This document shows, piece after piece, positions 1-28,892 of a stretch of DNA of 28,892 bases (within the stretch, counting starts at the first letter, position 1; every line of letters starts with the position of its first letter). The DNA comes from a virus. The DNA is taken from positions 1 to 28,892 of the IMG/VR virus record IMGVR_UViG_3300037041_001387; one strand, written 5' to 3'. The notes beneath the pieces are model-generated. The model saw only the letters and a list, made by a program, of their open reading frames with translations, did no database searches and was not told the DNA's origin. Position numbers and translations under genes: made by a program.

Positions 1-127
1 ATATTGGTTTGGGCGTATACGTCCGTAAAAAAACTGATTGAATAATCCTCGGAGAGGTCCAACTTGTTTGACCAATCCAACGCCTTGGGGAGGTTTTGGA
101 TAATCTTGCCAAACTGAAAAATCCGGA
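1..127. repeat. Left copy of 127-bp terminal direct repeat (circular assembly overlap)
   Basis: These 127 bases are identical to the last 127 bases of the window (28766-28892). The repeat falls inside one open reading frame that continues in frame across the join, so it reads as the overlap left when a circular contig is written linearly. A length of exactly 127 matches a commonly used largest assembly k-mer. A true terminal repeat of the virion DNA cannot be excluded from sequence alone, but the in-frame gene across the join makes a circular or circularly permuted map the simpler reading. Confidence 0.95.
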
Positions 128-1379
128 CCGTATTGCTCAAAGGGATTTGCTCAAAAATAAGTCCGTATTGATTGGCGATTGTCAACAAAAAATTGGTTTG
201 ACTTATATCCGGCAAGGTTGACCCAAGAGTTATCCAATTAAAAACTTGGTCAATCTGCAAGTCTCCCTCGTCGGAGCCGGTCGCAATATAGTCGATAATT
301 TCAAACTCGCAAAGGTTAACGTCTCCGGATACAAGTCCGGACCCAAATAAAAAATACTTGAGATTTAACTCCGTCCGGCCAACGTGTCGAGTAAACGTAT
401 CCTCAAAAGTAACGACTTGAAAAGGAGTCAATAATTGGCTAAAAAATATCTCTTGTTGAGCGTTTCCGTCTCCGTCTGTATACCAAATAGAAAAGTTGAA
501 AACTCGGTTAAATCCAAAAGGATTAGCAACTCGGACCTTTAATCGAAAGGTCAAAAAACAATTGTCCAAGATTGTTAATATACCGGTCGACGTCCGGATA
601 TTATAACAATTGGATTGGATTGTATTTTGGAGATAAACGTCGTGGACGCTAAAAACGGGCAAATAAGGAGTTGAGATTGGACCGTCCCAATAACCGGAGT
701 CCCTCAAATTATAAACTTTGTCCCTTTTAAACTCGGAGCAAAAAGGGATTATTTGCTTGGCAAAGAGAGGGTCGTTGTCAAACCAATCCGAGTCAATCGC
801 CAATCCGACGTTGTCAAAAATCTGCTTAAATAAGTATTTGCAATAAACGGCCGGATATAATTTAAACCAATCCGCCGTATACGGAGGACCGGCGATTGGC
901 TCAAAAAACAAACCTCCATAGTCAATATTTGGGTAAAGAAAAACGTCGGGCCAATTGTTTGATCTGTTGGCCGTAACGTTTGGATAATTCCAAAGGTGAG
1001 TATACTCGCAACCTTGGAGAGCGACTTGGAGACTCTTGTCCGCAATCAACTCAAACCAATTGGCGTTGGAGCCTAGGACCCTAACCTCATACTCCGACGG
1101 GGTCGCCGTCAAGATTTGAGCAATACCCTCAACTTGGAGTATCCCGTCAACGTAAATAAGACAAGGTAATTTTAAATAAGGGAGGTCCGAGACGCTCAAG
1201 ACGTTGTTGGTAAACCCGAGGATAATATTGTTTTTTTTGGTTGCCGGTATTTTAAACGAGTTGGAGTAAGTCCCTTGTCTCGACTCAATCTCAAATAAAT
1301 TATTGACGGCGTATGAGACAACAATCTCCTCGTCGTTAAACAACTCAATCAACTCGTTATTTATAAAAATATCGGTCAT
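1..1379 (-). CDS. Large tail protein, N-terminal 459 codons (gene continues at 28765)
   Basis: The ATG is at 1379 and the frame is open to base 1 without a stop. Continuing at 28765 it stays in frame to the stop at 28198. The whole gene is 1947 nt, or 648 aa. The protein begins MTDIFINNELIELF and is rich in aromatic residues and beta-type sequence (for example WFKLYPAVYCKYLFKQIF), with no catalytic motif recognised. It lies just before the tape measure gene in transcription order and after five other tail genes, so a distal-tail, hub or baseplate-like structural role is likely. The role rests on position and composition, not on a recognised domain. Confidence 0.8.
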   Translation of the reverse strand, partial: MTDIFINNELIELFNDEEIVVSYAVNNLFEIESRQGTYSNSFKIPATKKNNIILGFTNNVLSVSDLPYLKLPCLIYVDGILQVEGIAQILTATPSEYEVRVLGSNANWFELIADKSLQVALQGCEYTHLWNYPNVTANRSNNWPDVFLYPNIDYGGLFFEPIAGPPYTADWFKLYPAVYCKYLFKQIFDNVGLAIDSDWFDNDPLFAKQIIPFCSEFKRDKVYNLRDSGYWDGPISTPYLPVFSVHDVYLQNTIQSNCYNIRTSTGILTILDNCFLTFRLKVRVANPFGFNRVFNFSIWYTDGDGNAQQEIFFSQLLTPFQVVTFEDTFTRHVGRTELNLKYFLFGSGLVSGDVNLCEFEIIDYIATGSDEGDLQIDQVFNWITLGSTLPDISQTNFLLTIANQYGLIFEQIPLSNTVRIFQFGKIIQNLPKALDWSNKLDLSEDYSISFFTDVYAQTN

Positions 1380-1386
1380 ACTTTTT

Positions 1387-2250
1387 TTATTGCGTTTGGA
1401 TTAATTTCTCGGCGGAGTATTGGACTTTAATATCGTAGGTCGTTAACCCGTCCCCGTCTGTATACAAATCAAAATCCTTGTCCTCGATAAGTATTGGGAT
1501 AAAACCTCCGGTCCACTTGATAAAGGCTTGGATTGAGTATTTTAATCCCTTAACAAAATTGATATGAGAGACCGGTATCTCTCCGGACAATACTTGGATT
1601 GAGTCAAAGACTCCGTCAATTTTAAAATAGTTGACCAAATTGTCCGCCGTTTTATAAGTCCGTTTGTCTGCAATCTTGACGCCGTACGTTTTGCGACCTT
1701 TAAAACAATATGAGGACCAACCTCCAGCTCGGTTAAGCCAAACAATATTAATATCTTGAGGAGTGCAAAAATCGTACTCGTCAAGACAAGAGTTAAAAAC
1801 AAACTTGACCAAGTAAACGTTTGACAAAGGATTTATGGTTGTCTCAAATAAAACATAAAACTCTCCAACAACGGGGACCGTTGCGACGGCGTATCCACTA
1901 AACGCCAAAAATAACCAATCCGGATAATAGTTGCCCGACAATACCCAACTCCCAATCGGAGGAGGAGGCAAGGATTGGGGAGCCAATCCGTCCGATAGGC
2001 AAAGAGTATGAATAATTGACGGATTAACAACGGCAACCGTCAATTGTATTGTATCAATTAAAACGTCGAGAGAATTGTAAACGTCGTAAACAAAAACTCC
2101 GGCCGTCTCCGGTCTGTCAACCTCAAACGTATAGTCAACCCCATTAAACCAAAGGGAGACGTTGTCGGGACCAACCAAGTAAAGTCCGACCGTTGGGTCC
2201 GGATAATTATATTGATAATATTGATATTGATTAATTGAGTACGGAGTCAT
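1387..2250 (-). CDS. Putative tail structural protein (287 aa)
   Basis: This 287-aa protein starts with a Tyr/Gln-rich stretch (MTPYSINQYQYYQYNY), carries a proline run (LPPPP) near the middle, and has a WLNRAGGWSSYCF segment around residues 170-185. Similar Trp-Leu-Asn-Arg-x-Gly segments are, as I recall, common in structural proteins of Bacteroidota phages. No enzyme motif or signal peptide is seen. It ends 7 bases before the next gene's ATG at 1379 and sits in the unbroken tail operon, so it is probably a tail-tip or distal tail component. The exact role is unknown. Confidence 0.7.
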   Translation of the reverse strand: MTPYSINQYQYYQYNYPDPTVGLYLVGPDNVSLWFNGVDYTFEVDRPETAGVFVYDVYNSLDVLIDTIQLTVAVVNPSIIHTLCLSDGLAPQSLPPPPIGSWVLSGNYYPDWLFLAFSGYAVATVPVVGEFYVLFETTINPLSNVYLVKFVFNSCLDEYDFCTPQDINIVWLNRAGGWSSYCFKGRKTYGVKIADKRTYKTADNLVNYFKIDGVFDSIQVLSGEIPVSHINFVKGLKYSIQAFIKWTGGFIPILIEDKDFDLYTDGDGLTTYDIKVQYSAEKLIQTQ

Positions 2251-2262
2251 AATTTTTTTAAT

Positions 2263-3075
2263 TTAGTTTACAACAAAGGTCTCCTCGATTTGCATTTGAC
2301 CAATACCGCCGGACCCCTCGGGGCAAACGATATAATTAAAGGCTTGGCCGTTTATAATCTTGGTTAAGGTATTGCAACAATTGGCCGCAAAAATTGGGTC
2401 GTACTCTGCAATGTATTTGTTTTGGGAGATAAGTGATTGGAGTATTGAATGAGGGACCGAGGCGTTGAGTCCGTAATATATTTGAGAGAGATAACTCCAA
2501 CCCGTAAACGTATTAATGTTTAAAAATATGGAGTCGAGTAAATCTTTAAACTCTCCGAGGGCGACGTAATTTATCCGAAAATAGGTAAACATACTCAAAT
2601 CAAATCCGGCAACCGGCGGCGATATCTGCAAGGCGTTTTTTAATACGCTCCCAATATCGACAAACGCCGTCCCGTCAAATTTATGAAAGGCCCGTATTAT
2701 TATTGAGTTAGTTTGAGACGGATATCCGTAAAGTATCTCATACCCAAAAGGGACAACTTGATAAAAAGATCTAACAATCGCCGGAGCAATTGGGTCCGGA
2801 CCGATATAATCGGAGTCCGTAAATATCTCCTCCGTCAAAGAGTCGTATTTTATAACGGTATGATAACCGGCATAAGGACCCGAGTCAACCCAAAATTGTT
2901 TTGAGAACGTTGCAAACGGATAAATGATAAAATTTGCCCGAGTAAATACGACCTTGCCGTTGCCGTCGTCGTTGGCTGCAATGTATCCTTGAGGATAAAA
3001 CGGTTGGTCCGCTCCAAATAATATCGGCCTATGAATTGAGTACCAAGTTTGGTCCGCCGGAGATAGTGTTGTCAT
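2263..3075 (-). CDS. Hypothetical tail-region protein (270 aa)
   Basis: I do not recognise this 270-aa protein. It is rich in Tyr, Phe and Ile and poor in charge, like a beta-rich virion protein. Near its end it has a CC pair (AANCCNTLTKI) followed by a glycine-rich segment and a short acidic tail. Its ATG at 3075 overlaps the end of the preceding gene (stop at 3072) by 4 bases, which indicates translational coupling with the putative tail-completion gene. Position between tail-completion and tail-tip genes suggests a structural or assembly role in the tail. Confidence 0.65.
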   Translation of the reverse strand: MTTLSPADQTWYSIHRPILFGADQPFYPQGYIAANDDGNGKVVFTRANFIIYPFATFSKQFWVDSGPYAGYHTVIKYDSLTEEIFTDSDYIGPDPIAPAIVRSFYQVVPFGYEILYGYPSQTNSIIIRAFHKFDGTAFVDIGSVLKNALQISPPVAGFDLSMFTYFRINYVALGEFKDLLDSIFLNINTFTGWSYLSQIYYGLNASVPHSILQSLISQNKYIAEYDPIFAANCCNTLTKIINGQAFNYIVCPEGSGGIGQMQIEETFVVN

Positions 3076-3599
3076 ACTTCAAAATTTAAGTCCTCGAGAT
3101 TGCTCTCCTTTAATATTTTTGTTGTCGTCTCTTGGATATATCTCTCCCCGAGTCCGTTTTGTAAATCCTCCAACAACTTGTCCAACGGGATATCCTCCAA
3201 GACTCCGGACGGTTGTCCTTTCCATTGTTGATAAATACTCGACCCGTTTTTGTTGATTGCGTTGACAACGGCCCAAGGACTCAATTGAGTAAGTCCCTTA
3301 TCAATCAACCATTGCTTAATGTTTGCAATCGGAGGTTTACTCCTTGGCGAGTTTTGTTTGTTACGTCCGTAAATTATAAAATAAAGATAATCATTTGCAA
3401 GTATATTGAGAGTATTTGAGGCGATTGTAAACTCTCCCGAGTTGGCGAGATTGCCCGAGGCGTTGGCAACGGACGAAAATCCGGCCGTCGTTGGGGTCGA
3501 CCTTTGTATTGCCTTTGTCTCAATTGCCTTTTTAAACTCTGCAATGTAACTCTCGGCAAACTCTGTTAATAGTTGTTTTTCAAATATCGAAATCGCCAT
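3072..3599 (-). CDS. Putative tail completion / neck protein (175 aa)
   Basis: The N-terminus is helical (IFEKQLLTEFAESYIAEFKKAIETKA). The middle holds NDYLYFIIYGRNKQNSPRSKPPIANIKQWLIDKG, shaped like the HK97-gp10 or virion-morphogenesis type of tail-completion protein: a short beta stretch, a basic/proline loop, then a helix. The length of 175 aa fits that group. It lies directly after the tail-terminator-like gene and before tail structural genes, the usual place for such proteins. The assignment comes from layout and general sequence resemblance. It could instead be another small connector. Confidence 0.5.
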   Translation of the reverse strand: MAISIFEKQLLTEFAESYIAEFKKAIETKAIQRSTPTTAGFSSVANASGNLANSGEFTIASNTLNILANDYLYFIIYGRNKQNSPRSKPPIANIKQWLIDKGLTQLSPWAVVNAINKNGSSIYQQWKGQPSGVLEDIPLDKLLEDLQNGLGERYIQETTTKILKESNLEDLNFEV

Positions 3600-3603
3600 A
3601 TTT

Positions 3604-4335
3604 TTAAGGTTGAATAGGTATAAAAAAAGTATGCAAATCGCTTTCGCAACCGTTTGAGTCCTTTATCTTTAAATAAAATATGTAATCTTGAATATTTGTC
3701 GGAGTCCCCGAAATTCCTAACGAGTAACCTCCGAGACCGTCGTCGTAAATAAACAAGGCCAAACCGTCGGGAACGGTCCCCGAAAAATCAACTATCTCAA
3801 AAGGAGGAGAATAAACTCCGTCGCTCAATATAGGTGCATAAGATAACGCCTTTTGATTAAAATAAAATTTGTCAGGAAAATTATCGACGGTTATAATCGG
3901 ACAATCCGGAGGCGGAGGAATAATCGGACAATCTATTTTTGAGGATACCGTAAACGAGAGACCGTATCCGGACGCCGTTGCGGCGAGTTGTCTATACTCG
4001 GGCGTTTTTAATACATTGCTCAAGGAGACGTTGACGTCAAAGTTGAGAGCAAATAAAAAAGTATTTGATAAATCGTCCATTGCTGCAATAATTGCCTCCC
4101 TCTCCTCGTTGGTCGTCTCCGGTCTGTCTTGGTCCCAAAACATTAGGATAAGATTGTGGCGGACGTTGTCTTGTTGGAGGTCATACTCGGAGCGGACCGG
4201 ATATAAATGGATTTGAGGGAAAGTTTTATCATACTCAAGGGACCCGTCCGTCCGTCGGGCGTGAACAAACAAGCCGGTCGGATTGACAAGGTTTGCCGTA
4301 TTTCTTATAATATCAACGAGGTTTTGATAATTCAT
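3604..4335 (-). CDS. Tail-terminator-like protein with C-terminal Ig-like domain (243 aa)
   Basis: Residues 1-132 look like a compact tail-terminator or minor tail protein: an N-terminal helix, FPQIHLYPVRSEYDLQQDNVRHNLILMF strands, and a long helix rich in Glu and Ala. A proline linker follows at 136-145 (CPIIPPPPDC). Residues 150-243 have the hallmarks of the putative-Ig (He_PIG) fold: GTVPDGLAL at about 186-194, then ISGTPT at 208-213 and a closing strand YIFYLKIKDSNGC. Ig-like add-ons on virion proteins often decorate the particle and may bind glycans. The ATG at 4335 lies inside the -1 frame tail of the preceding chaperone gene (overlap to 4313). Confidence 0.6.
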   Translation of the reverse strand: MNYQNLVDIIRNTANLVNPTGLFVHARRTDGSLEYDKTFPQIHLYPVRSEYDLQQDNVRHNLILMFWDQDRPETTNEEREAIIAAMDDLSNTFLFALNFDVNVSLSNVLKTPEYRQLAATASGYGLSFTVSSKIDCPIIPPPPDCPIITVDNFPDKFYFNQKALSYAPILSDGVYSPPFEIVDFSGTVPDGLALFIYDDGLGGYSLGISGTPTNIQDYIFYLKIKDSNGCESDLHTFFIPIQP

Positions 4336-5037
4336 TTTGTCGTTTGTATATCTCGGTTAATTTACTTTCATACTCTCTCCGGTCCTTTTCAATTGATAGG
4401 GTCATAAATATAGTATCTGCCTCCGTTGCAAGTAAAGTCTCATACTTTGTAACGTCTCCCTTACTCAACGAGTAAAGGGTTTTGAAAAATCCGTATTTTT
4501 CAAAGACTCCAACTCCGGCCTCCTCCTCCTCGTCTGTATATTTGCCCTCTGTTAATTGTTTAAAACGCTCATAAAATCGAGATATTTGCTCAAAAAAAAA
4601 TTGACCAATCCGATTGTCTCAAGGATTGACTTTTGATTTATATCTTGTCCCGTATAGGTTTTGACAATTGAGGCTCCGGCGTTGATTGTATCTTTGCCGT
4701 CAAGTTTTGCAATCGCTTGTTTTGCCTCCTCAAGTTTGCTCCAGGGATAATGACCAATATACCAACCGTCGTACTCGCTCGGGACAACGTTTGCCTTTAT
4801 TATATCCTCGTAGTCATACGAGAACGCAATCGCCGGTATGAGTCCAATAATATCGTCGGCCGGTAAGTCATTAATGAGATTATAATCAACTCCAACCAAT
4901 ATCGCAATCCGTCTCTCGATTGAGCCGTTGTCGTCGTTAACGAGTTGGACGTATTTGTCAAAACTAACCTCGGACCAATCCGTCGGGACTTGTTTGATCT
5001 CTCGTTTTTTGTTCGTTATAACCGTAAAAGTTAACAT
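4313..5037 (-). CDS. Tail assembly chaperone, long form made by -1 frameshift (241 aa, predicted)
   Basis: The zero frame starts at ATG 5037 and would stop at 4552, giving 161 aa (MLTFTVITNKKREIK...). Sixteen residues before that end, the codons AAT TTT TTT TTG run through nine consecutive T (plus-strand 4592-4600). A -1 shift there joins an open -1 frame that continues to a TGA at 4313-4315. That frame has an acidic DEEEEAGVG patch and helical ends, but no ATG near its beginning: the only ATG is far downstream, in FMTLSIEK. The fusion has 148 zero-frame plus 93 shifted residues. The arrangement copies the gpG/gpGT tail chaperones of lambda-like phages. The short form is listed separately. 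Confidence 0.7.
4552..5037 (-). CDS. Tail assembly chaperone, short zero-frame form (161 aa)
   Basis: This is the unshifted product. Its N-terminal part (PTDWSEVSFDKYVQLVNDD, then RRIAILVGVDYNLINDLP) looks like the small helical chaperones found before tape measure genes in Bacteroidota phages. No enzyme motif is present. It is the first gene after the terminator that follows terL and has its own promoter-like sequence directly upstream. In lambda the short form greatly exceeds the shifted form, and the same is expected here by analogy. Function is inferred from position, size and the frameshift arrangement. Confidence 0.65.
   Translation of the reverse strand: MLTFTVITNKKREIKQVPTDWSEVSFDKYVQLVNDDNGSIERRIAILVGVDYNLINDLPADDIIGLIPAIAFSYDYEDIIKANVVPSEYDGWYIGHYPWSKLEEAKQAIAKLDGKDTINAGASIVKTYTGQDINQKSILETIGLVNFFLSKYLDFMSVLNN
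4592..4600 (-). other. Predicted -1 ribosomal slippage site (T9 run)
   Basis: On the coding strand the run reads AA-T9-GAG. In the zero frame the seven bases before the slip are T TTT TTT, an ideal X XXY YYZ slippery heptamer. After a one-base backward slip the next codons are TTT GAG CAA ATA, which opens the 93-codon shifted frame. The shifted frame is closed upstream by a TGA (within CCTTGAGAC), so it cannot be an independent gene from an upstream start. No strong downstream pseudoknot was identified by eye. Confidence 0.7.
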
Positions 5038-5074
5038 TGTGCCAAATATAAACGATTGGTTGTTTACTTATCAA
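5038..5074 (-). promoter_or_regulatory. Bacteroidota-type promoter for the tail operon
   Basis: On the - strand TATATTTG (plus 5043-5050) matches the -7 consensus TAnnTTTG exactly, and TTG (plus 5072-5074) lies 21 bases upstream as a -33 box. The ATG of the chaperone gene starts only 6 bases after the last base of the -7 box, so the transcript would have almost no leader. It sits directly after the terL terminator, which fits a fresh start of transcription for the tail genes. Confidence 0.55.
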
Positions 5075-5088
5075 GGTAAGGACTAAAA
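5062..5088 (-). promoter_or_regulatory. Repeated regulatory element, copy A
   Basis: Read on the + strand this is GTTTACTT, a 7-base spacer, then TAAGGACTAAAA. The 12-mer TAAGGACTAAAA recurs exactly upstream of the head protease gene (24629-24640). In both places its inner edge lies exactly 26 bases from the -7-like box of the - strand promoter. It could be an operator or activator site for late transcription. Confidence 0.5.
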
Positions 5089-5120
5089 AAAATCTCCCCA
5101 ATAAAGGAGAGATTTTTTGG
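5085..5120. terminator. Bidirectional intrinsic terminator after terL
   Basis: A 10-bp perfect stem pairs AAAAAATCTC (5087-5096) with GAGATTTTTT (5109-5118). Two more C-G pairs close a small AATAAA loop after one mismatch. On the - strand the hairpin is followed by eight T, and on the + strand the stem itself ends in six T. It separates the packaging genes from the tail operon. The rest of the 5038-5189 gap holds the promoter and the elements listed alongside; no gene is seen there. Confidence 0.8.
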
Positions 5121-5144
5121 ATATGTGGACCAATCAAAACTTGA

Positions 5145-5159
5145 GTCCTCAAAAGTAAA
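5145..5159 (+). promoter_or_regulatory. Repeated regulatory element, degenerate inverted copy C
   Basis: The + strand reads GTCCTCA, one base, AAGTAAA, which matches the reverse complement of copies A, B and D (GTCCTTA...AAGTAAA) with a short spacer. Copies A and C point at each other across the terminator, so together they form a loose outer inverted repeat around it. The match is short and could be chance. Confidence 0.3.
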
Positions 5160-5189
5160 TATTTTTTTTTGTCTGTATAAGTTAGGGCC

Positions 5190-6497
5190 TTAATATTTTG
5201 CGGCTCGAGTTTTAATCCTTGGAGCAATCTCAAAAAACATACGGAGAGCCAAGGCGTCCGACAAGTCGGGAGACCGTCCGAGGATATCCTTGACTTTATC
5301 CTTGGGGAGGATTGAGAGTTTTTTGTCTTGGTCAACGTTTTGTTGTTTGACTTGGTCCAACTCCTCAATTAATCGCTCCTTGTCCTCCGGACCAATGACC
5401 GGCCAAGAGATTTGATTTGTATTAATATAGTCGGCCAATTTAAAATACGCTTGACTCTTGAGGTTGGTATAATTTTCTCCGTTTAAGGCTCGGGAGTTTG
5501 CAACAAATCCCTTGCAACCGGATAAGAGGTCGACCGCTCCTCCTCCGACTCCGTCCTCGTCGAGTATGACTTGACTCATTGGGACCCTATACTCGGAGGC
5601 GAGTTTTTTAATTAGGTCGGCAACCTCAACAATTGAGGACTTTGCGAGGACCTTATACTCAACGATCTTTAAATTGTCCCAAACGAGGACGACGGTTTTG
5701 TCCTCACCAAAACGGGCGACGTCGCAACTGATATATCTCGAGCCGGTATCTTTAAAATTATTCGTAAATATATCGTTGATTGAGTCAAAGTTTATCAATC
5801 GAGTTGGGTCGTCGTCGTACTCCCAATTGCCAAACAAAAGTCTCTCCTTGCTTATTTTGTCCAACCGTTTAAGATTTTCGATATAATGTTTTGAGATATA
5901 AGGGTTGTCAGTTACAAGGGATTGGATAACCTTTCGATTGGCTCCGAGGGTCCCCTCCCTCCAAGGTTTATAAAATTGAGAGTAAGTCCAATTTTTTGAG
6001 GGGTTACAAGTATACAAGATTTTTGGGACAAGGTCAAACTCGTCCAACTTGTATCGTATCCTTGAGGAGAGTATACCTTTACATTTGTCAGTTATTTGAT
6101 TGGCCTCGTCGACAAAGGCTCCGGTTATCTCCAAGGACCCCAACTCGTCAAAATTTGGGTCGCTCGGATAATTAAATAAATCCTTGAGGAGTATTTGGCT
6201 CCCGTTAAAAAACGAGATAAGGTTGGATTGATAATTTATTTTATAATGGAGGTTAACCTTGACGCCTTGGGCTTTAAAGACGTCGAGCAAAGTATTGAGA
6301 GTTGTCTCCTTTAAAGTCTTTAAAACGGCCCTCCCAATCAACCAACGAGTCTCCGGATACTTGAGAGCGGACGAGGCAATCCAAAGACAACCAAGGGTCG
6401 ACTTGGCTCCTCCAGCTCCGCCGCCAAACAACAACTCGTTGGTCGTTTTATCCTCGAGGATATTAATTGCGGCCGTCTGTTTTTGGGTCAATCTCAT
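5190..6497 (-). CDS. terL: Terminase large subunit (435 aa)
   Basis: This is the ATP-driven packaging motor and headful/cos nuclease. The N-terminal ATPase has Walker A GGGAGGAKST at 25-34 and Walker B AFVDEA at 127-132, followed by a coupling-type segment ILYTCNPS at about 160-167. The C-terminal RNase H-like nuclease shows the first acidic strand YISCDVARFGEDKTVV (Asp259), a second acid in VILDEDGVGGG (Asp313/Asp315) and the final acids in SPDLSDALALRM (Asp411/Asp414). The length is normal for the family. The gene overlaps terS by 35 bases and ends before a strong terminator. Confidence 0.97.
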   Translation of the reverse strand: MRLTQKQTAAINILEDKTTNELLFGGGAGGAKSTLGCLWIASSALKYPETRWLIGRAVLKTLKETTLNTLLDVFKAQGVKVNLHYKINYQSNLISFFNGSQILLKDLFNYPSDPNFDELGSLEITGAFVDEANQITDKCKGILSSRIRYKLDEFDLVPKILYTCNPSKNWTYSQFYKPWREGTLGANRKVIQSLVTDNPYISKHYIENLKRLDKISKERLLFGNWEYDDDPTRLINFDSINDIFTNNFKDTGSRYISCDVARFGEDKTVVLVWDNLKIVEYKVLAKSSIVEVADLIKKLASEYRVPMSQVILDEDGVGGGAVDLLSGCKGFVANSRALNGENYTNLKSQAYFKLADYINTNQISWPVIGPEDKERLIEELDQVKQQNVDQDKKLSILPKDKVKDILGRSPDLSDALALRMFFEIAPRIKTRAAKY

Positions 6498-6825
6498 TGT
6501 TGTCCGTATATCGCTCCTCGACCCAAGTTATCCCAATTTTTGAGACGTCAATCTCTTGACGCTCGGCATATTTGAGGACGGCCTTTGCCATAAATATAAT
6601 GACCGCCGTATCGTTGTCGTTGAGTTTTTGGTTGAGTTTTTCTCGGATAAGGTCCTTGAGTCTCTCTTGATAATCCTCGGCCTCGTAGGCCAATTTAAAC
6701 TCGGGGTCCTTGTCAATCCAATCGTAATGAGTTTGTCTTGATATCCCGACCTCGTCCGTTGCCTTGGTTATATTGCCAAGGTGCAACTTGAGGGCCTCGA
6801 GATAAGCTTGTTTTTTTGAGTCCAT
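6463..6825 (-). CDS. terS: Terminase small subunit (120 aa)
   Basis: This is the DNA-recognition subunit of the packaging enzyme. Residues 15-37 (HLGNITKATDEVGISRQTHYDWI) form the helix-turn-helix typical of terminase small subunits, followed by an amphipathic helical region (AYEAEDYQERLKDLIREKLNQKL) suited to oligomer formation. The C-terminus is acidic and polar and overlaps the start of terL in another frame, as is common for terS/terL pairs. Start ATG at 6825 lies 3 bases after the stop of the preceding gene. Confidence 0.9.
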   Translation of the reverse strand: MDSKKQAYLEALKLHLGNITKATDEVGISRQTHYDWIDKDPEFKLAYEAEDYQERLKDLIREKLNQKLNDNDTAVIIFMAKAVLKYAERQEIDVSKIGITWVEERYTDNNEIDPKTDGRN

Positions 6826-6828
6826 TGT

Positions 6829-7131
6829 TTATAAAGTTTTTGGTTGAGTCAAATCTTTAAATCTCTCCTTGTTCAAAGATAAGGATAAAAGTTTGAGGAC
6901 AAACTCCTCGGAGACTCCGCCGGTCTGTTTAATCTCCTCCTCGATTTTTATAAACGAGGGGAGTCCGTTTGAGTTTACCAAATAAACGCAATATCCAACG
7001 ACGCAAATAAAGGACTTGATTTGTTGGTTGTCAGTAACCAAATAAAACCCGTCGCCTTGATACGTTGAGTTGATATACAACTTGTCGGGAGAGTCAATCG
7101 ACAACTCCTTTATCTCAATAACCGCTCTCAT
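6829..7131 (-). CDS. Hypothetical protein (100 aa)
   Basis: I do not recognise this gene. The N-terminal half is beta-like (AVIEIKELSI, DGFYLVTDNQQIKSFICVVGYCVYLV) and the C-terminal half is helical and charged. No catalytic or metal-binding pattern is clear. It begins two bases after the stop of the gene upstream (junction TAATATG) and ends 3 bases before terS, so it is translated as part of the late-early operon that leads into packaging. Confidence 0.7.
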   Translation of the reverse strand: MRAVIEIKELSIDSPDKLYINSTYQGDGFYLVTDNQQIKSFICVVGYCVYLVNSNGLPSFIKIEEEIKQTGGVSEEFVLKLLSLSLNKERFKDLTQPKTL

Positions 7132-7132
7132 A

Positions 7133-7408
7133 TTAGTTGATATTTTTGGGGTCCTTGTTGTCCTCGATTATTTGAGCAACTTGGTCCTCGGTTTGATTGT
7201 CCATTTGTTTGATCTCGGACTCGAGTTTGACCAATCCGGCCGCCTTGAGTTTTTCAATCCTTGCAACGACGAGTTGACGTTGAGCGGAGGAGAGTTTTGA
7301 GTTGCCGTCAAGTATCTCGTTATAATCTCGGACGAGGTCGGTCAAGAGGACGGTCTCTTGTTTTTGTTGGTAAGGTATCCGAGGACGTTTTGGTTTTTTT
7401 AGGCTCAT
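7133..7408 (-). CDS. Hypothetical charged helical protein (91 aa)
   Basis: The likely start is the ATG at 7408, after an A-rich stretch. An upstream TTG at 7441 would extend it into the methyltransferase gene and is less likely. The protein starts with a basic segment (MSLKKPKRPRIPYQQKQE) and continues as a long charged helix (LVRDYNEILDGN, AQRQLVVARIEKLKAAGLVKLESEIKQ), possibly a coiled coil. It has no known domain that I can name. Its place just before packaging genes might suggest a DNA-binding accessory role, but that is speculation. Confidence 0.65.
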   Translation of the reverse strand: MSLKKPKRPRIPYQQKQETVLLTDLVRDYNEILDGNSKLSSAQRQLVVARIEKLKAAGLVKLESEIKQMDNQTEDQVAQIIEDNKDPKNIN

Positions 7409-7427
7409 TTTTGTAAGTTTTAGTAAG

Positions 7428-8093
7428 TTATTTATTAACAATTGATTTATTTTTTATAAAGGTTGTCCATTGGTCGGCCATTGCCTCGGCAACTTTTGGA
7501 TAAAACCTCGCTCTCTCTTTGGCTCCGTCTTTGCTCGACCCGTCGATTGCCTCCGTCTTGTATCTTGGTTTGCCGGACTTGTCAACATAAACGGGAGCCG
7601 GTTCGTCGGAGTGAGTCCTTGACTCAAATAAAGTATCCGTCTTGGAGTGCAACAAGGGAGGCAATCCCTTGAGCCAAAGACAAGTCAATTTTTTGTCCTC
7701 GTCTCCAAAAAAATAAGGGTGCAAATATTGAGTCGGTTTGAGATTTCTCATTGGATACCCTCGAGGGTTTTCAATACAAATATAGGGGACCGGAGCCTCC
7801 CAAAACTTGAGAAAAAAATCGAGGGCCTTGGTCCTTTGTTTTATCCGGTCGATTGCTGCTTGGCCGTATTTATCAATATTAAAGTATCTGTTACCGGCGT
7901 ACGATAAAAATTGACAAGGAGGGTGAGCAATAAGGAGGTCCCAATTTTGGTCGAGCAACTCCAGGGCGTCGCCTTGATAATGGTTGCCGGATTGCTCGGA
8001 GGCGATTAAATCGCAACTCCAAGCCTCCCAACCTTTACGCTCAAACGCCGTCCGGACAATACCCGAAAACTCACAAGCAACGAGGACCCTCAT
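7428..8093 (-). CDS. DNA cytosine-C5 methyltransferase-like protein 1 (221 aa)
   Basis: The enzyme would add a methyl group to cytosine C5 in DNA using S-adenosylmethionine. Motif I is VLVACEFSGIVRTAFE at about 3-18. Motif IV is DLLIAHPPCQ with catalytic Cys60, and motif VI is CIENPRG with Glu108. At 221 aa it is shorter than typical stand-alone C5 enzymes (300 aa or more), and no clear target-recognition domain or QxRxR motif VIII is visible. It may be a compact phage form. Its start overlaps the end of the preceding membrane-protein gene by 4 bases (8090-8093). It is the second of two such genes in the region. Confidence 0.85.
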   Translation of the reverse strand: MRVLVACEFSGIVRTAFERKGWEAWSCDLIASEQSGNHYQGDALELLDQNWDLLIAHPPCQFLSYAGNRYFNIDKYGQAAIDRIKQRTKALDFFLKFWEAPVPYICIENPRGYPMRNLKPTQYLHPYFFGDEDKKLTCLWLKGLPPLLHSKTDTLFESRTHSDEPAPVYVDKSGKPRYKTEAIDGSSKDGAKERARFYPKVAEAMADQWTTFIKNKSIVNK

Positions 8094-8293
8094 TTGTTTT
8101 TAAGTTTTATGTCATATCCAAGTTTAACCAACTCCTCCTCCAACTCCTCCCGACGTTTTATTTGGGCGTTGAGTTTGGCCTCAATAATTTTTTGCTCCTC
8201 CCTCAATTTTTTGGTCCGATAAATTACAAAACATTGCAACAAGGCAACGAGTCCAAAAATAACAATCAAAATGATATAAAGTATCTCTCTCAT
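8090..8293 (-). CDS. Small single-pass membrane protein with coiled coil (67 aa)
   Basis: Residues 4-26 (ILYIILIVIFGLVALLQCFVIY) form one hydrophobic span, followed by a basic stop-transfer (RTKKLREEQK) and a charged coiled coil up to the C-terminus. This would leave the coiled coil in the cytoplasm if the N-terminus is outside. The function is not known. Spanin-like, superinfection-exclusion or replication-anchoring roles are all possible. It overlaps methyltransferase 1 by 4 bases and starts just after an unknown coiled-coil gene (junction TTAATATG). Confidence 0.7.
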   Translation of the reverse strand: MREILYIILIVIFGLVALLQCFVIYRTKKLREEQKIIEAKLNAQIKRREELEEELVKLGYDIKLKNK

Positions 8294-8294
8294 A

Positions 8295-8654
8295 TTAAGG
8301 GTTGATTTTAAGTTGATAATCCTCTTGAGTTAACGGCTCGGTCCCGACCGGCTCTCCCTCAAAATAAAAAGTCTTTGTCTTGGTTGCAAAGTCGAGGACG
8401 ACGTCGCAACTCTTAAACAAATACTCGTATCCGTTGTTGATATGAGAGGAGAGGAGGTTTTGATCTGCAATTTTTGACTCAATCTTTGCCTTGTAGTCTG
8501 CAATAATTGTCTTTTTTTCTCCCTCAAGTCTCTGCTTGTCGGAGCAAACTCGGGCCAATTGATTTGATTTGTCTCTCAACTCGGCCTCCGAAAAAACGTA
8601 TTTGAATTGATACGTTTGTTTGTCGTTGATTTGTTCGTTTGATTGTTCGTCCAT
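8295..8654 (-). CDS. Hypothetical coiled-coil protein (119 aa)
   Basis: The middle is strongly helical and charged (AELRDKSNQLARVCSDKQRLEGEKKTIIADYKAKIESKIADQ), and the C-terminal part is a small beta-rich unit (CDVVLDFATKTKTFYFEGEPVGTEPLT). I do not recognise a family. The combination of a helical hairpin and a small beta part is seen in some phage host-interaction proteins, but nothing here is diagnostic. A copy of the repeated regulatory element lies 18 bases upstream of its ATG at 8654, so it may head its own transcript. Confidence 0.7.
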   Translation of the reverse strand: MDEQSNEQINDKQTYQFKYVFSEAELRDKSNQLARVCSDKQRLEGEKKTIIADYKAKIESKIADQNLLSSHINNGYEYLFKSCDVVLDFATKTKTFYFEGEPVGTEPLTQEDYQLKINP

Positions 8655-8671
8655 TGTATATTTATTTAATT

Positions 8672-8689
8672 GTTTACTTGTTTAAGGAC
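8672..8689 (-). promoter_or_regulatory. Repeated regulatory element, copy D
   Basis: The + strand reads GTTTACTTGTTTAAGGAC. Copy B before the head protease (24619-24635) is GTTTACTTGTTAAGGAC, identical apart from one extra T. Copy D overlaps the last codons of the methyltransferase at 8674 and lies just upstream of the 119-aa gene at 8654. No good TAnnTTTG box follows it, so if it acts on transcription it may do so as an operator rather than as part of a promoter. Confidence 0.45.
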
Positions 8690-9327
8690 GAGGATAAAAT
8701 CTCAAGGCAAAGGTCCGGCGGCAATTTGCTCCGGTCATAACTCCCTTGTCGTCCTTGGGTCCCCGTCCGACTCCCTCGAGGGGCCGGTTGATGTTTGCAA
8801 TTTTTATTTGATTTATAGCATTTTGACCGAGGTCTCCAACCCTTTGGATTGTAAATTGAGACGAGGTTGTTGGTCCAAATATCGGTAGACTTAAAACGGT
8901 CGTCCCCGTATTTGCAATAATTGACCGTTGCTCGGTCAAACTCTCCTCGGACAATTGGCAATTTGCGGAGTTTGCCGGTTGGATTTTCGACAAACCAAAT
9001 CAAGTCCGGATTGATATCCAAAAAAAAGTTGATTATCTGTAAAGTCTTGGCGACTATCTCAACGCCTTTGATTGCGTTTGCCGACTTTGGGGAGTTGTCT
9101 TTGTTCCAATGATAACCGATTGAGGCAACGCTAAAAAAAGTACAAGGCGGAGAGGCCCAAATTATATCCGGAGTAAACGGGACCAAGGTTGGGTCAAAGT
9201 CTAAAATATCAACCGAGTAATTAATCCCGTCAAAGTTTTGGATATCCGAGGAGTAAACCTCAAATCCGAGACTCTCGGCAACTTTACCAATTGAGCGACT
9301 ACCGGCGAATAATTCGAGGACCCTCAT
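8674..9327 (-). CDS. DNA cytosine-C5 methyltransferase-like protein 2 (217 aa)
   Basis: Motif I is VLELFAGSRSIGKVAESLG at 3-21, the standard SAM-binding start. Motif IV is PDIIWASPPC with catalytic Cys62, and motif VI is WFVENPTGKLR with Glu114. The C-terminal part has a basic, Cys-containing loop (RSKCYKSNKNCKH) and a Gly-rich segment before RSKLPPDLCLEIL, which resembles the closing motif of phage C5 methyltransferases. Its start overlaps the end of the PD-(D/E)XK nuclease gene by 4 bases, so the two are translationally coupled. This suggests protection of phage DNA or a restriction-modification-like pair. Confidence 0.88.
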   Translation of the reverse strand: MRVLELFAGSRSIGKVAESLGFEVYSSDIQNFDGINYSVDILDFDPTLVPFTPDIIWASPPCTFFSVASIGYHWNKDNSPKSANAIKGVEIVAKTLQIINFFLDINPDLIWFVENPTGKLRKLPIVRGEFDRATVNYCKYGDDRFKSTDIWTNNLVSIYNPKGWRPRSKCYKSNKNCKHQPAPRGSRTGTQGRQGSYDRSKLPPDLCLEILSSSLNK

Positions 9328-9863
9328 AAATCAAGATACAAATATCGTAAATAGTTAATATCAAGGAGGTCCTTTTGTTGGATTGTCCAAGTATCGGTTG
9401 GTAAAATAAAACTTGTCCCGTCGCTCCTCGTCTGTTTATCTCCGGCCTTGAAAAAAGACGCCAATCTCAAAAAATGAGACTTATCAATCCAACCGCAAAG
9501 TTGGAGTTTTTGGGTCGTCTTATTGATTGATGCAAAGATATAACCGTCGACCGGATATTTGATTTGGAGGTCTGTTAAATTGTGGACGTAAAAGTCCAAA
9601 ACGTCTCCAGCTCTCAACATTGTTTTGACGTCAAAAGTCTTGCCTCGATATTTAAAGTCAAACCCTCCGTCAAATCCTTTTTTAAACTTGTACTCGTCTC
9701 CGGTCAATACCTCGTAGACAATAACCTCTCCAAGGAGTCCGGTAAACTGATTGTCAAAGGAGCCGTCAAATTTGCCTCGTTGTCCGATATTGGTCTCCCG
9801 TAAAAATTTGGCGACCTCCTCCTTTTTATGGTTTGGGATTGATATAAATATTGGATTGCTCAA
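9324..9863 (-). CDS. PD-(D/E)XK-type nuclease (179 aa)
   Basis: A compact restriction-endonuclease-like fold is suggested by an N-terminal helix with Glu46 (GLLGEVIVYEVL), then GFDGGFDFKYRGKTFDVKT. Asp69 and the DVK triad (Asp78, Lys80) fit the PD-(D/E)XK metal site. The rest alternates strands and helices with no extra domain. The only available start is TTG at 9863, whose last two bases overlap the TGA stop of the previous gene. The end overlaps methyltransferase 2 by 4 bases. It could restrict competing DNA, cut host DNA, or process DNA for RecT recombination. The pairing with a methyltransferase favours a modification-linked role. Confidence 0.75.
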   Translation of the reverse strand: MSNPIFISIPNHKKEEVAKFLRETNIGQRGKFDGSFDNQFTGLLGEVIVYEVLTGDEYKFKKGFDGGFDFKYRGKTFDVKTMLRAGDVLDFYVHNLTDLQIKYPVDGYIFASINKTTQKLQLCGWIDKSHFLRLASFFKAGDKQTRSDGTSFILPTDTWTIQQKDLLDINYLRYLYLDL

Positions 9864-10165
9864 CGGTTGCCGTTTTGGATTTGTCTTAAAAAAATAACAA
9901 AGTCTTGTATCTCCTCCTTGTTGGCCTTAAAATAATTTAAAAAGGCGTTGAGTATTTGAGTCTTTATCTCCGGTATTTGTATCAAGGTAAAAATGAGGGC
10001 CGTAATTGTATCCTCGTCCGCCTTGATATGTTTTAATGTATTTTTAATTGAAAAATCCTCCGTTTGCATTGTAATATAAAGGACGGCGTTTTGTTCGTCT
10101 TTTGTAAAGTCCTTGACTAAATTTATAACGTCAAGGTCAAATTTGTTGCGTTGCTCTTGGTCCAT
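9860..10165 (-). CDS. Hypothetical helical acidic protein (101 aa)
   Basis: The 101-aa product is mostly helix (KFDLDVINLVKDFTKDEQNAVLYI, TITALIFTLIQIPEIKTQILNAFLNYFKANKEEIQ). I see no motif. It starts at ATG 10165, directly after the stop of the gene upstream, and its stop is shared with the TTG start of the nuclease gene. It might be a partner or regulator of that nuclease, judged only from tight coupling. Confidence 0.65.
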   Translation of the reverse strand: MDQEQRNKFDLDVINLVKDFTKDEQNAVLYITMQTEDFSIKNTLKHIKADEDTITALIFTLIQIPEIKTQILNAFLNYFKANKEEIQDFVIFLRQIQNGNR

Positions 10166-10371
10166 TATTTTGATATTTTGATTGTTGCTAATTTCTTACA
10201 AAGGTCCTCATACTCTTGTTGAGAGATAGTCGCCGCCTCGAGTCCATACTCAATAAATAACTCAAAGGGATACGATGATTTGCTTTTGATCTCTCGGACA
10301 ATCTCCGCCGAGATTTTGTCGGGGTCCCCGAGGTTTACCAAATATTTAAACCAAGCCGTTGTCTTTATCAT
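10165..10371 (-). CDS. Hypothetical small protein (68 aa)
   Basis: The protein is unrecognised. It has a helical N-terminus (TTAWFKYLVNLGDPDKISAEIVREIKSK) and a second helical part ending KLATIKISK. Its final codons contain the ATCAAAA-like sequence just before the next ATG. It overlaps both neighbours by one to four bases, typical of a compact early operon. Confidence 0.6.
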   Translation of the reverse strand: MIKTTAWFKYLVNLGDPDKISAEIVREIKSKSSYPFELFIEYGLEAATISQQEYEDLCKKLATIKISK

Positions 10372-10592
10372 TTTGATTTTATAAATCGTTTGACTACTTT
10401 TTTTGCGTCTGTTTTGCCAAAGTCCAACTCGTATATCTCCGCCGCCTTTTGCGTCGAAAAATAATATTTTTCGAGATAGTGGACCGTTGATTGGTCAATT
10501 GATAGGACCTTGACGTTGACAATATCTCGGTCTCGATAAACCTTGACTTGATAATCTCCGTCCTTGTCGTTTAATACGGTTATCATTGTCAT
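10368..10592 (-). CDS. Hypothetical small protein (74 aa)
   Basis: The 74-aa product begins with beta-like strands (MITVLNDKDGDYQVKVYRDRDIVNVKVLSI) and ends with a basic helix (FGKTDAKKVVKRFIKSK). Two ATGs are in frame, at 10592 and two codons later. The C-terminal lysine-rich tail could bind nucleic acid. It lies directly after the DnaC-like gene and overlaps it by 4 bases. No family is recognised. Confidence 0.6.
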   Translation of the reverse strand: MTMITVLNDKDGDYQVKVYRDRDIVNVKVLSIDQSTVHYLEKYYFSTQKAAEIYELDFGKTDAKKVVKRFIKSK

Positions 10593-11302
10593 ATCTGTTT
10601 TGATTTTGCCAAGGTTGATATTTTATTTTGATAGTCCAAAAAGTCGGGAGAGTCCGGCGGAGAAGATAAAATCTTTGAGTAATAAGGGAGGACCTCCGGC
10701 AATCCCTGAAAAAAAGGACTCCCTCCCTCCCTCCGGTCCTTGTAATTTTCGGCAACCCCGAGGTTGACAAATTGGGTCATTTCGCTCAATCTGCTAAAAC
10801 AATGGTCCCCGTATCTCTCTCGTAAATCTTGACGAGAATAATTTGAGGTAAAAAAGGAGCGATAACCTTGTTTTTTATACAACTCGTATCTCTTTAAAAT
10901 TACTCTTTGCATAACGTCGCAATCCGAGCCGTAAAATTTGGCCGGATTTTTTTCTCGACCCAACTCGTCAAAGATTAAATTTTTTGTTGATTGGAGTCCG
11001 ATTGCGTCGTCTCCGATTTTTTCATATTGACCGACAACCTCGTCAACCGTTTTAAAATTGAGCCTCTCGGGGTGAAAAGGAGGCCGGTAAATTTTGGACA
11101 AAGTCTCCAGGGCCAAGGTTTTACCGGAGCCGGTCCGGCCGCAAATAATCAACCCTTTTGGGGAGTTGTCCATTATATCAATAATTAATTTGAGGGCCTC
11201 TCGATTTTCGTCGTCGACGATAAATTGATTGTCAGTTATTAAATTGACGTATCTCCAAAATCTCTCCTTGAGAGGTTGGTCCATTGTTATCTCTTTGCTC
11301 AT
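10589..11302 (-). CDS. DnaC/IstB-like AAA+ ATPase, putative helicase loader (237 aa)
   Basis: The protein likely loads the host replicative helicase at the phage origin. Walker A is GRTGSGKT at 55-62 and Walker B is NLIFDELG at 108-115 (Asp112, Glu113). A sensor-1-like SFFTSNYS and an arginine-rich DLRERYGDHCFSRLSEM segment follow, as in DnaC/DnaI loaders. No helicase or primase is encoded in the window. A second ATG at 11284 is also possible. The gene follows the zinc-ribbon and replication-initiator genes, which supports a replication role. Confidence 0.85.
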   Translation of the reverse strand: MSKEITMDQPLKERFWRYVNLITDNQFIVDDENREALKLIIDIMDNSPKGLIICGRTGSGKTLALETLSKIYRPPFHPERLNFKTVDEVVGQYEKIGDDAIGLQSTKNLIFDELGREKNPAKFYGSDCDVMQRVILKRYELYKKQGYRSFFTSNYSRQDLRERYGDHCFSRLSEMTQFVNLGVAENYKDRREGGSPFFQGLPEVLPYYSKILSSPPDSPDFLDYQNKISTLAKSKQI

Positions 11303-11426
11303 TGTTTTGATTTATATCCGTTAACAAAAATAAGTAAATAATTAATCCGATAAGTATGAGTTGACAAGTTAAGAGGATTGTTAATAAATCCTTTTGTCTC
11401 TCGGATAAATTAATCCTCCTCCTCAT
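11232..11426 (-). CDS. Small membrane protein overlapping the helicase-loader gene (64 aa)
   Basis: The reading frame starts at ATG 11426 inside the end of the zinc-ribbon gene and runs 71 bases into the DnaC-like gene in another frame. Residues 12-34 (DLLTILLTCQLILIGLIIYLFLL) form one clear membrane span after a basic start (MRRRINLSERQK), giving an N-in orientation. The gap between 11410 and 11302 is otherwise empty, which supports a real gene. The long overlap into the next gene is unusual and lowers confidence. Confidence 0.5.
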   Translation of the reverse strand: MRRRINLSERQKDLLTILLTCQLILIGLIIYLFLLTDINQNNEQRDNNGPTSQGEILEIRQFNN

Positions 11427-11589
11427 TGTCCTCGATAAAATCGCAATGCTCTCCGCAATCCGGACAAATCCCAAAGTCCGTCGAGTCGCAATCGCCGTTT
11501 GATATTGGCAAGGCTCCGCAACAATTTGAGCGGACCTCAAAGTTTTGATCTTGAGGAGCGGACCCCTCTTTTTTTTCGTCTGTATTCAT
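11410..11589 (-). CDS. Small Cys-rich zinc-ribbon-like protein (59 aa)
   Basis: The frame starts at ATG 11589 immediately after the stop of the replication-initiator gene (TAAATG) and ends at TAA 11410. Residues include paired cysteines Cys23-Cys24, Cys34, and a CPDCGEHC knuckle at 42-49 that would bind zinc. The ends are acidic (FIEDNEEED). Such small zinc ribbons are common in phage replication operons, where they may bind DNA or proteins. It is short, so function cannot be fixed. Confidence 0.7.
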   Translation of the reverse strand: MNTDEKKEGSAPQDQNFEVRSNCCGALPISNGDCDSTDFGICPDCGEHCDFIEDNEEED

Positions 11590-12276
11590 TTAGTCAAATT
11601 TTGTGGACCCGTTGAGTCCGAGTTTATTATTTGGTTTATTGTCAATATTGTTTTGCTCCCAAGTCCGGACGGCGGACCTCCAATCTCTCATTGGATTTTT
11701 ACCAACCCTCCAACCGTTTGACTCGTAAAAGTTGACAAACCTCTCGGGGTTGACTTTGTTTTTTCTCTCCTTGCAATAATCCGAGACTTGGAGGACGGTT
11801 GGTTTGATAAATTTTTTTGAGGCTGCAATCGGAGGGTCCAAAAAATTAACTTTAATATTTGATTGATTGATTGCTCCGTCTTTATCTACTTCTTTATCTT
11901 TATCTACTTCTTTATCTTTATGGTTAACCTTTGCTTGTATTTTGCTCAACGTTTGCTTAACGTTTGCTTGTCCTCCTCGTCGTCCGGCCTCGCTCCGTTT
12001 ATGAGATAGGGCAAGGAGTTCGTCTCTTTGCTCGTCTAAAAAAGGGATTGATACGGCTCCGGCTCGGTCAAAAATAAATCCTTTGTCGATAAGGGCTTTG
12101 ACCTTTGATTTGTGGACCTTTCGTTGTAGTTTGTCAATCGTTAGGTCGCAATTGTTGAGCCAATATATCGCCGTTATCCTTATAAATACTCCTTGAATAT
12201 TGTCCGGCTCGTCGGAGATATCTCCGGTCAACCAAACGCTCGGGTCAAATTTAAACCAAGGCAAATCTTTACTCAT
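11590..12276 (-). CDS. Replication initiator-like protein (228 aa)
   Basis: The N-terminal part has the features of phage replisome-organiser or DUF1376-like proteins: WFKFDPSVWLTGDISDEP, then a helix-turn-helix region with IYWLNNCDLTIDKLQRKV, and a basic AGRRGGQANVKQ patch. A charged KDKEVD-repeat linker follows at about residues 120-133. The C-terminal part resembles the closing domain of many phage replication proteins (YCKERKNKVNPERF...NWRSAVRTWE type; here FYESNGWRVGKNPMRDWRSAVRTWEQN). It likely binds the origin and recruits the helicase loader encoded just downstream. Confidence 0.75.
   Translation of the reverse strand: MSKDLPWFKFDPSVWLTGDISDEPDNIQGVFIRITAIYWLNNCDLTIDKLQRKVHKSKVKALIDKGFIFDRAGAVSIPFLDEQRDELLALSHKRSEAGRRGGQANVKQTLSKIQAKVNHKDKEVDKDKEVDKDGAINQSNIKVNFLDPPIAASKKFIKPTVLQVSDYCKERKNKVNPERFVNFYESNGWRVGKNPMRDWRSAVRTWEQNNIDNKPNNKLGLNGSTKFD
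11881..11916. repeat. Two exact 18-bp tandem repeats inside the initiator gene
   Basis: The unit TTTATCTACTTCTTTATC occurs twice without a gap, and a partial third TTTAT follows. On the coding strand it gives KDKEVD twice, in the linker between the two domains of the initiator-like protein. In lambdoid phages the origin iterons lie inside the initiator gene, so this may be part of the replication origin. It may also be a simple linker expansion. Confidence 0.85.
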
Positions 12277-12293
12277 ACGTTTTGATTTATTTA

Positions 12294-12650
12294 TTAAAAT
12301 ACCGTATCCGGCCGAGACTGATTAATCTCTTTTTTTATTTGTCCGCCTTTGCTTTGACGTTTGTTATATCGGTCCCCTCTCAAGTCAATCCGCTCCTCTT
12401 GGATTTTGCGTCTCAACCTTGTTATGTAGTCAACCGTTGGGAGTTTACCCTCGGAGTATAATCGGAGGAGGACCGAGGCCGCTATCTCGTTTGGATTATA
12501 TCCAAGGTATTTGATAAATTTATACAATGTATTGGAGACGAGTCTCTCGTCGTCGTCTCTCAAGGTTGGGACCTCTGTCAACAACGACTCAATTATTTGG
12601 GCCGTTGTTGATTTGTCCTTTTGGATTTGCTTATTGCTCGAGATTGGCAT
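12294..12650 (-). CDS. Hypothetical early protein with basic C-terminus (118 aa)
   Basis: The N-terminal part is polar, the middle helical (LVSNTLYKFIKYLGYNPNEIAASVLLRLYSEGKL). A basic segment TRLRRKIQEERIDLRGDRYNKRQSKGG follows, which recalls the conserved end of some phage winged-helix replication or regulatory proteins. Its ATG at 12650 lies in the end of the previous gene. It sits between RecT-associated genes and the replication initiator and is probably linked to DNA replication, but the function is not known. Confidence 0.6.
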   Translation of the reverse strand: MPISSNKQIQKDKSTTAQIIESLLTEVPTLRDDDERLVSNTLYKFIKYLGYNPNEIAASVLLRLYSEGKLPTVDYITRLRRKIQEERIDLRGDRYNKRQSKGGQIKKEINQSRPDTVF

Positions 12651-13029
12651 TTGGCTCCTCGTTTGTTGGTTGAGTCAAAAACTCGTCTGCAATTTTATTA
12701 ATTGCCTCCTCAATTGTATCTGCATAGTTGCCAAAAATTTTGAGAGAGCCGGAGCGAAAAAACTCGGGGCGATTTTTATCCGCTCGGGCCAAATGAAAGG
12801 ACCAACTCATTTGATACGATTTTGTTTTTTTGTCAAACTTTTGGTCGACGTGATAATTAAACCAAGTCGGGACCAACTCCAAATCGTCGATATAACGTTT
12901 TGATAATTTGGTTTTGATCTCCTCAAAATTTGCCTCGATAAAATCGACAACAAAATTGATTTTTAACGGCTCCGGAGTCAACTCGACGGAGGATTTAAAC
13001 GGGATTTTGTTTTGCTCTTGATTGTCCAT
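12631..13029 (-). CDS. Hypothetical early protein (132 aa)
   Basis: The protein has an acidic Gln/Glu-rich start, a helical middle (FVVDFIEANFEEIKTKLSKRYIDDL), and a beta-like core (VDQKFDKKTKSYQMSWSFHLARADKN). I know of no family for it. Its place next to recT might suggest a recombination partner such as a single-strand binding protein, but no OB-fold pattern is clear. It overlaps the next gene by 20 bases and has its own promoter-like box upstream. Confidence 0.6.
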   Translation of the reverse strand: MDNQEQNKIPFKSSVELTPEPLKINFVVDFIEANFEEIKTKLSKRYIDDLELVPTWFNYHVDQKFDKKTKSYQMSWSFHLARADKNRPEFFRSGSLKIFGNYADTIEEAINKIADEFLTQPTNEEPNANLEQ

Positions 13030-13049
13030 TGTTATAAATTTAATTGATA

Positions 13050-13057
13050 CAAAAATA
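13050..13057 (-). promoter_or_regulatory. Possible -7 promoter box before the 132-aa gene
   Basis: TATTTTTG on the - strand matches TAnnTTTG and lies about 20 bases before ATG 13029, in the short gap after recT. No clear -33 TTG is found at the usual distance, so it may be weak or accessory. Confidence 0.4.
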
Positions 13058-13063
13058 ATATAT

Positions 13064-14005
13064 TTATTGAGTCCGGCGATTATCTTGTCCGATATTTTTC
13101 AACTGATTTGACAAGTCCGTTTGATTATATCGAGCCGACTCAAAAACGGGGTTGACTTGGTTTTGGATTAATTCGTTTTTAAGATTGTCAAACTCATTGG
13201 GATTAAGTCCGCTCCGGACCTTACTATCAAGGACGGACTTTGTATCGTCGTCAAAGGTTGAGTTATTAATCAACGTATAAAGATAATCCTCTTGTCCGTA
13301 TGAGATTTTGTACTCCGAGTTGTCAATCTCAATCGCTTGGTTAATCAACTCAAACCGGTCCGTCTTTGGTAAGTATTTTGTCAGTCTTTTTAGGACGGAT
13401 TTGCGACTCATTTCTCCAGGCCAAGCCAACCAAAATACAAACCTCTCGTCCAATTTGCCGTTGGTAAACGCAATATAAGTCTCCGACTTGTCTCGTATCT
13501 CGTCGAGTTCTGTTTTGTCCATAACCTCAACTTGGATACGTCCGTCGTAAAGGGTCGCAATTGCATAGGCAAAGACAATCTCTTTGGATTTATGTTTTGG
13601 CTTGTGGATTATATCCGGACGGGTCCCCAATTGATACTCAAACTCGTCTCCGTCGTATACGACGTTGGCCGTTATATTAAGGATTGAGCCGGTATCGGTT
13701 AAGAGTTTGACGAGTCCTTGGTATTGTGGCATAAGTACGGCCTCCCAACCAACGTCCTTGATATATTTGGGGACCAAGGCCGTCAATTTGTGGATTGGGT
13801 TTAATGATAAACCGCAAAGGGAGACGTTATAAACGGCCTTAACAATACTAATTTGAGAGCAATCTCTCAATTTTTGGGAGGCCGAGACGAGTTGGACGGC
13901 AAATCCAATCTCTCGGACGAGGTCCTCCGGTTTAATGATTTTTGATAGTTGGTCCTTGTATCCGGCAAGGCCCGACTCAATTGTTGACGTTTTGATTACT
14001 TCCAT
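13064..14005 (-). CDS. recT: RecT-type single-strand annealing protein (313 aa)
   Basis: RecT proteins pair single strands during phage recombination and end repair. The conserved segment is SLCGLSLNPIHKLTALVPKYIKDVGWEAVLMPQYQGLVKLL (about residues 62-102), with the typical GLSLNP and gYkGl-like core. It continues with strands of the RecT core (ANVVYDGDEFEYQLGTRPDI, FAYAIATLYDGRIQVEVM) and ends in a polar, Asn-rich tail. A YqaJ or lambda-exo partner gene is not adjacent. The PD-(D/E)XK nuclease about 3 kb downstream in transcription could supply resected ends, but that is inference. Confidence 0.92.
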   Translation of the reverse strand: MEVIKTSTIESGLAGYKDQLSKIIKPEDLVREIGFAVQLVSASQKLRDCSQISIVKAVYNVSLCGLSLNPIHKLTALVPKYIKDVGWEAVLMPQYQGLVKLLTDTGSILNITANVVYDGDEFEYQLGTRPDIIHKPKHKSKEIVFAYAIATLYDGRIQVEVMDKTELDEIRDKSETYIAFTNGKLDERFVFWLAWPGEMSRKSVLKRLTKYLPKTDRFELINQAIEIDNSEYKISYGQEDYLYTLINNSTFDDDTKSVLDSKVRSGLNPNEFDNLKNELIQNQVNPVFESARYNQTDLSNQLKNIGQDNRRTQ

Positions 14006-14247
14006 ATTTGTATAATTAACGGGGTTTGTAAATTGTCCGAGAGGTCTCGGAGGTTGTTTATTGCTGCAAGTTTTTTGTCGATTTGGACAACGTGGTCCGC
14101 TCGTCTCGAGATAAGGTCAAAATAAACCAAGTGAGCAAAGTTTTTGTCTTTTTTGAGGATATCAATATCGTTGATAAATCCGAGTAAGGTCTCGACCTCA
14201 ACCTCGAGTTGGAGTATCCTCCCCTCAATTGTTATGATTGTCTGCAT
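13996..14247 (-). CDS. Hypothetical coiled-coil protein (83 aa)
   Basis: The likely start is ATG 14247. A TTG 13 codons upstream (14286) is in frame but lies inside the previous gene. The protein has alternating hydrophobic and charged residues (IITIEGRILQLEVEVETLLGFINDIDILKKDKNF) that suggest a coiled coil. It overlaps the recT start by 10 bases and may act with recT. No family is recognised. Confidence 0.6.
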   Translation of the reverse strand: MQTIITIEGRILQLEVEVETLLGFINDIDILKKDKNFAHLVYFDLISRRADHVVQIDKKLAAINNLRDLSDNLQTPLIIQIWK

Positions 14248-14264
14248 ATCCGTTGTAAATTTAG

Positions 14265-14606
14265 TTACTCCTCCATTAAAACCCAAACCTCTTGAGGTTT
14301 TTCTCTTAAAAAATCCTTGACCTCCTCGATAATGTACTCAAGTCCCTCCGAGTATGGATTGTAATTTTTTACTTGTTTATGGACCGGAGTTTGGCGACCA
14401 AAGTCCCAAAGGACCTCCTCGGCGTACTCCTCAACCTTTACGTCCTCCAAGGCAAACTCGAGAGTCCTCCAATTATAATCCTTAAAAACTTGGATTGCAA
14501 AACAATTGCCGGTCTCCGGATTATACTCAACGTCAACGTCAATCTCGGGGACAACAACTCCCTCAACTTGGACGTCGTAAATCTTAAAACTAAATGAGGT
14601 TAACAT
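14265..14606 (-). CDS. Hypothetical acidic early protein (113 aa)
   Basis: The protein is acidic, with a beta-like N-terminal half (FSFKIYDVQVEGVVVPEIDVDVEY) and a helical acidic C-terminal half (EGLEYIIEEVKDFLREK). No motif is recognised. The ATG at 14606 follows the stop of the XRE-like gene by one base. Acidic small early proteins can be anti-host or DNA-mimic proteins, but nothing shows that here. A degenerate copy of the repeated element occurs in its coding sequence (14368-14384). Confidence 0.6.
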   Translation of the reverse strand: MLTSFSFKIYDVQVEGVVVPEIDVDVEYNPETGNCFAIQVFKDYNWRTLEFALEDVKVEEYAEEVLWDFGRQTPVHKQVKNYNPYSEGLEYIIEEVKDFLREKPQEVWVLMEE

Positions 14607-14607
14607 A

Positions 14608-14841
14608 TTAATTGGAGTCTTTAAAGATTAGCAAGGACTTGATATCGGTCTCGTAATAATTGGCAAGGCTGCAAATTATATCGTATCTCAAAAGTTGGAT
14701 ATCCTTTTTTAAGGCCCAATTGCGTATTGATTGCTCGGACAATCCGGTCAATTGTGCAATCCTTGTCCTTAATACTTTTTTTGTGAGGGCCTCGTAAATA
14801 TGAGGTTGCAACTCGGTCGGTTGTTTAAATTTGTTTGTCAT
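14608..14841 (-). CDS. XRE-like helix-turn-helix regulator (77 aa)
   Basis: Residues 25-45 (RTRIAQLTGLSEQSIRNWALK) form a helix-turn-helix of the Cro/C1 type, followed by KKDIQLLRYDIICSLANYYETDIKSLL, which fits the closing helices. ATG 14841 is chosen because the -7 box lies 21 bases upstream of it. The TTG at 14865 falls inside that box. It is the third gene of the early block and probably controls early or lytic genes. No second repressor or integrase is seen, so it need not be a lysogeny repressor. Confidence 0.75.
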   Translation of the reverse strand: MTNKFKQPTELQPHIYEALTKKVLRTRIAQLTGLSEQSIRNWALKKDIQLLRYDIICSLANYYETDIKSLLIFKDSN

Positions 14842-14862
14842 ATCGTTTTTATATTTATAATA

Positions 14863-14870
14863 CAAATATA
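14863..14870 (-). promoter_or_regulatory. Promoter -7 box before the XRE-like gene
   Basis: TATATTTG on the - strand matches TAnnTTTG fully and lies 21 bases before ATG 14841. The upstream -33 region overlaps the end of the 216-aa gene; a TTG is present about 24 bases upstream, slightly more than usual. Confidence 0.5.
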
Positions 14871-14876
14871 GTATTT

Positions 14877-15527
14877 TTATTTATAAAATTGAGCCAATAA
14901 ATAATCAACTTGAGCGATTTGTTGAGGGGTCATTGTTGACTTGTTTTGCTCGTCAAGAGACAAGAGAGGCCAACCTTGAGCAACCATAAAATTGTAGGCT
15001 CTGCAATGCAAGTCCGACTCAATCTCCTCCTTGGTCAACCCCTCCTCAAAATTTGCAAACTCGTCCCAAAGTCTTTGCTCAAGGATATCAAGGTCCTCAA
15101 ATTGTCCGGAGTAACAAGAGTTATTTATATCCAAGGCAAGGATTTTGTCCTCCTCGTTTATCTCAATCGAGTATCCGGTCAAATAAACATACGCCGAGGA
15201 CTCATAAATCTCATATCCAAATTGAGTATCAATCTCCTCCTTGGTCATAACTCGACGAGAGTCGACAAAGTCGGCAAAGGTTGGAGATTTTTTTGCAACC
15301 CTTATTTTTAAAAATTCGATAAGGCCCTCAATATTTTTAAACATTGTATTAAAAAAATTGTCTTTATCAATCCTCTCGGCGGCGGACAAATATCCGACCC
15401 CAATTTGAATACTCAACTCCTCGTTTGGGATTGAGATAAAATTTATCAACTCTTTATCGGTTGACGGTATCAATATTGCATTTGGATAAATCGCTTGGAC
15501 TTGGGTTAATACGTTGCTTGTTGTCAT
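14877..15527 (-). CDS. Hypothetical early protein (216 aa)
   Basis: This is the first long early gene. It is helical and acidic, with no catalytic pattern that I can name. Segments such as VDSRRVMTKEEIDTQFGYEIYESSAYVYLTGYSIEINEEDKILALDINNS alternate strands and loops, and the C-terminus (GWPLLSLDEQNKSTMTPQQIAQVDYLLAQFYK) is helical. It lies at the start of early transcription, where host-takeover or anti-defence genes are often found, but its function is not known. Confidence 0.65.
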   Translation of the reverse strand: MTTSNVLTQVQAIYPNAILIPSTDKELINFISIPNEELSIQIGVGYLSAAERIDKDNFFNTMFKNIEGLIEFLKIRVAKKSPTFADFVDSRRVMTKEEIDTQFGYEIYESSAYVYLTGYSIEINEEDKILALDINNSCYSGQFEDLDILEQRLWDEFANFEEGLTKEEIESDLHCRAYNFMVAQGWPLLSLDEQNKSTMTPQQIAQVDYLLAQFYK

Positions 15528-15529
15528 AA

Positions 15530-15754
15530 CTATTTTATTTGTTTAAGTTTATATTGTTTTGATAAAGTATTGATTTTGCGTTTTGCTGCAAAGAGAGTTT
15601 TAAACCCGTAACTCATACCGGCAAAGGCAACGACAAACGGATAAGTAAGGGACGGATAAAATCCAAAGGAGGCAAATCTCAACTCGGGGTCCAAATCCTC
15701 GTCGAGGCTCTCAAAAATTAGGGCCTTGTTGTTTTTCAAGTCTTTGATTGTCAT
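15530..15754 (-). CDS. First early gene, hypothetical small protein (74 aa)
   Basis: ATG 15754 is the most likely start because AT-rich sequence precedes it; an ATG at 15775 or TTG at 15793 would extend it by 7 or 13 residues. The middle has a short hydrophobic segment (FGFYPSLTYPFVVAFAGMSYGF) that could touch or cross a membrane, with a basic tail (KRKINTLSKQYKLKQIK). As the gene nearest the start of early transcription it may act first on the host. No family is recognised. Confidence 0.55.
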   Translation of the reverse strand: MTIKDLKNNKALIFESLDEDLDPELRFASFGFYPSLTYPFVVAFAGMSYGFKTLFAAKRKINTLSKQYKLKQIK

Positions 15755-15785
15755 ATTGTAATTTGTTTTATACATACTCAAACGA

Positions 15786-15831
15786 CTATACAATAATATA
15801 GTTGCAAAATATCATATAAATCTATACAATA
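15786..15831. repeat. Direct repeat TATTGTATAG upstream of the early genes
   Basis: The + strand has CTATACAATA at 15786-15795 and again at 15822-15831, 36 bases apart. Together with very AT-rich sequence they lie just before the first early gene. Two phased 10-mers suggest an operator pair or part of the early promoter. A 7-of-8 match to the -7 box (TATTATTG on the - strand) lies between them. Confidence 0.4.
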
Positions 15832-15843
15832 AGGATATAAACA

Positions 15844-15861
15844 ATTGAGCCTCAACTCAAT
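15844..15861. terminator. Small hairpin after the lysis genes, possible terminator
   Basis: ATTGAG pairs perfectly with CTCAAT across a 6-base loop. On the - strand it is followed by TGTTTATAT, a weak T-rich run, about 50 bases past the endolysin stop. It could end the late transcript. The remaining bases of 15755-15911 hold the repeats above and no gene. Confidence 0.35.
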
Positions 15862-15911
15862 AAAATTATCGGTCGAGGCCCTCTTGTATACGGCTATTTT
15901 TAAAATTGATC

Positions 15912-16565
15912 TTAAACCTTATAAGACCAAACTCCCCAAGAGGAGTATCGAGGATTGAGATACCAATCGTCGACAAAATATTTTTTATTTGACCAACCGG
16001 CTTGGGATTGGACCGGACAAAACTTGCCGTTGACAATTTTATGACTTTGCCCGTTTATCTCCGGAGATATAACAACGATATGACCGGACCGACTTGTAAT
16101 TTTCTGCTTGGCAACAATGACAACAACCTCTCCCTCGTTTGCTAATTTTTGGGCGTCCTCCAGGGTTTTAGGCTTGGACCAACCAAAGTCGTCCGAGTAA
16201 ATTGCAAACCAATCAAACAAACTATTGGCGTTAAGTTCAAAGACGGTAACTCCGTACTTGGCTTGGACGTCCATTGTATTAAGGTCCTTGATTGCGTCTT
16301 GTCCCCACCAAACTCGAGGCAAGTACGCTCCGGCCAAATTGGCAACGTCAAAGGCGTAAATATTGCAATACGTCGAGACAACCTTGCCGTCGACCTCTTT
16401 GCGTTTATATCTTGGAGAGGACTCAACGTTTAAAAAATCAAAGATTTTGATAATCGACTCGGGAGTCCCGTCGCCTTTTGGTAGGTTTGGCATATTTAAG
16501 GGATACGCCTTGGACCCGTCAATCAAGTTAATCTCTTTGTTGCTTGTTAAAATTGCTTTTTTCAT
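15912..16565 (-). CDS. Endolysin, CHAP/NlpC-like cysteine peptidase (217 aa)
   Basis: This enzyme likely cuts host peptidoglycan at the end of infection. Cys67 in STYCNIYAFDVANLAGA and His162 in RSGHIVVISPE match the Cys-His pair of CHAP/NlpC-P60-like peptidoglycan peptidases. The TYCN motif before a helix is typical of this group. No signal peptide is seen, so release would depend on the holin. The ATG at 16565 overlaps the spanin-candidate gene by 4 bases, and the gene ends the late region. Confidence 0.85.
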   Translation of the reverse strand: MKKAILTSNKEINLIDGSKAYPLNMPNLPKGDGTPESIIKIFDFLNVESSPRYKRKEVDGKVVSTYCNIYAFDVANLAGAYLPRVWWGQDAIKDLNTMDVQAKYGVTVFELNANSLFDWFAIYSDDFGWSKPKTLEDAQKLANEGEVVVIVAKQKITSRSGHIVVISPEINGQSHKIVNGKFCPVQSQAGWSNKKYFVDDWYLNPRYSSWGVWSYKV

Positions 16566-17152
16566 TTGCGTTTAAATTTAATTTTGAAACTCATACCAAA
16601 CGAGACAACCGGCGGACCTCCCAAGGGAGCAAATCCGGCGGACAATTGATAAAGATACTCCCGTTTGTCTTGGAGGGTTATTTGTGGCCCGAGATAAATT
16701 TGATTTTTAAAGTCGGACCCGAGAGTCCCTCCAATATAAAACTTGACTCGATTGGGTTGGACGATGTTTGTAACGGTAACCGGAAACTTTAAACGATATC
16801 CGGTCCGTTGTTTTATTATCTTGTTGTTTGTAACCTCTGCAAAGTTGTAAACGTCAACCGAGTCGTTGGAGAGAGTATCTTGATAGTAACGAGTTGAGAG
16901 ATAATCGACGGCAATACGTTTGCAATAATTGGAGTCCAAGTAAGGGATTTTGATTGTCTCGTTGGGGAGTTGAGTAAAAATATTTGTCGGAGTATAGATT
17001 GGATAAAAACGGTCGACCGTATCAAACTTGTATATCGTCTCGATTGTTGTTTGTTTTTCAATCTTGCCGTTGCCTCCGCAACTCTGCAAGTAAATAATAT
17101 AAATAAAAAGGACCGCAATCCCAATCAAAAAGATTTTGTTATCCTTAAACAT
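16562..17152 (-). CDS. Membrane-anchored or lipoprotein lysis protein, spanin candidate (196 aa)
   Basis: Residues 6-22 (KIFLIGIAVLFIYIIYL) are a signal-anchor or signal peptide, and LQSC at 22-25 is close to a lipobox, so Cys25 could be lipidated. The middle is polar with Thr/Tyr-rich strands, and the last 60 residues (VKFYIGGTLGSDFKNQIYLGPQITL...) look beta-rich. It lies between holin and endolysin and overlaps both by 4 to 8 bases, the usual place for a spanin that disrupts the outer membrane. No family name is assigned. Confidence 0.6.
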   Translation of the reverse strand: MFKDNKIFLIGIAVLFIYIIYLQSCGGNGKIEKQTTIETIYKFDTVDRFYPIYTPTNIFTQLPNETIKIPYLDSNYCKRIAVDYLSTRYYQDTLSNDSVDVYNFAEVTNNKIIKQRTGYRLKFPVTVTNIVQPNRVKFYIGGTLGSDFKNQIYLGPQITLQDKREYLYQLSAGFAPLGGPPVVSFGMSFKIKFKRK

Positions 17153-17621
17153 TGTCCGGATTAGATTTATCTCTATTCTCTTGGGCCTCTTTAATCTCCT
17201 CGTCCGACTTTTGGTTTTTCTTTGGGTTTAGCATTTTAAGTAAATCGCCAAACAACGAGGTCCCCGTTATCGCCTTGATATTTTCGTCCAATGATTTGAT
17301 CTCAATAAAGGCAACCAATCCGGCGACCAACTTAACGGCCGGAAAGTCCTTGAAAAACAACAACGTCAAAACGTGAGCAACGATGACCCCGAGACCGTAC
17401 GCAATAAACTTGGGGACCGTCTTAAACATTATTTTGCTCTCGATTTTTATACCTAATTTTTTGGCCTTTAAAATACCGGTTATAAAATCCGTCGCAACAA
17501 ATATCCCGACGGCAATTAACCAAGGACTCAACGGCATAAAAAAGGAGACCAAATAGGTTGTCATTAAACCTAAAAAATTGAGTCCGATAATTTTCGCAAA
17601 TATTAATTTTCTTAACGGCAT
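17145..17621 (-). CDS. Holin (158 aa)
   Basis: Three hydrophobic spans are visible: around IIGLNFLGLMTTYLVSFF, LSPWLIAVGIFVATDFITGIL, and FIAYGLGVIVAHVLTLLFF/VKLVAGLVAFIEI. The DFITGILKAKK and IEIKSLDENIKAI segments are characteristic of TcdE/phage holin-4-type proteins, and the C-terminus is highly charged (KKNQKSDEEIKEAQENRDK). ATG 17621 is preferred over TTG 17648. It is the first of the lysis genes and opens the membrane so the endolysin can act. Confidence 0.85.
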   Translation of the reverse strand: MPLRKLIFAKIIGLNFLGLMTTYLVSFFMPLSPWLIAVGIFVATDFITGILKAKKLGIKIESKIMFKTVPKFIAYGLGVIVAHVLTLLFFKDFPAVKLVAGLVAFIEIKSLDENIKAITGTSLFGDLLKMLNPKKNQKSDEEIKEAQENRDKSNPDNV

Positions 17622-17640
17622 TTTGTTTGTTGTTTTAAAT

Positions 17641-17952
17641 TTAATCAATAACCTCTACAATATAACCTAACTCGGTTGTATAATACTCCGCAACGTCCGC
17701 CAATACAACCTCAATGGATTGACTTTGGCCCTTTGTCAAAATAATATAAAGGTTGGCCGTTGGCACGTCTGTATAAATCAATTTTTTGGCCTCATACATT
17801 TTACTCGAGGCGTATGGATAAAGAGCAACCTCGCAACCAACTCCGTCGGCCTTTGCCAAAAACTCAATCCTTACATAAATCTCGGGGACCTCGATATCCG
17901 TCCCGTCTAATTTGATTTTATTGTCTCCGTTTTGTTTAATAAGTAAACCCAT
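17641..17952 (-). CDS. Hypothetical virion-associated protein (103 aa)
   Basis: The protein is beta-rich and small (LIKQNGDNKIKLDGTDIEVPEIYVRIEFLAKADGVGCEVALYPY). It lies between the fibre-like gene and the holin, where accessory virion or fibre-tip proteins are often found. No motif is recognised, and its role is unknown. Confidence 0.6.
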   Translation of the reverse strand: MGLLIKQNGDNKIKLDGTDIEVPEIYVRIEFLAKADGVGCEVALYPYASSKMYEAKKLIYTDVPTANLYIILTKGQSQSIEVVLADVAEYYTTELGYIVEVID

Positions 17953-17971
17953 TGTTGTATATTTTTAAAAT

Positions 17972-18985
17972 TTATATCCCTTGGATAGCAAACCAAGTAT
18001 TGATTGAGGCAATCCACTTGAACGCAAAACCGTCTCCGGCCTTTGTATTGCCAAAGTTAAAACTTTGTATTAAGGTTTGTCCGGCATTTGCAACGACGGT
18101 CAAATTTGTTACAACGGTCCCCGACCCAATTGTCCCTCCAAAAATTATATTAATCTCTTGGCCGTTTTTTATACCGGCCGTTGCCGGTAAAGTTATTGTC
18201 AAGGCTGCAAGGAGGGCCGAGTTAACGTGCAAAGTCCGGACGTTGCCGTTTATTGTTACCGTTGCTCCGGCGATATGAGTTTGGATTGCGTCAAAACTTG
18301 TCGAGCCGGACCCAATCAAGGAGTTATCTCCAAGGATTTGAAATTTGTCCGCCGTATTTGTCGAGTTGCGGACTCTTAAATCCTTAACCGACGAGAGATT
18401 TGACTCCGAAAATATATCCAAGGTCGCTCCGTTGAGTATATTGTTACCAACGCTCAATCGCTTCTCTTGACTTAATCTCAACCCCTCGGTTGCCGGAGTC
18501 AAGGCGGAGTCGTTTGTTACAAGTACACTAAAACGAGTCCCTTGTCCGGCGGTTTGTTGAGCAAAGGCAAAGGCTCCAACCCTTACTCCAGCTCCATTGA
18601 TTGCATTTTGTGCAAACCACGTCGTATTTGAGTTAATAACTCCGGCCGCTCGTTGATAGGTAAACGTTAACGGGGCGGGGTCAACGTTGCCCGTACTGCT
18701 AAAACAATGGACTCGGGTCAAGGGGTTATTGATACTCATACCGACCCGTTTGTTTGTATAGTCATAATTAAAGTCGTTGTCTTGAGAGACCGTCGACCCT
18801 TGTTGAAAAAATATGTTTTTATCCGCTCCGCCAAATACAAGAGTCGACCCAATGGTCAAACCGAGCAACGAGGCGAGGTCCAATTTATTGACCTTTGAGT
18901 CGATAAGATTAAAAAATTGTTGTTGATTTGGAAAGTCTCCCGTCTCAAACCATTGCTTCAATTGTAAGTCTGTAAATACCGGCAT
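17972..18985 (-). CDS. Putative tail fibre / appendage protein (337 aa)
   Basis: The N-terminus FTDLQLKQWFETGDFPNQQQFFNLIDSKVNKLD resembles the attachment start of fibre-like proteins in Bacteroidota phages. The remainder is low in charge, rich in Gly, Asn, Thr and Ser, with repeated short beta segments (GATLDIFSES, GATVTINGNVRTLHVNSALLAALTITLPATAGIKNGQEINIIFGGTIGSGT), as in fibre shafts. It likely takes part in host recognition. The late position, after the head genes, is unusual for a fibre gene but fits this circular order. Confidence 0.6.
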   Translation of the reverse strand: MPVFTDLQLKQWFETGDFPNQQQFFNLIDSKVNKLDLASLLGLTIGSTLVFGGADKNIFFQQGSTVSQDNDFNYDYTNKRVGMSINNPLTRVHCFSSTGNVDPAPLTFTYQRAAGVINSNTTWFAQNAINGAGVRVGAFAFAQQTAGQGTRFSVLVTNDSALTPATEGLRLSQEKRLSVGNNILNGATLDIFSESNLSSVKDLRVRNSTNTADKFQILGDNSLIGSGSTSFDAIQTHIAGATVTINGNVRTLHVNSALLAALTITLPATAGIKNGQEINIIFGGTIGSGTVVTNLTVVANAGQTLIQSFNFGNTKAGDGFAFKWIASINTWFAIQGI

Positions 18986-18994
18986 ATCAATATT

Positions 18995-19609
18995 TTAATT
19001 TAAAGGTCGTATCTTAAAAACTTGGTGAGTTGATTGTTTATAAACGTCGCAATCAATTGTATAATTTACGCCGTCAAAGGTCCAATTAACCTCGCAAAGA
19101 TAATTTTTAAATCTATTCTCCCAAATTTGGCTCTTTATCTTCATATCGGATATGAGGGCGGCCCGACTCTCGTCGGATACGGGGTCGCTTGTATCCTCTC
19201 TCATATCTCGGAGACCGTATTGAGTAACGTTGCGACCGGCCCAAAGTAAAAAACGGCGATAAGTTGAAAAAACCAAATAAGGTCTCAAATACTTATTTTG
19301 AAAGGTCCCCAACTCATTAAGAGACCAATCCAAGGGATTTGTATCCGGAGCCAACCCAACGTTGTTGACAATGGCCTTATAAACGGTTTTATTGTATACA
19401 ACAAATTGACCGATTAAATAGTTGGTTGAGATATCCCAAGCAACCAATCCGCCGTCAAAGTCTGCAATTAACTTGTCAATCATTTGGTCCCCAATCGTCG
19501 GCCTCAAATCGTACTCTTGGGCGTCCTCAATATGAGGGTTGATAATACGGTCCTCAATATTTAAAGTAAATTGAGAGAGGTCCTTGATATTTTGTTTTGT
19601 TATTAACAT
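18995..19609 (-). CDS. Putative head-tail connector with CBM-like insert (204 aa)
   Basis: The N- and C-terminal helices (ITKQNIKDLSQFTLNIEDRIINPHIEDAQEYDLRPTIGDQMIDKLI and WENRFKNYLCE) look like a connector or head-closure protein (DUF6712-like, from memory). Between them, residues 58-95 match a small Trp/Tyr carbohydrate-binding-like pattern: W58, Y64-xx-G67, Y72, Y77, and P88-W95. Such inserts occur in phage virion proteins and may bind glycans. The gene begins after the portal stop (TAATATG junction). Confidence 0.55.
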   Translation of the reverse strand: MLITKQNIKDLSQFTLNIEDRIINPHIEDAQEYDLRPTIGDQMIDKLIADFDGGLVAWDISTNYLIGQFVVYNKTVYKAIVNNVGLAPDTNPLDWSLNELGTFQNKYLRPYLVFSTYRRFLLWAGRNVTQYGLRDMREDTSDPVSDESRAALISDMKIKSQIWENRFKNYLCEVNWTFDGVNYTIDCDVYKQSTHQVFKIRPLN

Positions 19610-19610
19610 A

Positions 19611-20984
19611 TTAAACGGCCGGTTGAGTTGTTGTTGGTTTTGGTTGTCCCGTTACTAACAAAAACGAGTCCTCCTCGGAGAGTCCAAAGAGTTTGACAAC
19701 GACTTGGATTTTTTGATCTTGGCTCAATAAAGGGTCGGATAAAATCCCAACCAAGGATTGAGTCCCTCCGACTCCTAATTTTTCTGCAAGAGTAACCTCG
19801 GAGGATTGACCCTCGCTCGAGGCCGGAGGATATCCTCCCAAGGCCCGTATCTCGTCCGTTGATAACTTGGAGATAACCTCGCTCGGGATATAATCAATAA
19901 GACTCAACGATTGGATTGTCCAATCCGGCGTCGGATAAATTAAAGTAAAGGCTCCCGAGATTTGTATTTGGTCGGGGAGTATTGAATTATTTAATATTTT
20001 GATTGCGTTTGCAATTGCTTGTTGATTGCCAAGGATTGCGGCGTCTGTTAATCCAACCAAAGACGGAGGACAACCAAACAACCGGCAAACTTTACGAGCA
20101 ACTCGGTCCGTTGCCTTATCAACCCCGTCCAATTGCTCGGCCAAAGGATAAGAATAAATTGAAGGGAGGCCCTCCTTTGTTGACGCCTCCAAATGTAACA
20201 TAGTCGCCGCCTCGTCTCCCGTAAATGATAACAAGTTTGAGCGAAAATTGTCCAACTCTGTATTGCCTCGCTCGTCTTTATTCTTATCGTCCAACTCTCC
20301 AACCGTTGAGATAACAACCGTCGGCCTAAAACCTTTGACAATATTGCGAAACTCTAAATTTGTAAGGGACCCGTCCGAGATAATATCCTTTTGACCGGAC
20401 CAAGCCTCGGGGATTGGATAAAACTCATTAAAAGGAGACCGCTCCCAAGAGTAAAAAATTTCTCCAAGTTGATAACCGTACTCCTCAACCTCCCAATTAA
20501 TCCGTCCGAGTCTCTCCTCCGGAGTAAATCGCTCCTTATCAAAACTTGGATAAATAATATCGTCGGCCGCCTTATATCCTTTTTTGCCAAAATTTTTATT
20601 ATAAATAAAACCTCCGGTTGAGGTCCGGCGTATTTTTTCAAAGTCAAGATAATAAACCGCTCCGACCTCTCCGTCGTTGCGATAAATAATATTGAGTGCA
20701 AATCCTTTAAAAATTGCTTGACTATACGCAATCTCGGCGAGTAAATCGTCCGCCGTTTGATAAGGGTTGACCCTTATATCGGAGACGCCTTTTTTAAAAC
20801 CGTCGCCTTGTATAAAGATTTTAATTTTTTTGACGCAATTGGTCGCCGTACCCGAGGAGGCAATATTGGAGAGGAGGTCGTTTGGGAGTGAGTTTTTCTC
20901 TCCATACGATATAACTCCGGTCGATTGATTGACAACGCTCTCGGGGAGTAAGTTTAAAATAAATTTGACAACTTTACTCCTCAT
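19611..20984 (-). CDS. Portal protein (457 aa)
   Basis: This is the dodecameric gate at the capsid vertex through which DNA is packaged. Features are the helical start (MRSKVVKFILNLLPESVV), a central beta core (FKGFALNIIYRNDGEVGAVYYLDFEKIRR), the motif RNIVKGFRPTVVISTVGE, and the long stem helix region (ATDRVARKVCRLFGCPPSLVGLTDAAILGNQQAIANAIKILNN), as in HK97/SPP1-type portals. ATG 20984 is chosen; a TTG at 21020 is in frame but lies in the upstream gene. The C-terminus is polar and Pro/Thr-rich. Confidence 0.88.
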   Translation of the reverse strand: MRSKVVKFILNLLPESVVNQSTGVISYGEKNSLPNDLLSNIASSGTATNCVKKIKIFIQGDGFKKGVSDIRVNPYQTADDLLAEIAYSQAIFKGFALNIIYRNDGEVGAVYYLDFEKIRRTSTGGFIYNKNFGKKGYKAADDIIYPSFDKERFTPEERLGRINWEVEEYGYQLGEIFYSWERSPFNEFYPIPEAWSGQKDIISDGSLTNLEFRNIVKGFRPTVVISTVGELDDKNKDERGNTELDNFRSNLLSFTGDEAATMLHLEASTKEGLPSIYSYPLAEQLDGVDKATDRVARKVCRLFGCPPSLVGLTDAAILGNQQAIANAIKILNNSILPDQIQISGAFTLIYPTPDWTIQSLSLIDYIPSEVISKLSTDEIRALGGYPPASSEGQSSEVTLAEKLGVGGTQSLVGILSDPLLSQDQKIQVVVKLFGLSEEDSFLLVTGQPKPTTTQPAV

Positions 20985-21240
20985 TTGATTGGGTATTTGA
21001 GTCCTCGTTTGAGGTCTCAATATGTTTATTTTTTTTATTCTTTTTTATCTGCTTGTCCTCCAGGGCGGACTCGGTCGAGGTCTCAACCTTGGCTCCAATC
21101 TCCTCAATGATTGAGTTATATTGGCCCGTTAATAACAACCTCTTGGCTATCTCGGGAGTAATATTTTCGTTGGTTAATCGTCCAACGCCTTTAATGTTAA
21201 TAATTTGGTCGCCGTTTATTTTATATCTCGTTTTGCTCAT
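20974..21240 (-). CDS. Hypothetical small head-region protein (88 aa)
   Basis: The protein starts with a short folded part (YKINGDQIINIKGVGRLTNENITPEIAKRLLLTGQ) that resembles small head-completion or decoration modules, and ends in a charged disordered tail (EDKQIKKNKKNKHIETSNEDSNTQSNEE). It overlaps both neighbours and lies directly before the portal gene. It might be a head accessory factor. Confidence 0.6.
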   Translation of the reverse strand: MSKTRYKINGDQIINIKGVGRLTNENITPEIAKRLLLTGQYNSIIEEIGAKVETSTESALEDKQIKKNKKNKHIETSNEDSNTQSNEE

Positions 21241-21460
21241 ACTCCTTTAAATATTTTATCAATTTAATGTATGCAAACTCTCGGTCCTTTGTGCAAGTCC
21301 GGCAAAGTTTGGCCGTCCCGTAAATCGTTCCCCTATACGCCGCCTCAAATTGATCTATTAATTGGATACGATTGCGGACTTTATTAAAAGGGACGGAGGT
21401 CAACTCCTTTATCAACTCCAAGTCAAGGACCGGACCGATTGATTGAGTAACCTCCGCCAC
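21221..21460 (-). CDS. Hypothetical small protein, GTG start (79 aa)
   Basis: This short helical protein starts at GTG 21460, with AAAGG just before it. Two cysteines sit as CRTC. The helical segments LIKELTSVPFNKVRNRIQLIDQFEAAY and IKLIKYLKEYEQ suggest a small adaptor or connector. It overlaps the next gene by 20 bases. No family is recognised. Confidence 0.5.
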   Translation of the reverse strand: MAEVTQSIGPVLDLELIKELTSVPFNKVRNRIQLIDQFEAAYRGTIYGTAKLCRTCTKDREFAYIKLIKYLKEYEQNEI

Positions 21461-21469
21461 CTTTAAAAA

Positions 21470-22066
21470 TTATGGGGCAACGTTTGGATAAGTTATTGCG
21501 TCAAGTCCAATGATATTGTTGGCCAACGTATCCGCCGGTTTGTATCTCATTGGTAAGTTTGGGACGTTACCGGATAATGTAACTCTATAAACCGTATCGT
21601 CGTTGATAAGGACTCCCGTACCGTTACCCGTTCCGGCCGTTGCCTTTAATCCAAAATTGTCGTATCCTAAAACGTTTGAGTTGCTTATCCCAAATACTTC
21701 AATACTTCCGGCGTTGGTCTCAATCAGTGCAAACATATCCTCAACGTTGACCAACTCGTTAACGGCTTTACGCTCCAAGTCTGTCTCAAAGTAAAGGGCC
21801 AAGATTGCGGCTTGGTTAAACAAGTTTACGGTCTCTCCGGCGGTCAACTCATACGTCCCTTGATGTTTTTCTTTTTTACCGATAAACGCCTTGAGCGATT
21901 TGCCGGTTGTCAAAGTAAAGGCCGTAATTTCTCCGTCAACTCCAAAAGTAACCGAAAAAATATCGGAGATTTGTCCAATCCAAATCCTTTTATTTGCTCC
22001 GCCTAATTTTTTAAGGGCTTCGCAAGTTGGGTCCAACCCAATGGTTAAAAAACTACAAGTAGGCAT
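21470..22066 (-). CDS. Putative tail tube (major tail) protein (198 aa)
   Basis: The sequence is beta-rich and compact. It starts MPTCSFLTIGLDPTCEALKKLGGANKRIWIGQISDIFSVTFG, similar in shape to small tail-tube proteins seen in Bacteroidota phages, and includes ITAFTLTTGKSLKAFIGKKEKHQ, a strand-turn pattern common to tube subunits. It lies between the capsid terminator and the portal region. A decoration or head protein is an alternative, since the tail block is elsewhere. Confidence 0.5.
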   Translation of the reverse strand: MPTCSFLTIGLDPTCEALKKLGGANKRIWIGQISDIFSVTFGVDGEITAFTLTTGKSLKAFIGKKEKHQGTYELTAGETVNLFNQAAILALYFETDLERKAVNELVNVEDMFALIETNAGSIEVFGISNSNVLGYDNFGLKATAGTGNGTGVLINDDTVYRVTLSGNVPNLPMRYKPADTLANNIIGLDAITYPNVAP

Positions 22067-22101
22067 TTATTTAATTTTATTTGATTTAACAATTTTATTT
22101 T

Positions 22102-22138
22102 AAAAAACAACCCCGTCGTCTCCGGCGAGGTTGTTTTT
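22102..22138. terminator. Strong intrinsic terminator after the capsid gene
   Basis: AAAAACAACC pairs with GGTTGTTTTT, and the inner CGTCG/CGGCG region extends the stem with one mismatch and one wobble around a TCTC loop. Both strands end in a T run (TTTTTT on the - strand). It starts 9 bases past the capsid stop and could end the highly expressed capsid message. A TAAAATTG -7-like box (22090-22097, - strand) follows, 23 bases before ATG 22066. Confidence 0.85.
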
Positions 22139-22146
22139 ATTTATTT

Positions 22147-23154
22147 TTATCCAACGTAAAGGACTTTTTGGGCTTGGCTTGTTACGGCTCCGCCTTGAGT
22201 AAATACTCCCTTGATAAATCTCTTATCTGCATTGTTATAAACTCGGTCAATTTGTAGATAAGATAAGTCCGAGGTTGAGTCCGTACCCCAAAGGATATCC
22301 GACCAACGTCCGGCAATCATTGTATCCTCCGGCAACGGTACAAATACAATCTTAACTCCTAAAAAGTAAAAATCGTTATTTGCGTCAACCGAAAATTTAT
22401 CCCTATACAATTGATTTGTATTGTAAAGTTGGATAAATTGGATATGAGACTCCGGCGCAAAAATATGAGTATCTCTGATATTTTGGTTTTTCAACAATAC
22501 GGTCGGGATTGCGGCGTAAAGACGGGCGTACTCGGTCCAAATATTTGTTGCGTCGATTGTTACTCCAACAACTTTGATACGACCTCCAACGGCTCCTTGG
22601 TTGTAAATTAAATAAGTTGCAATACCGTCGCAAAAAGTAGTCGGGGCGGCTGAAACGTATGCTTGCTCCTCGGTTGAAACTTGAGTTTGTAAAACTCCAG
22701 GCGTTAACAAGGCAACGGCCGCCTTTGTTGCGGTTGAGGCTCCGTTCCAAAAATCCTCCTCGGCTTGTCGACTCATTCTTACTCCGTATTCCTCAAGGAC
22801 AATACGGACCCACTCCTCGGATACATTTTCCCACGCTCCAACTCTCATACTTGTTGAGAAACGAGAAAAACGTAAATCGTCCGGACAAAACTCGTCGTAA
22901 GCCATAACTTTGCAAGGACTTAATAGGGCGTCTCTCATATTAATTGAGCCACTTGGCGACGGTTGTTCACAAGTATAGGCTTGTAAGTTAACGGCAACTC
23001 CTAACTCGGTTATAACGGTTTGGGCTTTGATACCGTCAATTAAACGTACTTTTTGTTGAGCAACGGTATCGTTTTGATAAAGTAACTCCATAAAAACCTC
23101 TTGATAATCGGGTCCGGTAAATTCTATTGGTGAGTAATTAATTCCTGATGGCAT
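22147..23154 (-). CDS. Major capsid protein (335 aa)
   Basis: This is the likely HK97-fold shell subunit. Its size, low basicity and position (protease, small gene, capsid, terminator) fit. Typical capsid-like stretches include VNLQAYTCEQPSPSGSINMRDALLSPCKVMAYDEFCPDDLRF and the C-terminal FYFLGVKIVFVPLPEDTMIAGRWSDILWGTDSTSDLSYLQIDRV. A single strong terminator directly after it suggests a very abundant product. Confidence 0.8.
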   Translation of the reverse strand: MPSGINYSPIEFTGPDYQEVFMELLYQNDTVAQQKVRLIDGIKAQTVITELGVAVNLQAYTCEQPSPSGSINMRDALLSPCKVMAYDEFCPDDLRFSRFSTSMRVGAWENVSEEWVRIVLEEYGVRMSRQAEEDFWNGASTATKAAVALLTPGVLQTQVSTEEQAYVSAAPTTFCDGIATYLIYNQGAVGGRIKVVGVTIDATNIWTEYARLYAAIPTVLLKNQNIRDTHIFAPESHIQFIQLYNTNQLYRDKFSVDANNDFYFLGVKIVFVPLPEDTMIAGRWSDILWGTDSTSDLSYLQIDRVYNNADKRFIKGVFTQGGAVTSQAQKVLYVG

Positions 23155-23181
23155 TTTCTAATTGTTATTTGATTTCTAAAT

Positions 23182-23400
23182 TTATTTTTTTTTTGTTTTG
23201 CTCGTTTTGGTTGGCTCTGTTTTTTTGATCTTTGATTTTTTCTCGTCAATTTTAAGGATAACGGTCCCAAGCAATGAGGGATTTTTTTTGATAAATAACT
23301 CCGCCAATTGGTCCGTTAAATCCTCCGCCTTTATTAAAGACTTTGGACCGTACGGTCTCAACTCGGCTCCCTCTGCAATTATATATTTTGAGGACTCCAT
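23182..23400 (-). CDS. Small head-region protein (72 aa)
   Basis: The gene lies between the protease/scaffold and the capsid; its ATG overlaps the protease stop by one base (TAATG). The N-terminal part is folded (YIIAEGAELRPYGPKSLIKAEDLTDQLAELFIKKNPSLL) and the C-terminus is a lysine-rich tail. It could be a head decoration or assembly helper. No family is recognised. Confidence 0.6.
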   Translation of the reverse strand: MESSKYIIAEGAELRPYGPKSLIKAEDLTDQLAELFIKKNPSLLGTVILKIDEKKSKIKKTEPTKTSKTKKK

Positions 23401-24581
23401 TATTTGCCAAAAATTTGCTTATTGCGATTGTCCGCCTCAATCCTTTTAATCCAAGGTTTATCCGAGGTTTTTGTTTGAGTTGCGGCGTTGGTTTTTTTCT
23501 TTGGGTCTCCGTTAATTGACGCCTTAAACGCAACAAGGTCCTTTTTTAGGGAGTTAACCTCGGCTTCAATTTGCGACTTACTCGCTCTCTCCGCCTCCAA
23601 GTCGGTTGTCAACGTTGCGTTGGCCGCCTCAAGGTCTGCAATTTTTTGAGTCAACTCGGCGTTGTCCTCCGGCTCTCCCTCAAACATACGGATTTCGGTA
23701 ACAAATCCGTCCGTTACAACAATAACGTCTCCGTTGTCGAGTCTGTGGTCTCCGTCGGGAGCCGCCGTTGTCATTGCCTCGTCTGTAAATACGGCCGAGC
23801 CAATCTCGAGAGTCTCTCCCTCGTAATATAAAACAACTCCGTCCTCAAGGGTTGAGGTCCCGTTGTTGATTTTGCCTTTAAATAGGTTTGAGATTTTTGC
23901 AAGGGTTTTCTCCAAGCCGGTCAATCTCTTGTTTAAGTCATTATTCATTTGATTATTTGTATTTGATTTATATTTTGCAAGGGTGAGGTCTGTATAAGTT
24001 GCAACAACTTTACGTTTTGCGATATAATCCTCGGCAAATCCCAAACGGATTGCCTCGGCCGGACCTATATCGGTATCTTGGTCCATAAAATCCTTGACCA
24101 TAACTTTGTCGGAGTCGTTTAATTTTAGACGCTCAACGTAAAAATTAAAAATTTTCTCCTCCGATTGGCGTACGTCCTCGGATATCGCCTCCAGGGCGTC
24201 GGCCGTCAAGGGTATATTGCCAAGATTTGCGGCGTCAATCCAAGGGTTATGTATAACAAACTCGGCATTTTTTGAGAGATAACGATTGTCTCCGGCTAAA
24301 AATATAACCGTCGCAATTGAGTTGACTCTGTATCCTTTTGTAACAATTTTTTTGCCGGAGGTCCTTAATTTGTCGTAAATCGCAAATCCTTGAGAGACGC
24401 TCCCTCCGTTGGAGTCAATCTCAATCTCCAAGGTCTCGGCGTCCGGATTGGCGTCGATAAAGTCTCCAATCATTTGGGCGTTAACGCTCCCGTCTTGGAC
24501 TCCAAAGGACAACAAAAAAGGGTCGGGGTCTCCGATATTGCCCTCAATTTTAAACTTTGCGACGCTCATAACTTTTGACAT
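23400..24581 (-). CDS. ClpP-type head maturation protease fused to scaffold-like domain (393 aa)
   Basis: The N-terminal 190 residues are a ClpP/SppA-like serine protease: IDSNGGSVSQG at 55-65, nucleophile Ser88 in GYRVNSIATVIF, His111 in EFVIHNPW, and an acidic partner near Asp169/171 in DQDTDIGPAEAI. Then comes a linker and a small beta domain (VLYYEGETLEIGSAVFTDEAMTT), and finally a coiled coil (AELTQKIADLEAANATLTTDLEAERASKSQ) and basic tail, suitable as an internal scaffold removed during maturation. A promoter-like box and element B lie upstream. Confidence 0.85.
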   Translation of the reverse strand: MSKVMSVAKFKIEGNIGDPDPFLLSFGVQDGSVNAQMIGDFIDANPDAETLEIEIDSNGGSVSQGFAIYDKLRTSGKKIVTKGYRVNSIATVIFLAGDNRYLSKNAEFVIHNPWIDAANLGNIPLTADALEAISEDVRQSEEKIFNFYVERLKLNDSDKVMVKDFMDQDTDIGPAEAIRLGFAEDYIAKRKVVATYTDLTLAKYKSNTNNQMNNDLNKRLTGLEKTLAKISNLFKGKINNGTSTLEDGVVLYYEGETLEIGSAVFTDEAMTTAAPDGDHRLDNGDVIVVTDGFVTEIRMFEGEPEDNAELTQKIADLEAANATLTTDLEAERASKSQIEAEVNSLKKDLVAFKASINGDPKKKTNAATQTKTSDKPWIKRIEADNRNKQIFGK

Positions 24582-24618
24582 TTATATCAATATGCAAATT
24601 AAAACTTATTTATATTGC

Positions 24619-24640
24619 GTTTACTTGTTAAGGACTAAAA
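24619..24640 (-). promoter_or_regulatory. Repeated regulatory element, copy B, between divergent genes
   Basis: The + strand reads GTTTACTTGTTAAGGACTAAAA. It lies between the + strand regulator gene (ATG 24653) and the protease gene (ATG 24581, - strand). On the - strand, exactly 26 bases separate it from TTAATTTG, a 7-of-8 match to the -7 consensus, the same spacing as at copy A. It is well placed to control both genes. Confidence 0.5.
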
Positions 24641-24652
24641 TATTTTTTTAAA

Positions 24653-24814
24653 ATGAGCGACCAAAAATCAATAAAAGGATACGTCTCCGAGGATATAAAG
24701 AATAAATTTAACGCAAAGGTTGAGAAAATTTACGGCAACAAAAGGAGTGCGACTCTTGTTATACGAAAATTGGCGATTAAGTTTATCAACGGAGATATTG
24801 ATCTCAAGGATTAA
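24653..24814 (+). CDS. Small ribbon-helix-helix-like regulator on the + strand (53 aa)
   Basis: This is the only + strand gene I can support. It reads MSDQKSIKGYVSEDIKNKFN, then a helix with KVEKIYGNKRSATLVIRKLAIKFING and an end DIDLKD. The layout (short strand IKGYVSE, helix to about 26, GNKRS turn, second helix) fits the ribbon-helix-helix family of phage and plasmid repressors (Arc/CopG/ParD type). It stops at 24814, one base before the tape measure stop codon at 24816-24818 on the other strand. It likely binds DNA and may act on the repeated element beside its start. Confidence 0.7.
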   Translation: MSDQKSIKGYVSEDIKNKFNAKVEKIYGNKRSATLVIRKLAIKFINGDIDLKD

Positions 24815-24815
24815 T

Positions 24816-27800
24816 TTATCTCAACGTTGCGGCGGCCTTGTTTTGGACAAGGTTTTTGTTGACTCTGTTTATATCCGTTACCTTGGTAACGATTGTTACT
24901 TTTGACAACGCCGTTGCAACCTCTCCGGCCAATAACGAGGCGGAGACTTGGGCCTCGACTCCGGTCCTTATTGCGTTGGCCGTAAATCCTCCGTCCGCAA
25001 ATCCGGACAATCCTAAATTTGATACCTTTCCCAATCTCATACTCTCCAACCTTGCAACCAACTTGGAGCCGGTATCGGTTTTGAGTATCTTATTGGGGAC
25101 AACGTACTCGCCTTTGTGATAAGTATAATCCTTGGACCCCAACGCTCGAGACTCGCTCCTTGGGTCTCCGTCTCCCGTATATCCTCCCTCATAAAACGGA
25201 GGAGGAGGAGGTTGTTGTCCGGCAATAATCCCAACTTGAGTCGCCGTTGTTGCAATAATTATACCGGCTCGAATACCGGAGATAATACCAAGGGACGGGT
25301 CGGGGACCGCAAAATTGGCAATCAACGCCTCGGCTCCCGAGATAATCGCTTGGGCGATTTGGACTCCTTTGTTAAAATTAAAGGCGTCAACCTCGAGTTG
25401 GTATTTTTTCTTTGCCGTATCCTCGTTGAGTTTTTCGATTTGCTTGGCCTTTTGTTTTTCTGTTAAGGTTGTTTTTTCAATTGCCTTAACTTGTGCTTGT
25501 CCTTGAGCCTCAACCTCGGCCGTTGCGTTTGCAAAGGCGGCGTTAACTCCATTGGATAAAGTTGTCAATACTCCGGCAATCTCGTCTGCAACCTCTTTAA
25601 ATTTATCCGCAAAGTCTTTGGGTATAATTGAGAGAGGTTGGGCGTTTATATCCTTGAGTTGTTGCTCCAGCTCTTTGAGAGAGATTTTGGCCTCGTCGAT
25701 TTTATCTTGCTCCTCGGGAGTAATAAAGAGGTCAAGGTTGGCCGACTCCTCGGCAATCCTTATCAACTCTTTTTGTTTGTCGATTTGTATTTGTATCGTT
25801 GCGAGGGCCTTTTTTCTCTCGTCCTTAATCGTTGCGTCAACGTCGAGTTGTCTCAACCTTGCCGTCTTGTCCAACTCAATAACTTGTCGGTCGAGTTTTT
25901 TTTGCTCCTCCTCTTGGCGTTTTTGCTCCTTGAGGTCATTGTATTTGATAACGATATCCAACTCCTTGGACGCCGTCTCCTCGTCAATCTCAATCAAACG
26001 GTCCGCCAATTTTTGTCGGGCGATTTCTTTCTCTGCTTTCTCTTTATCGTTCTCGGCCTTGAGGTTATTAAACTCCTCAATTAACGCCGCCTTTTGTCTC
26101 TCTTGGGACAACTTTAAAGACTCAATCTCCTTTTGCTCTTGGTCGGCCAAGGTCTCGGTCCTCAAGTCTTGGCTCTCTTGTAGTATTTTTTTCTCAAAGG
26201 CGAGGATTGCCTTGAGGTTGTCTTGGGTATTTTTTGCCGTCTTGTTGGTTGCCTTGTCAGTTATCGAGGAGATATTTAATAAATCGACGCCGGTCCCTTT
26301 AATAACCTCGTTGAGGTCGTCTTGGTTTGCCTTGAGGAGCGATTGACTAATCTCCAAGTCTTGATTTATTTTTTTTAACTCCTCCTCATTTTTGGTGATT
26401 GTGTCAAGTACCTCCTTTTGACCTTGTCTAAAACCTTGAGACGCCTTGAGGTTTTTATTAATCTCCTCATATTGCCTTTTGTTGGCCTCAAGTTGTTTAT
26501 TATTTAACTCAAGATTAACTCGCTCCTCGATAATTGGTTTAAGGGCCGCCTCCGAATTTTCAAGGATTATTTTATCCCGTATCTTTGCAATAATACGTTT
26601 ATAACCCTCCTCAACTTGGGCCAAGATTGCGGCCTCGTCGTTGAGGTTTTTTATTGTGGTCCCGTATTGAGAGTTGAGTTTGTCAACAACGGCCTTTTTT
26701 TCGTTATACGTTAGATTGCCCTCCTTTAATCTTTGGGTCAATATTAAATATTGACTAACCTCTTGGGAGGTTGTATCAACAACGTCCTTTTGGATTTTGT
26801 CGAGTCGCTCTTGGTCCTCCTTTAATTTTTTGGCCTCCTTGGAGGTCTCTCCAAAAATATCCTTTAAGGCGTCCGTCTTTGTTGCAAGTAAAACAATACC
26901 GGCGATAATTGCTCCAATACCAATAGCCGACAACGCTCCGGCAAAACTTGTCGTTGCTAAAGTTGCGGCCCTTGTTGCGACCGTTTGGACAACCAAGGCG
27001 GCCGTCTTTAATTTGGTTTGTATTAAGTCAGCAACTCCGATAATTGCTCCCTTTGATTTGGCGATATTTGCCAAGGTTTGAGCAATAGCAACGGCCTTGA
27101 GGGTTTTCTCTTGTATCTCTTGGATTGTTTCGTTTTTACCAAAGGCAATCGTCAACAAACCAATCGAGGAGGTCAAGGCGGACGCCGCCTCAAAGGTATC
27201 CTCAAACCCCTCCTTTGCCGGATTTTTTGGCTCCTTATTTCCAAACTCGTCGACCTTTCCAATTGCCTTGTCAATCTCAAATTGGGTCGCTCTTATCTCG
27301 TCGTTTGTCTTTTTAAACTCCTCCGAGTTGAGGTCCAAAGTTGGAGCCAACTCCTTGAGGTCTCTCAACTTTTGGGTCATACCCTCGATTGTATTTGTAT
27401 ACTTGACCGAGGACTCGGTTGTCCCTTTGATTGTCCCGTCGGCATTAAAAAAACCGATTGACGTTTGAGCGATCTCTTGGTCAAGGTTTGCAATTGCCGT
27501 CTCGTTTGCAATGATTTGTTGATTGACCGCCTCAAATGAGGAGGCCGTCTCGTCAAGAGAGGCGTTAAAATTATTGACTCCCTCGGTCGTTGCGTTTATA
27601 TTGCCTCCAAATCCTCCAACCGAAAAACGTTTTTGCTCCTCTTGATTTTTTTTGAGGGTCTCGGTTTGAGCAATCAACGCCTCCTTTTGTTTTAGCAATG
27701 GAGCCAAAGTCTCCTCCAACGCTCCCTTGTAGTTGCCGACGTTGCGGCGATTATCTCCAACGGCGGACTCGTTTTTTTTCAACTCGTCCGTTATACCCTT

Positions 27801-28196
27801 GATTGTCGACCCCAATTTTTGACCCTCAACCGAGTTGTCTCTCTCCTCCTTGCCGAGGGCGTTGTATTGCTCCGTTAATTTTTTAAGAGCGAGGCGGAGT
27901 TGCTCGTTGCTCCCCTCTTGAGACTTGGAGAGTTTTGTTTGAAACTCAATCTCCTTGTTGTTCTCTGCTATTGATTTTTTCCACGCCTTTTGTTGACGTT
28001 CCAACTCTCCAAGTTGGTCGATAATTTTCTCCCTCTCGGCTTGTCCGGTATTTTTGTCCTTGAGTTTTTTATTTAACTCGTCCGCCTCTGCCTTGACTTT
28101 TTTCAACGCCTTGGTCATTGCGTCGCCGTTTTTCTCTAGGTCGCTTGGGTTTAAGGTTATGGAGATAATAACCTCCTTGTTAATTGAGTCGGCCAT
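24816..28196 (-). CDS. Tape measure protein (1126 aa)
   Basis: The protein sets tail length and helps DNA enter the cell. It has long coiled-coil regions with heptads from the start (LKKVKAEADELNKKLKDKNTG...) through about residue 850. Hydrophobic stretches occur near residues 412-438 (SFAGALSAIGIGAIIAGIVLLA) and 969-999 (IISGIRAGIIIATTATQVGIIAG). It ends with the PPPPPFYEGGYTGDG...HKGEYVVPNKIL segment found near the end of many Bacteroidota tape measures. At about 0.15 nm per residue, the tail would be near 170 nm. Confidence 0.93.
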   Translation of the reverse strand: MADSINKEVIISITLNPSDLEKNGDAMTKALKKVKAEADELNKKLKDKNTGQAEREKIIDQLGELERQQKAWKKSIAENNKEIEFQTKLSKSQEGSNEQLRLALKKLTEQYNALGKEERDNSVEGQKLGSTIKGITDELKKNESAVGDNRRNVGNYKGALEETLAPLLKQKEALIAQTETLKKNQEEQKRFSVGGFGGNINATTEGVNNFNASLDETASSFEAVNQQIIANETAIANLDQEIAQTSIGFFNADGTIKGTTESSVKYTNTIEGMTQKLRDLKELAPTLDLNSEEFKKTNDEIRATQFEIDKAIGKVDEFGNKEPKNPAKEGFEDTFEAASALTSSIGLLTIAFGKNETIQEIQEKTLKAVAIAQTLANIAKSKGAIIGVADLIQTKLKTAALVVQTVATRAATLATTSFAGALSAIGIGAIIAGIVLLATKTDALKDIFGETSKEAKKLKEDQERLDKIQKDVVDTTSQEVSQYLILTQRLKEGNLTYNEKKAVVDKLNSQYGTTIKNLNDEAAILAQVEEGYKRIIAKIRDKIILENSEAALKPIIEERVNLELNNKQLEANKRQYEEINKNLKASQGFRQGQKEVLDTITKNEEELKKINQDLEISQSLLKANQDDLNEVIKGTGVDLLNISSITDKATNKTAKNTQDNLKAILAFEKKILQESQDLRTETLADQEQKEIESLKLSQERQKAALIEEFNNLKAENDKEKAEKEIARQKLADRLIEIDEETASKELDIVIKYNDLKEQKRQEEEQKKLDRQVIELDKTARLRQLDVDATIKDERKKALATIQIQIDKQKELIRIAEESANLDLFITPEEQDKIDEAKISLKELEQQLKDINAQPLSIIPKDFADKFKEVADEIAGVLTTLSNGVNAAFANATAEVEAQGQAQVKAIEKTTLTEKQKAKQIEKLNEDTAKKKYQLEVDAFNFNKGVQIAQAIISGAEALIANFAVPDPSLGIISGIRAGIIIATTATQVGIIAGQQPPPPPFYEGGYTGDGDPRSESRALGSKDYTYHKGEYVVPNKILKTDTGSKLVARLESMRLGKVSNLGLSGFADGGFTANAIRTGVEAQVSASLLAGEVATALSKVTIVTKVTDINRVNKNLVQNKAAATLR

Positions 28197-28197
28197 A

Positions 28198-28892
28198 TTA
28201 GTTGACGATTAAAATTAAAGTTATTTGAGTTGAGTCTTTGTCCTTTACTTTGTATTGACTTATCTCATTAATATAAAAAAACGCTCCAAAATAATCAATC
28301 CAAACGGGGATTGAAAAATCAAGTTGATTGATATCAATATTGTTGAGACGGACCAAACAAGTAACCGCCTTGTTGCCGTTTATAGTTTGCTCAAAAAGAG
28401 GATAATACTCGGGGAGTAATTTTGCAAAACTCAAATCGTCAAAGTAAACGTTTGGTTGAGGCGTCGAGAAAAATCCTCCAGGGCCTACCGTTAAAAGGGC
28501 CGACGTATCAAACTCAACGTATCCCAAACGAGGGGTCAACGAGTTAAACGCTCCGTCCTCGTATACGGGGACCCAAGCCAAAGGGACAACCCCTCCGACT
28601 CCGGTCGGTCCGTTAAATGAGTTGAGCCTAACCAATGGAGCAAAGACGGACTCAAAAACAATCAACTCCGTATTGGCCGGAGCCGTCTCCAAAGTGAGGA
28701 CGCCTTGACCAAGATTGGGTTGCCTTGAGAGATACTCGTCTCCGGTATCCTCTGCATATTTAAAAATATTGGTTTGGGCGTATACGTCCGTAAAAAAACT
28801 GATTGAATAATCCTCGGAGAGGTCCAACTTGTTTGACCAATCCAACGCCTTGGGGAGGTTTTGGATAATCTTGCCAAACTGAAAAATCCGGA
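28198..28892 (-). CDS. Large tail protein, C-terminal part (start at 1379 across the circle join)
   Basis: This is the continuation of the gene that begins at 1379. In the linear window it lacks its 5' end. The frame enters at 28892 and reads FGKIIQNLPKALDWSNKLDL, identical to the stretch ending at base 1. The C-terminus is beta-rich (VWIDYFGAFFYINEISQYKVKDKDSTQITLILIVN). It stops at 28198, two bases before the tape measure ATG (junction TAATATG), which indicates coupled translation. Treating the TTG at 28845 as a start would be wrong. Confidence 0.8.
   Translation of the reverse strand, partial: RIFQFGKIIQNLPKALDWSNKLDLSEDYSISFFTDVYAQTNIFKYAEDTGDEYLSRQPNLGQGVLTLETAPANTELIVFESVFAPLVRLNSFNGPTGVGGVVPLAWVPVYEDGAFNSLTPRLGYVEFDTSALLTVGPGGFFSTPQPNVYFDDLSFAKLLPEYYPLFEQTINGNKAVTCLVRLNNIDINQLDFSIPVWIDYFGAFFYINEISQYKVKDKDSTQITLILIVN
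28766..28892. repeat. Right copy of 127-bp terminal direct repeat
   Basis: This is an exact copy of bases 1-127, the circular assembly overlap. Remove one copy before counting genes or bases. Confidence 0.95.

Follow-up and report, generated by a model that had tools for sequence, protein, structure and literature searches.

A conserved run of nine or ten Ts links two reading frames of a putative tail assembly chaperone gene in phages including those of Bacteroidota

We analyzed a 28,892-nucleotide stretch of DNA (hereafter the window; positions 1 to 28,892 of IMG/VR virus record IMGVR_UViG_3300037041_001387) that represents a small Bacteroidota-type phage. The contig is permuted: its tail block exits the low end and resumes at the high end (1-28892), and because this block continues across the contig ends, the record is probably a nearly complete, circular genome. 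The gene encoding the terminase large subunit (5190..6497, minus strand; phrog_2, 5.4e-33) precedes a gene that is split between two reading frames, and the tape measure gene (24816..28196, minus strand; phrog_20660, 3e-06) follows downstream across the contig ends. An initial annotation of this DNA had placed the split gene about 5.3 kb from the tape measure; our re-measurement, with the contig ends joined, gives a close value of ~5.0 kb, and the corresponding distance is 4.6 kb in the related locus L006 and 5.2 kb in L013. Between the terminase and the split gene lies a terminator-like hairpin with a T8 tract (5085..5118, minus strand), and similar hairpins occur in the close relatives shown. 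The motif TATATTTG (5043..5050, minus strand), placed 13 nt upstream of the ATG, is similar to the -7 promoter box of Bacteroidota. In the window and its closest relatives, the hairpin is followed by TATATTTG or a similar motif near the ATG, an order that is not universal among distant members; the arrangement looks as if the tail operon had its own Bacteroidota-type promoter and almost no leader. Elsewhere in the window, a DNA methyltransferase gene (phrog_757) lies at 8674-9327 on the minus strand, and an A10 tract at 23185-23194, on the coding strand, sits at the 3' end of a 72-aa ORF (23400..23182), just ahead of its stop codon.

The zero-frame ORF of the split gene (5037..4552, minus strand) begins with ATG and encodes a 161-aa putative gpG-like chaperone. 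Near its end it crosses a T9 run (4600-4592, minus strand), a candidate slippage site read as GTC AAT TTT TTT TTG AGC and containing an in-frame T TTT TTT at 4600-4594; the zero-frame stop follows 37 nt past the run. The window's plus strand has no A run of nine or more other than the A9 at 4592-4600, which makes this T9 unique on the coding (minus) strand. Reading in the -1 frame stays open between 4618 and 4316 and ends at a stop codon at 4313-4315 (4313..4618, minus strand); this stretch encodes a putative T-like extension that has homologs and is under purifying selection. A slip on T TTT TTT would join 148 zero-frame codons to 93 -1-frame codons, giving a 241-aa product. Our recount reproduced the coordinates and counts of the initial annotation (161 aa, T9, 93 -1-frame codons) and agreed that the -1 frame lacks a usable start: the window's ORF list holds no ORF of at least 60 aa in this frame from ATG, GTG or TTG. 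The next gene (4335..3604, minus strand) has its ATG at 4335, before the -1 frame has ended, and this overlap (4313..4335, minus strand) is also found in relatives.

Similarity searches with either half of the gene collected more than 100 IMG/VR loci, and removal of duplicates left 109 loci, found by protein similarity, in 15 clusters at 60% identity. Every collected locus with two separate frames has them in a -1 offset, with a T run at the junction. All 109 loci carry T9 (85 loci) or T10 (24 loci) plus an open -1 frame, with no run of eight or fewer or of eleven or more. Under synonymous recoding, a run of at least nine would arise with a chance of 0.07-0.65 per cluster; the product over clusters is 10^-10.7 assuming independent clusters, which these are not fully. 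Identity to the window's extension is 66-96% among the closest relatives and falls to 16-32% among the most distant; the extension bears a conserved G-D motif. The cultured Nonlabens phages P12024L and P12024S (Inhavirus), which have a marine Bacteroidota host, show the same gene after the terminase, with T9 and an open -1 frame. One relative, L013 (983-1669), lacks the run; its two halves form a single ORF of 228 aa, preceded by the terminase and followed by tail genes and the tape measure. This natural fusion strongly supports the view that the two halves constitute one protein. The signature TTTTTTTYTAYMAYTTAGG is nearly free of false matches, as 79 of the 80 loci it returned are family members; a scan of genome contigs found no relative. 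In L010 (1063-1235) and most of L014-L088, the zero frame extends ~50-60 codons past the run, resulting in a long dual-coding overlap.

The -1 part is real coding sequence, as indicated by an excess of third-position changes and by a low dN/dS: most estimable pairs in the window's clade give 0.05-0.12, and L009/L090 gives 0.35. Past the zero-frame stop, most substitutions within the extension in this clade hit third positions of the -1 frame, and over the 12 codons where the frames overlap the -1 frame is the more constrained of the two. L008 and L009 have a -1-frame stop immediately ahead of the run, so nothing upstream can start the -1 frame in these loci. Given the conservation of this layout, both the analogy with G/GT genes and the idea that one gene would give two products, by a -1-type change of frame at the T run, are well supported.

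The G/GT frameshift is a textbook case of ribosomal recoding in phages. In G/GT-type chaperones, the short form binds the tape measure and the extension binds the major tail protein, and neither is present in the virion. From sequence and structure modeling, the split gene very probably encodes a chaperone of this type, a reading that best accounts for its place after the terminase and, within the tail block, ahead of the tape measure, and for weak profile and fold matches; together with the architecture, these make "tail chaperone" a likely name. As in lambda gpG/gpGT and P2 gpE/E', a short protein and a -1-frame fusion are specified by one gene upstream of the tape measure, a short ORF connects, shortly before it ends, with an overlapping -1 ORF (here the two are conserved), and the extension ends at or overlaps the next gene. 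In contrast to those systems, the run here is 9-10 Ts rather than a 7-nt heptamer (T6G in P2), the gene adjoins the terminase and lies 4.6-5.2 kb before the tape measure rather than directly adjacent to it, and there is no significant sequence match to either system. The window's own protein showed no significant match to any named family. Members of the family gave weak profile matches to Phage_TAC_7 (E 0.16) and to the tail assembly chaperone family phrog_10551 (0.12), and 3 of 22 members matched the "tail protein" family phrog_166 (best 0.0056). An AlphaFold 2 model of the zero-frame protein (pLDDT 85.5) shows a beta hairpin followed by helices and resembles P12024S. Foldseek found a weak match to a "Tail assembly chaperone protein" (A0A8S5V8Z8, E 0.026), and a PDB fold search with the same model gave nothing convincing (best Z 3.8, VIA-align). 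The initial annotation had likened the locus to lambda gpG/gpGT; the two-frame architecture it recognized is conserved, but the chaperone label comes without a significant family match.

Two further candidates were set aside. Flavobacterium phage 6H gp10 matched weakly by fold and lacks T9, and its extension-like ORF lies out of reach of a simple -1 slip at the T6C there. That gene (L125 10048-10927, minus strand) is followed by an unannotated open frame, without T9, that resembles the chaperone extension. In Elizabethkingia phage TCUEAP1, gene 3 is a single ORF with a weak match to the extension (31%, E 0.3) and no more than a possible relative.

We propose that this one gene would yield two proteins in a set ratio: a 161-aa G-like chaperone and, in the smaller share of expression events, a 241-aa GT-like fusion whose C-terminal domain comes from the -1 frame. 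The T9 run would be the switch between the short and fused products: RNA polymerase would stutter there, adding one U (or dropping two), and the resulting fraction of mRNAs would encode the fusion by ordinary translation. We consider it somewhat probable that RNA polymerase slippage makes the fusion. An A/T homopolymer of about nine, conserved as a run, stands at the frame junction, as is characteristic of transcriptional slippage. Slippage by RNA polymerase requires about nine A or T; the bacterial enzyme slips efficiently on nine A/T, and many genomes show selection against such runs from nine upward (PMC5009743; PMC1088944). In this family, run length is constant over three codon phases: AAT or GAT TTT TTT followed by TTG; NTT TTT TTT TNN, with GTT, ATT or CTT followed by any of several TNN codons; and the T10 forms. 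The zero-frame residue after the two phenylalanines is Y, W, C, S, F or L, whose codons are alike in the first T only. The peptide LFFFYN is spelled CTT TTT TTT TTC in 3 loci and TTG TTT TTT TTT in 15, both T10 and never 8 or 12. A change from TTT to TTC at the last Phe codon would be silent in both frames and would leave U UUU UUC; TTC occurs there in none of 68 distinct sequences, compared with 24% at the other Phe codons of these genes. When either T or C was allowed at this site, a scan returned 79 family members, 74 with T and 5 with C, and all five Cs follow T10; the pattern forces a run of at least nine for the T class, so that the C class alone is informative. The +1 frame stops a median of 2 codons past the run, versus 6 elsewhere in the gene. 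In a pseudoknot-free model, predicted downstream RNA structure was no stronger than these genes show in general (mean z -0.20, control -0.28), and an SD-like motif was present in only 2 of the 15 cluster sequences tested for stimulators. Polymerase slippage is slightly favored by the retention of 9-10 Ts over phases and spellings, the lack of a TTC break and the lack of downstream structure.

The main rival is a ribosomal mechanism, programmed -1 frameshifting on U UUU UUU like that of lambda G/GT and P2 E/E', with the 9-10 Ts reflecting coding constraint; we regard this as possible, if somewhat doubtful. This was the slip proposed in the initial annotation, and the in-frame heptamer on which it relied is indeed present in every context listed. 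The strictly kept wobble Ts fit a heptamer with Z=U, and the flanking Ts are mostly second positions of hydrophobic codons in one frame or the other, so that coding constraint could yield nine; since nearly all flanking Ts are constrained in one of the two frames, silent flanking sites do not separate polymerase from ribosome. A fusion wanted at a low level is typical of ribosomal sites, and to our knowledge all tested tail chaperone frameshifts are ribosomal. Slippage by tRNA-Phe (GAA) should be weaker on UUC, and this might account for the missing TTC. The P2 E/E' site shifts at T6G (GGTTTTTTG) and is annotated as a -1 translational frameshift; six Ts suffice for the ribosome there, yet no member of this family has fewer than nine, and run length is kept through the phase changes. 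A stimulator signal was likewise not seen. A downstream structure or upstream SD-like stimulator is common but not obligatory for -1 programmed ribosomal frameshifting, and lambda also lacks clear stimulators. With the run always 9 or 10 and no stimulator detected, polymerase slippage accounts for the data at least as well as the ribosome does.

Three other explanations have little claim on the data. T9 runs are presumably mutable in DNA, so that replication slippage (phase variation) might leave some genomes with an in-frame run and the fusion only; this is very improbable, as the 109 assembled loci and 79 scan loci are all out of frame equally, T9 and T10 alike, and include no in-frame variant that keeps the run. 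Homopolymers are prone to sequencing error, and a miscounted run could hide a true sequence that fuses the frames. We consider such an error exceedingly improbable, given that the same T count recurs in unrelated metagenomes and in cultured P12024L/S, and that selection acts on the zero frame up to the run and on the -1 frame past it. The second frame might also be a separate gene with its own start. It is annotated that way in P12024L/S, where the halves are two hypothetical proteins (the second being P12024L_41 and P12024S_39), and PHROGs lists them as two separate families of unknown function (phrog_32199 and phrog_38404). The initial annotation had expected gene callers to miss the second half; no frameshift is annotated in these phages, but the half itself is called as a short hypothetical gene. 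Separate-gene status is nevertheless highly improbable, since homology extends right to the T run, -1-frame stops stand immediately ahead of it in L008 and L009, and L013 holds both halves in one ORF.

Precedents for RNA polymerase slippage at such a run include Shigella mxiE and spa13, Thermus dnaX and IS elements. Like the split gene, these place a homopolymer of about nine at the frame junction and have a conserved alternative frame; they differ in being bacterial or IS genes with tested slippage on A or T, whereas slippage here is predicted. In spa13, slippage gives 25-30% extended product (PMC5009743). The literature searched, which included few subscription papers, has reviews of both processes but yielded no account of a tail chaperone gene that uses polymerase slippage.

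Judged by its sequence, the split gene appears to be a real, widely conserved recoded tail gene, and recognizing it joins two "unknown" protein families into one gene for annotators. We see about an even chance that a broad aquatic phage lineage, Bacteroidota phages included, sets its tail-chaperone ratio by polymerase slippage on T9 or T10. A large family that keeps 9-10 Ts instead of a plain heptamer would either extend polymerase slippage to phage tail assembly or provide a natural set for comparing the two mechanisms. If polymerase slippage is indeed responsible, a control step in tail assembly would have shifted from the ribosome to the polymerase.

Follow-up and report, generated by a model that had tools for sequence, protein, structure and literature searches.

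A 53-residue protein encoded between the tape measure and head protease genes of a phage is probably a switch turning on particle construction

The window analysed here, the whole 28,892-base stretch of a virus record, has a 127-base direct terminal repeat; since the terminal repeat of the related contig G2 (L007) is of identical length, both would fit circular molecules closed at the assembler word length. A 466-codon frame on the - strand (1-1400 and 28766-28892) runs off the left record end, and the gene thus probably spans the record ends of the circular molecule. Matches of the portal and protease proteins point to phages of Bacteroidota. The other related contigs are G1 (L006), G3 (L008; 20939 bases, incomplete and comparable only at the head and tail loci), G4, G6 (L028) and G7 (L002/L004, 6.4 kb). 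Two DNA methyltransferase genes of the window, 7428-8093 and 8674-9327 (-), match one and the same PHROG, and neither has a homologue found in G1 or G2. Unlike those of the window, the G6 genes for the helicase loader and RecT (L049, L050) are opposite in strand to the virion genes. Rfam and tRNA scans gave no match. The genes that concern us are the following:

24653..24814, + strand: 53-residue ribbon-helix-helix (RHH)-like protein gene, proposed late-gene regulator (orthologues, codon pattern)
24816..28196, - strand: tape measure protein gene, convergent with the RHH-like gene (weak PHROG matches and synteny)
23400..24569, - strand: ClpP-like head maturation protease gene, first of the head block (start placed from relatives)
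4552..5037, - strand: gene of a 161-residue protein, first after the terminase gap, opening the tail block, whose last gene is the tape measure gene
14608..14865, - strand: small predicted HTH protein gene, rival regulator (weak HTH-regulator matches)

The small frame runs from ATG to TAA and is tightly enclosed: the tape measure gene, whose matches to tape-measure PHROGs are weak (E 3e-6), ends at 24816 (-), 1 nt away, and the divergent head protease gene (-) starts at 24581 or, more likely, at 24569. The first-pass annotation had described an unannotated + strand gene with just these convergent and divergent flanks, and both the gene and its setting are borne out. Among the 128 + strand ORFs of at least 35 residues in the window only three are less than 50% covered by a - strand gene, namely 24653-24814 (0% covered), an overlapping other frame at 24720-24905, and 15845-15958, for which no homologue was found in the relatives; 24653-24814 is the sole conserved + strand frame of the window that is clear of any - strand gene. 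Orthologues of 52 residues with 58-62% identity occur in G1, G2 and G6 (three contigs, two lineages), in each case between the tape measure and head protease genes and on the strand opposite to both, so that the conservation in related phages which the first-pass annotation put forward as a check is found. The G7 protein is identical to that of the window, as are the last 38 codons of the gene preserved at the end of the G4 contig. Comparison of the window with L002 shows 9 nucleotide changes, distributed 1/1/7 over codon positions 1/2/3, and no amino-acid change, and comparison with L006 gives dN 0.35 and dS 1.63. On the evidence of these sequence comparisons 24653-24814 is a real, conserved + strand gene, and one that looks regulatory.

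Beyond these contigs no relative of the 53-residue protein was found in phage records searched by protein and by DNA or in a genome collection search. In L044, a distant tape-measure relative, the tape measure gene is not followed by a gene of this kind; L056, brought up by a motif scan for further orthologues, was rejected because stop codons interrupt the reading frames near its match, and these seem unrelated. In G3 the tape measure and protease genes are adjacent, with no small gene between them or elsewhere in its 20939 bases. Since G3 is no more distant from the window than is the gene-bearing G6 (mean identity over 16 shared genes 53.9% and 50.7%, respectively), the absence is most simply accounted for by loss of the gene in G3.

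The first-pass annotation also attributed an RHH-like layout to the protein. In AlphaFold2 models of middling confidence (pLDDT 68-69) a segment that might be a strand precedes two helices, at residues 13-27 and 33-45, and no strand forms in the monomer models. The alignment of the protein was very shallow, with 5 rows, 3 of them distinct. The strand of an RHH protein pairs only in the dimer. On the other side, hmmscan found no RHH match and no convincing family in Pfam, NCBIfam or PHROGs; with each of the RHH Pfam profiles PF01402, PF12651 and PF03869, none of 6 records was matched even at an E cut-off of 10. Foldseek searches of two models against the PDB, and of the second model against BFVD, returned no significant match. 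Neither RelB (4fxe_A; Foldseek E 9.7, Z 2.6, rmsd 3.1 over 46 residues) nor TraM (1dp3; E 1.1 in a PDB profile search) is a significant match, and both are outranked by unrelated chains. The proteins P22 Arc and Mnt, whose fold is RHH, show no relation in hhalign (probabilities of 0.5 and 0.2 percent). The top matches of two PDB profile searches were 4D2-named helical proteins, which were set aside as an effect of composition. Because the layout of a short possible strand segment and two helices in 53 residues fits, an RHH fold is plausible from the models, and the protein is hence termed RHH-like.

A repeated DNA element beside the gene, also noted in the first pass, is present at two distant places: the junction of the RHH-like and head protease genes, and the gap separating the terminase gene from 4552-5037, the first tail-block gene. 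These are the two largest non-coding gaps of the window. The elements and the candidate promoter boxes near them are:

24628..24639, + strand: regulatory element, head copy, TTAAGGACTAAA, imperfect palindrome
5076..5087, + strand: regulatory element, tail copy, GTAAGGACTAAA, next to a hairpin that resembles a terminator (by eye)
24595..24602, - strand: TTAATTTG, candidate -7 box for the head operon with one mismatch to TAnnTTTG; distance to the element centre 35 bp
5043..5050, - strand: TATATTTG, candidate -7 box for the tail operon; distance to the element centre 35 bp
24611..24618, + strand: candidate -7 box of the RHH-like gene, TATATTGC in the window

The element is a 12-bp imperfect palindrome of modest symmetry (3-5 of 6 pairs), and its tail copy has 1 mismatch to the degenerate pattern. 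When the 10-base core of each lineage was scanned in seven records, exact copies were found at the head junction and the terminase gap only: AAGGACTAAA twice in the window and once each in G4, where the head junction is cut off, and G7, whose 6.4-kb contig holds no second copy; AAGTACCAAA three times in G1 and twice in G2, where the tail copy has drifted; and AGTACTGAAA twice in G6. Chance would give about 0.05-0.13 copies per core in the window. The leader of the gene carries TTAAGTACCAAA twice, 21 bases apart, in G1 and G2, and a single copy, TTAAGGACTAAA, in the window, the tandem arrangement at the head junction being confined to G1-type relatives. Close to the terminase end there is a third and weaker element-like site, 5182-5193 (-). 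In the window and G4 it has a TACTTTTG box 34 bp away, and G1 and G2 hold weaker counterparts; it was excluded from the counts. No exact core occurs in G3, which lacks the element at both loci as it lacks the small gene.

These distributions bear on what binds the element. The main rival binder is the HTH protein of 14608-14865, which has orthologues in G1, G2 and G6 and matches HTH regulators weakly (PHROG E 0.0012, Pfam E 0.072); were this or some other phage protein the binder, the RHH-like gene would be a self-contained accessory at the head junction. We consider this unlikely, as the element lies within the leader of the RHH-like gene and is missing where that gene is missing, although the G3 contig stops short of the HTH region. 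It is very improbable that the gene is a moron-like accessory that takes no part in late control, with the element being bound by a host factor. Such a gene might well have its own promoter-like box, lie on the opposite strand and be absent from G3, but the letters of the element, which vary between lineages, match between the two distant loci within each lineage (one copy having drifted), and by their contig names window-type and G1-type contigs were found together in samples 3300044646 and 3300042561.

The preferred candidate binder is the RHH-like protein itself, and what its binding might do is suggested by the promoters. Twelve regions were examined for spacing, two of them from G3 and without the element; in all ten that bear it, a TAnnTTTG box (the Bacteroidota sigma-A -7 box) follows the element on the late strand at a centre-to-centre distance of 35-36 bp. 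This box is exact in seven and has one mismatch in three (the head boxes of G2, G7 and the window). Of the six head and tail regions of the window, G1 and G6, five have an exact box at the common spacing, against at most 2 of 6 in 5000 dinucleotide shuffles of those regions, and the window has two element-plus-box combinations against none in each of 60 shuffles; since the regions of different lineages are related by descent and the test came after the pattern had been noticed, these figures are support and no clean probability. With the Bacteroidota -7 box at -12 to -5, as given in PMC9723704, the element would be centred near -44, a position that fits, as geometry only, a class II (Mor-like) activator.

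A repressor acting at the same sites would sit over the upstream edge of the two late promoters and over the promoter of its own gene, and so keep the virion genes off until late. The closeness of the element to the promoters agrees with this. SvtR of SIRV1, which PMC5569661 describes as repressing its own gene and as having its best binding site at the promoter of a structural gene, may act likewise, and the bacterial RHH proteins mentioned together with it are repressors. We nonetheless hold repression to be rather unlikely, because a spacing of 35-36 bp shared by two unrelated promoters across three lineages points to polymerase contact, and because TTG is rare (by eye) in the -33 zone of the late regions examined. 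The element-free protease promoter of G3 reads TTG-N18-TATATTTG, as if it relied on the ordinary -33 contact; by eye, the tail promoter of G3 lacks a TTG at the corresponding distance, so that the argument from -33 contact holds for one of the two G3 promoters. A role as lysogeny repressor is disfavoured in that no integrase was seen among the window proteins scanned against PHROGs, a set that covers the small frames in part. Several head and tail boxes lie 4-13 nt from the start codon, implying near-leaderless mRNAs. This counts against the predicted late promoters, since such mRNAs are uncommon in Bacteroidota: about 3.7% have a 5' UTR under 10 nt, and leaderless mRNAs amount to 5.5% in PMC9723704.

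On the opposite strand the -7 box of the RHH-like gene precedes the element centre by 19-21 bp in 5 of 5 contigs, which puts the element just past the predicted transcription start, within the leader. That box is exact in 4 of the 5, being TATATTTG or TAAATTTG in the four relative contigs, and degenerate in the window. The window box TATATTGC (24611-24618) fits TAnnTTGY, described in PMC9723704 as the motif of an alternative promoter class in Flavobacterium psychrophilum, and the relatives have TAnnTTTG. The geometry of the element on the two strands suggests that one bound dimer could aid the late promoter and block that of the regulator gene.

It thus appears that the 53-residue protein is probably a switch turning on phage particle construction. 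A dimer of the protein would bind the imperfect 12-bp palindrome and, at about -44 of the head and tail promoters, substitute for the -33 contact, helping the host polymerase to start both late operons. At the head junction the divergent transcript of the regulator gene is predicted to begin just ahead of the site, so that filling it would limit this transcript and bring down the regulator's own synthesis. The RHH fold, the binding of the element, activation, autorepression and the transcription starts are what we infer, and it is the spacing by itself that suggests activation instead of repression. Whether a small RHH-type protein both activates the two late operons and represses itself seems to us evenly balanced. 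The fuller reading, in which it is an RHH master activator of the virion genes, acts as a class II activator at -44, is self-limiting and has a specificity that co-diverged with its sites, is a tentative one, and somewhat doubtful. The proposal of the first-pass annotation, a switch for head-gene expression, draws support from the promoter anatomy and is here extended to the tail block.

To our knowledge, from a few keyword-based literature searches, the timing of late genes in small Bacteroidota phages is largely unstudied, and in this region there is a small, concrete regulator that lends itself to testing, its sites being defined and its promoters predicted. If the proposal is correct, a class II activator role would be added for an RHH-looking protein, and regulator and operator would change together across phage lineages; on the fuller reading, lineages of one habitat may not cross-regulate.

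Several known systems share parts of this arrangement. Lambda CI bound at OR2 activates one promoter from about -42 and represses the divergent one; the likeness is in the use of a single site for activation and divergent repression, and the difference in that CI is an HTH protein of lysogeny control. Mor of phage Mu is a larger protein, of another family than the 53-residue protein. In PMC4390567, Mor is a phage-encoded dimer whose inverted repeat, centred at -43.5 of promoter Pm, replaces the -35 element, a dimer site in the same -44 zone, but it acts on one middle promoter, whereas two late promoters are concerned here and activation is deduced. SvtR (SIRV1) and AvtR (AFV6) are, in PMC5569661, small viral RHH regulators of their own genes; SvtR acts also on a virion gene, as proposed here, and AvtR represses its own gene and activates or represses its neighbour. 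They differ in their archaeal hosts and promoters and, for SvtR, in repressing. In P22 immI (NC_002371) the arc and mnt genes, with divergent promoters, are flanked by head gene 16 on one side and the gene of the tail spike on the other. Arc, which shows no relation in profile comparison, represses the ant antirepressor gene (NC_002371 note), but it too is a protein of 53 residues whose gene sits with divergent promoters at a head/tail boundary.
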